A stretch of DNA of 64,000 bases. Origin: Prevotella sp. GTDB lineage: Bacteria; Bacteroidota; Bacteroidia; Bacteroidales; Bacteroidaceae. The stretch is from NCBI GenBank assembly GCA_016291005.1, contig JAEEVT010000003.1, positions 1 through 64,000 on the forward strand, given 5' to 3'. The notes under the pieces were generated by a model. That model searched no databases and was not told the origin of the DNA. It worked only from the letters and a program-made list of their open reading frames with translations. Positions 1 through 64,000 of the stretch are shown in pieces (the stretch's first letter is position 1; each line of letters begins with the position of its first letter). The position numbers and the translations under genes were made by a program.

Positions 1-119
1 TTAGGTTAGTAGTAATATTTATAGTTTTAGGTTTTTAGTTATTGGTAAGAAGAAAGTTTTAAATGTGTTAGGATAACAGTGGTCGCCGTGAGGCGCTCAT
101 AACTTTCTTTTTTAAACGA

Positions 120-258
120 AAAAGGTTAGTATTCTTAGATATGCTGCTGAAAAGCAGACCTCCAGCCGAAGAGGCTGGAATTGTTTTGAAAAAGGATTTT
201 TAGTTAAACATAGGCTTTTGGAACGTTGCCGCTCGTTGATGAGTCGCAGCGTTTTTTT
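120..258 (+). ncRNA. Possible 3' part of a structured plus-strand transcript ending in an intrinsic terminator
   Basis: Hairpin CTGCT-GAAA-AGCAG (144-157, GNRA-type loop), hairpin TCCAGCC-GAAGA-GGCTGGA (161-179), then AACGTTGC...GCAGCGTT (222-253) followed by T7. No plus-strand ORF here. Confidence 0.3.
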
Positions 259-269
259 ATGTAGGAATG

Positions 270-307
270 ATAAGTCGCAGCTTTTTCTTATAATCGCTGC
301 GACTTAT
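270..307 (-). terminator. Inverted repeat at the ispF 3' end
   Basis: ATAAGTCGCAGC (270-281) / GCTGCGACTTAT (296-307), perfect 12-bp arms overlapping the ispF stop codon. Confidence 0.55.
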
Positions 308-780
308 TCCTTTTCTATCAGTGCTACGGCGTAGGCGCTGATACCCTCCTGGCGACCAGTAAAGCCCAAGCGCTCGGTGGTGGTGGCCTTGATGGAGATC
401 TGGTCGGGGTCGCAGCCGATGACGTCGGCCATACATTGCTGCATCTGCGGAATGTGAGGATTCATCTTCGGTCGCTCAGCACAGATTGTGGCATCGATGT
501 TTACAAGCCGATAGCCTTTGGTAGCAATCAGTCCAATGGTCTTAGCAAGGATGACCTTGCTATCCATGCCGTCAGTCTCTGCTGCCGTGTCCGGGAAGTG
601 GTAGCCGATGTCGCGCATGTTCGCCGCCCCAAGGAGGGCATCACAGATGGCATGTATCAAGACGTCAGCATCGCTATGTCCCAGCAAGCCCAACTCGTAG
701 TCCAACTTGATGCCACCCATCCACAGTTCGCGTCCTTCCACGAGCCGGTGAACGTCGTATCCCATTCCAACTCTTATCAT
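304..780 (-). CDS. ispF: 2-C-methyl-D-erythritol 2,4-cyclodiphosphate synthase
   Basis: 158 aa; MIRVGMGYDVHRL, LGHSDADVLIHAICDALLGA and IKATTTERLGFTGRQEGI are IspF hallmarks. Confidence 0.97.
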   Translation of the reverse strand: MIRVGMGYDVHRLVEGRELWMGGIKLDYELGLLGHSDADVLIHAICDALLGAANMRDIGYHFPDTAAETDGMDSKVILAKTIGLIATKGYRLVNIDATICAERPKMNPHIPQMQQCMADVIGCDPDQISIKATTTERLGFTGRQEGISAYAVALIEKE

Positions 781-794
781 CGTTATCGTCGGTG

Positions 795-858
795 TTTCGT
801 TATTTCGGTATTTCGCTATCTCGTTATAACGGTATTACGGTATAACGTCATAACGACA
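795..858. repeat. Degenerate 8-bp tandem array (8 units)
   Basis: TTTCGTTA TTTCGGTA TTTCGCTA TCTCGTTA TAACGGTA TTACGGTA TAACGTCA TAACGACA between porV and ispF. Confidence 0.85.
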
Positions 859-861
859 TCA

Positions 862-2061
862 TTACTTAAACAAATCCTTAATGCCATCCATGTCGAAGGC
901 GAGCGTGAAGCGCAGCGTCTGGTCGAGAGGATTACTACGGGCGGTGGAGATGACATAACCCACGTCAAGGGAGAAAACGTTCATGCGGAAACCTCCGCCA
1001 ACGGTAAAGTACTTACGGTTACCTTTGTTTTCCGACTCGTGGTGGTAACCAGCGCGCAGTGAGAACTGGTCGTGGTAGATGTACTCAGCACCCAAACTCC
1101 ACTGGATTTCCTGTAATTCTTCCTTGAAACCGCCAGGAGCATCGCTGAAACTCTTGAAAGCTCCTGCTATGGAACTGACGTCGTTGTACTCGTCAATGAC
1201 GCGCTGTTCGTAGTCCTCCTTGGCCTCGCCGTCGTTCTGCTTGGGCAGCGTTGGCACCAGCAACTTATTGGCATCAACGGCAAAGGAGAAACGGTTATAC
1301 TCGTCGACTGGCACCATGAGCGAAGCACCTAATCGCAGATTGGCGGGAAGGAAGTTTGAACGATCATCGCCAAAGTAGGTAATTTTAGAACCTATGTTAG
1401 AAATGTTCAGACCTAAACCCAACTGACACTCGCGCTGGCCGATGTTCAGATACTTGTTATAATAGCAGGCCAGGTCGGCAGCAAAAGCCGAAGCGGGTGA
1501 AGCATCCTCGGAGTAGTCATAGCGCAGGTCGCTATAGATCCAGCGTATGACGGCGGCAATGGAGAAGTTCTCGCTGAGCATCAGCGAGGCTCCAGCATCG
1601 AGCGACATCTCGTAAGGCTTCACCGTCATAGCGTTCTCTTCGAGCGACGTCATCACCTCACCCAAAGAGAAGTAGCGCAGCGAACCGCTAATAGAGGCAT
1701 AGTCGCCAATGCGATAGTAGCCGGCGAGGTAGGCCAGATCGATGTCGTTGACCAGCTGGCGCAGCCACGGCGTGTAGTTCAGGGCCACACCGGCTCGGCT
1801 GATGCAGAACGGATATTTGGCCGGATTCCAATACTGCGAGTTGACGTCTGGGTCTGTAGCACCACCTACGTCACCCATACCTGCTGCACGGGCATCGGGA
1901 GCTATGGTCTGTGACACCACAGCGTGCTCAATGGGGTTGAACTCACTCTTAGTGTCCTGGGCAAAGGAAATGAGAAATGAGAAATGAGAAATGAGAAATG
2001 CCGATAGCATCACCACTCTCTGAATCATATTCACTTCTTGGTTGTTGTTCTTTAATTTCAT
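862..2061 (-). CDS. porV: Type IX secretion system outer membrane protein PorV
   Basis: 399 aa, signal peptide, AARAAGMGDVGGATDPDVNSQYWNPAKYPF-type N-terminus, beta-barrel pattern, directly downstream of porU. Confidence 0.88.
   Translation of the reverse strand: MKLKNNNQEVNMIQRVVMLSAFLISHFSFLISFAQDTKSEFNPIEHAVVSQTIAPDARAAGMGDVGGATDPDVNSQYWNPAKYPFCISRAGVALNYTPWLRQLVNDIDLAYLAGYYRIGDYASISGSLRYFSLGEVMTSLEENAMTVKPYEMSLDAGASLMLSENFSIAAVIRWIYSDLRYDYSEDASPASAFAADLACYYNKYLNIGQRECQLGLGLNISNIGSKITYFGDDRSNFLPANLRLGASLMVPVDEYNRFSFAVDANKLLVPTLPKQNDGEAKEDYEQRVIDEYNDVSSIAGAFKSFSDAPGGFKEELQEIQWSLGAEYIYHDQFSLRAGYHHESENKGNRKYFTVGGGFRMNVFSLDVGYVISTARSNPLDQTLRFTLAFDMDGIKDLFK
1967..2000. repeat. Heptanucleotide tandem repeat (GAAATGA)x4.7 inside the porV signal-peptide coding region
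   Basis: GAAATGA GAAATGA GAAATGA GAAATGA GAAATG; encodes FLISHFSFLISF on the minus strand. Confidence 0.95.
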
Positions 2062-2069
2062 TATTTCAT

Positions 2070-5000
2070 TTATTTATGAGTCAATACTATGAGTTTCTTA
2101 GCTTTTGAAGCGTAGCTACTACCGTCGCTGCTGATGCGCAGACGGTAGATATAGATACCTGTCTGCAGACGACGACCGCCATCGACGGTAAGATCCCAGT
2201 CGATAACATATGTTCTATCGGTGGGTACACCACTCTCACTACGCGACCACAGCAAGCGTCCCGATGTGTCGAACACGTCAAGGACAAAGTCCATGTCGCT
2301 GCCAGTACGGTCGTGGATAATGCGGAACGAAGTAGTGGTCTTGGCTGGGTTCACCAGACACTCCACATCGAAGAAGTGTGGTTCCAGAGCTTTCACTACG
2401 TTAAACGTCAACTCGGCCGTAGACGAATTATTCAATACGTCCCAGGCACGGAACAGTAACTTATGCGGACCATACGACAATTCGGGAATGCTAAAGCCCA
2501 CGGTGCCGCTGGTATAGCTGCCGAAGTCATATTGGAAGGCATCGTTCAGTGAGTATGTCTTCGTGGCTTCGCCGTCAATAATCAGCTGCAGGTCGTGGCC
2601 GATGCCACTACCTGTGGCATTAATGCCGTCATCGTCATGCATCTGGGCTACGAAGTAAGGCGTGGGGTTGACGTTGTCGCCATTGGAGAACGACTCACTG
2701 TTCAGGTAACAATAAATGCTGGGACCATTGGTATCCTTACTCGTCGACTGACCACTGCCGAAGATGAGCTGTTCGTTGATACCGCTGGCCTTCTGCTGCT
2801 TATCGCTGCTCAGGGCATAGAGGTTCAGCTGTCCGCAAAGATCGGAATAGCTGATGTCCTTAGGCACAGCGAAGGAAAAAGTAAATCGGCCGTCCTTCAA
2901 CTGGTCGCTACCTCTGAACACGACGTTCGGACGATCATTATATACGAATGGAACACTTGCCTCGCTGGGGTCGTTCAGCTTACATATTACCTGCTCAATA
3001 GCATCACGTACCGTTACCGTCACCGTACCGTTGAAGTCGTCAGCCAATGTGCTGTCCTGACGCGTGACATGTCCACTAACCTTTACTGTGGAACCAGCAC
3101 TCAAAGTCTGCATAGTGCCCGACGACACATCCACGTCATTGATGGTATCGACGGTGATACCCATAGTGGGCGCAGCCAGACGCAATGCAGGGTCACCAAG
3201 CAGGGAATACTGTAACTTGTTCAAGGTACGATCGGAGGAATAGACAGGTTTCCCATTACTGTATCCTGTCACTATGCCGGTCTCTATGAGTTCGTTCTTT
3301 GCCCTGCGAACTGCCTCGCCAATGGGCAATAGCTGTGTTGTGGCATCCTTACTCAGCACATGGCGCACAAAGGCAAGGTTCATCAGCTTATTATATATCT
3401 GATAAACAGTACGTGTAGTACCGAAGAAGGCTATGGAACCACCCTTTCGGTTAAACATCGCCGTCTCGCCGATGTTCTCCTCCACCCCATCGAAAGGCAT
3501 GATGTCGCACGATGCTGTCACCCAAAGCGGTAAACTCGTTGACGTATTCTCGAAATCGGTCAGGCGCAGTACATATTCGTGTGAAATGGCGTCAGCACGG
3601 CCATGACCGGCATAGTCCATGATGAGTGCACCGTTCTGCATCTGCTGTTTAATAAGGTGTGTCACGTCGGGATAACTGTAACCCGTCGAGGAACTGACGC
3701 GAGTATAGGCATCCCACATGATACGCTTTACCTGATAGGTAGGATAGAGTGTCTCCACCATCGTGGCGGCACTGTCGGCGTCCTCCATGTGAGCGTTCTG
3801 GTTGCCGTCGTCACCCATAAAGCATAGTACGTTCTGCCAAACACCGGCATTTTCGTTGTTAGCATAGTTCACTATCTTGTCCACCACAATGGCGGCATCG
3901 TCGGCAGTACGTGCCGAGATGCGACCTACGGCAACGTCCGACTTGTCAATCTTGAGGTCAGCACCCTCGCCGTCGTCTAAGAGTCCAAAGAAGTCATCGC
4001 TGACATAACAGTCGGTGGCACTGGATGAATTCTCACTCTCAAAACACAGCAGGAAGTCATCTGGTGACAGATTCTTACACGAACTGGTAAGCATGCGGTT
4101 ATCCCATACACCGTCTCCCATCAGTAACAGATAGCGCGGTATGTCGGCATCCGTCGCGGCACGGTCGTAGAGCATGCGCAGATAACGACGATAAGCATTG
4201 GCATCAGGCGTACCGCTGGAGAATTCGTTGAACAGCTCGTCGGCGGGAACAATGCGCACCCGCAGGCCGTCCTTCTGTTCGTGCAACGTCTTCAGCCGTT
4301 CGGCCTGAGTCAACATTTTCTGCGTCGTAGGGATGATGATGACCATATCAACGGCTGTGTCGGCATGGTGGTCTTGGTTAGTAATGCCGTACACCACCTC
4401 AGGAGCAGGGAAAGTTCCATTGCTGAGGTCGGGGGCCGGAGCTACCTCATCGCTATGCAGTGAGATATAGTCCAGACGCATGGTACTTCCACTACCTTCC
4501 GTATGACTAATTGTTACGGTATTGGTAGGTTTCAGATTAACACGATAGCTCTGAGTACTGGACTTCATGGCATCGTAATTGCCCCCAGGAGTAATGGAAA
4601 TGGTACCGACCTTCTCGCCGTTGACAATGATGTCAGCCCTGGCATTATTGCCCTGTCCAGAAGTATAGGCTGTCATCGCCACGGTTACTGTACCCGACAG
4701 TGTATTGGCATTCCCATCAATGCTGTAGTCACGCTTAGTTCCCACAGTGAACGGGCGGGCATCGTAAAGGTTACGTCCACCGTGATACCAAGCATAGTCG
4801 TCTATTTCATAAAGGGTGTTATAATCGTCTGTCTTTGGATAGCAGCTAGCAAGAAAGGCATCGCTCTCAACCGTCAAAGGGGCATCGCCTTCAGTGAGGA
4901 AGTAGTAGCCGTGGGTGGAATAGGGATTACGTACTCGACGGTGGCTGGCATCCCACGATACGGGACCAACAGCGTAAAACAGGCGACGACCGTTCACCAC

Positions 5001-5642
5001 ACAGGAGGGAACCTCGGGCAGGTCGTCGGCCTCGGCCAGATAGTCAGACGAAATCTTCTCGGGCTGCAAGGCACCGCCATAGCCGTAGATTTTCACCTTA
5101 TTAATATCAGTAAAGCCGGCTTTCCTCACCACCTCGTCGGTTAGCTGATAAATGCCGGTGGAGGGAACACTTATCTTTACCCACTTTCCCGTAGCCAGCA
5201 CGGAATGCTCGGCATAGCCACCACTCTCAGCCCTTCTGCTTTTTACCTTAGGTCTTTCGCTTCCAACCTCTAACTTAAAACTAACCAGTTTTTGATACTT
5301 CCCATCGCGGAATACAAACGGGACAAACGAGACAACTAAGTCGCCCTGCTTACGGTCGACGCACAACACCTGTGAGATTTCTGGGAGTTCGGGCAATGGT
5401 GCGCCACTTATCTGCTGATAACGCGCCACCTCGCTTTTGTTCATCGGCACAAACTCCGGATAGACAATCGAGACGGAATAATTCCTGCCAGCATAGTCGC
5501 GGCCGACAGGAATTTGATGCGTAAAAACAGGCAATAGTGAGTCTATCTTCACCTGCTCTGCTGTCAGGTTAAAGAATTCCTGCGCACTGGCAGTCGTCGC
5601 CGCCAGCCACATCGCCATACCTATTAATATCTGCCTAATCAT
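2070..5642 (-). CDS. porU: Type IX secretion system sortase PorU (C25/gingipain-like peptidase)
   Basis: 1190 aa; C25-like MDYAGHGRADAISHE and PLWVTASCDIMPFDG active-site segments; C-terminal GIYIYRLRISSDG...KKLIVLTHK sorting-domain-like end; adjacent to porV. Confidence 0.92.
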   Translation of the reverse strand: MIRQILIGMAMWLAATTASAQEFFNLTAEQVKIDSLLPVFTHQIPVGRDYAGRNYSVSIVYPEFVPMNKSEVARYQQISGAPLPELPEISQVLCVDRKQGDLVVSFVPFVFRDGKYQKLVSFKLEVGSERPKVKSRRAESGGYAEHSVLATGKWVKISVPSTGIYQLTDEVVRKAGFTDINKVKIYGYGGALQPEKISSDYLAEADDLPEVPSCVVNGRRLFYAVGPVSWDASHRRVRNPYSTHGYYFLTEGDAPLTVESDAFLASCYPKTDDYNTLYEIDDYAWYHGGRNLYDARPFTVGTKRDYSIDGNANTLSGTVTVAMTAYTSGQGNNARADIIVNGEKVGTISITPGGNYDAMKSSTQSYRVNLKPTNTVTISHTEGSGSTMRLDYISLHSDEVAPAPDLSNGTFPAPEVVYGITNQDHHADTAVDMVIIIPTTQKMLTQAERLKTLHEQKDGLRVRIVPADELFNEFSSGTPDANAYRRYLRMLYDRAATDADIPRYLLLMGDGVWDNRMLTSSCKNLSPDDFLLCFESENSSSATDCYVSDDFFGLLDDGEGADLKIDKSDVAVGRISARTADDAAIVVDKIVNYANNENAGVWQNVLCFMGDDGNQNAHMEDADSAATMVETLYPTYQVKRIMWDAYTRVSSSTGYSYPDVTHLIKQQMQNGALIMDYAGHGRADAISHEYVLRLTDFENTSTSLPLWVTASCDIMPFDGVEENIGETAMFNRKGGSIAFFGTTRTVYQIYNKLMNLAFVRHVLSKDATTQLLPIGEAVRRAKNELIETGIVTGYSNGKPVYSSDRTLNKLQYSLLGDPALRLAAPTMGITVDTINDVDVSSGTMQTLSAGSTVKVSGHVTRQDSTLADDFNGTVTVTVRDAIEQVICKLNDPSEASVPFVYNDRPNVVFRGSDQLKDGRFTFSFAVPKDISYSDLCGQLNLYALSSDKQQKASGINEQLIFGSGQSTSKDTNGPSIYCYLNSESFSNGDNVNPTPYFVAQMHDDDGINATGSGIGHDLQLIIDGEATKTYSLNDAFQYDFGSYTSGTVGFSIPELSYGPHKLLFRAWDVLNNSSTAELTFNVVKALEPHFFDVECLVNPAKTTTSFRIIHDRTGSDMDFVLDVFDTSGRLLWSRSESGVPTDRTYVIDWDLTVDGGRRLQTGIYIYRLRISSDGSSYASKAKKLIVLTHK

Positions 5643-6290
5643 CTATTTACAATTAAACTCCAGCACCTTACGCTCTTCCAGCCAGCCTGTCAGGTGGTCG
5701 TCGATATGTACTGGTCCGACTCCCACAGGGGTTCCCGTAAACAGCAAGTCACCTGTCTTCAGCGTGAAAAACTGCGAGATATAGGCTATCAGCTCGTCTA
5801 CACGGTAGAGCATGTCGCTCGTACAGCCTTCCTGCACCGTTCTCCCACTACGACCCGCCGCACGGTCTTCCGCCGACTGGATGTCTAAGTGGAAATGGAG
5901 AGCCTGGACGTCAAGGAACTTTTCCTTCTCCACCCAGTCGCCAATCACAGCAGAGCCGTCGAAACCCTTGCAAATCTCCCACGGCAAACCCTTTGCACGG
6001 GCTTCGCGCTGCAGGTCACGGGCCGTAAAGTCAATACCTACGGTGACAGCATCGTAATAACGGTGGGCAAAGCGTTCAGGGATGCTCTTACCCAACCGGC
6101 AGATACGTACCACCACCTCGGTCTCATAGTCCACTTGTTCCGACCAGTCAGGGATGAAGAAGGGTTTGTGATCCTTCAACAATGCCGAGTCGGCCTTAGT
6201 GAATATGACGGGGTGCTCTGGTTTATATAACGCGCCATCCAGCTCTTTATTGTGCTGGATGTAGTTCATTCCTACTGCAAATATCTTCAT
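5643..6290 (-). CDS. Fumarylacetoacetate hydrolase family protein
   Basis: 215 aa; DYETEVVVRI, DFTARDLQREARAKGLPWEICKGFDGSAVIG, GDLLFTGTPVGVGPV typical of the FAH fold. Confidence 0.9.
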   Translation of the reverse strand: MKIFAVGMNYIQHNKELDGALYKPEHPVIFTKADSALLKDHKPFFIPDWSEQVDYETEVVVRICRLGKSIPERFAHRYYDAVTVGIDFTARDLQREARAKGLPWEICKGFDGSAVIGDWVEKEKFLDVQALHFHLDIQSAEDRAAGRSGRTVQEGCTSDMLYRVDELIAYISQFFTLKTGDLLFTGTPVGVGPVHIDDHLTGWLEERKVLEFNCK

Positions 6291-6309
6291 CTTACGTCAA
6301 TATTTGCCG

Positions 6310-6317
6310 CAAAGGTA
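6310..6317 (-). promoter_or_regulatory. Bacteroidota -7 element (TACCTTTG)
   Basis: CAAAGGTA on + strand, 20 bp upstream of the 6290 start codon. Confidence 0.55.
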
Positions 6318-6360
6318 CAAAATTATTCTTATTCTTAATTCTTAATTCTTAATTTTTTGT

Positions 6361-6368
6361 TACCTTTG
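6361..6368 (+). promoter_or_regulatory. Bacteroidota -7 element (TACCTTTG)
   Basis: TACCTTTG only 7 nt from the 6376 ATG. Confidence 0.6.
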
Positions 6369-6375
6369 CAGCGCA

Positions 6376-7356
6376 ATGAAGAAGAGTTTTATCATCATCA
6401 TGCTACTGGCGGCACTGCATGTCTCCGCACAGTCTAAGGGCGACCCGCGCAGCATACAGCTCATGGGTATCCCCATTGAGGGTCCCATCGACACGCTGAA
6501 GGTGACGCTCAAGGAGAGCGACTTCACCGAATGGGGCAAGTCCGACGATGGCGAAGACTACTATTTTCGCGGCAACTTCTACGGCATCCGCGCCAAACTC
6601 ATGGTCAGCACGGACTCCGAAACAGGGTTCGCCCAGTCGGCATATGTTACCATAGGTCCGTACAGCACCCAGGAAATGCTGGATAAGAATCTCCAGTACT
6701 TCCTTTATAAGATGCAGAATGACTACGGTAAATTCACCGAGCGCAACGAGAGCTGGTTCTACATGGATGACTTCGGTAGCGTCAAACTCTCGCTTATCGA
6801 CCACGACAATGGCTCGCGCAGCATAGGTATCCTGCTATTGCCCACGGCACCTTATTATAAAGATGCCATCTCCATGGGCCTGCGAGGCAACGTGCAGGAG
6901 GTCGTCACCCAGAATGCCGTGGCCGAAGACCAGTTCCTACATTTCCACGGCAACGGTCAAGCAGAGAACCTCGACCTTGTTGATCGCCACTACGACCGCT
7001 TCGGATACCTGCTCAATGCCCGCATGAAAGAACAAGAGGGTTACAGCACCGTGGAATACAGCTACGACGACAACTACCGGCTGGTACGCCGAACGCTGGT
7101 AAACGAGGCTGCCGGCATCCGTTACGTCAACGAATATAGCTACAACGACCAAGATGAACCGTTGCTCGAGCAGCAGAAAGTTTTCGATAAGTCGGGGGAG
7201 TGCATTATGACCATTAACATGCGTTACAATTATCTGACGCGCGATGACAATGGCAACTGGACCAGCAACTCGCTCTCACTGACTTATTGGGAAAAGGGCA
7301 GCGAGACTCAGAAGACCACCGTCCTCCAAAAGCGCACGCTAACATACTGGGAGTAG
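6376..7356 (+). CDS. Hypothetical secreted protein
   Basis: 326 aa, signal peptide MKKSFIIIMLLAALHVSAQS; no family recognised. Confidence 0.8.
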   Translation: MKKSFIIIMLLAALHVSAQSKGDPRSIQLMGIPIEGPIDTLKVTLKESDFTEWGKSDDGEDYYFRGNFYGIRAKLMVSTDSETGFAQSAYVTIGPYSTQEMLDKNLQYFLYKMQNDYGKFTERNESWFYMDDFGSVKLSLIDHDNGSRSIGILLLPTAPYYKDAISMGLRGNVQEVVTQNAVAEDQFLHFHGNGQAENLDLVDRHYDRFGYLLNARMKEQEGYSTVEYSYDDNYRLVRRTLVNEAAGIRYVNEYSYNDQDEPLLEQQKVFDKSGECIMTINMRYNYLTRDDNGNWTSNSLSLTYWEKGSETQKTTVLQKRTLTYWE

Positions 7357-7388
7357 TTTTCATTTCATCGTTCATAATTCATAGTGAT

Positions 7389-8894
7389 ATGGGGCAGAAG
7401 CAAGTACAGGAACTAAAGCAGACACAACAGCAGAAGCAGGTGCAAAGCATCACGCAACAGCAACTTCTGCAGGCGCAGCTCACCGAGCTGCCCATCACGC
7501 AACTCCTGGAACGCATCAATACCGAAATGGACGACAACCCCGCTTTAGAGCCTGCAACCGACGAGAGTGCAGAGTCGTTCAGCGACTCTGACCTTCCCTC
7601 CTCCGACGAGAGTGCAGAGTCGTTCAGCGACTCTGATTACCAAGAGGACCAGCGCCAGTCGGCCTTAGACGAGGCCTTGGCATCTATCGGCCGTGACGAT
7701 GAGGAGCTCCCTGTCTACTACGGCGGCAGCCAAAACGGTGAACAGCGCGAAGAGATGGTCTATGGACAGACGGAGTCATTCTTCGACATGTTGAACGAAC
7801 AGATGAACATGGCCGACCTTACCGAACAGGAACGCTACGTCATGGAATATCTCATCGGCTCTTTAGACGACGACGGTCTGTTACGCAAGTCGCTGGAAGC
7901 CATCAGCGACGAGTTGGCTATCTACCATAACATCGACATCACACCCGATAGCATTGAACACGTGCTGCACCAGTTACAGGAGTTTGATCCAGCAGGCATT
8001 GGAGCACGATCATTACAGGAGTGTCTCCTCATACAAGTGAAGCGCCGCGAACCGTCACACCTGCGTGACCTCATGGAACGCACGTTGCAACAACACTTCG
8101 AACTATTCACACACAAGCACTGGCGACAGTTAGGGCAAGCGTTAAGCCTCAGTGAACTGCAGACACAGGCACTCATCGGTGAATTACGCAAGCTGAATCC
8201 CAAGCCAGGAGCCTCCATCAGTGAGACAGTAGGGCGCTCGCTCCAACAGATTACCCCCGACTTCATCATCGATACGCACGACGATGGCACGGTGACCTTC
8301 TCATTAAACCACGGTGAAGTACCAGAACTGCACGTCTCACAGTCGTTTACCGACACCCTGCAGGAATATCAGGAAAACAAGGACAACATGAGCCGGCAGA
8401 TGAAGGAGGCTCTGCTCTATACGAAGAAAAAGGTGGACGCCGCCCAGCGTTTCATCGAGGCCATCCGCGTCCGACGTCATACGCTGACCGTCACCATGCG
8501 GGCCATCATACAATGGCAGCACCGTTTCTTTGAAGACGGCGACGAGGCCTCACTGCGCCCGATGATTCTGAAGGACATTGCCCAACGCACGGGACTCGAC
8601 GTCAGCACCATTTCACGCGTCAGCAACTCGAAGTATGCCCAGACACGCTGGGGCACATTCCCGCTGCGTTACTTCTTTAGCGACAGCTACGTCACCTCCT
8701 CTGGTGAAGAACTGTCTACCCGCGAAATCAAGGCCGCCCTGCGCGACATCATCGATGCCGAGGACAAGCAAAACCCACTCAGTGACCAAGCCCTGCAACA
8801 ACTACTGACCGACCGCGGTTATCCCATTGCCCGCCGCACAGTAGCCAAGTACCGCGAACAGCTCGGATTTCCCATCTCCCGCCTCCGCAAATAG
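7389..8894 (+). CDS. rpoN: RNA polymerase sigma-54 factor RpoN
   Basis: Start chosen at ATG 7389 (MGQKQVQELK). C-terminal RpoN-box-like ARRTVAKYREQLGFPISRLRK; DPAGIGARSLQECLLIQ and HTLTVTMRAIIQWQHRFF typical. Confidence 0.96.
   Translation: MGQKQVQELKQTQQQKQVQSITQQQLLQAQLTELPITQLLERINTEMDDNPALEPATDESAESFSDSDLPSSDESAESFSDSDYQEDQRQSALDEALASIGRDDEELPVYYGGSQNGEQREEMVYGQTESFFDMLNEQMNMADLTEQERYVMEYLIGSLDDDGLLRKSLEAISDELAIYHNIDITPDSIEHVLHQLQEFDPAGIGARSLQECLLIQVKRREPSHLRDLMERTLQQHFELFTHKHWRQLGQALSLSELQTQALIGELRKLNPKPGASISETVGRSLQQITPDFIIDTHDDGTVTFSLNHGEVPELHVSQSFTDTLQEYQENKDNMSRQMKEALLYTKKKVDAAQRFIEAIRVRRHTLTVTMRAIIQWQHRFFEDGDEASLRPMILKDIAQRTGLDVSTISRVSNSKYAQTRWGTFPLRYFFSDSYVTSSGEELSTREIKAALRDIIDAEDKQNPLSDQALQQLLTDRGYPIARRTVAKYREQLGFPISRLRK
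7560..7639 (+). repeat. 45-bp tandem duplication inside rpoN
   Basis: GACGAGAGTGCAGAGTCGTTCAGCGACTCTGA at 7560 and 7605; encodes DESAESFSDSDLPSS repeated. Confidence 0.95.
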
Positions 8895-8940
8895 CCCTAC
8901 CCAAACCTACGTTACCTGCCTCACTTAAATAAAGTCCAAA

Positions 8941-9561
8941 GTGAATCGCCAAAAGAACATCATCCTCGCAGCACGCATCATGAGCATGCTCTTTACACCG
9001 TTCTACTTGCCCATCGTAGGACTGGCGGTACTCTTCACATTCAGTTATCTGAACATTTTCCCTTGGTCTTACAAGCTACAGACACTCATACTGGCTTATA
9101 TCTTTACCATCCTGATGCCACAGGTCATCATACACCTCTATCGCCGCTATCAGGGATGGAACCTCATAGAACTTGGACACCGCGAACGGCGCATGGTACC
9201 TTATGCCATCTCCATCATCTGCTACTTCACCTGCGTTTACGTCATGGAACGGCTCCACATGCCAAACTTCATGAGCAGTATCATCGTCGCAGCACTGGCA
9301 TTACAAATCGTTTGCGCCATCATCAACGTCTGGTGGAAAATATCTACCCACACGGCAGCCGTCGGTGGTGTAGGTGGAGCACTCTTCGCCTTCTCATTAT
9401 ACCTTGGCTTTAATCCGGTCTGGTGGATGTGTGTGGTATTCATCATTGGAGGCATCCTCGGCACCTGCCGTATGATTCTCCGCCAACACTCCCTCGCTCA
9501 GGTCGTCGTAGGCTTCTGGGTAGGTTTCTTCTGCGCTGCCCTTGCAATACTATTGCTATAA
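8941..9561 (+). CDS. PAP2-like membrane phosphatase-family protein
   Basis: 206 aa, multi-[15 protein letters not shown] and [16 protein letters not shown] resemble PAP2 motifs; GTG start. Confidence 0.7.
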
Positions 9562-9568
9562 ACAGCAT

Positions 9569-9624
9569 GATAACGTAATAACGAAACAACGTGATAACGA
9601 CATAACGAAACAACGAAATAAAGC
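9569..9624. repeat. Degenerate 8-bp tandem array upstream of purE
   Basis: GATAACGT AATAACGA AACAACGT GATAACGA CATAACGA AACAACGA AATAAAGC, ending just before the purE ATG. Confidence 0.85.
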
Positions 9625-9625
9625 A

Positions 9626-10129
9626 ATGAAACCATTAGTAACCATCATCATGGGCAGCACTTCCGACCTTCCCGTCATGGAGAAAGCCTGCCAACTGCTC
9701 AATGACATGCAGATTCCCTTTGAAGTCCAAGCCCTCTCAGCACACCGCACACCGCAGGCTGTCGAGGAGTTTGCACGCAACGCTAAAGACCGCGGCATCA
9801 AGGTCATTATCGCCGCAGCAGGCATGGCAGCTGCACTGCCAGGCGTCATCGCAGCACAAACCACCCTGCCAGTCATCGGCGTACCCATTAAGGGCATGCT
9901 CGACGGTCTCGACGCCTTGCTTTCCATCGTACAGATGCCGCCAGGCATTCCTGTAGCCACCGTCGGCGTCAACGGCGCCATGAATGCAGCCATCCTTGCA
10001 GTACAGATGCTGGCCCTCAGCGACGAGGCCATCGCCCAGCGCCTCGCAGACTACAAGGCCGGTCTTAGTGCCAAAATAGAAAAGGCCAACAAAGAACTGT
10101 CAAGCCTCGAATACCAATACAAAGTATAG
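9626..10129 (+). CDS. purE: 5-(carboxyamino)imidazole ribonucleotide mutase
   Basis: Start chosen at [48 protein letters not shown] and [20 protein letters not shown] diagnostic. Confidence 0.97.
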
Positions 10130-10141
10130 AGTAATCATAAA

Positions 10142-10169
10142 GTTCAAAATTCAATGTTCAAAGTTTTAA
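10142..10169. repeat. Degenerate heptamer array spanning the ispG start codon
   Basis: GTTCAAA ATTCAAT GTTCAAA GTTTTAA; the ispG ATG at 10154 lies inside it. Confidence 0.75.
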
Positions 10170-11548
10170 GACGACATACCACCGTTGCCCACGTAGGCAA
10201 TATCGCCATTGGTGGCGACAACCCCATACGTATCCAGTCGATGGCTACCACGGATACCAACGACACTGAAGCCAGCGTAGCTCAGGCTAAACGCATCATC
10301 GATGCTGGCAGTGAACTGGTACGCTTCACCACTCAGGGCACCCGCGAGGCCGAAAACATGAAGAACATCTCCACCCGCCTGAAGGCCGATGGCTACCCCA
10401 CCCCACTCGTTGCTGACGTGCACTTCACGGCGCATACTGCCGATATCGCTGCGCAGTACTGTGAGAAGGTACGCATTAACCCGGGAAACTACGTCGATCC
10501 AGGCCGCACCTTCAAGCATTTGGAATACACTGACGAGGAGTATGCCGCCGAACTAAAGAAGATTGAGGCTAAGCTCATACCTTTTATTAATATCTGCAAG
10601 GAACACCATACCGCAGTACGCATCGGCGTGAATCACGGGTCATTGTCAGACCGCATCATGTCGCGCTATGGCGACACTCCGGCAGGTATCGTGGAGAGCT
10701 GTATGGAGTTTCTGCGCATCTTCCGCCGCGAAAGTTTCGACGATGTGGTCATTAGCATCAAAGCTTCCAATACCGTGGTCATGGTACAGTCAGTACGCCT
10801 GCTCGTCAAGGCTATGGATGCCGAATACATGCACTACCCACTGCACCTTGGCGTCACCGAGGCTGGTGAGGGAGAGGACGGCCGCATCAAGTCGGCAGTA
10901 GGCATCGGCACCCTGCTCACGGAGGGTATTGGCGATACCATTCGTGTCAGCCTCAGCGAAGAACCCGAAAACGAGATTCCCGTTGCCCGCAAAATAGTGA
11001 GTTTCATAGAAGAGTGTACCCAACTGCGTCAAGAGGCAGAAGCCAAGATCCAAGACGGTAGGATTTCCCTGCATTTTGATGATTGTCAGGACAGTGAAGA
11101 CCTGATGCTGAAGTGTGCTATGGCAGCCGGAGCCGCCCTCATCGACAAGAAAGCTGACAAATTGAGCATCAGCTGTGGTGAAACTTCCTCTTTCCTTCCT
11201 CAGGAAAGACTACGCGAGATAGAAGATGCTATTCTGCAGGCGGCGCGTGTCAAGTTTACCAAGACGGAGTACATCTCCTGCCCAGGCTGCGGCCGCACGC
11301 TGTATAACCTGCAGGATACCATCCGTCGTATCAAGGAAGCTACGAAGGACATGGTGGGACTGAAGATTGGCATCATGGGCTGCATCGTGAACGGTCCGGG
11401 CGAGATGGCTGACGCCGACTATGGCTATGTAGGTGCTGCCCGTGGTAAGATAAGCCTTTACCGTGGCAAGGTCTGCGTCGAGAAGAACATCCCCGAAGCC
11501 GATGCCGTCGAACGTCTCTTAGCGCTTATCAACGAAAATGAGAAATGA
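10154..11548 (+). CDS. ispG: 4-hydroxy-3-methylbut-2-enyl diphosphate synthase (flavodoxin/ferredoxin)
   Basis: 464 aa; IAIGGDNPIRIQSMATTDTNDTEA, VADVHFTAHTADIAAQYCEKVRINPGNYVD, CPGCGRTLYNLQ, GIMGCIVNGPGEMADADYGYVG. Confidence 0.97.
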   Translation: MFKVLRRHTTVAHVGNIAIGGDNPIRIQSMATTDTNDTEASVAQAKRIIDAGSELVRFTTQGTREAENMKNISTRLKADGYPTPLVADVHFTAHTADIAAQYCEKVRINPGNYVDPGRTFKHLEYTDEEYAAELKKIEAKLIPFINICKEHHTAVRIGVNHGSLSDRIMSRYGDTPAGIVESCMEFLRIFRRESFDDVVISIKASNTVVMVQSVRLLVKAMDAEYMHYPLHLGVTEAGEGEDGRIKSAVGIGTLLTEGIGDTIRVSLSEEPENEIPVARKIVSFIEECTQLRQEAEAKIQDGRISLHFDDCQDSEDLMLKCAMAAGAALIDKKADKLSISCGETSSFLPQERLREIEDAILQAARVKFTKTEYISCPGCGRTLYNLQDTIRRIKEATKDMVGLKIGIMGCIVNGPGEMADADYGYVGAARGKISLYRGKVCVEKNIPEADAVERLLALINENEK

Positions 11549-11567
11549 AAATTACTCATTTCTCATT
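11537..11567. repeat. Inverted repeat of GAAATGA-type heptamers overlapping the ispG stop
   Basis: AATGAGAAATGA (11537-11548) / TCATTTCTCATT (11556-11567), perfect 12-bp arms, 7-nt loop; TGA stop lies in the left arm. Confidence 0.85.
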
Positions 11568-11581
11568 ACTCATTTGAAAAA

Positions 11582-12724
11582 TCAAAGATTTTTCTTATAG
11601 CAGCGATGTTTGCGGTGGATGCGAGACTCGAGATACTGCCATTGTGAGCGTACGCCATCGTTGCTTTCCATTTGCTGCATGGCCTCGGCATACTCGAAAC
11701 CATAGTGCTGGAACCATTGTATCAGGTCATCGAAAATCAATGAGTTGGCGCCCTTCTGGCGATAGTCAGGCAGCACGCCAATAAGCAGCAGGTCGACAAC
11801 TTTGGTCTTGTGCCATTTCAGCGTACGCAACAAGTGCCACCAGCCAAAAGGCAGCAATCTGCCGTCTCGTGTCTTCCTTAAGGCCGACGTGAACGAAGGG
11901 AAGGTAATGCCAAAGCCTATCAGCTTATGTTCTGGTGTATTCCAGTCCTCGACGGCAGTAACAAGATTCAGGTCGGCAATCTTGATATACTGGTCTACCA
12001 GCTGATTGATTTGCCGTTCACTAAGCTGCGAATAGCCATAGAGGTCGTTATACGTGACATTGATGATGTCGAAGATTTCTCGTCCCTTCCCACCATCGAG
12101 CAACTCTTTACGTGTAAACTTCTTGACATGCAGATTATACCGACGGCTTACCATCTCGGCTATCTTATGGAACTTATCGGGCACCACCTCAGGCACCTTC
12201 ACCAAGTATTCCATATAGTCATTGTCTTTTTCAAAACCGCCCAATTGTTCGATATGCTGCGGATAGTAGGGATAGTTGTAGTTGATGTACATCGTAGCGT
12301 CCTCGTCGTAGCCCTCTATGAGCATGCCCTCACGGTCCATGTCAGTAAAGCCCATCGGCCCAACAATCTCCGTCATCCCTCGCTCACGGCCCCACTGCTC
12401 CACCTTATTTAATAACGCGCGAGAGACATCAAGGTCATCCACGAAGTCGAACCAGCCGAAACGAACTGCCTTACGTCCCCAGCGCTCGTTTGCACGGTGA
12501 TTAATCATCGCGGCCACACGACCTACAGCCTTGCCGTCACGATAAGCCATGAAGTAGTCAGCCTCACAGCACTCGAAAGCAGCATTCTTATCACTGCGCA
12601 GAGTGTTCATCTCATCAGAAAACAGAAACGGCACGGCTTGTTTACAGTCGCGGTACATATCATAACGGAACTGCAAAAACTCCTTAAGTCCTGCCGTTCC
12701 TTCTATACGCTTGATGTCAATCAT
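11582..12724 (-). CDS. GNAT-family N-acetyltransferase
   Basis: Start chosen at MIDIKRIEGTAGLKEFLQFRYDMYRD. VGRVAAMINHRANE and LLLIGVLPDYRQKGANSLIFDDLIQWFQHYGFEYAE are GNAT-like. Confidence 0.8.
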   Translation of the reverse strand: MIDIKRIEGTAGLKEFLQFRYDMYRDCKQAVPFLFSDEMNTLRSDKNAAFECCEADYFMAYRDGKAVGRVAAMINHRANERWGRKAVRFGWFDFVDDLDVSRALLNKVEQWGRERGMTEIVGPMGFTDMDREGMLIEGYDEDATMYINYNYPYYPQHIEQLGGFEKDNDYMEYLVKVPEVVPDKFHKIAEMVSRRYNLHVKKFTRKELLDGGKGREIFDIINVTYNDLYGYSQLSERQINQLVDQYIKIADLNLVTAVEDWNTPEHKLIGFGITFPSFTSALRKTRDGRLLPFGWWHLLRTLKWHKTKVVDLLLIGVLPDYRQKGANSLIFDDLIQWFQHYGFEYAEAMQQMESNDGVRSQWQYLESRIHRKHRCYKKNL

Positions 12725-12728
12725 GGTG

Positions 12729-12736
12729 CAAAAGTA
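12729..12736 (-). promoter_or_regulatory. Bacteroidota -7 element (TACTTTTG) for the acetyltransferase
   Basis: CAAAAGTA on + strand, 4 nt from the 12724 ATG. Confidence 0.5.
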
Positions 12737-12737
12737 C

Positions 12738-12778
12738 AAAAAAAGTGGCAACCCGCCAAGCGTGTTGCCACTTTTTTT
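12738..12778 (-). terminator. Strong intrinsic terminator
   Basis: AAAAAAAGTGGCAAC (12738-12752), loop CCGCCAAGCGT, GTTGCCACTTTTTTT (12764-12778); perfect 15-bp stem downstream of the 12899-18646 gene. Confidence 0.9.
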
Positions 12779-12828
12779 TCATTTGGTTATTCAGTGTGCT
12801 GCGATAGCATCGCAGCCTACAATACCTT

Positions 12829-12917
12829 ACTTAATCACGACCTTGAGTGAAACTCGAGCTCGTTCTCGTTCGGAAGTAAGAGCGAGCTCTTACTTCTCTC
12901 ACTTAATCACGACCTTG
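12829..12917. repeat. 17-bp direct repeat flanking a palindrome at the 3' end of the 1915-aa gene
   Basis: ACTTAATCACGACCTTG at 12829-12845 and 12901-12917; between them GAAGTAAGAGC-GA-GCTCTTACTTC (12873-12896). Confidence 0.9.
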
Positions 12918-15900
12918 CGTCCGTTATGGATGAACAGACCCTTAGTGGGCTTGTCGACGCGGACACCCTGGATGGTGTACCACTCGCCATCAGCCTTGTT
13001 AGCCTCAACAGTCTCAATGGCATCGGTATCGCCAGTACGGCTGTCAGCAACAGGCATGCCAAGCTTCGGATCCCAATGATAACCGTCAGCGAAGCCACCG
13101 TTCTCAACCCAACGCGGGTCACCAGTCTTATAGAACAACTGCTCAGAGCTGGTGCAGAGCGTATAGTCGTCGTAGTGGAAGTAGTCAGGAGTGTAAACCT
13201 GAGTTACCTCGAACTTGAACTTAGGCATGCTGTTCAACTGAGTTTCGCTCTTGTCGTAACCAGACTCGTCAAGAATCTCACCGTCGTTGACATAGGTATT
13301 CTGGTAGAACTTCACAGGAGCACCGTCAGCAATACGACCACCTGACAGGCGGCGGATGATATCCTTACCGCAGTTGTACCAGATGTTCTTCTCGATGTCG
13401 AACTTCGAGTACTTCTGACCAGAGATACCATTGTAGTTACCCCACTGACCGTCGGCATTCAGCATACCATAGAACGTATTGTTCTTATAGGTCATGGTCT
13501 GGAAGTCCTTATCCTTATCATAGCCATAGCGGTCGAGACGTGCTGAGTTGTTGTAACGGATGAAGTACTTGGCAACAGCCTTGTCCTTATTGTCACAAAC
13601 TGTTGAGTTGATGATCGAGAAGTCCTTCACACCACCCTGTTCGAATGCGATGTGTGATTCGAACTTACATTCCTTAGTACGCAGACGCTCAGGCATACCA
13701 TCGAGGTCGCCGGGCAGCGGAGTCATACTCAGAACGCAGTCGTCAATCTTCAAGTTCTCCACGCAGTACTTCTGCTTGTTGTCCCAGATGATGCTGTTAC
13801 GCATGCAAATGACCCAAAGACCTCTCAGGCGGATGAGGTTCAGACGCCAGTAGTCATTAATCTTCTTCACGGCAGGTTCGTCGCTCAGTACGATGAACGG
13901 ATCAGCGTTGAGACCAGCGAACACGCGAATCTTCGGATTACTCTTGATATAGAGAGGCTTATCGACGTTGATAGACTTCAGAGTCTTCAGATAGAGATAC
14001 GGATCGTCATCAGCGGGTTCAGGCAGGATGAACATGTTGAAGCCCTTCTTCAGGCCCTCATTGACAATCCAAGAGAGATCGCGCTTTGCATATTCAATCA
14101 AACCAAGCGTAACATACATACGAGCTATGAGCCAGCGCGGATCACCAACCTCAGCCTCCTTGGCAGCGCACTCACCGAGTGAGAAGTCAACCTGGTTGTC
14201 GAAATTGTTCAGGAAGATAACATCACCCTCGATGCTACCAGTAGCCAGAGGCTCTGACAGACGATAGTCCTTACCAACCCAAACCTCGTCGTCTTCAATC
14301 ATAGTCCGAGCAACAGGATTAGCAAAAGCATTGAACTGAACCACGGTATTCTGGTCACCGTTCAGGCTTACGCAGAAGTTGGGCGAAGCAGCAACAACGT
14401 TGTTCAGCACCTTGATCTGCAGTTCAGCAGTGCTGGCAGCGGGATGTGTAAAGCCCTTCACCTTCGACAAGGTAGAGTTGTTGATGTTCAGCTTCTGAAC
14501 CTTCACGTCGGCATCAACCGGATTATTGCTGTTCTCTGCATTGTAGATCTGAGCCAGACCTGCGCCGCGGTTAGCCAGCGTCGAGTTGATGATGTTCAGC
14601 TCCTGAAGCACACCACCATTGGTAAAGTCGAGGAAGTCTATCTGAGAATCAGCATAGAGGATACAATTGTCGATGGTCAGATAGTCAATAATGTAGCGAG
14701 CCCTCTGAGTCGAGAAGAGGCCGTACTTCAGATTACGTACCAGAATGTTCTGGAAGGTAACGTTATTAACAGGAATAAAGCCATTCTCGTCAGCAGGAAG
14801 CAGTGAACGATAGTTATCCATCTGAACCATCGGACCATTCAGCATCGAGCAGTCAATATTGGCGGGATCCTCACCGTCGGTCATGATGGTAATACGGGTA
14901 CCAACTGTCAGCGGCTCAGAAACGATGTAGTGCTCATCGGGTCTCAGCTTGAAGGTAATGCTTGCAGGATTCGGGCTGAATTCCAGCTCACCCTTCAGCA
15001 GGAGGCTCAGGTCGATGGGGTTAGCAGGATCACTCTTTGTGACAGGGACAACCTCAATAGGATCAGTAGCCTGACCGCCGCCGATGGGCTGCAGGTTGTT
15101 GCCAAACCAGCGTGGGTCACCGGTACGGGAATGCAGCAGCTCACTGGTCTCACCCAGCGTGAAGTCGCCATTAGCGGCATCAGCAAACTCAGGATCGCCA
15201 TAGACACAATCCTTTACGATGTCCTCGCCGTTCTTCTGACCGGCCTTGCTGATTTCAGCATCGTTGGTGCAAGCACCACCCCACTCGAAGTAGTTACCTG
15301 TGACATCCCACTGCGGAGTAGGACTGGGCTGACCCTTGTTGAAGCCAACCACCGTCTGACCGTTCTTACCACAGTCAACGAAGATGTTGTCCTTCAGGGT
15401 GTAGACATTCTGTGCAGTACCGTTCTGCTTCAGGTCGCAGACGTTCTTGCCATTGGCAATATTGATAATGTCAGAGTTACGGATATCGAATACCTGCTCC
15501 AGGTTGCCGTTGACATTCTTGGGACGGCTGCCATACTGTGCAAAGAAGCCAGTATTCTTACCAGAAGCCCAGATTGTAGAGTTCTTTACCTTAACCTCAC
15601 CGATATAACCCTTGCCGTTGAAGTCGATGAAGTTCTTGCTTGAAGCAGGCATCTCGATGACACAGTCGTCAACGATCAGCTGCTCCAACAGTGTCTTCTG
15701 GTTGTCCTTGATAAAGGCATCGGTCAGACCAGAGATGGTCAAGCCCTTCACGCTAACCGTGCTGATCAGCTGATGGTCGCTGTTTGTACCATCGGCCTTC
15801 GGAGCCAGGTTGTTGGTGCCATCAAGTACGATGAACGGACCAGTCAGACCGCTGGCATCGACGTTGACATCGTTACCACTGATGGTCAAGTCGCCACTGG

Positions 15901-18646
15901 CCATGATAGGACTGGTAATGGTATAGTCACCATCTGCCATATTGATTGTAACATTACCAGGCTTGGTGAAGGTTGTCCTCATCTCGTCAGCCTTGTCGTT
16001 CAGAGCCTGTGCAATGTCAGCACCGGGTTCAAGGGTAAGTGTTACATCCTGGGGCTGGTAGATGTCATACCAGAAGATGTCAGACTTCTTCTCTTCACCA
16101 CCACCACGGTAGATGCTCTGGATACCAATCTGATCCCATCCGGTGAAGTCCATGTTCAGGTAGAGACGGTAGTTGTAGACATCCCAGTCATCGGTGAAGG
16201 GATACGGAATCTCCGTCATATCAGCAGTCAGTTCTGTATAGAGGTCAGTGGTCAGCGTCAGCGGAGTCACCGTGTTGCCCACCTTATAATAATACTGATA
16301 AGACAACTTGCTCGACTGGATAGCATTTCCTTCTGCATCCTCTACAGGAATATCGACAGTAACATTGGGATAACTACCGGTAAAGTTTGAACCTGTAATC
16401 GTGGGCTGTGCCGGTGTAGCAGCAACATCAGGAATCTCTGACAGAGAAGCATCCATCAGAATCAGATTCGGATCGAGCAACAGCCAGTATGCATTGATAA
16501 GCATGAAGTTGGGTGACTCCATAGTCATGGTCTTTGCCCCAGCGTCGTACGTCATCACAACATCCTCATTGCCATCACCATAGCCAACAAAGAAGTAATC
16601 GAAGTCCCAGAACAAGAATGTGTACGTTCCGAAGTGCTGTCCTGTTGGGAATGTCACGGTATTACCAGACATAGTACCCTTAATCCATGTCTCGGGCAGA
16701 TCCTCGCAGAGACCCTGTACCCAAACGTCACTTCCATCGAAGCCAACCTGTACGTGGAGGTTGTAATCTACTATCGCCGTCTCGCCAGTCTCCTCGTCAC
16801 TTGTCAGACACTGTGACTTGAATAGCCACTCTGTGGTTTCAAGACCTGAAGGAGCCACCAAAGGATCAGGAGCAGATCCCCTCACGATAAGAATATCGTA
16901 GTACAGGCCATAAGCAGAAATCTCGTCAGCAGCACCATTCTCAAAGATATAAATATCCTCAGGCCATGTGATAGTGCCTGCCACTGCATCGTAAGCTACT
17001 GTTACACTCTCCAGATAGTTGAAATCCTCATCACCAACAGCGAACCACAAGTCATACGTATCGTCATAAGCGCCATAGTACTGACCAGAAGCAAATGTAA
17101 TGCTATTGCCATCGGCGCTCAGAGTACCCTTAATCCATGCCTCGGGCATGTAGTTGCCAATACCCTGTACATAGACGTCATTTCCGTCAAAGCCAATCTG
17201 GAGAGGCTTCTCTGTAGGAGTATCATCCTCACCATCGTAGAAGTAGCCAGCGAAAGTCCAAGTCTGAGTGACCAGTCCAGAAGGAGGAGTTACTGTGCCA
17301 TTATCGGGTTCTGTGAGACTGAATACAGGAGTTATCCAGTAAGAATAGAGACTATTAACAGTAGGAGACTCGCTCTCGCCAATATATCCATCACAAGTAA
17401 TTGTACCTGCCTCGGTATCAACAGTAAAGGTATAGTTCTCAAGCCATGTGCCATTGCTGGTCATGCCATTCAAGTACTCACCATCACCGACATACTGTCC
17501 GCTGGGAACAGTAATCACGTTACCAGAAAGGGTTCCCTTTACCCAGTAATCCGACTGCCAATAAGCCAGACCCTGAATATAAACATCACTACCGACGAAA
17601 GCGACGTTGATGTTCTTTACCTTTGACGTGTAGTCAGCCCATCCGCTACTTGTGTTGACTGCCAATGTACCATCAATCGTATAATAAGGAGTAACGGTTG
17701 CGCCAGTGGGCAACTCAACCAATTCAGGCATAACCTCCAGAGTGGGATCGTAAGGATCAAGCAGTTCAGAGGTTTCCAGCGTGATGTCGTCAACATTCAG
17801 ACGGAACATATCTGTACAGCCAAAGTGACGGATGGCCACATAACCCTCAGCACCAGCATAGGCACTCAGATCGTATGTGTACTCATACCAATTACCTTGA
17901 ACACGCTGCGGGCTTCTGAATGCACCAGCCGGAGCATTGAAGTTAGCAGAAGGTGCCAATGAAGGAGCGGCTGTCATTGTCCACTCCTGAATGGTGGTAA
18001 AGTCGTCAGGATCAGTACCACTGGCAGTAGAAACTGCTACACCAAAGTGCTCAGCTGGATAACTGGCGTCCTGACCGCAAGCCCAGAACGTAATCTTACC
18101 ATCCAGCTTCATCTTCGGTGATACCAAATAGTTATCGGGGCTCAATGCACCTACACTGCTTTGATAACTTTCAGAAGTCATACAACCAGCCTCGCCGCCA
18201 TGACCAGGATTTTGCTCGGTTATCAGAATAGTCCAAGAATACCCATCACCATCCGCATCAATCTCAGTCCAGCCATTCATTGACGAAATGAAATGATACT
18301 CATAAGACTGAATCCCAGCTTTGCGGGGAGCCTTAGCCTTACCAGGAACCTGCAGGAAAGAAGCCTTGGTCTTTGCCATAGTAGCGTCTAACTTCTTTAT
18401 CGGAAGATTAACGTTACGCTTCTGCTTCTTCATAAGCTTCGAAGTCGCAGGCTTGTTGTACTTGAATTGCGCAATAGCTTCCTTATTCAGCTGCTGTCCT
18501 TCACGTTTAGCCTGAAGGAGTTGCTGCTTCAAAGTCAACAGTTTTTTCTGACCAGACTGAGCGGTCTGCTCAGTAGGCTGCGCAAATGCAACGACTGACA
18601 TCATCAAAAATGCCAGTGTCAAGAGAATAAGATTTTTCTTTCTCAT
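12899..18646 (-). CDS. Giant secreted protein: choice-of-anchor-J-like domain, beta-helix (DUF4957/DUF5123-like) repeats, C-terminal sorting-like motif
   Basis: 1915 aa, signal peptide MRKKNLILLTLAFLMMSVVAFAQ; YEYHFISSMNGWTEIDADGDGYSWTIL...DNYLVSPKMKLDGKITFWA; repeated GDYTITSPIMASGDLTISGN-type helix turns; C-term KGLFIHNGRKVVIK. Confidence 0.85.
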   Translation of the reverse strand: MRKKNLILLTLAFLMMSVVAFAQPTEQTAQSGQKKLLTLKQQLLQAKREGQQLNKEAIAQFKYNKPATSKLMKKQKRNVNLPIKKLDATMAKTKASFLQVPGKAKAPRKAGIQSYEYHFISSMNGWTEIDADGDGYSWTILITEQNPGHGGEAGCMTSESYQSSVGALSPDNYLVSPKMKLDGKITFWACGQDASYPAEHFGVAVSTASGTDPDDFTTIQEWTMTAAPSLAPSANFNAPAGAFRSPQRVQGNWYEYTYDLSAYAGAEGYVAIRHFGCTDMFRLNVDDITLETSELLDPYDPTLEVMPELVELPTGATVTPYYTIDGTLAVNTSSGWADYTSKVKNINVAFVGSDVYIQGLAYWQSDYWVKGTLSGNVITVPSGQYVGDGEYLNGMTSNGTWLENYTFTVDTEAGTITCDGYIGESESPTVNSLYSYWITPVFSLTEPDNGTVTPPSGLVTQTWTFAGYFYDGEDDTPTEKPLQIGFDGNDVYVQGIGNYMPEAWIKGTLSADGNSITFASGQYYGAYDDTYDLWFAVGDEDFNYLESVTVAYDAVAGTITWPEDIYIFENGAADEISAYGLYYDILIVRGSAPDPLVAPSGLETTEWLFKSQCLTSDEETGETAIVDYNLHVQVGFDGSDVWVQGLCEDLPETWIKGTMSGNTVTFPTGQHFGTYTFLFWDFDYFFVGYGDGNEDVVMTYDAGAKTMTMESPNFMLINAYWLLLDPNLILMDASLSEIPDVAATPAQPTITGSNFTGSYPNVTVDIPVEDAEGNAIQSSKLSYQYYYKVGNTVTPLTLTTDLYTELTADMTEIPYPFTDDWDVYNYRLYLNMDFTGWDQIGIQSIYRGGGEEKKSDIFWYDIYQPQDVTLTLEPGADIAQALNDKADEMRTTFTKPGNVTINMADGDYTITSPIMASGDLTISGNDVNVDASGLTGPFIVLDGTNNLAPKADGTNSDHQLISTVSVKGLTISGLTDAFIKDNQKTLLEQLIVDDCVIEMPASSKNFIDFNGKGYIGEVKVKNSTIWASGKNTGFFAQYGSRPKNVNGNLEQVFDIRNSDIINIANGKNVCDLKQNGTAQNVYTLKDNIFVDCGKNGQTVVGFNKGQPSPTPQWDVTGNYFEWGGACTNDAEISKAGQKNGEDIVKDCVYGDPEFADAANGDFTLGETSELLHSRTGDPRWFGNNLQPIGGGQATDPIEVVPVTKSDPANPIDLSLLLKGELEFSPNPASITFKLRPDEHYIVSEPLTVGTRITIMTDGEDPANIDCSMLNGPMVQMDNYRSLLPADENGFIPVNNVTFQNILVRNLKYGLFSTQRARYIIDYLTIDNCILYADSQIDFLDFTNGGVLQELNIINSTLANRGAGLAQIYNAENSNNPVDADVKVQKLNINNSTLSKVKGFTHPAASTAELQIKVLNNVVAASPNFCVSLNGDQNTVVQFNAFANPVARTMIEDDEVWVGKDYRLSEPLATGSIEGDVIFLNNFDNQVDFSLGECAAKEAEVGDPRWLIARMYVTLGLIEYAKRDLSWIVNEGLKKGFNMFILPEPADDDPYLYLKTLKSINVDKPLYIKSNPKIRVFAGLNADPFIVLSDEPAVKKINDYWRLNLIRLRGLWVICMRNSIIWDNKQKYCVENLKIDDCVLSMTPLPGDLDGMPERLRTKECKFESHIAFEQGGVKDFSIINSTVCDNKDKAVAKYFIRYNNSARLDRYGYDKDKDFQTMTYKNNTFYGMLNADGQWGNYNGISGQKYSKFDIEKNIWYNCGKDIIRRLSGGRIADGAPVKFYQNTYVNDGEILDESGYDKSETQLNSMPKFKFEVTQVYTPDYFHYDDYTLCTSSEQLFYKTGDPRWVENGGFADGYHWDPKLGMPVADSRTGDTDAIETVEANKADGEWYTIQGVRVDKPTKGLFIHNGRKVVIK

Positions 18647-18750
18647 GTCGCAAAATTGTTTTAGTTTGACTTATTGTTAATTATTAATTATTTGATTACG
18701 TACACGCCGTACAGAGCCACACAAGGTGACACATGTACACATTTCGCTTG

Positions 18751-18758
18751 CAAAGATA
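18751..18758 (-). promoter_or_regulatory. Bacteroidota -7 element (TATCTTTG)
   Basis: CAAAGATA on + strand upstream of the 18646 start. Confidence 0.5.
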
Positions 18759-18871
18759 GATATTTTATCCGAAACTACCAAATTTTTCTGACTTTTTGTT
18801 AAAAAAAGCCGCTAATGAAAGGTCAAGGTAAGGGATTAAGGATATTTTAAGGTTATTTGTGTTATATATAT

Positions 18872-18908
18872 AATAAGGTGGCGACCTGTACGGCCACCAC
18901 CTTATCCA
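18872..18908 (-). terminator. Intrinsic terminator-like hairpin after the 18974-22315 gene
   Basis: ATAAGGTGGC...GCCACCACCTTAT inverted repeat. Confidence 0.55.
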
Positions 18909-18973
18909 ATAAAATCCGGAAAATATGAAAGAATACGTTTCTATAGAAACTCACTCATCCTCTCATTCTTGAT

Positions 18974-21900
18974 TTACTTGACTACAACGGTACGTCCATT
19001 GCGGATGTAGAGACCCTTCGTTGTCGGACGGTCGATGCGGACACCCTGGATGGTGTACCACTCGCCATCAGCATACTTGCCAAGGTACAAACCAGCAATG
19101 CCAGTAGCAGTCTTGTAGGCTTCCTCGGCATCCTTCAGAGCCTGAAGAGCATTGTTGATCTCATCCTGAGTCGTAGCATTCTGCAGAGCGTCTTGGGCAG
19201 CAGCAATGGCATCGGCCAGAGCCTTACCAGGTGTACCATCCTCCGTAGAAGCATCGCCTAGCAGTTCAGTAGCCGTAGCAATCTCAGTCTCCAAAGCACT
19301 CTTGTCGAGAGGAAGCGTTGCGTAGATGTAGCCTTCGTGCCAGTCTTCACCACCATCCTTGTTCGGACGGAAGTAAACGTCGTAGTTGCCAGCATTCTGG
19401 ATGGTATAGTTGTTATCCATTCCAGTCGGGTACCAAATCGGGTCTTTACCTTCTTCAACCTTGATGACCTTGAACTGTGCAGAAGCTTCAAAGGCGACAT
19501 TCTTGATCATGTACTCAACCACACCTTGAGCACCTTCATTGCGGGCCAGCTTGTAGTTAGCCAGGTCAGCAGCCACAGTAGACCAGCCGGTCATTGTACC
19601 AGTCAGGTAGTAGTCAGCCTCTGGTGTGGTGGCTGCCTTGTAGGCTTCTTCGGCATCCTTCAGGGTTTGGACAGCAGCGTCAATCTCATCCTGAGTCGTT
19701 GCAGTCTGCAGAGCCTGCTGAGCAGCAGCAATGGCATCGGCCAAAGTCTTGCCCGGAGTACCATCCTCCGTAGAAGCGTCGCCTAACAATGCGGTAGCCG
19801 TAGCAATCTCAGCCTCCAAAGCACTCTTGTCGAGTGTAGAGGTTGAAGAAGCTGTTGCATAGATGTAGCCTTCATGCCAGTCTTGACCACCATCAGCATT
19901 CGGACGGAAATAAACATCGTAGTCGCCAGCAGTCTGGATGACATAGTCATTATCCGATCCACCAGGATACCAAGTCGTTTCTTCACCTTCTTTAATTTTG
20001 ATGACCTTGAATTTAGCATCTGCCTCGAAAGCGACATTCTTAATCACGTACTCTACACCTTCAGCACCTTCTTTGAGAGCCAGTTTGTAGTTAGCCAGGT
20101 CAGCAGCCGCCTGAGACCAGTTGGTCATAGTACCAGTCAGGTAGTAGTCAGCCTCTTCTACAGGAGCATCACCTGTTCTGGTGACGGTGAGTTTCAGATC
20201 CTTGCTGACGCTGAAGAGATACTTACCTGGAGTGGTCAGCTGTATGTTACCATCATTCACCTTGACAAGTTGAACTGCCTCGCCGAGGGTAGGAGTAACA
20301 TTACCTTCCCCGATGGCATAGCGGTGTACACCATTGAACTGAGACCAACTCTCATCACCATTGGCAGTAAACGCAGCATCACCGAAGGTAATGTACGATT
20401 CGCCAGTAAGCGTTGCCTCATATTCGAAAGCGTTCGTTTCTGAATTCAGCGTCATCGCCGTCGTACCAGACCAACCATTATCAGTACCAGTACCCATGAT
20501 GTAAAACTCCGTCGGTTCTGTCTGAGGCTCAACATAAGGAACAACCCAGCGTGGGTCACCCGACTGATATTCAGCTGCTTTAGAAGAAGCAGCAATCGTC
20601 AGGTCAATACCACCATTCTCGGCTGTCAGGTCAAGTGCTGCGGTAGGAGCCGTAAATGCAGGTTCAATGCTCTCTGACATCGTGGCCTCTTCAGTACCAC
20701 CCCAAGAGACATTTTTCTCAATGGTCTTTGTACAATTACCCTGGAAGAACTTAGAAAGATTCTTCAAGTCAACATAGATATTCTGAGTACCAGTCATCTC
20801 TGTCTTCGCATTATTCGGAGTATTGTTACCGAAATTCTGCTCTTTGAACGTATTTATAATGGTATTCTTAGTCAACTTGAAATCAAATGTTGAAGTACCA
20901 TTGTTCGTTCCAAATGCCTTAGCTGCATTAGATGCATTTGCAAAACGGACGAAGTAAGCATTACTTGTCTCGTTGATGTTATAGATGGTGTTCTCAGAGA
21001 TTGTTATGTTCTTGATGGCGCTCTTATTATTTGCCGCCTTATCAAATGCGATGAAGTTCTTTCCTGTGACGTCAAGCTGGATAATGCTCTTCGTCATGGT
21101 GAAGTTCTCCAAAGCCCAGTCAGCTCCATTGCTGGTGATGAGGCTACTCTTCAGGTTCTTAACCATCACATTCTCTATAGTAACAGAATTCAGAAGGTTA
21201 AAGTCTGTTGAAGCTGCATCGTTATAAACATCTTGATTCTTCTTTGTGCCCTCAGCAGGAGCTGCCGTCAGAGCAATCAAAGGAACAGTCAGCTCGGTAG
21301 CATCAATCTTAACGTCCTTCAAGGTGATGTTGTCGTTCAGGACAAAGTTCGTTTCAGCGCCCAGGGTCAAAATCTTGTTCGCACCGTCAATAACCAGCTC
21401 TTTGTTCAGAGGAACATTGATAGTGGCATCAAGAATCTCGTCCTTAGTCATGGTGACTGTTGCAGTTCCGCCATCTTCAACAGCAGCAATCGCAGCGGCT
21501 ACTTGCTCAGAGAATTTCGTACCAGGCTCAACACCATTGGAAGCAACATAGATACACTTGTGGAACCAGTCGTCACCACCACTATAGTCTGGGCGGAAAT
21601 AGACGGTATAGTTGCCGGCATCGTTGATGGTGCAGTTGTTATTTTCGCCTTCTGGATACCAGACTTCCTTCTGGCCCTTTACAATCTTGAACTCTGCACC
21701 AGCGGCAAAGTCGAGAGTTATCATATACTCGCCAGTACTTTCCTTGTTGGCCGTCAACTTGTAATTGTCAGAGGGAGTCCACTCGTTCATCGAGCCAACC
21801 AGGAAATAGTCCGTCTCAACAACGGAAGCTTCCTGAACAGTCACCTTAAACGTGGCATCTGCCGGTGTCAGGTTGTTTCGTTCTGCATCCGTTATTTTCT

Positions 21901-22315
21901 GGCTGAATATCTTTCCTTGAGACTCACCAGCTGTGGCATTTTCACTTGCCTCTAACTTCAGCTTGAGCAGCCAGGCGTCATTACCTGCTAACGGCTTGTT
22001 TTGGCTTGAATAAATAAGAACGTGATAGGCATTGCCTTCTCCTTCACTAATGGAAAAGGAATGAGTCTGGCCAAAACGGTCACTTTTCTCGGCGAGAAAA
22101 TCTCCGTTGCCGTCTTTGGCAATAGTCACACCGCTGGGCAGCGATATCCAGAAGTCAGTCATGATATACTGGCTTGCCGGATCGTCCAGCTCCACGGCCA
22201 GGTCATAAGTTCCTCCTTGATCGATGGTGAAGTCCGAGACCTTGAGTCCCTCACCATAGGCACTGCCCACAAAAGTGAGCAATGCCAATAGGAGATAATT
22301 TCTTAATTGTTTCAT
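18974..22315 (-). CDS. Secreted protein: cohesin-like N-terminal domain, SusE/F-like starch-binding-type modules, DUF4957-like region, FIVAR-like helical modules, C-terminal sorting-like motif
   Basis: 1113 aa; repeated DYYLTGTMTxWS...KFKVIKVEEG...WYPxGxDNxYxIQxAGxYDVYFRPNxDGGxDWHEGYIYA; two copies of LDKSALExEIATATxLLGDASTEDGTPGKxLADAIAAAQ; C-term KGLYIRNGRTVVVK. Confidence 0.83.
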   Translation of the reverse strand: MKQLRNYLLLALLTFVGSAYGEGLKVSDFTIDQGGTYDLAVELDDPASQYIMTDFWISLPSGVTIAKDGNGDFLAEKSDRFGQTHSFSISEGEGNAYHVLIYSSQNKPLAGNDAWLLKLKLEASENATAGESQGKIFSQKITDAERNNLTPADATFKVTVQEASVVETDYFLVGSMNEWTPSDNYKLTANKESTGEYMITLDFAAGAEFKIVKGQKEVWYPEGENNNCTINDAGNYTVYFRPDYSGGDDWFHKCIYVASNGVEPGTKFSEQVAAAIAAVEDGGTATVTMTKDEILDATINVPLNKELVIDGANKILTLGAETNFVLNDNITLKDVKIDATELTVPLIALTAAPAEGTKKNQDVYNDAASTDFNLLNSVTIENVMVKNLKSSLITSNGADWALENFTMTKSIIQLDVTGKNFIAFDKAANNKSAIKNITISENTIYNINETSNAYFVRFANASNAAKAFGTNNGTSTFDFKLTKNTIINTFKEQNFGNNTPNNAKTEMTGTQNIYVDLKNLSKFFQGNCTKTIEKNVSWGGTEEATMSESIEPAFTAPTAALDLTAENGGIDLTIAASSKAAEYQSGDPRWVVPYVEPQTEPTEFYIMGTGTDNGWSGTTAMTLNSETNAFEYEATLTGESYITFGDAAFTANGDESWSQFNGVHRYAIGEGNVTPTLGEAVQLVKVNDGNIQLTTPGKYLFSVSKDLKLTVTRTGDAPVEEADYYLTGTMTNWSQAAADLANYKLALKEGAEGVEYVIKNVAFEADAKFKVIKIKEGEETTWYPGGSDNDYVIQTAGDYDVYFRPNADGGQDWHEGYIYATASSTSTLDKSALEAEIATATALLGDASTEDGTPGKTLADAIAAAQQALQTATTQDEIDAAVQTLKDAEEAYKAATTPEADYYLTGTMTGWSTVAADLANYKLARNEGAQGVVEYMIKNVAFEASAQFKVIKVEEGKDPIWYPTGMDNNYTIQNAGNYDVYFRPNKDGGEDWHEGYIYATLPLDKSALETEIATATELLGDASTEDGTPGKALADAIAAAQDALQNATTQDEINNALQALKDAEEAYKTATGIAGLYLGKYADGEWYTIQGVRIDRPTTKGLYIRNGRTVVVK
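19100..20160. repeat. Tandemly duplicated module (period roughly 540 bp) within the 18974-22315 gene
   Basis: Near-identical segments: GTACCATCCTCCGTAGAAGCATCGCCTAGCAG...GCACTCTTGTCGAG at ~19229 and GTACCATCCTCCGTAGAAGCGTCGCCTAACAA...GCACTCTTGTCGAG at ~19759. Confidence 0.85.
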
Positions 22316-25300
22316 TTGACAACTATTTTTTGTTCATTAATAATATACATACCCTTAGAAAGTCCCTTGGTAGAGGTCACACCACGCTTGACAAGACGGC
22401 CGTCGGCAGTATAGACGTCAAACGGCTGACCGTTGGTAATGATGGTGCTGATGCCGGTCGTCGAACCCGACGTAACATCGGTTCCGCGATAGCCTTGCTT
22501 GTCGGCACTAATCAGCAGAGCATCGTTAACCTTCATCTCACCATTTCCTGTGTAGTGGAATGTCAGAGTGTTGGCATTCGAGTCGAATGCGGCATTCTCA
22601 TCAGAATAACAGAGAACCATGTACTTGTTGCCATCCAACTGTCGATAAGCCACCGTATGGCGGTTGTCGGTAGAAACGCCAGTCAGTGTCATTCCGTCTG
22701 ACAATTCCACCATCATCTGTGTCAGGATGAACTGTTCGTAAGCATCAATGCCTAATGTCTTGACGCCAGCATTGTTCTCAGTCAATGTCAGAGGCTTCTC
22801 TGCCAAGGCCGACATAGCGGGAGAGTGACTCGGTGCAGGCTGTGCCATGATGAGATCTACTAATGCCACGAGGTCGAAGCCGTCGATGACATTGTCCGGA
22901 GCGGAAGCAGGATACAGGTCTGCTTCAAGCTGATAGCCCTGTTCCATGATGAGTTGCACCATCGCAACGATGTCAAAGCCATCAATCACTCCATCTCCAT
23001 TGAGGTCTCCAGCTAAAGTCGCAGGAGCAGCATCCTCAAGAACGACGTTGATGAATCCGATGTTTTTTCCTCTTGCTAAACCGGTGAAGGTAATCTCTGA
23101 CGCCTTGCCAGTCCACGTCATGATGCTGTATATGGGATTTTCATCAGCATTCAGTTTGACCATAGTCTGGGTAATTTCACCCGGCGTAGACGTCAAGAAC
23201 ACCTCAGCAGTTTCAATTGCTTTGAATTCAACCTTCACAATGTTCTTGCCTTCGGGGGCAGTCAGCTTGAATGAGCCCTTGCCGACATTGAGGCTATTAC
23301 TCTTAATCTTAACAGCACTGATACCAGTCAGCGTAACGCCATCCATAGTAATGGGATTCTCCTCGGTAAGTGAAGTTTCTGCAGTCCACTGGCCGTTGTT
23401 GTTCTCGAAGTCGAAGGTCGGAGCGAATACATACTCGTAAGCCTTGCCGTCCTCGAAGACGAGATCCTCGGTCTGGTTACCCTCTCCAGTGTCTCCATTG
23501 CTGAAGATAATCATGGCGGGAGCTTCCTCACCCTTGAGGGTCACGGTGTAAACATCATCAGCACCAGCTCTCAACTCAGTGCCAGGCCATGCGCCTAAGT
23601 ACTCAGTCGTGGTTCCCTGGTCACCTTCGTCAGTCGTTGTCCATGCATAAGCATATACTTTCGACCAAGGAGCGTTGGTGGTGAACGTTGCGGTGAAGGT
23701 CTTAATGCTGGCCTTCTCAACGTCAAGCGTCAAAGTGTTGTTCTCAGTGTCAGCCGTGAAGGTCAGGTTATAGTCGCCAGCTGGATATTCCTCAGTACCG
23801 AACACGAAGTTCTGATTACCCTCAGCAGGCAGTTCATAGTCGCCCCACTTGCCGTTAGCAGTAGCCTTGTATTCATACGTCTTAGCCTCAGCAGTAAACG
23901 GTACGGTCAGCGTCCAGACAGCGGGATTCTCAGCATCCTGAGTCATCTCCTTAGCCATGCTGAAGTCCCACTCGCCAGTCTCCTCATTCTTAGTAGGCCA
24001 TCCACCGGTGAGTTCACCCACGATAGCCATGGTCTCGATTTCAACAGGCTTCTGATACCATACGCCGAAGTTGTCGAAATGATAGTCGGTAGCGCTCAAT
24101 TCCTCCTGGAGATTGAAGGCAATGGTCAGCAGACCAGGACCGACGGTGGTAACGTCATTTTCCGTTTTATCACCAGCCATAGCACCACTGACCTCAATAT
24201 CGTTAGAGAAGTGTTGCCACTCGGTAGTGAAGTTTACGTCACCGATAGCAGCCCAGTGAAGGTAATTACCCGGCGCATTGTGAGCCTGCGTGGTAGCCTT
24301 AGCTGGCTGGCTGGCCTTGTAGTCGAATTCGACATGCAGTTTCGAGCCAGCGGGCAGAGCTTCCTTGAGCTGAATCCAGAACTGAGAGTCCCAAGCAACA
24401 GGTTCTTCCTTCGTATCATCGGCTGTCTTCACCAAGATACCGCGGCTGCCATCCGTACCAGCACCTGCAACGATAGCAGCAGGAACGATGTCTGAAGAAG
24501 GATACTCCTTCATAAGATAGCTGCTGGCATCGTCTTCGGCGAGGTTACCATTGGTGGTAGCTAACGTCCAGCCCTCAGGAGCCAATATGATAGGAGCTTC
24601 TTCTCCAGTAGGCTTCTTATATTCGTAGGCAGCGCCGTTCACGAATTCGAGGTCACTAGTCTGGTTACCCTCGCCGCTGTTACCATTGTTGAAGATAATC
24701 ATCTCAGGAGCGTCAGTAGATACGATGCTCACAGTGTAGACGCTAGTTTCGGCATTCTTCTCCAGCTTAGTGCCAGGCCAGTCGCCGAGGAACTTCGTCA
24801 CGTTGGGTTCCGTACCGCTCCAAGCGTAGGCATAGACCTCTTCCCATTCAGCATCGGTGGTGAATGTTGCGGTGTAAGTGGTCACATCCAGCTTCTCCAC
24901 ATCGAGGTTAATCGAGTGCTTCCTGGTATCAACCGTAAATGTCAACTTGTACTTTCCAGCACCTAAGTTTGGAGTATCGAAGTTGTAATCAGCATTGCCT
25001 TCTGCAGGCAGTTCATAGTCGCCCCACTTGCCGTTGGCAGTAGCCTTATACTCGTAAGTCTTGGCTTCAGCCGTGAATTCATCCTTTACGAACGTCCAGA
25101 CAGCTGGGTTCTCAGCATCCTGAGTCATCTGCCAACCGTTTGCGGGATCCCAGTTAGGATCAGCGTCTCCCTCAGCAGCTTCAAGCCCAAGGAAGTCACC
25201 CACGATTGCCATGCTGTTGTATTCAGGCTTAGTGTACGGAACCGGATTCTGGGCAGGATTCAAGGTCAGTGTAGAAAGGGCCTCAGTAGGAACCTCGAAC

Positions 25301-27144
25301 TTCACGTTATCGAAGACGAACTGTGTAGCCACTTTATTGGCACCCAAGTTGAAGGCGATGGTCTGGAAAATCTTCAAGAAACCGTCACCCTGACTTCCGT
25401 CACACTCTGCAGGAATAGTGCCTTCTGCACTGTAGGTCTGCCATTCGGTGGTAAAGCTACCAGTGCCAATACATATATAATGGATGTACTGGCCAGGCTC
25501 AGCGTGACACTGCGTGTCGAAGTCACCAGCCTTATCGGCCTTGTAATCGAACGACACACGATACGGTGTACCGGCAGGAATCTGATAAGGCAGACGGATA
25601 AAGAACTGGCTATCCCAATTTTCTTTGGGATCGTAATACGACTCCACCTTCACAGCCTTGGAGTCATCCTTGCCAATACCCTCTGTGAAGTTGGCGAGGA
25701 ACGGGCCACCGATGCCCTGCTCAGTCACATAGAAGCACTCAGCGCTCTCGCCCTCCATATTGCCATTAACGATAATATCTGTCCAGTCGTCAATGACAGC
25801 GGGCTTCTGATACCATACGCCGAAGTTGTCGAAGCAATATTCATTTGCAGTCTTGTCTACTGCCAAATTGAAAGCTATGCTTCGCAGTCCCTCCTTATTG
25901 CCAGGCTGACCTTCTACCTCACCATGAGCCATAAAGGCGCTGATTTCGATATCTTTCGAGAAGGTCTGCCACTCTTCAGTGAAATCAACGTTGCCCAAGC
26001 AGCTCCAATAGTTGTAGTCGCCAGGAGTACCATGTGACTGTGTTCCAGCAGTAGCGGCGTGCTTTGCCTTGTAGTCGAACTGGACATGTAGAATATTGCC
26101 TTCTTGCAATGACTCAGACAAGACAATAAAGAACTGGGTGGCCCAATCATTTCCTGAAGGATTATCAGCCGTCTTCACCACGATACCGCGGCTATTATTC
26201 TTACCTGCACCTGGGGTAATCTCTACAGGATCCGTTCCCTGGGCATAATAGCTGCTAACATCATCACCAGCAAGATTACCGTTGGTAATAAGTTTCGTCC
26301 AACCCTCTGGGGCTTGCAATTCAGGATCGTCGTCACCTCCGACTGCATTGGAAGCAACATAGATGCAGCCCTGGAACCAGTCGTTACCACCATCAGCATC
26401 CGGACGGAAGTAAATGGTATAAGTGCCATCGGCAGTAATCTCGCCGTTCTCACCATAGTTGTTACCTGTTCCATCAGGATACCAGGTTGCGGTATTTCCT
26501 ACAAGCTTGATAATCTTGAACTGATCGGTAGTAGTCAGAGCAACGTCTGCAAGCATATACTCCACACCTTCTGCACCCTGGTTAAGGGTCAGCTTGTAAG
26601 CATCGTCTATGTTCACACTGGCTGGGAGACCAAACCAATTGTTCATGGTGCCAACCAGGTAGTATTCAGGTTCACCAATAATAGGAGAGTCTAACGTCAC
26701 ATTGGCGGTCACATCACCCACAGTCAGCTCAGTACCTTGGGTAGTGGTAGTGAGGCGGGAGTTAGTGAGTTTGATGGTGCCCTCAGTGAAATTCTCGTCG
26801 GCCTTCACCGACAGGTTGATGACTTCACCGGTAGCAAGTGCGTTGCCTGCCAATGAGAGCAGCGACACACGTGTAGCACCAGACCCTAAAACGTTAGAAC
26901 TTAATGAGGGTTCGTCAGCCACCTTGCTCAAACCCTCTAATGAGAGGCCTTCGCTGAGGACAATGTCCGTCTGGATGCCATATATCGGAGCATCCGATGT
27001 CAGCGTGATGGCAACAGTCTTGGTTTCTCCAGCCTGGATGCTGAAGTCAGCAAGTCCGAGCGACTGCGCCGCAGCGTCCGAAATGCCGGCTACCATCATC
27101 AAAAGGAGCATAGAGAACCATTTGAATAGTTTTTTGTTATTCAT
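22312..27144 (-). CDS. Giant secreted multi-CBM protein: cohesin-like N-terminus, three jelly-roll-like repeats, X25/SusE-like and CBM26-like starch-binding modules, dockerin-like pair, second cohesin-like domain, C-terminal sorting-like motif
   Basis: 1610 aa; CBM26-like TFTTxAxWxxVYAYAWxxTxxx..YLGxWPGTxL...PxMIIFxNGxxGEGNQTxDLxFxxGxAYEY twice; dockerin-like DLNGDGVIDGFDIVAMVQLIM...NVIDGFDLVALVDLIM; C-term KGMYIINEQKIVVK. Confidence 0.85.
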   Translation of the reverse strand: MNNKKLFKWFSMLLLMMVAGISDAAAQSLGLADFSIQAGETKTVAITLTSDAPIYGIQTDIVLSEGLSLEGLSKVADEPSLSSNVLGSGATRVSLLSLAGNALATGEVINLSVKADENFTEGTIKLTNSRLTTTTQGTELTVGDVTANVTLDSPIIGEPEYYLVGTMNNWFGLPASVNIDDAYKLTLNQGAEGVEYMLADVALTTTDQFKIIKLVGNTATWYPDGTGNNYGENGEITADGTYTIYFRPDADGGNDWFQGCIYVASNAVGGDDDPELQAPEGWTKLITNGNLAGDDVSSYYAQGTDPVEITPGAGKNNSRGIVVKTADNPSGNDWATQFFIVLSESLQEGNILHVQFDYKAKHAATAGTQSHGTPGDYNYWSCLGNVDFTEEWQTFSKDIEISAFMAHGEVEGQPGNKEGLRSIAFNLAVDKTANEYCFDNFGVWYQKPAVIDDWTDIIVNGNMEGESAECFYVTEQGIGGPFLANFTEGIGKDDSKAVKVESYYDPKENWDSQFFIRLPYQIPAGTPYRVSFDYKADKAGDFDTQCHAEPGQYIHYICIGTGSFTTEWQTYSAEGTIPAECDGSQGDGFLKIFQTIAFNLGANKVATQFVFDNVKFEVPTEALSTLTLNPAQNPVPYTKPEYNSMAIVGDFLGLEAAEGDADPNWDPANGWQMTQDAENPAVWTFVKDEFTAEAKTYEYKATANGKWGDYELPAEGNADYNFDTPNLGAGKYKLTFTVDTRKHSINLDVEKLDVTTYTATFTTDAEWEEVYAYAWSGTEPNVTKFLGDWPGTKLEKNAETSVYTVSIVSTDAPEMIIFNNGNSGEGNQTSDLEFVNGAAYEYKKPTGEEAPIILAPEGWTLATTNGNLAEDDASSYLMKEYPSSDIVPAAIVAGAGTDGSRGILVKTADDTKEEPVAWDSQFWIQLKEALPAGSKLHVEFDYKASQPAKATTQAHNAPGNYLHWAAIGDVNFTTEWQHFSNDIEVSGAMAGDKTENDVTTVGPGLLTIAFNLQEELSATDYHFDNFGVWYQKPVEIETMAIVGELTGGWPTKNEETGEWDFSMAKEMTQDAENPAVWTLTVPFTAEAKTYEYKATANGKWGDYELPAEGNQNFVFGTEEYPAGDYNLTFTADTENNTLTLDVEKASIKTFTATFTTNAPWSKVYAYAWTTTDEGDQGTTTEYLGAWPGTELRAGADDVYTVTLKGEEAPAMIIFSNGDTGEGNQTEDLVFEDGKAYEYVFAPTFDFENNNGQWTAETSLTEENPITMDGVTLTGISAVKIKSNSLNVGKGSFKLTAPEGKNIVKVEFKAIETAEVFLTSTPGEITQTMVKLNADENPIYSIMTWTGKASEITFTGLARGKNIGFINVVLEDAAPATLAGDLNGDGVIDGFDIVAMVQLIMEQGYQLEADLYPASAPDNVIDGFDLVALVDLIMAQPAPSHSPAMSALAEKPLTLTENNAGVKTLGIDAYEQFILTQMMVELSDGMTLTGVSTDNRHTVAYRQLDGNKYMVLCYSDENAAFDSNANTLTFHYTGNGEMKVNDALLISADKQGYRGTDVTSGSTTGISTIITNGQPFDVYTADGRLVKRGVTSTKGLSKGMYIINEQKIVVK

Positions 27145-27195
27145 ACCTTATTATATTTTAAGTTAGTAATAGTTTCACTCAAGTTTCTTTGTCAA

Positions 27196-27275
27196 TCAAG
27201 AATTAGAGAATGAGAGAATTATCTACCCTCAAAAGCATTTCTTACAAATAGATTCTCAAATTCTCTAATTCTTGA
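27196..27275 (-). terminator. 16-bp perfect inverted repeat between two giant genes, overlapping a short-period repeat
   Basis: TCAAGAATTAGAGAAT (27196-27211) / ATTCTCTAATTCTTGA (27260-27275). Confidence 0.5.
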
Positions 27276-27286
27276 TTTCTTTCAGT

Positions 27287-30200
27287 TTACTTCACGAAGA
27301 CCTTCTTCACCTCACCGTTAGCATTGCGGATAATGTTCATACCCTTATGCATGGTGTTGGTGCGGACGCCGTTCACGTTGTAAATATCACTGTCGGCACT
27401 GACGCCATAGACACCGTTGATGCCAGTAGCACCACCGAATCCGAGAGTGTAGGCATTAGCCTCAGCATCGGCAAACTCGATGTTGCTCACGCTGACGGTG
27501 CTGTTGCCCATGATGTCAAGCGTCAGCAGAGCGCCGTTGCTACCACTGATGGTGTTACCCTGCAACGAGAGTACGATGATGCGCCAGGTGTTCTCACCAA
27601 TGCGGTTGTAAACCAAATTCAGGTTGCTGGCACGCTCTGTGAGCTGGGCGCCGTTGAACTGTGCACCCTCGGCGAGCGTCACATCCATCTGGAAGCCTGC
27701 GAAGGCAGTGCTGTTGGTCAGGCTCAGCGTCTGTCCGTTCAAAGTCAGGAAGTTGTTGCCCTCATCGAACAAGCGAGCGCCAGCAGCGGGATCTCCATTA
27801 GGAATCTCCAATGCAATGTTCACGATACCAATTGCATCGGCCACGGTAATGGCTTCTTCGGCACCAGCATCAGCCTTGACAACATTGGCAGCATTGAACT
27901 GTGCTGTTGTCGGCACGCTCTTACCCAGAGCGAAGTCGACTGCCATCACAGCGTCGGTGGTAGTCACCTCCGAGTCGCCATTGACGTCGCCAAGAGCAAG
28001 CTCAGGCTCAATCTCGCCAGTCTTCTCGCCAGTAACGGTGATGTCCTTAGTTGCGGCATTGAAGGCAATGGAGATGGTGTAGACACCCTCAGCTCCAAGA
28101 TACTCAGGTGTAATCACCCAGTTGGTTGTTCCATCACCTTCGGGATACCATGCCTCATCATCCTTGCCAGCATTCTTCACAATCTTGAATGCAGGCTGTG
28201 CCTTGTCAGAGACGCTGATGTTCTCAGCCTTCCACTCATACTGACCAGTTTCGGCGTTCAGGGTCATCTCGTTCTTCGTCTTATCCCAGTCATAGCCAGT
28301 GAGGTCTTCAGTACCGGCAACGGTATATGTATCACTCTTTTCATAGGTATAGTCGAAGCCGTAGAATCCGAGCTTAGAGCCAGCACAGTAGACCTTGTAG
28401 CTCTTGCCTGCCTTTACTTCAAACTCGAAGGTGCCATAATACTTCTCAGCTACCGTCATTTCGTTGTAGCCTTCAAGAGCAGTACCTTCCTCTTCGATGT
28501 AGAATTTTTTGTCAGCATTCAGCACGACTGCAACGCTAACGGTTCCATCATATTTGGGAACGATAGTATAGAACGTGCCACCTGCTTTGTCACCGTTAGT
28601 TCCATTACCTTCTGTAAATGCAGTATAGCCAGGAACATGGCTATCTGCCTTGGCAGCCTTGAAGTCGGCACCATTTTCTTCACCGTAAGTAATGGTTGCT
28701 ACAACCTCTCCACCATCTTTCACATCGACAGTCTCTCCAGATTTGAACGTGTTGCCTACCTCCAAAGTATAAAGAGGTGTAGGAGCTGGCTCGGGAACAT
28801 CGCCAGTTCTCTCACCGACTACACTGATTTCCTTGGTTTCAGCATTGAAAGTTATGGTAATAGTATAGACGCCCTCGTCACCAAGATACTCAGGTGTGAT
28901 TACCCAGTTGTTAGCACCAGTAGCATCGCTTACGGGATACCAGGCAACAGTCTCAACATTCTCTGGGTCAGCATTATTGTTCACTGCAATCTTGAACTCG
29001 GGCTGTGACGTAGCAGAGACTGTGATGCCCTGGGCACTCCACTCGTAAAGACCAGACTCGGCGTTCTTCGTCATCTCGTTGGCAGTGGCAAGCCATTCAG
29101 CACCGCATAGGTCGGCAGTACCAACTACATGATAAGTGAATAATGACTCACTCTGACGCGGATCCTTACCATCGATGGTCAGCGTCCAACCGCTGGCAGC
29201 ATTGGAATTGGGGTTCCATGTAGCGGTGGCGGTGTAGGTCGCAAAGTTGGCATTATGATGGAACAGATTCAAATCCTTATCAACCGTTTCAGGATCCTTA
29301 TACACATAATCACCATTCAACACCAAGTCACTGCCAGTGCCAATCCATATCGGTTCGCCCTCACTCGGAGTGACAACCAGCTTGAAGGCGTAGTCACTGC
29401 CGGTAAGCTCTGTAAGGTCAAGAACAGCAGTGTAAACGCCATCCTCACCTAATACTAATTCTACATTCTTAGAGAAGGAATCCCAGTCACCAACCTTACC
29501 ACCGCGGATTTCAACCTTGGAAATCGTGGCAGGAGCGACCTCAACCTTGTTGGTGTACTGCTTGCCGTTCTCGAACTGAAGGTCTGCGGTCTTTTCTCCC
29601 TCAACACCGCTGTGGAAGAGGATGTTGGCAGGAGCCTCGGTAGCATTGATAGTAACATCAAAGAGGCCGGTCTCAGAATTAAATGTCAGCTGTGTGCCAG
29701 GCCATTTACCAAGATACTCCTTCGTCGTAGCAGCATCACCTTCACCAGTAGTCGTCCATGCGTAAGCATAAACGGCATTCCAGCTAGCCTCGTTTTTAAA
29801 CGTAGCAGTATAGGTATTCAGTACGGGAGCAATAGCATCGCCAACCTCAACGGTTATCTTTTCGAAGAATGTCTTGCCACCAGCAATTGTCAGGACAACC
29901 TTTGCGGCAGAACCTGCCCATTCTTTATCTGTCAGAGTCTCTACGTCTGTAGAGTTTTCTGTACCCCAGTTTGATGCATCGAAGGTAATCTTCTTAATAA
30001 CCTTTCCCTCCTCAATAGGTTCAAAGGTTAACGAAGCACCATTATAAACTCGTAACTGCAGTGCTCCGACATTATTCCAAAAACGGCAATTATTTGTAGC
30101 TTCATTATTCTTAATCAGCATCTTGACGCCTTGGTCGGCATCAACAATTGTATAGTTGTCCAGATTTCCATAATTACCCACATACTCAGACGGAACTGAA

Positions 30201-31303
30201 GCTATATCCACAGTTGTAAAGTCCAAAGTGGTTACATCCTTGGGAGTTGAATAGCTATAAGCTTTTCCATTCTCAAAGGCAAGGTCGGCAGTCTGCTGCT
30301 TAGCATCACCATCCAAACCGTTGTTGAAGATGATACCAGTAGGAGCGGTTACAGCCTGGAAGGCATAAGTGTAAACACCCTCACTATTCTTGGTAGCGGT
30401 AATCTCTACACCAGGCCATTGAACCAAAGGAGTATTGTCCTCGTTCCACGCATAAGCATATACTTTTTCCCAACCAGCATCGGTTGTGAATGTTACAGAG
30501 AAGTCCTTCAACTCAGGCTCAGGAACGACTTTTCCTTGAGAGTTATAAGTAGCACCATCCTCAAAGGCAAGGTCTGCGGTCTGCTGCTTAGCATCACCAT
30601 CCAAACCATTGCTGAAGATGATATAAGCAGGATTACCAGTCGTGCTCCATGTGTAGACACCCTCAATAGGAGTAATCTCTACACCTGGCCATTGGCCACC
30701 AGTAAAGTTCTCTGAATCATTCCAAGCCCAAACATAGACTTTCTCCCAGTTAGCATCATTAATAAAGGTAACGGTCTTGTCTGTCAGGACGTCGCCACTA
30801 GCAGCTTCGTAGTCAACAACGATAGACAATACATTAGTGGCCTTGCCACCGTTATTTGTGAAAACAACGCTAGCGACTTCTGTACCCGCTGCAGGTGTCC
30901 ATGTCAAAGTCTTGTTACCGTTAGAGTGCTCGACAGTACCTACATCGGCAATAGTCTTTTCCAGTACAGAGTTGCCATTAATGACAATTTGGTTTATTTT
31001 ATTACCTTCGGGAACAGCAATACCCATACCTCCAGTATTATAGTACCTTAATTGATATTCCCCACTAGCGTTCCAAAAACGAGTATTAGTAGTACCATGT
31101 TTGGGGGTAATAGTAATCCCCTGGTAAGTCACAGGCCCCGTAAGGTCAACAGATTTGCCTGATTCTGGGAGCTCATAGCCCATAGCCGTAATCACGTCTC
31201 CTTTGGTAAAGTCAAGCGTGACTGCTGTTGCCGCTCTCCTAAGTCCTGCGAACGCCGCGACAGCCACAAGAGCCACCATGAATAAAGTTAGTTTCTTTTT
31301 CAT
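27287..31303 (-). CDS. Giant secreted multi-CBM protein: CBM26-like x3, CBM20-like, SusE-like x2, dockerin-like, cohesin-like, C-terminal sorting-like motif
   Basis: 1338 aa; FTTDAGWEKVYAYAWNEDNTPLVQWPGVEI...TGIIFNNGLDGDAKQQTADLAFENGKAY repeats; dockerin-like LGDVNGDSEVTTTDAVMAVDFAL...ITVADAIGIVNIAL; C-term KGMNIIRNANGEVKKVFVK. Confidence 0.85.
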   Translation of the reverse strand: MKKKLTLFMVALVAVAAFAGLRRAATAVTLDFTKGDVITAMGYELPESGKSVDLTGPVTYQGITITPKHGTTNTRFWNASGEYQLRYYNTGGMGIAVPEGNKINQIVINGNSVLEKTIADVGTVEHSNGNKTLTWTPAAGTEVASVVFTNNGGKATNVLSIVVDYEAASGDVLTDKTVTFINDANWEKVYVWAWNDSENFTGGQWPGVEITPIEGVYTWSTTGNPAYIIFSNGLDGDAKQQTADLAFEDGATYNSQGKVVPEPELKDFSVTFTTDAGWEKVYAYAWNEDNTPLVQWPGVEITATKNSEGVYTYAFQAVTAPTGIIFNNGLDGDAKQQTADLAFENGKAYSYSTPKDVTTLDFTTVDIASVPSEYVGNYGNLDNYTIVDADQGVKMLIKNNEATNNCRFWNNVGALQLRVYNGASLTFEPIEEGKVIKKITFDASNWGTENSTDVETLTDKEWAGSAAKVVLTIAGGKTFFEKITVEVGDAIAPVLNTYTATFKNEASWNAVYAYAWTTTGEGDAATTKEYLGKWPGTQLTFNSETGLFDVTINATEAPANILFHSGVEGEKTADLQFENGKQYTNKVEVAPATISKVEIRGGKVGDWDSFSKNVELVLGEDGVYTAVLDLTELTGSDYAFKLVVTPSEGEPIWIGTGSDLVLNGDYVYKDPETVDKDLNLFHHNANFATYTATATWNPNSNAASGWTLTIDGKDPRQSESLFTYHVVGTADLCGAEWLATANEMTKNAESGLYEWSAQGITVSATSQPEFKIAVNNNADPENVETVAWYPVSDATGANNWVITPEYLGDEGVYTITITFNAETKEISVVGERTGDVPEPAPTPLYTLEVGNTFKSGETVDVKDGGEVVATITYGEENGADFKAAKADSHVPGYTAFTEGNGTNGDKAGGTFYTIVPKYDGTVSVAVVLNADKKFYIEEEGTALEGYNEMTVAEKYYGTFEFEVKAGKSYKVYCAGSKLGFYGFDYTYEKSDTYTVAGTEDLTGYDWDKTKNEMTLNAETGQYEWKAENISVSDKAQPAFKIVKNAGKDDEAWYPEGDGTTNWVITPEYLGAEGVYTISIAFNAATKDITVTGEKTGEIEPELALGDVNGDSEVTTTDAVMAVDFALGKSVPTTAQFNAANVVKADAGAEEAITVADAIGIVNIALEIPNGDPAAGARLFDEGNNFLTLNGQTLSLTNSTAFAGFQMDVTLAEGAQFNGAQLTERASNLNLVYNRIGENTWRIIVLSLQGNTISGSNGALLTLDIMGNSTVSVSNIEFADAEANAYTLGFGGATGINGVYGVSADSDIYNVNGVRTNTMHKGMNIIRNANGEVKKVFVK

Positions 31304-31367
31304 AAGCGTTTTGTTTTTAGTTAGTAATATTGTTAGTTATAGGATTTTGTTATTTAAATATCGATTA

Positions 31368-31694
31368 TTATGGTTGCTTGGGCCTTTGGCTTTCACCTCT
31401 TTTATATAATAAGCGGCCGTCACGCAACACATTGGCCTTGAACTTGGGGTTCTGCACGTTTGCAAAAATATGGGTGTCGAAGAAATAAGGGATGTGTGAA
31501 TCGTACAGCTTGTCATTCAGCATACGGAGCGAACGCTTGGTCAGGTTTCTGCCGATGAGCGAGAGGTCAATATCAGAGGCATGGTCGTAGTTGCCTCTGG
31601 CGCGGGAGCCGTAAATAAGGACTTCCTCCACCTCTGGTACAGAGTCCAGAATCTGTATCAGCTCTTCGTAAGAACGCTCGCTCAATCCGTACAT
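31368..31694 (-). CDS. MNT-type nucleotidyltransferase domain protein
   Basis: 108 aa; VLIYGSRARGNYDHASDIDLSLIG is the GS(x)10DxD motif of pol-beta-type minimal nucleotidyltransferases. Confidence 0.88.
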   Translation of the reverse strand: MYGLSERSYEELIQILDSVPEVEEVLIYGSRARGNYDHASDIDLSLIGRNLTKRSLRMLNDKLYDSHIPYFFDTHIFANVQNPKFKANVLRDGRLLYKRGESQRPKQP

Positions 31695-31799
31695 ACACTC
31701 GATAATTATTTAGTAACCTTATTAGTTATAAGATAATGTTATTGGAATTATAATTCTATTACCGTCACGGTTTTATCTGTTTAAAAAAGATCGACCCTG

Positions 31800-31807
31800 C
31801 AAAGGTA
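31800..31807 (-). promoter_or_regulatory. Bacteroidota -7 element (TACCTTTG)
   Basis: CAAAGGTA on + strand, ~105 bp upstream of the nucleotidyltransferase start. Confidence 0.5.
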
Positions 31808-31937
31808 GGTATTCTCTATGAGAAATGCAATTAAAAAAAGTTTAATTCTTTATAATTTTTTACAAAGAACTAATGATTTTAAGTCAAAAATTTCATGTTA
31901 ATTGCAGAAATGAAAAATGAAAGAGTTTTTTGTCAAA

Positions 31938-32486
31938 TTGCCTACACTAATGGCTAACTTGCTGGTTTTCGGTATGTATTTAAGTGTAGGCAAATTATAT
32001 TAGTGTAGGCAAAATCTGAGAAATTGCGAAAATCAAGGGTAATATTTTGCAGAATACGCTATTGTAAACCTAAGAAAAGGGTTGATGAATTCTAAGAATC
32101 GTTGCCGCAAACCTAAGAAAAGGTTGATGAGTTCCAAGAATCGATACAGGAATCATCAAGAAAAGAGATTGTCCCACCCCCTGGGACAATTACTTTTCCT
32201 ATGGATTTCCAGTTGTCCCACCCTCTGGGACTATTGGAAATCTTAAGGAAAAACGACGGAAATCATTAAGAAAAGTTGTTGCTCCACCCCCTGGAGCGAA
32301 CAGAAAAGTAATGGATAAGCAGCGCTTAAGTACCCGTTTTCTGATGGCAAGAAACCTTTTCTGACGATGAAAAGCTTAGTTTCCGATAGCAAAAATGCAC
32401 TTAGTGTAGGCAGTTGCCTACACTAAATAAATTGCATACACCTCTGAAAGTCCTTTCTACAAAGGCATTTCACGTCAGTGTATGCA
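31938..32486. repeat. ORF-less structured repeat region: seven GTGTAGGCA-type copies in both orientations, 43-bp direct repeats, three CCCYC-loop hairpins
   Basis: TTGCCTACACTAA 31938-31950; TAAGTGTAGGCAAA 31981-31994; TTAGTGTAGGCAAAA 32000-32014; TTAGTGTAGGCA-GT-TGCCTACACTAA 32401-32426; variants TTGCATACAC 32432-32441 and GTGTATGCA 32478-32486; AAACCTAAGAAAAGG... at 32066 and 32109; hairpins at 32168-32190, 32194-32252 and 32281-32297. Confidence 0.9.
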
Positions 32487-32535
32487 GTTTGGCAAAAATT
32501 AGCATTCGCGCACGTGCGTAAGAGATCTGTCTCTA

Positions 32536-35304
32536 TCAGTTCGCCATGATGCGGAGGGTCTGCTGGCGACCTTGGCGGTCGGTGACTCGCATGAGATAAA
32601 CTTGATGACGGTTGAGGGCTGGCATCTGGCAACCATTAGAGGATGCTTGGCCACCTTTCATCGAGACCTGGCGGCCGTCGAGGGTGAAGAACTCGCGGCT
32701 GACGATGTCAGCGTCAGTCCAGACAGTGGGAACGGCGGTGGCGTCAGCGGTAACGGCGATGCCGAAGCGCTGGGTGAACGTGGTGGAGCCGTCGTTGACG
32801 GTGACGCTAAGCGTAGTTACGTCACCAGTTGCGCCGCCCTTGGCGGTCAGAACGCCATCAGCGACGGTGGCCGTTGCCGAACCCTCGGTAACGCTGACGG
32901 TATAGGTCGGCGTGACGTTCTGGCCGTTCTGGCCGTAGAAGCCGATGAAATAGGGTTTCAGGTCGAGGGTCTTCGTCTCGCCTGGGGCTAAGACGAGGTA
33001 CGGGTGGGCCATGAACTCGAGGAAGTCGTCGAGCAGGGTCCAGCCGTCTGGCTCAAGACCTTCGTTATGGTCGGCTACAGACGGATTGCTGCCAGTGATG
33101 CGCTCCCACCAGTCGGGCATGCCATCCTGGTCGGTATCGTAGTCGGCGGCACGATGTTCCTCTGGCCATACCTCCCAGCCACCGTTTTCTGCATCGGCGA
33201 TGTCGGCCTCGTTGTCTATCTCGCCCTTGATGCCCGACTTCGATCCCTTATAGGTCCATGTGCCGTCGAGGGTCTCGCGAACGACGCGCTGGTGCTGGTC
33301 GTCGCGCATCGGCATGGTAGCGCCAGCATAACTGGTGACGATCTTCATGGCGTCCTCGGCGGAGTGGATGTTAGCGTACGACTCAAAAAGCGGACCCGAG
33401 ACCAGATAGTCGTAGCTGGTAGGGATGTTGCCCGAGGCGTCGTAGGTGTCGCCCTTCTTGTCTTGCGTCTTCGTGTGGTCTTTGTTCTCGCGGATGTTGC
33501 CGCTGACGTAGGCTTGGTCAGTGCCCGCGGGGTTGATGGCACTCTCGAACTGCTGTGTAAAGAGCTTTTTATGTTTCGTGTCGGCTCCCATCTTGTAGTA
33601 GTTGCCCACGAAGTTCACCATGTGGCAGTTGCCGTCGGTGGTGCGGTTGTGCCAGTTGTAGCAGACGTTATTAAAGAGGTCCAGTCCGCCAATGGGGATG
33701 TTGTTGGCGTCCATACCGCCACCCATCGACCAATTGCGGCCCTCGCAGTTCAGCAGCAGGTTGTGGTGCCACGAGCCTATCTGACCGTCGATGGTCGCCG
33801 CATAGCCGTGGTTGGTGCCGTCGCTGTAGTTCTTGTGTCCCGTGATGCCGAGTGCCTCGAAGATGCCTGAGTACTGGAACGAGATGTTCTTGGCACCTCG
33901 GCCCGAGACGGTCTCGTCGGTTCCCCAGGCTGCGGTACAATGGTCCACGATGGCATGGTTGGCACCTGACATACCCATAGCGTTGCCCGTGTTCTCGCCA
34001 TAGACACCCAGTCCACGCTTGAAACGGACGTAGCGGGCAATGACGTCGGAGCCGATGTTGATGTTCGAAGCCTTGATGCAGATGCCCTTGCCAGGTGCCG
34101 TCTGTCCGGCGATGTAGGCGTAGGGCTTGGTGAAATGGGAGTCGAAGTCGAGCTCGATGATGCCCGAGACGTCGAAGACGATATAGCGGGGCTCATCCAT
34201 CTGGGTCAGTCCGTAGAGCAGCGTGCCTGGCTCGTTGCCGCCTGAGAGCGAGGTGACGTGATAGACCACGCCGCCACGACCACCACGGGCAAAGCGTCCA
34301 TAGCCCTCGGCCTCGGGGAAGGCCAGCTGACGGGGCTGGAACGACCAGACGTTACCCTTGTGAACGTGGCCGTCGGCGTCCACCTCATCGACTCGCCAGT
34401 AGTAGCGCGTCCAGGAATTGAGCCCCTTTATATTATAATAGGTGTCAGTGCCCTCATACTGATGGGTGGTGCTGTTGGCGACGGTAGCCTCGTCGGTACC
34501 ATAGTAGAGGCGGTGTTTCTGAGCCGTCGGACCTGGCGTCCACTTCAGCGTGTAGGAGCCACCCGCAGCATCGAGGTGGTAGTCGCGGCTGGTGGGAATG
34601 GGGTCTTGGGCCACGAAGGGCGACGTGTCGAAGAGCAGTCCGTTCAGCATGACGTTGGTGGTCTGGTAGGTCTTGCCAGACTCCACTACGCTCGCGTATC
34701 TTATATATATAATATCACCTTCGGCCACGTCGAAGTCGACATACGAGAAGGGGGCGTCGGCCATCTTCAGGTTTTCCGGCGTCTGCTGCACATTGGCATA
34801 GTCGACGTTGGTCTGGCGAACCTCGTAGCTGCCGTCGTTGACCTTCAGCTCGACCTGGATCTTTGGCATATCGCCCTTCTTCGGGTCTTTCCATACGTGG
34901 TAAGCCATCACGCTGTGGTGACCTGCGGTCAAACCCGTCACCTTCACCTCCATGGCCGTCGGTGTATCGGTTGACGTCGGGGTATTGTCACCCTGGGCAA
35001 TGAAGGCTGCTACGCCGTCGCCCAACAGGCGCAGACCGACCTGTTCCGTGTCGCGGCCCTTGTTGCAGGTGTTCTTGTGCCACTGGTCGCGCAGCGTGGT
35101 GGCGTTACCTGCCGCCGAGACAGTAATCTCCATGCCGTTGTCGAGCGTCAGGGACGACGAAGGGCTGTGGGGAATCTTCCATTCGATGTAGTCGGGTTCG
35201 TGAGTCTGGGCTTCCTGCGCATTACTGAAGCTGATGTCGATGCGCTGCGCCAGACAGACCATCGTCAGACACAGCATCAGGGATGTAGAGATTAGTTTTT
35301 TCAT
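32536..35304 (-). CDS. Secreted pectate lyase-like polysaccharide lyase
   Basis: 922 aa, signal peptide; EAEGYGRFARGGRGGVVYHVTSL, YIAGQTAPGKGICIKASNINIGSDVIARYVRFKRG, DHCTAAWGTDETVSGRGAKNISFQYSGIFEAL; DQDGMPDWWERITGSNP; C-term FFTLDGRQVSM...VYLMRVTDRQGRQQTLRIMAN. Confidence 0.9.
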   Translation of the reverse strand: MKKLISTSLMLCLTMVCLAQRIDISFSNAQEAQTHEPDYIEWKIPHSPSSSLTLDNGMEITVSAAGNATTLRDQWHKNTCNKGRDTEQVGLRLLGDGVAAFIAQGDNTPTSTDTPTAMEVKVTGLTAGHHSVMAYHVWKDPKKGDMPKIQVELKVNDGSYEVRQTNVDYANVQQTPENLKMADAPFSYVDFDVAEGDIIYIRYASVVESGKTYQTTNVMLNGLLFDTSPFVAQDPIPTSRDYHLDAAGGSYTLKWTPGPTAQKHRLYYGTDEATVANSTTHQYEGTDTYYNIKGLNSWTRYYWRVDEVDADGHVHKGNVWSFQPRQLAFPEAEGYGRFARGGRGGVVYHVTSLSGGNEPGTLLYGLTQMDEPRYIVFDVSGIIELDFDSHFTKPYAYIAGQTAPGKGICIKASNINIGSDVIARYVRFKRGLGVYGENTGNAMGMSGANHAIVDHCTAAWGTDETVSGRGAKNISFQYSGIFEALGITGHKNYSDGTNHGYAATIDGQIGSWHHNLLLNCEGRNWSMGGGMDANNIPIGGLDLFNNVCYNWHNRTTDGNCHMVNFVGNYYKMGADTKHKKLFTQQFESAINPAGTDQAYVSGNIRENKDHTKTQDKKGDTYDASGNIPTSYDYLVSGPLFESYANIHSAEDAMKIVTSYAGATMPMRDDQHQRVVRETLDGTWTYKGSKSGIKGEIDNEADIADAENGGWEVWPEEHRAADYDTDQDGMPDWWERITGSNPSVADHNEGLEPDGWTLLDDFLEFMAHPYLVLAPGETKTLDLKPYFIGFYGQNGQNVTPTYTVSVTEGSATATVADGVLTAKGGATGDVTTLSVTVNDGSTTFTQRFGIAVTADATAVPTVWTDADIVSREFFTLDGRQVSMKGGQASSNGCQMPALNRHQVYLMRVTDRQGRQQTLRIMAN

Positions 35305-35345
35305 CTTTTTCGTTTGTTATTGTTGTCATTTAGACGATTATTTCG

Positions 35346-35364
35346 TACTTTTGCACTCAAAATT
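35346..35364. promoter_or_regulatory. Closely spaced opposing -7-like elements
   Basis: TACTTTTG 35346-35353 on + (toward 35394 CDS); CAAAATTA 35357-35364 = TAATTTTG on - (toward 35304 CDS). Confidence 0.4.
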
Positions 35365-35393
35365 AATAAAAGACAACCTGAACAACTAAGGAC

Positions 35394-36872
35394 ATGATAC
35401 ATCCGCTGAAGACTGACATCGAGGCGCCGGAGCGCTTCACCTACCCTTTCTGCTACGAGCCGCATTCGCTGTGCCAGTTGGCGGCCAAGGAAGTGCAGGC
35501 ATATATTGCCAGCCATCCCGAGATACGGGAAGATGCCGACAAGGGGAAGATGTTCGGGGTGCTTGTAGTAGAGGCCTACCCCCGCCCCTCCCAAAAGGGA
35601 GGGGAAGCCTACCCCCGGCCCCTCCACAAGGGAGGGGAGGCCCACCCCAAGGAGATATATGGCTTCTTGGCGGCGTACAGCGGACTGTTGGCGGGAAGGA
35701 ACGACTGGGAATTCTTCGTGCCGCCTGTGTACGACGCCCAACAACCCGACGGATACTTCAAAACCAAAGAGCGCGAAATATCTCTCTTGCACAGTTCGGA
35801 GACTTCTGCAGACCAAAACGCTCTGGAACAAAACTCGGCGGCAGCCGATTCTTCATTCTCCATTCTTCATTCTTCATTTAAAAAACTTTCCCAGGACCTC
35901 CAGCTCTGGCTTTTCCACCAATACCGGCTGCTGAACGCCCGCGGCGAGGAGCGCGACCTGGTGGATCTGTGGCAGGACTACTATAACAAGCCTAAGTTGC
36001 GGAAGAAATTCCCTTTACCCCCCGGCGGAACAGGCGACTGCTGTGCGCCAAAGCTCCTGCAGTATGCCTATCAGCACGGACTGAAGCCACTCTGCATGGC
36101 CGAGTTCTGGTGGGGTGCTTCGACTAAAGAGGAGCTGCGCCAGCACCAGAATTACTACCCTGCCTGTCGCGGCAAGTGCAAGCCCCTGCTGACGTGGATG
36201 TTGCAAGGATTAGACGTCGACCCAGACCCGGAACTGGCTGGTTTTCAGCGCATGGAGATTCCCATCGTGTATGAAGACGAGTGGCTGTTAGTAGTCAACA
36301 AACCCAGCGGCATGCTCAGCACGCCGGGCCGCATCGAGGAGTATTCCGTAGAAACTGTCATGCAGCAGCGCTACCCGGGCAGCATCATCGCCCACCGCTT
36401 GGACATGGGCACCAGTGGCCTGCTCATCGTCTGCAAGTCGCTCGAAGTCTATCGCCCCCTGCAAGAGCAGTTCGTCAAGCACCAAGTGAAGAAGAAATAT
36501 CTGGCGGTATTAGAGCCCATCCCCATCCCAAAGCCTACCCCAAACCCCTCCACAAGGGAGGGGCTTATCTCGTTGCCACTTAGGCCAGACCCGATGAACC
36601 GGCCGCGGCAAGTGGTGGACATGGAGCACGGTAAGCGCGCCGTCACCCGCTACGAGATTCTTAATAATAATAAGGTGGCGCTCTGGCCTGAGACGGGCCG
36701 CACCCACCAGCTACGCATCCATTGCGCACACCCCGACGGTCTTGGCCGACCCATCGTCGGCGACGAACTCTATGGCAGGAAAGGTGAACGGCTGATGCTC
36801 CACGCCTCGGAAATTTGGTTCCGCCACCCCGTCACAGGACAGGAAATGCACTTCGAAACGCCCTTCTTTTGA
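35394..36872 (+). CDS. RluA-family pseudouridine synthase with repeat-derived insertions
   Basis: 492 aa; IVYEDEWLLVVNKPSGMLSTPG, IIAHRLDMGTSGLLIVCKS, KKKYLAVLE, LWPETGRTHQLRIHCAHPDGLGRPIVGDELYG; low-complexity inserts EAYPRPSQKGGEAYPRPLHKGGEAHP and PIPKPTPNPSTREGLI. Confidence 0.93.
   Translation: MIHPLKTDIEAPERFTYPFCYEPHSLCQLAAKEVQAYIASHPEIREDADKGKMFGVLVVEAYPRPSQKGGEAYPRPLHKGGEAHPKEIYGFLAAYSGLLAGRNDWEFFVPPVYDAQQPDGYFKTKEREISLLHSSETSADQNALEQNSAAADSSFSILHSSFKKLSQDLQLWLFHQYRLLNARGEERDLVDLWQDYYNKPKLRKKFPLPPGGTGDCCAPKLLQYAYQHGLKPLCMAEFWWGASTKEELRQHQNYYPACRGKCKPLLTWMLQGLDVDPDPELAGFQRMEIPIVYEDEWLLVVNKPSGMLSTPGRIEEYSVETVMQQRYPGSIIAHRLDMGTSGLLIVCKSLEVYRPLQEQFVKHQVKKKYLAVLEPIPIPKPTPNPSTREGLISLPLRPDPMNRPRQVVDMEHGKRAVTRYEILNNNKVALWPETGRTHQLRIHCAHPDGLGRPIVGDELYGRKGERLMLHASEIWFRHPVTGQEMHFETPFF
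35585..35637. repeat. Two in-frame GC-rich palindromic elements in the RluA-family gene
   Basis: CCCCTCCC-AAAA-GGGAGGGG (35585-35604) and CCCCTCC-ACAAG-GGAGGGG (35619-35637), each preceded by GCCTACCCC. Confidence 0.93.
35848..35879. repeat. Heptamer array (ATTCTTC)~4.5 in the RluA-family coding region
   Basis: ATTCTTC ATTCTCC ATTCTTC ATTCTTC ATTT; encodes SSFSILHSSF. Confidence 0.9.
36530..36563. repeat. Third copy of the GC-rich palindromic element
   Basis: AAGCCTACCCCAAACCCCTCC-ACAAG-GGAGGGG. Confidence 0.9.
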
Positions 36873-36977
36873 TGGAAAAAATATGCCATTTTTATCCAAA
36901 AAGACAAAAAAAACGTGTTTTTTATAACTTTTTTGCAAAAAAAAGAAGAAAAACTTCTCGGTTTAAAAATAATTGAT

Positions 36978-36985
36978 TATCTTTG
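36978..36985 (+). promoter_or_regulatory. Bacteroidota -7 element (TATCTTTG)
   Basis: TATCTTTG upstream of the 37071 CDS. Confidence 0.55.
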
Positions 36986-37070
36986 CACTCTGTATTGGAT
37001 ACCTACATGTACGTTACATGACAAATCATTATTAATTAAATTATAAAAAGTACTTTTAAAATTAAAGTTT

Positions 37071-38213
37071 ATGAAAAAAGTTAAACTCCTTTTGCTCTCG
37101 GTGCTCTGCACCGTGGCAGCACATGCCCAACTGGGTAATGCTGGTTACTACCGCATTCAGAACGCCTCTACCGAGCGTTTCATCTCTCCGTCTGACAACT
37201 ATGGCTACAACGAGCCCGGTACCACAATGGTAGACGTTTCCGCTCTGAAGACTATTTCTGCAGAGGGCGTTGAGACCGATCCCGGTTCTGTTATCTACAT
37301 CAAGGCAGAGGGTGATGGTTACAACCTCCTCGGCCAGGGCTACCAGACCTGTGACGTATTCCCCGGACATCCTTATCTGAAGATTTGGGACAATGGTGAT
37401 AACACCTATAAGGCTTACATGACCGAAGGTGGTGTTTCTGTATATCTCGTGGAAGGTGACGAGCAGTGCATGACCAGCAAGAACAGCTCTCTTGAGAAGG
37501 CCGACTGGAAAATTATCCCCGTGGACGACAAGGATAACTTCTTCGGTGTAGCTCCTGAACTGAAGTCTGGCGACGACTACTACATGTCATTCTTTGCTGC
37601 ATTCCCCTTCAAAGTGGATTCTGAGAACCTGAAGGCATACGTCATCACAGATGTTAAGAATGGTGTTGTTACCATCAAAGAGGCTCAGGAAGTAGAGGGT
37701 GCAACTCCCGTTATCTTCAAGTCTACTACTGATGAGGCCGCCAAGAACATGCTGACAATCGGTGAGGGTATGCCCGCACTGGCCAGTGCTGAAGATTATA
37801 GCGCATACAACAAGAGAGTTGACCTTGCTGAGGGCGCACACGGCGCATTCTTCTGCAACCCCGTTCAGGGCAAGCACCGCAATGTCATTGAGAACGACCC
37901 GAACACCATGCGTTTATTCGGAGTTGACGAAAATGGCAATCCTGCTTTCATCACCTCTGACAAGGATTATATCCCTGCCAACACCGTATTTATCAAGGTG
38001 AAAGCTGGTTCTGCTCCTACATTCATGATTGTTGAAGAGGGTTCGCAACATGTAAAGGGTGACCTTGACAACGATGGTGAAGTCACAATGTCCGATTACG
38101 TTATCCTTTCTCAGATGGTTATGGGTTATATTCCTGCAACTGCCGATGGTGACCTGAATGGTGACGGATATGTGACTGTAGCTGACGCTATCATTCTTTA
38201 TAACATGATTTAA
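37071..38213 (+). CDS. Secreted protein with C-terminal dockerin-like EF-hand pair
   Basis: 380 aa, signal peptide; GDLDNDGEVTMSDYVILSQMVMG...GDLNGDGYVTVADAIILYNMI. Confidence 0.85.
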   Translation: MKKVKLLLLSVLCTVAAHAQLGNAGYYRIQNASTERFISPSDNYGYNEPGTTMVDVSALKTISAEGVETDPGSVIYIKAEGDGYNLLGQGYQTCDVFPGHPYLKIWDNGDNTYKAYMTEGGVSVYLVEGDEQCMTSKNSSLEKADWKIIPVDDKDNFFGVAPELKSGDDYYMSFFAAFPFKVDSENLKAYVITDVKNGVVTIKEAQEVEGATPVIFKSTTDEAAKNMLTIGEGMPALASAEDYSAYNKRVDLAEGAHGAFFCNPVQGKHRNVIENDPNTMRLFGVDENGNPAFITSDKDYIPANTVFIKVKAGSAPTFMIVEEGSQHVKGDLDNDGEVTMSDYVILSQMVMGYIPATADGDLNGDGYVTVADAIILYNMI

Positions 38214-38250
38214 TCATTAATACTGAATAATTTATAATTAGGAAACTATT

Positions 38251-39282
38251 ATGAAAATCCTTCATAAAATAACGGTCAGCCTGCTGATGATGGCATTGCC
38301 TTACGTGGCTAATGCACAGGTTTCGCTCTCTGCCTCTGACTTTGACATTGCGGCAGGTGGTGAGGCAACCTTCGCAGTCAGCATGGAAAACGAAGGCCAG
38401 CAAATATGTGCTGCTCAGTTTGATATGGCTCTGCCTGACGGTCTCACCTTCCAGTCTGCACAATTAGCTGACGCCAGAAGTGTAGATCACGGAATTGACA
38501 GCAATACTGTAAATGGCAAGATTCGTGTTTCTGTCATGGATCCCGAGAATAACTTCAAAGGCAATCAGGGTCCTATCGCTTATATCACTGTAAAAGCTTC
38601 AAGCTCCTTCAAAACTGGCAAAGTCGGCTTTGAATTTATCTCATTCTCTAGCTTGACAGGACAGGCTTTTTGGGGTGCCAACTTTGACATCATCGTTAAT
38701 CCTGATATCATTGAGACTACTGAGGGTGTGAAGTTCTATGTAAGCCCTGAGTCTTTGACCCTTGAACCAAATAGCGAAGGTGTGAAGCAAGGTGAATTGT
38801 CCATCATGCTGGATTCGCCCAAGTACTCTGTTACTGCTTGCCAGTTTGATTTAACCTTGCCCGATGGTGTGAAAGTTGCCAGTGCAAAGGGTACAGATCG
38901 TTCAGCAAACCTCAAGACTACCGCTAAGGAACTTGACAACGGTTGCGTTCGCATCAAGATGGCTGATATTAAGATGCCATTATTGGAGACCATCACCGGT
39001 ACAGAGGGTGCTATTTGCATCATTACCTTCGAGGCTACTGACAAGAACTTCAAGTCTGGTGAAGTGAAGATTGATAATATTGAGTTAGCTAATCCTGATA
39101 ACCTCAAGTGTAATCCGGACGACATCACTGTTTCCATCAGCGCTACTGCAGGCATTGAGAACGTTACTGCCAATCAGCTGAACCAAGGTCCTATCTATAA
39201 CCTCCAGGGTGTAAAGGTAGCTGGCGAGAGCATGAACAAGGGTGTCTATATCCAGAATGGCAAAAAGTTCGTGGTTAAATAA
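38251..39282 (+). CDS. Secreted protein with two cohesin-like domains and C-terminal sorting-like motif
   Basis: 343 aa; AAGGEATFAVSMENEGQQICAAQFDMALPDGLTFQSAQ... and EPNSEGVKQGELSIMLDSPKYSVTACQFDLTLPDGVKVASAK...; C-term KGVYIQNGKKFVVK. Confidence 0.8.
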   Translation: MKILHKITVSLLMMALPYVANAQVSLSASDFDIAAGGEATFAVSMENEGQQICAAQFDMALPDGLTFQSAQLADARSVDHGIDSNTVNGKIRVSVMDPENNFKGNQGPIAYITVKASSSFKTGKVGFEFISFSSLTGQAFWGANFDIIVNPDIIETTEGVKFYVSPESLTLEPNSEGVKQGELSIMLDSPKYSVTACQFDLTLPDGVKVASAKGTDRSANLKTTAKELDNGCVRIKMADIKMPLLETITGTEGAICIITFEATDKNFKSGEVKIDNIELANPDNLKCNPDDITVSISATAGIENVTANQLNQGPIYNLQGVKVAGESMNKGVYIQNGKKFVVK

Positions 39283-39306
39283 TTAACTACTTACATACCT
39301 AAACAT

Positions 39307-39332
39307 AAAGAGGAGCCAAACGGCTCCTCTTT
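39307..39332 (+). terminator. Intrinsic terminator
   Basis: AAAGAGGAGCC-AAAC-GGCTCCTCTTT, perfect 11-bp stem followed by AT-rich sequence. Confidence 0.85.
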
Positions 39333-39440
39333 ATATTTGATACTCCTTTGAATTATAGAGGTATTCTCAAACGCTTGATAAATATGTAAGAATAAAGTAA
39401 TTATCGAATTCTCAAATCCTTGACTAAAGAATTAATCTAT

Positions 39441-40496
39441 TTACAAGGCATACGAGAAACGTACGTTCAAAACTGGGAATACTGATAGTTTAGACATGAA
39501 ATCGACATATCTGCCGATTTTGCCTTTAATACCTTCTACGTCATTAATCAAGTCCGTACCATCGTGTGTCTTAAGGCTTGGCTTGCCGCCCCAGAACATC
39601 ACGCCGGCATCGACAGAGACATGCAGATGGTCGTTGTTCTTGACCAAACGACCATCGTAACCAAAACCAAGATACGGCTTTACAGAATTGACCGTCATCT
39701 CAGCAGTCACCATATGCTCGTTATTAGGTTCCATGACGTACTCATCGCCTTTCTGATGAATCACCTGACCATTCTCGTCCACGACATCATGCGTATAAGT
39801 TCCTAAATGAATTCCCATACGGCCAGCATTATCTAAACGTTTCTGAAGTTTAAGCAACAGCTCTGGGTCGGTGAACACACCCTCATAACCCTCGCCAAAG
39901 TCTATCAGCTTGATACCGGGTAAGTCCTTCCGAGACACGCCGTGCAGCTTATTATACATATTATTATAGATATCCACACCCATCAGTGAAGGCATGCTCT
40001 CAGTCTTATTAACAGCCTCGGCGACTACAGATGGTCCGATGTAAACACCACCTGTCACGCGCCAATGCTTATTATTCTTCAAGGGATAAAAGTCAGCTAA
40101 CAGGCTCCAGTTCCACATCGTAGCGTTACCTTTTATCATGGCGTAGTTAACCACATGATTGCCCGTCAAGCTTTCCAGCATGGTCGACATGCGGTTGAAC
40201 TTGCGTTCACTGGTCGCTGGGTCGTCACCCACCTGAATAGTGAATGTCATTGGAACCTCAAAACGAGGTTCGAAGCTAAATCCAGTCCTCAAACGCAACT
40301 GGTTTACAACAGGCACGGCGAAATCAACGCCAAAGCCTGTCGTACCTAACGTAATGCCAATATCAAACTTACCTGACAAGCCCTTAAAAGAGCCTCCTAC
40401 AGCATTTTCTCCAGACAACGGCAGAGTTGTCTGGGCGTTCATTGTCAACGCGCTCACGGCAAAAGTCATGAGCAACTGATTTCTCATCTTTGCCAT
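39441..40496 (-). CDS. Outer-membrane-beta-barrel-like protein
   Basis: 351 aa, signal peptide; alternating beta pattern GFSFEPRFEVPMTF... VKPYLGFGYDGRLV, terminal LNVRFSYAL. Confidence 0.6.
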   Translation of the reverse strand: MAKMRNQLLMTFAVSALTMNAQTTLPLSGENAVGGSFKGLSGKFDIGITLGTTGFGVDFAVPVVNQLRLRTGFSFEPRFEVPMTFTIQVGDDPATSERKFNRMSTMLESLTGNHVVNYAMIKGNATMWNWSLLADFYPLKNNKHWRVTGGVYIGPSVVAEAVNKTESMPSLMGVDIYNNMYNKLHGVSRKDLPGIKLIDFGEGYEGVFTDPELLLKLQKRLDNAGRMGIHLGTYTHDVVDENGQVIHQKGDEYVMEPNNEHMVTAEMTVNSVKPYLGFGYDGRLVKNNDHLHVSVDAGVMFWGGKPSLKTHDGTDLINDVEGIKGKIGRYVDFMSKLSVFPVLNVRFSYAL

Positions 40497-40502
40497 GCTT
40501 GT

Positions 40503-40928
40503 TTAACGTTTCTCGCCCTGCAGGAAGAGAGTTGCTGTTCCACTGTTGGTATGAATATCGATGGTGCGAGTGAACATGCCATACCCAAGGTCATCAACAT
40601 CTAAGAACACCTCCAATTTAACGCCATGACCGGCTTTGATGGGATCCTTCGGATATTCTACGTGAGTGCAGCTGCAATGATTGTAAACTTCCGTGATCTG
40701 TAAGTCCTCACCACCGTCGTTGATGAGTGTCAGGTAGAACTTTTCAACATGCTGCGCGTCAGTCAGAACACCAAAGTTGTGGTTGGTTTCCTGTAGCATC
40801 ACGTGAGCACGGTCATAACGGGGTTCTACCATGCGTCCTTTGTCGCGACAGCTGTTTAAGGTAAATACAGCTATAGCAACAACGAGTAAGAGTTTGATAC
40901 TTTTATTCATGTTTTGAGATTTTATCAT
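40503..40928 (-). CDS. DUF1573-like lipoprotein
   Basis: 141 aa; lipobox TLNSC, NHNFGVLTDAQHVEKFYLTLINDGGEDLQITEVYNHCSCTHVEYPKDPIKAG. Confidence 0.8.
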   Translation of the reverse strand: MIKSQNMNKSIKLLLVVAIAVFTLNSCRDKGRMVEPRYDRAHVMLQETNHNFGVLTDAQHVEKFYLTLINDGGEDLQITEVYNHCSCTHVEYPKDPIKAGHGVKLEVFLDVDDLGYGMFTRTIDIHTNSGTATLFLQGEKR

Positions 40929-40943
40929 TGGTCATTTACCAAA

Positions 40944-40971
40944 TCGGGGCTGCCTCTACAGACAGCCCCGA
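40944..40971 (-). terminator. Hairpin after the OmpA-family gene
   Basis: TCGGGGCTG (40944-40952) / CAGCCCCGA (40963-40971). Confidence 0.6.
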
Positions 40972-40995
40972 CATGTTATTCTTTAACGGTAGAAA

Positions 40996-42186
40996 TTAGA
41001 ACTCTGCAATCACAATAGATACACGGTTCATCTCGTTGACCTCGAACGGCTGCTCACGGTCACCCTTAGAATCGAAGGTGATGCGGTCGGCAGCAATCTC
41101 ATACTGCTCGATGAGAGCCTTTACGACAACGTCAGCACGCTGACGGCCCAGGCGGTCGTTGATTCTGGGGTTACCAGTCTCTACGTCAGCATAACCACAG
41201 ACAGAAACCTTTGCGGTGGGGTTCTCCTTCAGGAAAGCTGCAACCTCTTCGAGCTTACCAGCCTCAGTTTCGCGGATATCCCACTTGTTGATTTCAAAGA
41301 AGATATCACGACGGATGTTTCTGATAATGGGCTTCGGCTCCTCGATGGTAACATACTTGTAAATGGTATCGTAGACGATAACATCACGATAGATGTCGTG
41401 AGACTCCTCTTCGATAGCCTTACCCAAGTTGATGCGCAGACCAGCCAGAGCGTTGAAATACCAGTCGGGGTTGTCAGCCTTCTTGCTGTTGTACTTGTCA
41501 GTCAGGATGTTGGCGTTACCCTCAAGAATCAGCTTGATAGCGGGGCTCAGACGGAAACCGAGCTGGATACCACCACGGCCGAAAGGATTAACCTTAGTGC
41601 CATCCCAGAGATACTCCAGATTGTTGATAGAAGTGCCGTAAGCTCTTGTGTCGCGGAGAACACGGTCAATTTCTACAGCCTCGTCGTTATCGAAACCGAT
41701 GTTGGCACCACCACCAACGAACACAGCGAGATTGAAGAAACGCTCGGGATTCCAGCCACCAATGAGGTCGGTCAGGCTGAAGATCAGGTCAATACCAGGA
41801 GCAACATACTTGTACTTGTAAGTATTAGAAGACAGCTCGGCACGATAGTTAGACCACTGGTTAACGAGGCGGGTATTCCAGCCACCCTTAGACTGCCAGC
41901 CGTTAACCTGTATGCGACCTGCGAACCAAGGATTAAACTGATAGCCAAGGCCCAACTGAACATTGGGGCTGATCAAATCGCCAAACTTTGCCTCACCCAG
42001 TGTGTACTGAGCACCACCCTGCACATCCAGGAACAAGTGAGACTTGAACTTCCTCGTCACTTCCTTGTGATCGAACTCCTGCACGGTGCGCTGGTCAACG
42101 CGGTCAACCACTTTTTCCTGGCGCTGTGCTGTAGCCGAAAGGCCCACAAAGGCCAACAGGGCTACCATGAACATTTTCATTTTCAT
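40996..42186 (-). CDS. OmpA-family outer membrane protein
   Basis: 396 aa; N-terminal barrel, C-terminal KVSVCGYADVETGNPRINDRLGRQRADVVVKALIEQYEIAADRI (OmpA-like peptidoglycan-binding domain). Confidence 0.9.
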   Translation of the reverse strand: MKMKMFMVALLAFVGLSATAQRQEKVVDRVDQRTVQEFDHKEVTRKFKSHLFLDVQGGAQYTLGEAKFGDLISPNVQLGLGYQFNPWFAGRIQVNGWQSKGGWNTRLVNQWSNYRAELSSNTYKYKYVAPGIDLIFSLTDLIGGWNPERFFNLAVFVGGGANIGFDNDEAVEIDRVLRDTRAYGTSINNLEYLWDGTKVNPFGRGGIQLGFRLSPAIKLILEGNANILTDKYNSKKADNPDWYFNALAGLRINLGKAIEEESHDIYRDVIVYDTIYKYVTIEEPKPIIRNIRRDIFFEINKWDIRETEAGKLEEVAAFLKENPTAKVSVCGYADVETGNPRINDRLGRQRADVVVKALIEQYEIAADRITFDSKGDREQPFEVNEMNRVSIVIAEF

Positions 42187-42231
42187 AATTCTTAATATAT
42201 TAAGTTAATATTTTAGTATTGCTTTTGACTG

Positions 42232-42239
42232 CAAAAGTA
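42232..42239 (-). promoter_or_regulatory. Bacteroidota -7 element (TACTTTTG)
   Basis: CAAAAGTA on + strand upstream of the 42186 start. Confidence 0.55.
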
Positions 42240-42362
42240 CGAAAAGTATTTTAAAATTGCAACAAAAAATCAAAAAAAGTGCGCTTTTAGTGGCTAAAAA
42301 GGGGCTTTAAGGCTCAAAAAACCTAAGGGAACCCCTTTTTTAGCAAACTTTTTAGTTATTTA

Positions 42363-45300
42363 TCACTTCATTACGACTTTTTTACCATTTACGATATACA
42401 TACCCTTCTTGGTAGGTGTTGTCACACGACGTCCTTGCAGGTCATAGATAACATTACCACCGGCGTTGTCATTAGCGATACTATCAATCGCTGTTGGATC
42501 AGAATTGTATGTTATAACAAAGGTTCCCATATTTAGGTGGGGGTTGACCTTACACATAGAGGGCGTCACACTGGGATCACCTGCCAGATATTTTCCATAA
42601 TTGGCGTCACCGAAACAACCTGCTTCACAGAAATAGGTATACATTCCTGGGAAGTTGTTTAGTGCACCAGGTTCCAGCGGTACATCAGGTACAAACCTGA
42701 TAGCATACGTATCAGCAAATTCAGGATAGTCTTCTGAGAAAGTCGGATAATTTTCAAAGTGTCCTGTCAAAGCACTTCCTCCGACAGTAGTTGTCTGGAA
42801 TGAAACTATCTTGTTAGGATTAGCCACCAAACCGCTATACCAGTATTTGGAGACATACACTATCAATTCATTAAAGTCTGTAGCCCTATAGTAAGTAAGA
42901 CCTTCGTCCAGTAAGGGCATGAAGTAGACATATGCATCACAAGTATAATTAAAGTCCTCAGTGACAGGTTCATCGGCCAGAATTTCAAAGACCACTGTAA
43001 GTTCCTTATCCTCAACAGCCTTGCCTTCTTCAACTTCGTATGCGAAAGTACCTTTGGGCATAACCAGTGTGTACTTACCTTCAGCAAGTCCCGTCGTGGC
43101 AACATTGAATTGGGTATCGGATCTCTTGGAAAGGATAGTTCCTGTAAACGGCACAACCTCACCAGCCTTGTCGCCATCAGCATATTTGAAAACAGGGTTA
43201 GCTTCTGTACTGAGGGTGGCCTTTTTAACATTGCCAATGGTCAGCACCAAAGCATCACCAGCGTGAACAGGTGCATTTGGAGACAGTGAGGCAGTAGGTA
43301 TGATGGTTGTGGGTGAAACAGAGCCACCATCCTGAATAGTAATAGTAGCAGTCAGCTTAGTTTCCTTGACAACCTTACCAGCCGGAACCTCGTATGTGAA
43401 AGCACCCTCTTCCATGACGATGTTATAAGAACCTGCCTTCATATCCTTGGTATTTACACTGAACTCGTTGGCTGTCTCAGTTGCTGTCAGGATAGTGCCA
43501 GAGAAGTCAACCTTGGTATTATTGAGCTCGTCCTCGGTCTTGTATGTATAGTAAATCTTGGTGGCATCGGCAATAGTTGTCTTTGTAGGACCGTGGACAA
43601 CCAAGATAGCTTCGTCACCAGCTTTGGCGATAACAGCAGGACGCATGCCAACACTCAGATAAACATAGTCTGTTACATCAACTGGCTCAGTAGTCTCTGT
43701 CAGTACGAAAGCACTCGACTTAGAAGCATTAAACACCAAGCCCATATCCGGGTCTGTATCGATGCTCTCCGCATCATAGTTCAGCAGGGCGTATGCAAAC
43801 TTCTCAATGTCATTTTTCTTACCAAGGCTACCATAGATGGTAAAGAAACCATAGAGATCCTTAGGTTCAACGCCTGTCACGCTGGCAGCGGCAAACTTTG
43901 CCAATGTCAGTTTATTGACATAGGTTTCATCATCCGTCAGGTTTTTATTTGAAGTGCCCTCATAGTTCGGCAGGTTCATGGGAATATGCAGGAAGAAACC
44001 TTCCTTTGTCTGGAACACAACCATGCCGTCTTCAATTGACTTCACCTTAAAGGCTGCTGCATTACTGGCACTGGTACCTAATAACACCTTCGTCTTTGTA
44101 TCGTCGAATGTCAGATAAAGCTTCTTACCGGCAGCATTCACACCAGCAATCTTATACCAATTGTCAACAACGGGCAACATCACGGCAGTCTCATTGTACA
44201 GGGCATCAATAGCAGCCTGAAGAGCCTCGTCTGTCGGGATATCCGCAGCGTTCACCAATGCCTTAAGGGCCTTATAGCTATCACTCTCAATAGAAGGATA
44301 GCCAACCCCAGTCTGTTCCAATAAAGCCCTGGCAGCCTTCATCGTCGGCGTGTCATAGTCATTTGTCAAAACCTCAAAAGGCACTGTCAGTTCGACGTCG
44401 TTAACAATTTCGTTCGATCCTACCTCGTATACGAAAGAGCCTTTGGGTATCACCAAAATGTACTTGCCAGCCAGCAATCCCATCGTATTCACATTGAACT
44501 CCGTATCAGATTTCGTAGTCAGAATAGCACCTTCGAAGGGAACATTCTCTCCGGCCTTGTCACCATCAGCATACTTAAATACAGGCTGGGCATCAGCAAT
44601 CAAAGTAGCTTTCAGGACATTCCCAATCATCAATAGCAACTCGTCACCACCTTTTTCTATGGCTTCGCTTGACAATGCTGCCGTAGGTGTAACTTCAACA
44701 GGAGCAGACTGTGATCCATCCACAATGTAAGTGAGATTCAGCTTCGGATTCCAACGATAATCGACATCATCAGCCGGGAAATCGTTGTGGAACATCTTCT
44801 CGGGAATCTCCACAGTCCATGTCGAAGCATCCACCACATCATGGGTATGACTGATAGTAGCAACCTTATTGTTCACAGACACTGTACCAGCAAACTGAGC
44901 CGCACCACCCATCTTAAATTTAACAGTACCAGTACCGGTCTGTACAAAGGATGGGAAGGTCAACTTAATCTCCTTAGGAAGCTGACCGTGAGTAGTGCCA
45001 TTGGCAGGGTCAACAGAAGTCGGTGTAAAAGTATCACGTTTGGGAACGATGCTAAAGTTAACGGTGATGGGAGAATTTGTGGCACCCTCTGATGTCTCAA
45101 ACTTTGCACCAGGAACAGAAACGGTATAATCACCTTCGGCTGAGATGGTTTCATCTAAAGAAAGCGTTACAGTACTGCCAGAGGCAGAAGCAGTCATCTC
45201 CTTCGCGCCATCGAATGTAGAACCGGTCAAAAGCACCTTACCATTGTTAACCTTGCTCACCGATGTATTGAAATACAGCTTCATCGAATTAAAAGCCGCA

Positions 45301-45845
45301 ACTGATGATCCGTCCGCTGGCTGACTATAAGAGAAGTTTAATGGAGTAGCAGGAGAATTGTATGTTACCGTTATCTTATAGAAGTAAGAATAATCAGTAC
45401 CATTGTGCATGGTAAGTGAGGTAGGATGTGAATCCTGTGCCGTCCAGGTATTGGTCTGTGTATCAAAACGTCCTGGCATACCGGAGGCCATTCGGAGATT
45501 ATTATCCAAATAGAACTTTATCGAAGAAAGAGAGCAACCGCCAGAGACGGTGAATTTGATGTCACAACCAAGGCCCAAAGCAAGCATATAATTGTAACCA
45601 TCATAATAAACCTGAGCACCAATACTACCAGTTTTACTAAAAGTGATAGTAACAGGACCTTGGGTGATTGTTCTATCCGTTATCTGAAGCTTATTACCAA
45701 CACTTGTACTCGTTGGCAAGTTTGTAATCGGCGGATTACAATTCAATTCTGTGGGCTTGGTGAAATCGAAAGTCGTGGACTGTTCGACCGTCGCCATGCA
45801 ATGGATGGCACAGAATGTAAGCAGGAGGAAAAGTATTCTCTTCAT
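42363..45845 (-). CDS. Secreted repeat protein with Ig-like/SWM-like domains and C-terminal sorting-like motif
   Basis: 1160 aa; related ~100-aa repeats (PTAALSSEAIEKGGDELLLMIGNVLKATL...FKYADGDKAGENVPFEGAIL / PTASLSPNAPVHAGDALVLTIGNVKKATL...FKYADGDKAGEVVPFTGTIL); C-term KGMYIVNGKKVVMK. Confidence 0.82.
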   Translation of the reverse strand: MKRILFLLLTFCAIHCMATVEQSTTFDFTKPTELNCNPPITNLPTSTSVGNKLQITDRTITQGPVTITFSKTGSIGAQVYYDGYNYMLALGLGCDIKFTVSGGCSLSSIKFYLDNNLRMASGMPGRFDTQTNTWTAQDSHPTSLTMHNGTDYSYFYKITVTYNSPATPLNFSYSQPADGSSVAAFNSMKLYFNTSVSKVNNGKVLLTGSTFDGAKEMTASASGSTVTLSLDETISAEGDYTVSVPGAKFETSEGATNSPITVNFSIVPKRDTFTPTSVDPANGTTHGQLPKEIKLTFPSFVQTGTGTVKFKMGGAAQFAGTVSVNNKVATISHTHDVVDASTWTVEIPEKMFHNDFPADDVDYRWNPKLNLTYIVDGSQSAPVEVTPTAALSSEAIEKGGDELLLMIGNVLKATLIADAQPVFKYADGDKAGENVPFEGAILTTKSDTEFNVNTMGLLAGKYILVIPKGSFVYEVGSNEIVNDVELTVPFEVLTNDYDTPTMKAARALLEQTGVGYPSIESDSYKALKALVNAADIPTDEALQAAIDALYNETAVMLPVVDNWYKIAGVNAAGKKLYLTFDDTKTKVLLGTSASNAAAFKVKSIEDGMVVFQTKEGFFLHIPMNLPNYEGTSNKNLTDDETYVNKLTLAKFAAASVTGVEPKDLYGFFTIYGSLGKKNDIEKFAYALLNYDAESIDTDPDMGLVFNASKSSAFVLTETTEPVDVTDYVYLSVGMRPAVIAKAGDEAILVVHGPTKTTIADATKIYYTYKTEDELNNTKVDFSGTILTATETANEFSVNTKDMKAGSYNIVMEEGAFTYEVPAGKVVKETKLTATITIQDGGSVSPTTIIPTASLSPNAPVHAGDALVLTIGNVKKATLSTEANPVFKYADGDKAGEVVPFTGTILSKRSDTQFNVATTGLAEGKYTLVMPKGTFAYEVEEGKAVEDKELTVVFEILADEPVTEDFNYTCDAYVYFMPLLDEGLTYYRATDFNELIVYVSKYWYSGLVANPNKIVSFQTTTVGGSALTGHFENYPTFSEDYPEFADTYAIRFVPDVPLEPGALNNFPGMYTYFCEAGCFGDANYGKYLAGDPSVTPSMCKVNPHLNMGTFVITYNSDPTAIDSIANDNAGGNVIYDLQGRRVTTPTKKGMYIVNGKKVVMK

Positions 45846-45889
45846 GTTGCTTTCTTGTTTCTATATAATAAATGTATGAAAATTCTTAT

Positions 45890-46387
45890 TTAGAGATGTT
45901 CTTCGTCAATTTCATCCGTAGCAGTCTTGACACAGAGTTTCCACTCACCGTCAATCTTTACGGGGTTGAACATGAACATCGTTTTGGCAGCCGAGCCACC
46001 AGTCTGCTCAGCTGTACGGAACGTCACCTCATACTTCACATCATTGCAGCCTTCCAGCATGAATGAGTAGTACTGACGCTCGTACTCCTGAACAGGGAAT
46101 AACTTGAAACGCTTCTGAAGACGTTTCTTATATTCGTCGGAAAGAGGCTTCAACTCCTCTGTGGAGTCATTATATTCATAAAGAGATGCTAATACCTGGT
46201 CAATCTTCTTACCTTTTAACTGCTCCATAGCATTGTCGCAAATCTGGAGCATCTGAGTTGTATCGTTAGAAGTTAGCATGCTGCGGAACTCCTCAACACG
46301 CTCTTCGCGAGACTTATTCTTGTTAGAACATGCAGTAGCCATCATTAACACAGCTACAGCCATCAGGATGTAATTAAACTTATTCAT
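45890..46387 (-). CDS. Small lipoprotein, DUF4878-like
   Basis: 165 aa; lipobox MATACSNK; C-terminal KIDGEWKLCVK. Confidence 0.6.
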   Translation of the reverse strand: MNKFNYILMAVAVLMMATACSNKNKSREERVEEFRSMLTSNDTTQMLQICDNAMEQLKGKKIDQVLASLYEYNDSTEELKPLSDEYKKRLQKRFKLFPVQEYERQYYSFMLEGCNDVKYEVTFRTAEQTGGSAAKTMFMFNPVKIDGEWKLCVKTATDEIDEEHL

Positions 46388-46417
46388 CTTTATTAAAATA
46401 ACTATTGAAAGTGGAAA

Positions 46418-46455
46418 AAGAGAGTGCGTCCGCTCTCTGCGAGACGCACTCTCTT
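46418..46455 (-). terminator. Intrinsic terminator after the 46498-51738 gene
   Basis: AAGAGAGTGCGTC (46418-46430) / GACGCACTCTCTT (46443-46455); T-rich on the minus strand beyond. Confidence 0.85.
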
Positions 46456-46497
46456 ATTAGAGCTTTAGATTATATTTGAAATAACCTGTTACTATTC

Positions 46498-49400
46498 TTA
46501 GGGTTTGGGAGTTGTACGGCCATGAGTGGTATCGATGTGCCACCTTGTGCAGTACTTCTGAGAACCCCACTCGTAGAAGATAGTGATCGGGATGAGTACA
46601 TCGAACTCAGTCACGTTGTCACCATTGTTCTCGTAGTAGATAGAACCGAAGCGAGACAGTCTGCTCTCATTACGTGGGCTGATACCCATGTACTGCTCGA
46701 TAGCGCTCTCCTGAGAAGCAGGTACATACTGCCAGAGCTTCCAGTCGTCTGCAGGAGCGACACCCTGGATGCGGTTACCCTTCTGATCCCATCCGAGACC
46801 GAAGATGTGGTATGCCTGATCCATGTACGGCTCACCGACGAACAGACGAACCTGTGTAGAGATGGTGCTCATCTTCACGAACTTCTCCGGATCAGTCTGA
46901 TGCATGTTGGTCCAGATATTGCTCGGATCCATGTCAACACCGATACCCTTCACATTGTAGTAACCCCAGAACCACCAGTGGTTGTCATACATGTAACCCT
47001 GATGTGTCTTGTCACCACGCCAATCGAAGAGCTTCAGGTAGTCGAGCAGATAGATCGTGTTCTCACCTGTGTTAGCATCCAGAGCAGCAGGAATCTTAGT
47101 CAGATCGAGGTTGATAGGACGCTCCCAAGATGCGATGAACGTAGCAAGCGGAGTGTACTTGTGAGGATCTGCAGGTGCTGCAATGTACTTAGTGAGACCA
47201 TTTGCAGTGCACTCGAACTCATAGACGTCACCATCAGTTACATGGAATCCAGTCTGAAGTGCATCGTCAAGAGCCTTATTGTACTCGTCGTGCTTCTCCT
47301 GCTCAACATACAGAGCAACATCGCAACCATTGTTAGCAACAACACCAACCCAAGCACGGAGCTGCTTGTTGATGAACTCACGCTCATGCTCGAAGTCGCA
47401 GCCAATAACTTGCTCATTGGCATCACGCTTAACAGGATAACCCAGAGCGTTCAGGACGTCGTAAGCAACGAGGTTCTCAATAGCATTACCAGCTTCAACA
47501 TCAGCAGCAGTTGCACCGATAGGCAAATAGTGAATCAGCTCGAACGAACCAGCCTTTGTATAAGTAGAAGGATCCTTCTCATACTGCTCGTACTTCACGA
47601 ACTTAGCAATAGGAGTATACTCACCAGTCTTCAGGTTCTTAGCATACAGGATAGTGTCGTTGAATACACCGTCGTTGTACTTGATAGCACACTTCTGGAG
47701 AATGCCCTTCAGGTCAGCGTCAGTCTTAACGTCAGCCTTGTCGTAGCTGGGATCCCAAATGTGACCCATGTGAGTATCCTTGATATCAACAATGTGCTTG
47801 TGGAAATTGACATCAGTCTGCATCTTAGGATAAGTGTGCTTCGGAGTTCCAATGTGATCATTGTCCCACCACTCAGAATTGTTAAGCTTCATGTTAACAT
47901 ACTTATCGGGAGCAATCTGGCGCATACCACCCTTGTTCTGCTGGTTGCCACCAATTACAGACATGTTACCAGTCTGCCAGTGGATGTAACCTGCATCAGG
48001 ATTCTGGTTAATGTTATTAACATTGTAAGTATCCCATGCTACACCATTACGATAGTCACCACGCTTAGAGAAGCTGCTGCCGAACTCAGTCAGGCTATAG
48101 CTGCTGGTCTTCTCAGGAACGTACTTACAGAACAGCATGTTCCAAGTGTCAACGTTACGGTAGTTGTGAACCTTACCATCGAGAGATGCAGGAATACCGA
48201 ATACACGGTTCTGGGGAACGGTCAACTCAACGTATGCCTTGCTATCAGCGTTCGGCATTGCAGCAGCATCACCATTCTGAGGAGTAATGATGTACTCAGC
48301 CAGACATACACTACCCGGCTTCTTGTAACCGTCGATCATAGTCTTAGCAGTGATCTTGTAGTTCTTCGGAGCGAAGAAGTACTTAGCATGACCGCAATAA
48401 ACATCCCTAGGACCTTCAGTCTTAGTCAGAGTGAACTTGTTCGTAATAAGCGTAGAGCTCATCTGGTTAGTCCAACGCTCATCCTTAATAGTGCTGACAG
48501 CGGCATTACCCGGAGCCATGATGTCGAAGATAACACCTGACCAACCACCCTGCGGTGTATAGCTAACACCAGTACCATTCTGGTAGTTGAACCAGTAGTT
48601 GTTGTTCTTCTCCTTATAGCTGTAAGCATAAGCCTCACGTCTCAGGTTCAAGGTCATCTTAACCCACAGATAAGGATACGGTGAGCTATAATTGTTGACC
48701 TCACGACCACGGTGAGCATACTCATAATCGACGTCCTTAGCAGCAAATGCGAACCAACGGGTAACCTTTACGCCAGGACCACCAGGCAGAGCATCGGGAT
48801 TGTCATGAGTCAGGTACTCAATTTCCTCCTCAGACAGAGTCCAAGAGAAGATGTGGTTAGTTGTACCTTCACCATTCGGGTAGTAAACAGCGTTACCGAG
48901 GTCATCATTCTCGAACTTGTTGCTGGTTTCAGGAGCAGCGAAGCCACGCTCGGGAGGAGTACCACCATTACCATAGATATCAGTACCGAAGTTGAAGAGC
49001 TTCAGCTCATAACCACGCATGTGAGTATCACGAACACCAGGAATGAATACCTGATAAGCCATCGGAGTCACATACTTCTTATCGTTGTCGTCAACAACAG
49101 CGTTACCTTCCTTACATACTGCCCAGAAGTAATCGTCGAACGACAGAATCTCCATACCGGTATTGTCAACAGAAGGATCAATCTTGAAGCGTCCCTGGAG
49201 AGCATCCTGCAGGATGTACTTAGAGAATTCAGCCCATGTTGTGAAGTTGCTAACAGGATCACAGAGGTTGAAGTTCTTGTCATACTCAGGATAACCAGTG
49301 ATGTTCAGGTTCAGCGGAGTGTAGTTGATGTGGAGCAGAATGTAACCATCGAGCAACACGTCACCCTGCTCGTTCTTCAGCATAACGCGAACCAGCGGCT

Positions 49401-51738
49401 CACGGTCAACAGAAGTGGTTGAACGAGTATTGATGGGATAGCCCTGAGCGTCAACGCTCTTAGCGATAACGATACCAGTCTGGTCGGTAGTCATGTTCCA
49501 ACCATCAATACGCTTGTCGGTACCTTCTTCCATACCATCACACCAGCTCTTGAACGAAGCATAACGAGAATCGCGAGTACCGTTAGTACTGTTCAGGTAG
49601 TCAACAAATTCAAACTCGTAGTGCAGACCCCAAGCAGCCTCGTCACCATAGTGCAGAACACCAAGGTCATAAGACAGCGGGTTGTAGATACCAGGAATCA
49701 GCTCGCGCTTCTTCAGGTTCTCACGCAGATAGTGTACACCGAGATAAGGACGCAGGTCAATACCCTCGGCATCCTGACACATCAGCTCAAGAGAAGCACC
49801 ATCGGGATCAGCCAGAGCTTCCTGAGGAGTATCCCAGATGTGAATACGGTTGTTGTAACAGTTGTTGTTCTCATCGAGAGCCCAACCTTCCTCATCACCG
49901 ATACGTGTGCCATCACCACCGTGGAAGTGGTTAATCTTCGGCTCAATGTACATGGGCTTCTTGTCCCAGATCAGACCTTCGAGCATCACGTGAGTAGGAA
50001 CAATCAGAGCATAGTCTGAAGTAATCTTCTCGTCAGAGCTAGCCTTCATCTGCAGAGCAACGGTGTTGTCTGTGTTGTTACCACCCTGATAATCATAGCG
50101 AGTCCAGCCGTACCAAGAACCATAGAGAGCATCACCCTCCCAATACTTGTTGACAGCACCATTGTATTCGTCGTTGTTAGCATAAGGACCAGCAGGATCA
50201 TTAGGAAGATCACACTGAGTGTCAGTGTTACCGGTATGCATCTCATGACCACCAGTAGTACCAGACTGATTCTCAGGATAGCTAACGTTACTGTTAGTAT
50301 TACCGTTCGGGTTGATAGTCTCGTCGGTAGGCCATGGAGCCAGACGATCGGGATGCTCAATCTGAATACCTACGTAAACAATACCAGTACCATCCTTGCG
50401 GAATACCTGCTTGTTGGGAACACCAAGGCTGGTGCGCCAAGAAGTCTGCTTGTAAATCTTGAAGAACTCTGCAGGAGAAGTAATATTCAGCTTAGCAGCA
50501 GCAGCACGAGTGTTGTAGTAAACTACATCGGGCTCCAGAACATTGAATGCAGGAGCATTAGCAGTGTAGTCAACAGAAGCGCTTGACGGATTCAGGTGAT
50601 ACTCAACCTCCCAAGCGGGACCATAGATCCACTCATCAGCAGCCCAAGTAGGCTCATAATACCAAATGCGATGATCAGGATCAGCATCAGCAGCACCGCG
50701 CACATACTTACGGATAATCTGGTTACCAGTAGAAGTACCATCATAGTACAGCTGACGACCGAGAGAGTTGGGATAGAAGTCACCCTGTCTGGTATACTTC
50801 TGGATATCCGAACTCTTCTGGGTGTAAGAATTACCCTCGGGGAAAGAGATGTCCTGACGTGTCTGCTCATCAACTGCAGGAGCTTTCTCAGCAGTGTGAT
50901 GAGAGATATTCAGCCAATTCTCAGGAATACGTTGCCATACATGAATGGTGTCACCAATCCAAGGATACTCGATGCTCTCAATACCGTCAAGGTAGAGATG
51001 AGGAACGAATACCATAGCCTTGAGGTCAGAAGACAGAGAGATGGTAACCATCTTCAGGTCGCCCTCGCCGCCCTGTACACCATACAGATACAGATACTCG
51101 TCAGTCTTAACAGCGGTAATCACGTTAGAAGGAGTGTCCGTGCTAACAGTGAACTTAATGGTGGTGTGCTGAACGAATACACCGTCCTTGTACAGGTCGA
51201 AGCAACCAGTCTCTGAGTTGGGCACGTAGTAGATACCCTCACCAGCGTTAGTTCCAGGCTCGCCCTTAGTACCAAGAGCATAGTACTCGGTCTTTACACC
51301 GTCACGATACCAATAACCGTCGGTACCGATTTCCCATACGGTACCGTCCTTGCCAACGACGCCGGGATCACCCTTGTCACCCTTGTCGCCCTTGTCGCCC
51401 TTAGCGCCAGTTGCGCCAGTTGCGCCAGTTGCACCAGTAGCACCGGTATCACCCTTGTCGCCCTTTTCGCCCTTGGCACCGTTTACGATGTCATAGGACT
51501 GATCGTTGCTCAAGGTGATTCTGATACCGCCAGTACCGTCTGTCAGCTTAGTCACGCTCTTGATAACAGCGCCATTGTTGATGGCAGTCTGAATGTCGTT
51601 GAGCGATTTCTTCAGCTGATCGATCTGAGCCTGCAAGTCCTTGATGTCGTCATCGTAGTCCTTACAAGACACAAACGAACTTGTGGCAGCAAAGAACATT
51701 GCTACCATAAGCATTGCACTCAAAATCTTTTTGTTCAT
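46498..51738 (-). CDS. Giant surface lipoprotein with PL29/DUF4988-like N-terminus, coiled coil and collagen-like repeats
   Basis: 1746 aa; lipobox SFVSC followed by KDYDDD; DLQAQIDQLKKSLNDIQTAIN coiled coil; GAKGEKGDKGDTGATGATGATGATGAKGDKGDKGDKGDPGVVGKDG. Confidence 0.88.
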   Translation of the reverse strand: MNKKILSAMLMVAMFFAATSSFVSCKDYDDDIKDLQAQIDQLKKSLNDIQTAINNGAVIKSVTKLTDGTGGIRITLSNDQSYDIVNGAKGEKGDKGDTGATGATGATGATGAKGDKGDKGDKGDPGVVGKDGTVWEIGTDGYWYRDGVKTEYYALGTKGEPGTNAGEGIYYVPNSETGCFDLYKDGVFVQHTTIKFTVSTDTPSNVITAVKTDEYLYLYGVQGGEGDLKMVTISLSSDLKAMVFVPHLYLDGIESIEYPWIGDTIHVWQRIPENWLNISHHTAEKAPAVDEQTRQDISFPEGNSYTQKSSDIQKYTRQGDFYPNSLGRQLYYDGTSTGNQIIRKYVRGAADADPDHRIWYYEPTWAADEWIYGPAWEVEYHLNPSSASVDYTANAPAFNVLEPDVVYYNTRAAAAKLNITSPAEFFKIYKQTSWRTSLGVPNKQVFRKDGTGIVYVGIQIEHPDRLAPWPTDETINPNGNTNSNVSYPENQSGTTGGHEMHTGNTDTQCDLPNDPAGPYANNDEYNGAVNKYWEGDALYGSWYGWTRYDYQGGNNTDNTVALQMKASSDEKITSDYALIVPTHVMLEGLIWDKKPMYIEPKINHFHGGDGTRIGDEEGWALDENNNCYNNRIHIWDTPQEALADPDGASLELMCQDAEGIDLRPYLGVHYLRENLKKRELIPGIYNPLSYDLGVLHYGDEAAWGLHYEFEFVDYLNSTNGTRDSRYASFKSWCDGMEEGTDKRIDGWNMTTDQTGIVIAKSVDAQGYPINTRSTTSVDREPLVRVMLKNEQGDVLLDGYILLHINYTPLNLNITGYPEYDKNFNLCDPVSNFTTWAEFSKYILQDALQGRFKIDPSVDNTGMEILSFDDYFWAVCKEGNAVVDDNDKKYVTPMAYQVFIPGVRDTHMRGYELKLFNFGTDIYGNGGTPPERGFAAPETSNKFENDDLGNAVYYPNGEGTTNHIFSWTLSEEEIEYLTHDNPDALPGGPGVKVTRWFAFAAKDVDYEYAHRGREVNNYSSPYPYLWVKMTLNLRREAYAYSYKEKNNNYWFNYQNGTGVSYTPQGGWSGVIFDIMAPGNAAVSTIKDERWTNQMSSTLITNKFTLTKTEGPRDVYCGHAKYFFAPKNYKITAKTMIDGYKKPGSVCLAEYIITPQNGDAAAMPNADSKAYVELTVPQNRVFGIPASLDGKVHNYRNVDTWNMLFCKYVPEKTSSYSLTEFGSSFSKRGDYRNGVAWDTYNVNNINQNPDAGYIHWQTGNMSVIGGNQQNKGGMRQIAPDKYVNMKLNNSEWWDNDHIGTPKHTYPKMQTDVNFHKHIVDIKDTHMGHIWDPSYDKADVKTDADLKGILQKCAIKYNDGVFNDTILYAKNLKTGEYTPIAKFVKYEQYEKDPSTYTKAGSFELIHYLPIGATAADVEAGNAIENLVAYDVLNALGYPVKRDANEQVIGCDFEHEREFINKQLRAWVGVVANNGCDVALYVEQEKHDEYNKALDDALQTGFHVTDGDVYEFECTANGLTKYIAAPADPHKYTPLATFIASWERPINLDLTKIPAALDANTGENTIYLLDYLKLFDWRGDKTHQGYMYDNHWWFWGYYNVKGIGVDMDPSNIWTNMHQTDPEKFVKMSTISTQVRLFVGEPYMDQAYHIFGLGWDQKGNRIQGVAPADDWKLWQYVPASQESAIEQYMGISPRNESRLSRFGSIYYENNGDNVTEFDVLIPITIFYEWGSQKYCTRWHIDTTHGRTTPKP
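51345..51480. repeat. Collagen-like Gly-X-Y coding repeat
   Basis: Tandem 9-bp units such as CCCTTGTCG/CCCTTGTCA and GCGCCAGTT within the lipoprotein gene. Confidence 0.92.
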
Positions 51739-51837
51739 ACGATTTGAATTTAATTAATTAATAAAAAAAGAAGTTATATACTCTATTCTCTCACAGTTTT
51801 TAGACGCATCTCCCCCAAGGAGCCACGTTTTTGGGTG

Positions 51838-51845
51838 CAAATATA
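51838..51845 (-). promoter_or_regulatory. Bacteroidota -7 element (TATATTTG)
   Basis: CAAATATA on + strand upstream of the 51738 start. Confidence 0.45.
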
Positions 51846-52086
51846 GGCATTAATTTGATAACTTGCAAGGATTTTTGCACATTTTTTTAAAAAAGTGCCG
51901 AAAAAAATGACTTTTTTGGGGTTTTGAGGTGTAAAAGGGCCATTTTTGAGCCAATTTTTTGTTTTTTTTAATAGAATCGCTTGCATTTGCTTTTAATTTA
52001 CCAAATTTTCACTATACCTTATTTATATATATAAAAAGGCGAAGGCCTCAAGTTACGAGTTGACGGTCGGCACTCACCACCGTCTG

Positions 52087-52135
52087 GTTTCAAGTTTTAT
52101 GTTTCACGTTTCATGTTTAAAGTTCAAAGTTCAAA
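52087..52135. repeat. Degenerate heptamer array (7 units)
   Basis: GTTTCAA GTTTTAT GTTTCAC GTTTCAT GTTTAAA GTTCAAA GTTCAAA. Confidence 0.9.
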
Positions 52136-52162
52136 TGAAAGGCGGGGCACTGCTGCTCCGCC

Positions 52163-52247
52163 TGGTACCCAGACCCGGGCTCGAACCGGGATGGGTTTCC
52201 CCACTGGTGTTTGAGACCAGCGCGTCTACCGATTCCGCCATCTGGGC
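52163..52247 (-). tRNA. tRNA-Leu (anticodon CAA)
   Basis: Minus strand GCCCAGATGGCGGAATCGGTAGACGCGCTGGTCTCAAACACCAGTGGGGAAACCCATCCCGGTTCGAGCCCGGGTCTGGGTACCA; anticodon loop CTCAAAC; encoded CCA. Confidence 0.95.
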
Positions 52248-52386
52248 TTTTGCGGGTGCAAAATTACAAATAAAAATTAAGAAAGAAGAAGGAACCATGA
52301 AGAATTTTAAAAAAAAATGTCTTTTTTTGTCTGATAAGGATTTTTTTCGTAACTTCGTAGGCGATTTAGGAATTAAGAGTTAACAT

Positions 52387-53517
52387 ATGGAGCCAAACAA
52401 CCAAAACTATTGTGTCATCTTGGCAGGAGGTAAGGGAAGAAGGCTTTGGCCTTGCAGTCGTGAGAAATGTCCGAAGCAGTTTGTCGACTTCTTCGGTGTG
52501 GGTCGCACCCAGCTACAGCAAACCTTCGACCGCTTTACCCGCATACTTCCGAAAGAGAATATATTTGTTTGTACGAACCGTGAGTACGCACCGATTGTTC
52601 GCGAGCAGTTAGCAGACCTTCACGAAGAGAATCTGATGGTGGAGCCCGTTAACCGTGGCACTGCACCGAGTGTGGCATGGGCCAACATGCGTATCTGCCG
52701 GAGAAACCCTCAGGGCAATGTGGTGATAACCCCTTCTGACCAGTTTGTGTTGAACGAGGATGCCTTCTACCGGAACATGGAAGAGGCCCTCATGTTTGTA
52801 TCGTGCCACGACATGCTGTTAGCCTTGGGTGTTACCCCTACCCGTCCAGAGCCTGGCTACGGTTACATTCAAAAAGGCGAAGAGATTCCACGCAGCGAAG
52901 CTTCGGAGGTGATAGGAATGGCAGACGCTAAGCCCAACGTCTTTCAGGTACAGTCGTTTGCCGAGAAGCCAGAACGTCAGTTTGCACAGATGTTCATGGA
53001 CTCTGGGGAATTTTTGTGGAACACAGGAGTGATTCTCTCCAACGCCAATTACCTACGCGACTGTTTCCGCCAGCTGTTTCCCGATGTGCCCTACCGCTTC
53101 GAGGAAAATCTGACGGATTACACTATTGAGCAGGAGATGGCCTTCGTGAATGAGCATTACCCAGCCTACCCGAACCTCAGTATCGACCAAGGCGTTCTTG
53201 AACATTGCGAGAACGTCTGTGTGATGCGATGCGACTTCGGCTGGGCCGACCTTGGCACATGGCATGCCATCTACGAATGTAAGAGTAAGGCAGAGGGCGA
53301 CAATGTCGTGGTTGACTCAGAGGTGATGCTTGAGGATTCGCACAACAACGTCATCAAGTTGCCGAAGGGCCGACTTGGCGTCATCAATGGTCTGGACGGG
53401 TACATTGTCGCCGAAGAAGGCAATGTACTGCTGATTTGTAAGAAGGGCGACTCGTCGGCACTGGTGCGCAAATACGTCAATGAGGTCAAGATGAAATACG
53501 GAGAAGAGTATGTATAG
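52387..53517 (+). CDS. Mannose-1-phosphate guanylyltransferase
   Basis: 376 aa; VILAGGKGRRLWPCSREKCPKQF, TPSDQFV, FGWADLGTWHAIYE, SFAEKPERQFAQMFMDSGEFLWNTGVI. Confidence 0.94.
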   Translation: MEPNNQNYCVILAGGKGRRLWPCSREKCPKQFVDFFGVGRTQLQQTFDRFTRILPKENIFVCTNREYAPIVREQLADLHEENLMVEPVNRGTAPSVAWANMRICRRNPQGNVVITPSDQFVLNEDAFYRNMEEALMFVSCHDMLLALGVTPTRPEPGYGYIQKGEEIPRSEASEVIGMADAKPNVFQVQSFAEKPERQFAQMFMDSGEFLWNTGVILSNANYLRDCFRQLFPDVPYRFEENLTDYTIEQEMAFVNEHYPAYPNLSIDQGVLEHCENVCVMRCDFGWADLGTWHAIYECKSKAEGDNVVVDSEVMLEDSHNNVIKLPKGRLGVINGLDGYIVAEEGNVLLICKKGDSSALVRKYVNEVKMKYGEEYV

Positions 53518-53525
53518 AATTTGGA

Positions 53526-53590
53526 GTTAAGAATTACGAATTAAGAATTATCGGCTTGCCGATTAAGAATTATAAATTTAGAATTAAAGA
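53526..53590. repeat. Composite element copy 1: TTAAGAA-type heptamers plus ATCGGC-TT-GCCGAT hairpin
   Basis: TTAAGAATTACGAATTAAGAATTATCGGCTTGCCGATTAAGAATTATAAATTTAGAATTAAAG. Confidence 0.85.
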
Positions 53591-53603
53591 TTAATCATCA
53601 ACC

Positions 53604-54767
53604 ATGGTTGTCGGGCTGGATGCGAAACGTATTGTCAAGAATGGCACAGGACTTGGAAGCTACGGGCGAACGCTCGTCAACGACCTGATACGGCGGAACA
53701 ACGGAGAACTGGACCTTCGGCTATATGCACCCGACGAGGGACGCGCCGAGTTGCAGGGACAGGTTTTGGAGGGTGCAACGTGGTGCTATGCTGACCGCCG
53801 AGGGGAAACTTCGGTGCACGATCCTGGACAACAGAAGGAACACACGAGGCACAGCGGGCTTTGGAAGGCCTGGTGGCGGACACGGGGAATCATCAAAGAT
53901 CTTCAGCGGGACGGTGTACAGGTATATCACGGTCTATCTGGTGAATTGCCTATCGGCCTGCGAAAGGCCGGCATCCAAGGCGTGGTGACAATCCACGACC
54001 TGATATTCCTACGGCATCCAGAATACTACCATTGGATAGACACGAAGCTGTACGCATGGAAGTTCCGCCAAACGCTACGCGAGGCAGACCACATCATCGC
54101 TATTAGCGAACGCACCCGGCAAGACATCATAGAATTAGGCGGCGAGGAATATGCCGATCGTATCAGCGTCATTTACCAGAGTTTTGCACCCAGGTTCTCC
54201 ACAGAGGTCTCGGCAGCGAAAAAAGCCGAAGTCCGCGAACGCTACGGCCTGCCGATGCGCTTTGTGCTAAACGTCGGGACGATTGAACGGCGCAAGAACC
54301 TGTTATTACCTGCTGAAGCGATAGACCTGCTGCCGCAAGACCTGCACTTAGTGGCCGTAGGCAGACAAACCGATTATGTCAGGGAGTTGCCCCAAAGCGA
54401 GCGTCTCCACCTGTTGAGTGGTGTGCCTGACGAAGATCTGGCAGCCATCTATGCTTTGGCAGAGGTCTTCGTGTACCCATCACGTTACGAAGGTTTCGGC
54501 ATACCCATTATAGAGGCTATTGCCGCCGGTTTACCCGTAGTGGCATGTACGGGGTCATGCTTAGAAGAAGCTGGAGGTCCGAACAGCCTTTATGTGAACC
54601 CTGACAATGCGATAGACATGGCGGAAGCCATCAAGATGTCGATGAAAGGAGCACGCAACCGCGAAGAGCGCATCCTCAAGAGCCGAGATTATATCCGCCG
54701 TTTCGAAGGGAAGGATGTTGCCGGGCAGGTAATGGAGGTTTACAAGGAGTTAAGAGTTAAGAATTAA
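53604..54767 (+). CDS. Glycosyltransferase family 4 protein
   Basis: 387 aa; VLNVGTIERRKNLLLPAEAIDLL, VFVYPSRYEGFGIPIIEAIAAGLPVVACTGSCLEEAGG. Confidence 0.93.
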   Translation: MVVGLDAKRIVKNGTGLGSYGRTLVNDLIRRNNGELDLRLYAPDEGRAELQGQVLEGATWCYADRRGETSVHDPGQQKEHTRHSGLWKAWWRTRGIIKDLQRDGVQVYHGLSGELPIGLRKAGIQGVVTIHDLIFLRHPEYYHWIDTKLYAWKFRQTLREADHIIAISERTRQDIIELGGEEYADRISVIYQSFAPRFSTEVSAAKKAEVRERYGLPMRFVLNVGTIERRKNLLLPAEAIDLLPQDLHLVAVGRQTDYVRELPQSERLHLLSGVPDEDLAAIYALAEVFVYPSRYEGFGIPIIEAIAAGLPVVACTGSCLEEAGGPNSLYVNPDNAIDMAEAIKMSMKGARNREERILKSRDYIRRFEGKDVAGQVMEVYKELRVKN

Positions 54768-54819
54768 GAGTTAAGAGTTGTCGGCTACGCCGATTAAGAA
54801 TTGAGAGTTAAGAATTAAC
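54748..54819. repeat. Composite element copy 2: TTAAGAR heptamers plus TCGGC-TAC-GCCGA hairpin
   Basis: TTAAGAG TTAAGAA TTAAGAG TTAAGAG then TTGTCGGCTACGCCGATTAAGAATTGAGAGTTAAGAATTAA; overlaps the 3' end of the GT4 CDS. Confidence 0.88.
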
Positions 54820-54827
54820 CGTGAACG

Positions 54828-56849
54828 TTAGAATTTATAGGCGGCCTGAAGGGAAATATCGGTCTGGGAGGAACCGTCAATCTGTTGATAGCTGGAAGAG
54901 ATGACTGCTCGGTCAAAGTAGTCGGTGACACCCACCTTGGCTGAGAGGGTCAGACGACGCAGTTTAGCACTTGCCATAAAAGCATATCGGATGCCATGAC
55001 CATAATAGGCAGGAAAGGAGAAGTCATAGCGCACTGAACGCTCATACTGATAGAGGCGGCTGTCGTAGTCGTCACTACGGAACCATCCTACGTTGGCGTG
55101 CAGTTGCAGCCAACGGTAGTTCCAATCGAACTGCTGGCTTACCATGATGCCACGACTGTTAACCTGCCCCGACAGGATGGTGCCGTCAACCTGGGTCTGG
55201 AGACCAATCAAGCCAGTATAGCGGAAAAGCAGGCGGGAGCGATGTTCGTAGCGATTCTGAATGAACGTCTTGTCGTCATTGTCTTGTTGACGGATGCGAA
55301 ATCGGTATCGGCCTTCAAAATTACACCTATTTATATATACGCGCGCGAAGAGCAATGCATCAAGGGCATCGCTGGAGTCGCTGACACGGTAGCGTTTCCA
55401 TGGGAAATGAGCGTAATCGACATATCCTTGCAATGAGAATTTACGCGAAGGCGTCCATGTTGAGCCAACATACAGACCATGTTCGTTCTGGGTGGAAGAA
55501 CCCTCACCGAAACTCTGGGCATGGAAGGCCGTATAGCGCTTGTCGTAATAGCGATGCAAAGCCATCAACGTCACCTGCTCCGTAGCCCGCCAGCTGAAGA
55601 CGTTGAGCGTAGCAAGTGCGCCGTCAGCGTTAACAGCCGTCTCGCCTGAGAACGAAATGGCAGCATTGGTATAACCGTAGTCAAGAGAGGCATTACAGAA
55701 GTTCTTGCCCTCCTGGGCATAACGCCGATAGTCGCTTGATTTCTGCGGAAACAACGAGGGGTTGAAATGGGAATACACAAGGTTAAGGTTAAAATAGGTG
55801 AGGGACGAGGAGAACGACGAGGAGAGATCTCGGCGCGTGGAGCCAGAGGAGGGAGTAAGCGAGAGGCGTAGACCGAGGTCGGTAAGATGGGTATTATTCT
55901 TTTTGCCCATCTCAGTAGGGGTACGGTGGTAGCCATCGGTGACAATGGTTCGTGCCGTTCCGTCGCTGTTCAGGGTAGCGTCAAGCGGTCGGTATGATGC
56001 AAAAGCCGTCAAGTGCCAGCTGTCAGCCAGCCGGACCGTGGCTGCTGCGCCTCGGAGATAGTTCTGTGACGAGCGTGAAGCATGGGCTGTAAGCACATGG
56101 GAACTACGACCCATCGACTGCAGAGAAGCCAGTTTTCCTAAATAGAATCCCGTATTCATAACCAGTCCCATGCCCATCTGCACTCGGTACATACCCACAT
56201 TAAACTCTTCCAACCGCCCTATGTCACGCAACTGGAAATAATAGTTATAGTGGTCATAACCCAATTTATTGTCGTTGGAAAAGAAAGGTTCGCCCGCATC
56301 TTGCGCGGCAGTCAGACCAAATTTTATCTGGTTGTTATAGGTAAACTGGTAACGCAAATCGTGCCGATAAGGATAGCCCAAATAACCATCCTTATCACCC
56401 TTCCGCTCATAGCATGGAATCTTGCCTGACAGCATGATATTATGTTTGCCAAATTTCTTTACATTTTCAAGCGTCGGCCACACCTTTTTCGGGACTTCTT
56501 CGCCTGCTTCGACAAAGTGTTTAAGTAGCTCTCGAGTGTGATAATCGATGCTGGTCACCATGGTCAGTTCGTTCACGGAGCGAACAGGACCATAACGATA
56601 GACATAAGCCATGATATCTTCCACCTGACGAGCACTGAGAAACGGCAATTGTTCCAGCTGGTCACGCGTCATCTGATTCAGGTTTATTGGATGCTCGGCA
56701 ACGGCTTCTAACTCCTCCATGGTCTGTTCGACGTCAGTACCATCCAAATCCTCATTCATGATCCAGTCTTGAACAGTCTGACGCCAGTCTGACTGTGCAG
56801 CAACAGGAGCAGCAACAAGACAAAACAGGATGAGAACAAGGTACTTCAT
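54828..56849 (-). CDS. Helix-hairpin-helix domain outer membrane protein
   Basis: 673 aa, signal peptide; HPINLNQMTRDQLEQLPFLSARQVEDIMAYVYRYGPVRSVNEL (ComEA-like HhH) then beta-rich barrel-like region. Confidence 0.82.
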   Translation of the reverse strand: MKYLVLILFCLVAAPVAAQSDWRQTVQDWIMNEDLDGTDVEQTMEELEAVAEHPINLNQMTRDQLEQLPFLSARQVEDIMAYVYRYGPVRSVNELTMVTSIDYHTRELLKHFVEAGEEVPKKVWPTLENVKKFGKHNIMLSGKIPCYERKGDKDGYLGYPYRHDLRYQFTYNNQIKFGLTAAQDAGEPFFSNDNKLGYDHYNYYFQLRDIGRLEEFNVGMYRVQMGMGLVMNTGFYLGKLASLQSMGRSSHVLTAHASRSSQNYLRGAAATVRLADSWHLTAFASYRPLDATLNSDGTARTIVTDGYHRTPTEMGKKNNTHLTDLGLRLSLTPSSGSTRRDLSSSFSSSLTYFNLNLVYSHFNPSLFPQKSSDYRRYAQEGKNFCNASLDYGYTNAAISFSGETAVNADGALATLNVFSWRATEQVTLMALHRYYDKRYTAFHAQSFGEGSSTQNEHGLYVGSTWTPSRKFSLQGYVDYAHFPWKRYRVSDSSDALDALLFARVYINRCNFEGRYRFRIRQQDNDDKTFIQNRYEHRSRLLFRYTGLIGLQTQVDGTILSGQVNSRGIMVSQQFDWNYRWLQLHANVGWFRSDDYDSRLYQYERSVRYDFSFPAYYGHGIRYAFMASAKLRRLTLSAKVGVTDYFDRAVISSSYQQIDGSSQTDISLQAAYKF

Positions 56850-56866
56850 AGTTCGGGGGTATTTGC

Positions 56867-57472
56867 CTACAACTGTCCAGACTCAACCATTAGCACGACA
56901 CGCTCAGTAAGGCGGTCAACACCCTCGGCGTCATACTCTTTTTTCAGCGACGCACCGAAAGCCCAGGCAAACGCCTGATAGAAACCAGCCCGAACAGGAC
57001 CGAGAAAGGCCTGAATGAGTTCATAGCTTGACGAATTGCTCTCACGATAAATAAGTTTGATAAGCAGCTTGCCCTGCGAATAAGTCAGCTTCTTCATGCG
57101 TGGTTTATACTCCTTCATGATGCTTTGTTCCACCCTTTTCATGTGAGCCTCTTTCGACTTCTTGTCGGGCAGTGTTTCAAGATATTCCGCCGTCTCCATC
57201 ATTATCATGTTGGCCTCCTTGGCTATGGGCAACACTTTCTTGACGTTGTTGACCAGCCGCATATAGGCACGAGCCTGTTTCTTACTGCTGAACGATATGG
57301 GTGGATAGACATAGACATTATTCATCTCCATATACTGGATGCTGTCACCTCCTTCAAAGACCTTGCCTACCCTCACCGTAGGCACAAAGCTTGGGCTGTC
57401 CATATCGACCTTTTCCTGTTGGGCCGACATGGATGCTGGCAGCAGCAGTAACAGCAGCAGTATTTTCCTCAT
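56867..57472 (-). CDS. DUF4294-like protein
   Basis: 201 aa; GDSIQYMEMNNVYVYPPISFSSKKQARAYMRLVNNVKKVLPIAKEA...LIKLIYRESNSSSYELIQAFLGPVRAGFYQAFAWAFGASLK. Confidence 0.8.
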   Translation of the reverse strand: MRKILLLLLLLPASMSAQQEKVDMDSPSFVPTVRVGKVFEGGDSIQYMEMNNVYVYPPISFSSKKQARAYMRLVNNVKKVLPIAKEANMIMMETAEYLETLPDKKSKEAHMKRVEQSIMKEYKPRMKKLTYSQGKLLIKLIYRESNSSSYELIQAFLGPVRAGFYQAFAWAFGASLKKEYDAEGVDRLTERVVLMVESGQL

Positions 57473-57474
57473 CT

Positions 57475-58509
57475 TTATTCAGAATATATCAGCTGCACCA
57501 AAGTCTGACCCACAGCCTTCAGTGTATTCTTATCCAGGTGCATCATGTCGTCGTAAACCGTATGCCACGTCGGACCGAACGAGCTCTGTGGACAATCCGG
57601 GTAATGGCTGATGATGTCGATACAAGGAATGCCTGCAACCTCGTTTACGGGGACATGATCGTCGGTGACATAGCCCATTCCCTTGTTGACAAAAACGCTG
57701 CCATAACCTAAGGCGCTGGCTGCCTGCCAGACTTTGCCAACCACCTTCTGCGCATACTGCAGCGAGTAACCCTCATAGTAGAATTTGGCGCCCTGACCAC
57801 CCACCATGTCGAGCAATATGGCATAGCTATAGGAAGGAGCAGTTGATGAGCGGTGAGCGGCCCAATACCTAGAGCCCAATGCCCACGAATCAGCATCTGA
57901 CTCGTTTGCCCATTGCGGCACGCCCCAGTCCTCAGCATCGAAACAAATGAAGTCGACCGTCACCCGCGCCGAGTCGTTCTGCTGTAATTGGCGTGCCAAT
58001 TCCAGCATCACCGCCACGCCAGAAGCACCGTCGTTTGCCGCCATGACGGGTTTACGCCAATTGGCCGAATCGGGGTCGTTATCAGCCCATGGACGACTGT
58101 CCCAATGGGCACAGACAAGGATGCGGGGCTTCTGGGACGAACTGCCGGAAGCAGACTCTGACGACGATGGTTCAACCGTCGCAGAATCTCCTGGCACTGG
58201 GGCATAGGCATAAATATTAGTACTGCGCAGTATGGTGCCGTCATAGCCTTTCAGGTCGGCCTTTTGCATTTCAACCTGACAGCCGTATTGTCTAAACTTC
58301 TGTTCTATCCAAAGCGCACAGCGTTCATGAGCTTCGCTGTTCATAGTACGCGGGCCGAAGTTGCATTGTGCAGCGCAAAAAGCGTATGCCGAATCAGCAT
58401 CAAAATCAACTGCTACCACCGTCTGCTTACTTTGCTGACTCTTCTTTGTTGTGCTGCAGCCGAAAAGGACAAAAGCCACTAAAAGAAAAGAAATGTATTT
58501 CATCTTCAT
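57475..58509 (-). CDS. M28-family peptidase / glutaminyl-peptide cyclotransferase-like lipoprotein
   Basis: Start chosen at MKMKYISFLLVAFVLFGCSTTKKS; ILVCAHWDSRPWADNDPDS, AANDGASGVAVMLELAR, VDFICFDAEDWG, DDHVPVNEVAGIPCIDII. Confidence 0.92.
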   Translation of the reverse strand: MKMKYISFLLVAFVLFGCSTTKKSQQSKQTVVAVDFDADSAYAFCAAQCNFGPRTMNSEAHERCALWIEQKFRQYGCQVEMQKADLKGYDGTILRSTNIYAYAPVPGDSATVEPSSSESASGSSSQKPRILVCAHWDSRPWADNDPDSANWRKPVMAANDGASGVAVMLELARQLQQNDSARVTVDFICFDAEDWGVPQWANESDADSWALGSRYWAAHRSSTAPSYSYAILLDMVGGQGAKFYYEGYSLQYAQKVVGKVWQAASALGYGSVFVNKGMGYVTDDHVPVNEVAGIPCIDIISHYPDCPQSSFGPTWHTVYDDMMHLDKNTLKAVGQTLVQLIYSE

Positions 58510-58529
58510 CTGTTTTACCGTCTTACCAT

Positions 58530-60302
58530 TTATACTCTGACCTTCTGCACCTGTCCCATGACGCGGAGGAAGTTGCCGCCCCATATTTTCTGGATGTCCC
58601 GCTCACTATACCCTCGTGCCATGAGCTGGCGGGTAAAGTTCAACATTTCCGACGAGCTGGCCAGTCCACGGATGCCGCCATCACCGTCAAAATCGGTACC
58701 GATGCCTACATGGTCGATGCCCATCACCTGTATAGCATGTTCCAGGTGGCGCAAGGCATCAAGTACGGTGGCCTCACCGTCCTGAACCAGGAAGCCATTA
58801 TATATCGTCACCTGCATGACACCGCCTTTTGCAGCCAAAGCACGCATCTGGTCGTCCGTCAAATTACGGGGATGGTTGCACAACGCCCTGCAACTGCTAT
58901 GACTACAGACGATAGGCTGCTGACTGATGTCCAGTGCATCGTAGAAACTCTTCTCCGAGGCATGACTCAGGTCGACCATGACGCCGAGGCGGTTCATCTC
59001 ACGAATGACTTGTTTTCCAAACTGACTGACACCATTATGCGTATTACACCCACGGGCCGAGTCACAAATATCGTTGTCGCCATTGTGACAGAGAGTCATA
59101 TAGACGATACCTCGCTGGGCAAAATGGTTCAGGTTCTGCAACTGGCCATTCAGCGCCAGTCCGTTTTCAATACCGAGCATAATGCTCTTGCGTCCTTGAC
59201 GCTTGTCGGCATAGAGGTCTGCAGGCGTACGGGCTATGCTGAGGTAGTTTCTATTTTTCTCGACGAGTGCTTCTATCTTGTCGAAAATCAAATCGGCATA
59301 TTCCACGGGACCAGCCACATCGAAGTCGACCTTCGACGAGAACGTCTCGCCAATCTTCGGCTGTGGCAAATAGGCCACCATGATGGTTGCATCCTGCCGA
59401 CCTTCTGTCATCTTATGCAGGTCAACCAATATGCGTGAGTCACGACTGCCAAAGTTTACGCCCTGGGGGAAGAACATAGGGGTATCACAATGCGTGTCAA
59501 GTGTCAGAACGCGACGATGCAACCCACATACTTCATGATAATGAGCAGCCTGTCGAACAAGCCACGAGAAGAGTGGCGCACCCTCATCTTCTGACATACA
59601 TTCGGGGTGCCATTGGACGCCAAGAATGCTCTTAAACTCCCTGCTCTCTATCGCCTCGATGATACCATCCGAGGACTTCGCAACAACCCGAAAACGGGGA
59701 CCAGAATCTGCAACTGCTTGATGATGAAAAGAATTTACAAACAACTGACCGTCTGAGAGCTGGTCTTGATAGATATTATATAGGGTAGAATCCTGGTCTA
59801 TCATCACGGAATGAGTGGGCTCACTACGGTCTGCATCTTGCGAGTGACGCACCTTTGCAATATCGCTGATGTCTTGGTTGACCTTACCTCCCAAAGCCAT
59901 CACCAAGGTCTGAATGCCCCGGCAAATGCCCAGCATGGGAATCTGACGGTTATAGGCCAGCTGTGTGACAAGCAGTTCCGGAAGGTCACGCTCGCTGTTA
60001 ATGCCTCCCAAACGAGGCGAGGGCTCTTCACCAGCATACAAAGGGTTAAAGTCAGCACCACCACTCAGGAGCAGACCATCCAGACGTTCCAATGTATTGA
60101 TCAGGACATCCGTATCTGCAACGGGAGGAATGATTACCGGCACACCTCCGGCACGCACGACAGACTTGTAATAGCCTTCGGCCAGTTGACACGACTGTTC
60201 ACTATAGTTACCTGTAATGCCTATTACAGGTTTCTTGCTGGCTTCCGGGAATGAGGCATAGGCCTCCGCAAGACGAGACTGCCAAGAGAAGCGGTTTTTC
60301 AT
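58530..60302 (-). CDS. Fusion of gamma-glutamyl-hydrolase-like class I GATase domain (C26) and membrane dipeptidase (M19)
   Basis: 590 aa; N-terminal LDGLLLSGGADFNP, MLGICRGIQTLVMALGG, VNSFHHQAV, LGVQWHPE; C-terminal LTLDTHCDTP, VMVDLSHASEKSFYDALDISQQPIVCSHSSCRALCNHPRNLTDDQMRALAAKGGVMQV, HVGIGTDFDGDGG. Confidence 0.93.
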   Translation of the reverse strand: MKNRFSWQSRLAEAYASFPEASKKPVIGITGNYSEQSCQLAEGYYKSVVRAGGVPVIIPPVADTDVLINTLERLDGLLLSGGADFNPLYAGEEPSPRLGGINSERDLPELLVTQLAYNRQIPMLGICRGIQTLVMALGGKVNQDISDIAKVRHSQDADRSEPTHSVMIDQDSTLYNIYQDQLSDGQLFVNSFHHQAVADSGPRFRVVAKSSDGIIEAIESREFKSILGVQWHPECMSEDEGAPLFSWLVRQAAHYHEVCGLHRRVLTLDTHCDTPMFFPQGVNFGSRDSRILVDLHKMTEGRQDATIMVAYLPQPKIGETFSSKVDFDVAGPVEYADLIFDKIEALVEKNRNYLSIARTPADLYADKRQGRKSIMLGIENGLALNGQLQNLNHFAQRGIVYMTLCHNGDNDICDSARGCNTHNGVSQFGKQVIREMNRLGVMVDLSHASEKSFYDALDISQQPIVCSHSSCRALCNHPRNLTDDQMRALAAKGGVMQVTIYNGFLVQDGEATVLDALRHLEHAIQVMGIDHVGIGTDFDGDGGIRGLASSSEMLNFTRQLMARGYSERDIQKIWGGNFLRVMGQVQKVRV

Positions 60303-60305
60303 ATT

Positions 60306-60770
60306 TTATTCATCAATAGTTACTGGTATCTCACGCTTGATACTCTGCTCCAGAGATATCAAAGTCTCCGTAGCCACCACGCCGGGGATGTCCTGCAAGC
60401 GGCCATTCAGAAGGTGCATCAGCTGTTCATTATCACGGGCATAAAGCTTCACCAGCATGGTGTAGGGTCCCGTAGTGAAGTGGCATTCTACAACTTCAGG
60501 TATCTTTTGCAGACACTCCACAACATCCTTGTACATAGAGCCACGCTCCAGCGTGATGCCGACATAAGTACAGGTGGAATATCCCAGGCTCTTAGGATTG
60601 ACGTCAAAACCACTGCCCATGATGACGTCACCCTCTATCAGGTGCTGCACTCGCTGGTGGATGGCAGCGCGTGAGACATTACATTCGGTGGCAACATCCT
60701 TAAAAGGAATGCGTGCATTCTTGGACAGAATGCTGAGGATTTTTTTGTCTAAGTTGTCTATTTTATCCAT
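60306..60770 (-). CDS. Lrp/AsnC-family transcriptional regulator
   Basis: 154 aa; LDKKILSILSKNARIPFKDVATECNVSRAAIHQRVQHLIEGDVI plus RAM domain. Confidence 0.96.
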   Translation of the reverse strand: MDKIDNLDKKILSILSKNARIPFKDVATECNVSRAAIHQRVQHLIEGDVIMGSGFDVNPKSLGYSTCTYVGITLERGSMYKDVVECLQKIPEVVECHFTTGPYTMLVKLYARDNEQLMHLLNGRLQDIPGVVATETLISLEQSIKREIPVTIDE

Positions 60771-60815
60771 TGCTTATTGTTTGATTATGGAGTTACTATG
60801 TTACAAAAAGTAAGC

Positions 60816-60823
60816 AAAAGTAC
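60816..60823 (-). promoter_or_regulatory. Bacteroidota -7 element (TACTTTTG)
   Basis: CAAAAGTA on + strand upstream of the Lrp-family gene. Confidence 0.5.
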
Positions 60824-60899
60824 GCATTATTATTGAATTATGCAACATTTTCCCCACAAAAAACGCGCAAAGGATGCTTTTTTAGTGACTTTTATCCAT

Positions 60900-61526
60900 T
60901 TAGCGTTTACGAATGAGTGTCAAACCGTCGCGCAAAGGGAGTATGACACGCTCTACCCTATCGTCACGCCGAACATAGTCGTTGAAGGTCTCAATGCCTT
61001 GAGTCTGGGCATCGCGGCTATAGGCGACATCAACCACATGTCCATCCCACAACGTGTTGTCAGCCAAAATAAAGCCTCCTGGTCTGAGCACGGTGAGCAC
61101 CATTTCATAGACTTCGCGGTAGGTACGCTTGTCGCCGTCCATAAATGCCATATCAAAGGTGACGCCGAGCTTAGGAGCCTCAGTCACGGCATCGCCAATT
61201 AGAAACCGTATCTTGTCGGCAACGGGCGACTGCTCTATCCAAGGGCGGGTGAAATCTTCTTGTTCGTCATTGATTTCAAAAGTGTACACCATGCCACCCT
61301 CTTCCAGACCTTCGGCCATGCAAATGGCAGAATAACCACTGAACGTTCCTATTTCCAGGATGTTTTTCGGTCTAATCATGTGTACCAGCATCCGCAACAG
61401 CCGTCCTTGCAAATGGCCGGAAGCCATTCGCCCATGCAACATGTGGATGTTGGTAGCCCGCCAGAGTCTGTACAAATACTCCGGCTCTGGGTCTATATGA
61501 CGCTCTATGTACTCCTCAATCGTCAC
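60900..61526 (-). CDS. Class I SAM-dependent O-methyltransferase
   Basis: 208 aa; KNILEIGTFSGYSAICMAEGLEEGGMVYTFEIN, FDMAFMDGDKRTYREVYEMVLTVLRPGGFILADNTLWDG. Confidence 0.94.
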   Translation of the reverse strand: MTIEEYIERHIDPEPEYLYRLWRATNIHMLHGRMASGHLQGRLLRMLVHMIRPKNILEIGTFSGYSAICMAEGLEEGGMVYTFEINDEQEDFTRPWIEQSPVADKIRFLIGDAVTEAPKLGVTFDMAFMDGDKRTYREVYEMVLTVLRPGGFILADNTLWDGHVVDVAYSRDAQTQGIETFNDYVRRDDRVERVILPLRDGLTLIRKR

Positions 61527-61566
61527 CGCTTCCCATCATTCCTTCATTTCTACATTTACATTTCTT

Positions 61567-62007
61567 TCATTCCTTATTTCTTTCATTTCTCATTTGAGAC
61601 AACGCCTCTATTGCCAATCGGTAAGAGTCCAGCCCAAAGCCACAAATGACTCCCTTGCAAGCGGCCGAGATAAAGGAATGATGGCGGAACTCCTCGCGCT
61701 GGTGGACGTTGGAGATATGCACCTCGATAACGGGGCACTTCAACGAACGGATACAGTCGTGAAGAGCCACAGAAGTGTGGGTATAGGCACCTGCATTGAG
61801 TACCACGCCGTCAAAGCTAAAGCCCACCTCCTGCAACTTATTGATCAGTTCTCCCTCAACGTTGCTCTGGTAGTAGGCTATCTCCACGTCAGGATAGTGT
61901 GACTGCAACTGGGGGAGATACTGCTCGAACGACGAACTGCCATAAATACCCGGTTCACGGACGCCCAACAGGTTTAAATTCGGTCCATTAATGATTTGGA
62001 TTTTCAT
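61567..62007 (-). CDS. aroQ: 3-dehydroquinate dehydratase, type II
   Basis: 146 aa; IQIINGPNLNLLGVREPGIYG, VLNAGAYTHTSVALHDCI, VIEVHISNVHQREEFRHHSFIS. Confidence 0.97.
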   Translation of the reverse strand: MKIQIINGPNLNLLGVREPGIYGSSSFEQYLPQLQSHYPDVEIAYYQSNVEGELINKLQEVGFSFDGVVLNAGAYTHTSVALHDCIRSLKCPVIEVHISNVHQREEFRHHSFISAACKGVICGFGLDSYRLAIEALSQMRNERNKE

Positions 62008-62024
62008 ATTTCATTTTATTTTAT

Positions 62025-62046
62025 TACCTTTGCATCGGCAAAGGTA
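62025..62046. promoter_or_regulatory. Palindromic pair of opposing -7 elements
   Basis: TACCTTTGC-ATCG-GCAAAGGTA between aroQ (-) and the recombinase gene (+). Confidence 0.65.
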
Positions 62047-62130
62047 CAAATAAGCAAGCGAATAACCAAATTTATTTGGCTTTTTCCTGACGTAAGTGCC
62101 TTCTATAAAAGAAAAAGGTCAAATCATAAA

Positions 62131-63048
62131 ATGGAAACGAACAAGCATACACCCACTAACATCGTCAGGGCCTACAGCCGTTATCTGAAGTTGCAACGGG
62201 GCTATTCCAAGAATACCCTCGATGCCTACGAGCGCGACTTGCTGAAACTGCTCAACTACTTAGAGCAGGAAGATAAGCACGTTTTGGACGTCGAACTGTC
62301 CGACCTCCAACAGTTCGCGGCATCGCTACACGACATTGGCATCCATCCACGCTCACAATGCCGCATACTCAGCGGTGTACGTTCATTCTTCCGTTTCCTG
62401 CAATTAGACGGCTACCGTGAAGACGACCCGACAGAGCTATTGGAATCACCCGTCCTGGGCGAGCACCTGCCAGAAGTGCTCTCGGCCCAGGAGGTAGACC
62501 TGTTGGAGAACAGCATTGACCTCTCAAAATGGGAGGGTCAGCGCAACAAGGCTATCATCGAAGTGCTCTTTTCCTGCGGACTACGCGTCAGCGAACTGGT
62601 ACAGCTGAAACTCAGCAACCTCTATCTTGACGAACAGTACGTCCGCGTCTTCGGAAAGGGTTCCAAGGAGCGTCTCATCCCCATCTCGTCAAAAGCCATC
62701 AAAGAGTTGGACTACTGGTTTATGGACCGTAACCTCATGACCATCAAGCCTGGCGAGGAAGACTATGTCTTCCTAAACCGTCGTGGCAGCCACCTTACGC
62801 GTACCATGATACTAATCATGATTAAGCAGCAGGCCAAAGAAGCCGGGATTCAGAAGACCATCTCCCCCCACACCCTGCGACACTCCTTTGCCACATCACT
62901 TCTTGAAGGTGGTGCAGACCTTAGGGCCATCCAGGCCATGCTGGGCCATGAATCCATAGGCACGACAGAAATTTACACCCACATCGACATGAGTACCCTG
63001 CGCCAGCAGATTCTCGAACACCACCCCCGTAACATGAAAAAGCGGTAA
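62131..63048 (+). CDS. xerD: Site-specific tyrosine recombinase, XerD-like
   Basis: Start chosen at METNKHTPTNIVRAYSRYLKLQRGYSKNTLDAYERDL; LFSCGLRVSELVQLKLSNL, GKGSKERLIPI, SPHTLRHSFATSLLEGGADLRAIQAMLGHESIGTTEIYTHI. Confidence 0.94.
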   Translation: METNKHTPTNIVRAYSRYLKLQRGYSKNTLDAYERDLLKLLNYLEQEDKHVLDVELSDLQQFAASLHDIGIHPRSQCRILSGVRSFFRFLQLDGYREDDPTELLESPVLGEHLPEVLSAQEVDLLENSIDLSKWEGQRNKAIIEVLFSCGLRVSELVQLKLSNLYLDEQYVRVFGKGSKERLIPISSKAIKELDYWFMDRNLMTIKPGEEDYVFLNRRGSHLTRTMILIMIKQQAKEAGIQKTISPHTLRHSFATSLLEGGADLRAIQAMLGHESIGTTEIYTHIDMSTLRQQILEHHPRNMKKR

Positions 63049-63124
63049 GCATAGCATCACAACTAAAATATGCTGCCATCAGTGGAAAATTGTCCATTTC
63101 CCATTGTTTATTGGATTTTTTTTG

Positions 63125-63132
63125 TACCTTTG
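63125..63132 (+). promoter_or_regulatory. Bacteroidota -7 element (TACCTTTG)
   Basis: TACCTTTG upstream of the 63161 ATG. Confidence 0.55.
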
Positions 63133-63160
63133 TATCCCATAAGAACATAATAAACGAAAA

Positions 63161-64000
63161 ATGAACAAGGCAATGATTGCTTTCGTCCTGTGCTGCTGCA
63201 TGATTTCGTGCACCAAGGACGAAGCCCCGAACAATGAGTGCGACATCGAGAGTGCCTGGGTGGAAGGCTCGGAACTGGAGAAGATTTTCTACGATACGGC
63301 AGAGATGCGCAAAGAGAACATCAGCTCGAAAGAGACGAGTATCACGTTTGTCGTGCGCTCAATGGCAATGGTGCCAACGGAGATTCCAGTATACTTCAAG
63401 ATTACCTCCAAAGCCACCATCGAACCGGCAAGCGGCTCGCCGCAGGATTTTACGAAAGGGTCTGTCACCTACACCGTCACCTCTGAGGACGGACAATGGA
63501 AGCGTACCTACAAAGTCGCATTTACGGAGCCCATGCTGCCCAAGAGCAGGCACTCGTTCGAGTATGCAGACACGGCGGGAGGCGGTATTTTCATCAAGAA
63601 CTGGTATCATCAGTTTTATGAGATTGACGAGTACGGCGAGACCCAGAGACTCTGGGCGTCGGGCAATCCCGGCTTCGCCTTGACATTGTTTTCCGGAGCT
63701 GGGCCCGAAGAGTTCCCAACCTATATGTCTGATGCAGGGTTTGAGGGTAATTGCGTACGCTTAGAGACGATGTCCACAGGAGAACTTGGTAAGAGCATGG
63801 GCAAGCCCATCGCTGCAGGCAACCTCTTCCTGGGCAAGTTTAACGTAGACATGTCTGCGATAGACCCGCTGAAAGCTACGGAGTTTGGCGTGCGGTGGGA
63901 CAGGGAACCAGTGCGCATCACAGGCTATTACAAATACAAGCCAGGAAAGGACTTCACTAACGCTGAGATGGTCATCGATCCCAACCGTACCGACGAAGCC
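63161..64000 (+). CDS. Lipoprotein with PCMD-like (putative carbohydrate metabolism) domain, truncated by window end
   Basis: Open frame from ATG 63161 to the window edge (280 codons, no stop), absent from the ORF track: MNKAMIAFVLCCCMISCTKDEAPNNECDIESAWVEG...FGVRWDREPVRITGYYKYKPGKDF; lipobox MISC. Confidence 0.8.
   Translation, partial: MNKAMIAFVLCCCMISCTKDEAPNNECDIESAWVEGSELEKIFYDTAEMRKENISSKETSITFVVRSMAMVPTEIPVYFKITSKATIEPASGSPQDFTKGSVTYTVTSEDGQWKRTYKVAFTEPMLPKSRHSFEYADTAGGGIFIKNWYHQFYEIDEYGETQRLWASGNPGFALTLFSGAGPEEFPTYMSDAGFEGNCVRLETMSTGELGKSMGKPIAAGNLFLGKFNVDMSAIDPLKATEFGVRWDREPVRITGYYKYKPGKDFTNAEMVIDPNRTDEA

Follow-up and report, generated by a model that had tools for sequence, protein, structure and literature searches.

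The locus

The window (the whole 64,000-nt stretch of Prevotella DNA that was analysed) contains an 841-bp intergenic region flanked by the gene for a 108-aa nucleotidyltransferase (Polbeta/NTP_transf_2; 31368-31694, minus strand) and by a 922-aa ORF (32536-35304, minus strand) that turns its 3' end toward the region. Three GC-rich, perfect hairpins with 6-bp stems and 5-nt loops lie here on the plus strand: hairpin A at 32168-32190 (ATTGTCCCA-CCCCC-TGGGACAAT, with a 17-bp core unit, GTCCCACCCCCTGGGAC, at 32171-32187), hairpin B at 32215-32231 (GTCCCA-CCCTC-TGGGAC), 44 nt from A, and hairpin C at 32281-32297 (GCTCCA-CCCCC-TGGAGC), 66 nt from B. The core CCACCC(C/T)CTGG is common to all three. 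Dinucleotide shuffling of this region, repeated 2000 times, yielded on average 0.017 such hairpins and never a set with a shared centre.

The hairpins and the extensions of their stems had been described in a sequence-only reading of this DNA, and both were confirmed in the sequence. The stem change that it reported between A/B and C (GTCCCA/TGGGAC becoming GCTCCA/TGGAGC) is indeed compensatory at both positions, and it is found again elsewhere in this genome. The CCCYC loop, which it took to be fixed, is not so in relatives. There the two inner loop bases are free to vary and the TTCCCA units (see below) have loops of 3 nt, so that conservation does not lie in the loop, which was rejected as the feature defining the unit.

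Folded as single-stranded DNA, positions 32140-32320 reach -33.9 kcal/mol, where shuffled versions average -16.3 kcal/mol (z -5.8), and hairpin A has a terminator-like score on both strands. An Rfam scan of the window returned no family at the gathering score.

A 22-nucleotide register

The hairpins belong to an array (core at 32151-32317, without strand assignment) that matches itself at lags of 22, 44 and 66 nt. The array unit of about 22 nt consists of a 17-bp dyad, or dyad-like sequence, and a 5-nt spacer. The distances of 44 and 66 nt between the hairpin centres are filled with units in 22-nt phase, which the earlier reading had missed, as it had the non-palindromic unit X (type GAAATCnnnnGAAAAG), copies of which, in either orientation, separate and surround the hairpins. 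One X unit keeps the phase between A and B (32193-32209, plus strand; CTTTTCCTATGGATTTC), the same kinds of unit being present in other arrays, and two more were read from the sequence in the opposite orientation at 32237-32253 (GAAATCTTAAGGAAAAA) and 32259-32275 (GAAATCATTAAGAAAAG), both on the minus strand. On the plus strand a half-degenerate continuation of the array, a repeat of about 42 nt present twice (AAACCTAAGAAAAGG...), occupies 32066-32159. The combined self-match of 32066-32320 at lags 22, 44 and 66 exceeds that of all 1000 shuffles. For the window copy, the match at lag 22 taken singly is not significant (108 of 1000 shuffles).

Other loci of the same genome display a clearer version of this architecture, with several kinds of unit in one 22-nt register. 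Within an array the arm sequence is conserved, while loops and spacers vary. The arrays mostly comprise 2-5 units and are scattered over the genome in either orientation; the genome has 13 CCACCCYCTGG cores, compared with none in reversed controls. In genome G034, for which the sample was chosen around arrays, pairs of perfect dyads peak strongly at 22 nt (29 pairs, compared with a mean of 1.2). The corresponding peak is weak in the window's own genome (G000) and absent in G016, and hence not every 22-nt array is built of dyads: the arrays of G016 lack clear ones, and the intergenic arrays of G000 include the non-palindromic X units. A strict rule that the outer units are identical and the inner one different holds in some genomes and was rejected because it fails in G134, where the loops were read off.

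A composite element with inverted ends

The array lies within inverted ends, also missed before, that carry the motif TTTTTGCCAAATTGCCTACACTAA and GTGTAGGCA repeats. The left terminal inverted repeat is at 31926-32016 on the plus strand (TTTTTTGTCAAATTGCCTACACTAA... plus GTGTAGGCAA repeats) and the right one at 32411-32511 on the minus strand; the left one also aligns with each end of two further copies. These are two other loci of the genome with the same ends around arrays of their own; at one of them, L129, the ends are complementary at 90% over 39 nt. The window feature is thus one of three copies of a MITE-like composite, about 590 bp long here, in which terminal inverted repeats enclose a tandem array, as in a MITE that carries a minisatellite. 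No clear target-site duplication was seen in the flanks of the composite copies, and the exact pattern of the inverted repeats had no match in viral contigs.

The ends of the composite are formed here by a second palindromic repeat with the motif GTGTAGGYA (window 31938-32012 and 32401-32426; L129 2231-2651; L167 10158-10203). In G034, again in a sample chosen around arrays, 24 of 35 sites of this motif are no more than 400 nt from hairpin cores.

Distribution in Prevotella

The genomes searched are mostly MAGs, that of the window being 82% complete, and exact patterns were used, so that all counts are minima. The pattern TTCCCA-N3-TGGGAA repeated at 22 nt occurs in 48 of 200 genomes of the genus, without any control match, and reaches 77 + 78 (about 155) matches in one genome; it occurs in none of 391 Bacteroidales genomes of other genera. 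The GTCCCA form (GTCCCACCCNNTGGGAC) is present in 10 of the 200 genomes, 26 times in G034 and never in the reversed control, and the GTTTCC form in 9. Named records with TTGTCCCACCCNNTGGGACAA are mostly Prevotella MAGs, many of them bearing RUG isolate names. Single exact matches in cyanobacteria, Bacillota and Proteobacteria were set aside, as they appear to be isolated chance palindromes. Among periods that are not short, 22 is a leading one in tandem-repeat scans of the genus, with unit sequences that are unrelated between species; in other families only one 22-nt array was found in 259 kb. Neighbouring perfect TTCCCA units were separated by a spacer of exactly 7 nt in 119 of 121 cases.

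Among 62 arrays, 22 are in tandem, 13 in convergent and 11 in divergent gaps, and 16 in ORFs. The hairpin triplet occurs in viral contigs as well. Such a distribution, over all intergenic contexts, ORFs, both orientations and viral contigs, is in line with mobile DNA rather than with a cis-acting RNA.

At five loci (L019, L020, L035, L058 and L069) hairpin triplets stand just upstream of one and the same gene, the product of which begins M(K/R)(L/V)SI(V/I)RTDKK...; its 70-aa N-terminal piece had no Pfam match.

Copies inside genes and stem covariation

In-frame triplets of 66 nt (22 codons) lie within an acyltransferase and an ABC-F-like gene (L079, L056 and L063), and more in-frame copies lie in genes for GH106, CobB/CbiA-like, RsmF-like, GH92 and OEP proteins. 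The coding copies are typically 3 × 22 = 66 nt long and the genes are otherwise intact, which is the behaviour of Rickettsia palindromic elements (RPE). When insert-free proteins were used as queries, inserts were found at matching places in many genomes of the genus, and some members have no array there, so that a site filled in one genome can be empty in another. The arms at the shared sites depend on the species, with their pairing preserved: GTCCCA in one, TTCCCA in G020, GTTTC in G139, and GTACG in G031 and G130. G020 and G139 each have a single arm type at both coding sites.

Read from the sequence, TTCCCAnnnTGGGAA is free of stops in every frame unless the loop itself is a stop. None of 113 distinct units has a stop-forming loop; 10.6 would be expected under uniform loops, but the loops are not uniform. 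Between GGIYDFL and SYAE, the ABC-F linker is hypervariable across the genus: according to species it holds triplets of palindromes, runs of serine or repeats of another kind (L063, L267-L282).

Thirty distinct units from the shared coding sites and the window show two-sided changes at all six stem pairs. Paired cells amount to 91%, against a shuffled mean of 75%, and none of 2000 shuffles was as high. Since the set was picked from arrays recognised via their repeats, this figure supports selection and is no proof by itself. That different species have different arms at one site is a fact independent of the set. The compensatory change and the presence of copies in related genomes are strongly supported: relatives without further covarying copies had been named as the outcome that would count against the sequence-only reading, and the copies are abundant and covary.

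These data bear on two other explanations. A structured RNA, be it a small RNA, a 3'UTR element or a terminator, would account for the strong folding, the stem covariation and the terminator-like score of hairpin A, which it has on both strands. Against it stand the lack of an Rfam match, the species-specific arms, and the occurrence of copies in either orientation, in every intergenic context and in frame within coding sequences. Such an RNA is highly improbable, and the small RNA and the 3'UTR element considered in the sequence-only reading are not supported. The other is the decay and slippage of a plain minisatellite with no selection on the dyad. It agrees with tandem 22-nt units whose members are mixed and degenerate. 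It does not explain why one 22-nt period persists across species with unrelated unit sequences, nor the dispersal to unrelated loci, nor the compensated arm changes, and is very unlikely.

The mobiliser

The described REP super-families are tagged at their ends by GTAG or CGTC, and many have a cognate Y1 transposase (PMC3733652, PMC6006769). A classical REP/BIME system moved by such an enzyme (RAYT/TnpA-REP) would be in keeping with palindromes that are regularly spaced in mixed, BIME-like orientation, as they are here. Bacteroidetes also possess a TnpA-REP subclass, 2.6, with atypical flanking structures (PMC6006769), and a protein of this subclass was found in G034, G107 and G114. The Y1 domain (PF01797) was searched for in 28 genomes and the flanks were inspected. 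No PF01797 protein was found in G000 (82% complete), in G020, or in the four array-richest genomes (G219, G134, G202 and G035), and where array-bearing genomes do have Y1 loci, these have no adjoining hairpin array of this kind. The feet of the dyads, by reading, are 5-7 variable, A/T-rich nt without a GTAG or CGTC tag. A RAYT as the current mobiliser was rejected on the first two grounds; Y1 in this role is largely refuted, and there is little chance that the classical system applies. The same two results point to a different trans-acting factor. Movement of the arrays is itself something that we infer, since sites shared across species could go back to a single old insertion followed by turnover of the units.

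G016 has three near-identical Y1 elements (L097, L107 and L114), each with a 153-aa gene containing YIYQQQEHH that is broken in L114. Each copy lies within about 0.6 kb of an array of 22-nt period, a proximity that speaks for the Y1 system and that may reflect a target preference for arrays.

Comparison with known systems

A literature search, with most subscription papers outside its coverage, found no paper describing the 22-nt array family, which is apparently undescribed. The nearest match to the window composite is BrickBuilt of Porphyromonas gingivalis, a 23-nt minisatellite inside a MITE (PMC4596501). The two have in common the order Bacteroidales, an uninterrupted tandem minisatellite in a MITE-like element, inverted-repeat ends, multiple copies and an intergenic location; BrickBuilt differs in that its unit is 23 nt, a dyad is not described in the text searched, it is always intergenic, and it belongs to P. 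gingivalis and P. gulae (PMC4596501). The Prevotella arrays, in contrast, have a 22-nt unit that is mostly palindromic and varies in sequence between species, and they also occur in frame in genes.

According to PMC3733652, RPEs are found in frame in ORFs that likely encode functional proteins and also between genes. By description the Prevotella arrays resemble them, being palindromic repeats in both settings; RPEs belong to another lineage, and 22-nt tandem phasing is not reported for them in the text consulted. With REP/BIME and RAYT systems the arrays share short palindromes, many copies, regular spacing and mixed orientation (PMC2817692, PMC3733652, PMC6006769), but have neither the GTAG/CGTC tag nor a cognate Y1 transposase. 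PINSR is likewise a high-copy intergenic repeat of Prevotella, but it is a single 188-bp repeat without terminal inverted repeats, confined to an oral clade (P. intermedia/nigrescens), and no 22-nt array is described for it (PMC4755523). The best reading is that the array family works like BIME and RPE elements, with a mobiliser that is presumably not Y1.

Interpretation

Of the possibilities raised in the sequence-only reading, that of a mobile palindrome family is supported, and the hairpins are probably units of a mobile, non-coding palindromic repeat family specific to the genus. In spreading, the arrays would behave as non-autonomous mobile DNA. A putative trans-acting protein may recognise the dyad in its extruded or its double-stranded form, and the placing of successive sites two helical turns apart may be part of that recognition, through which the units of one genome would be homogenised together. 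The window array would then be an older intergenic copy with mixed units and not a regulatory RNA.

Alternatively, in line with the protein-binding array that the sequence-only reading listed, the arrays may be operator-like sites for a sequence-specific DNA-binding protein, nucleoid-associated or regulatory. A distance of 22 bp between dyads would set its dimers on the same face of the helix, and the arms would co-evolve with the protein. The strict phase and the dyad would suit such a protein, as would the variable loops and spacers and the species-specific arms common to dispersed loci (two sites each in G020 and G139). Promoter-side positions are not favoured, and 16 of 62 arrays lie within ORFs; the explanation is an unlikely one.

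A bolder form of the mobile-family reading can be put forward tentatively, as possible rather than probable. The arrays could represent a new class of mobile DNA, palindromic and phased at 22 bp, with in-frame insertion into housekeeping genes. A putative non-Y1 protein, its specificity co-evolving with the arms, would copy and homogenise them across the whole genome, and each Prevotella lineage would have its own version at the same sites.

Prevotella is abundant in the rumen and in many human guts. With dozens of sites per genome, and about 22 residues added in frame to conserved enzymes, the family has consequences there for gene annotation, for the evolution of proteins and for genome instability. 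The coding sites that species share, with their different arms, amount to a natural experiment in how every copy of a repeat comes to be rewritten within a genome and in what protein does the reading, and the family offers testable sites for the spread of bacterial palindromic repeats that have no known mobiliser.

The window contains other repeats as well. Short tandem arrays with a period of 8/24 nt are located at 789-855 and 9560-9621 (TCGTTATAACGG, ATAACGAA), and a 33-nt tandem repeat with a palindromic core (GCCTACCCCCGGCCCCTCCAAAAGGGAGGGGAA) is located at 35574-35648, in frame inside a 492-aa ORF (35394-36872).
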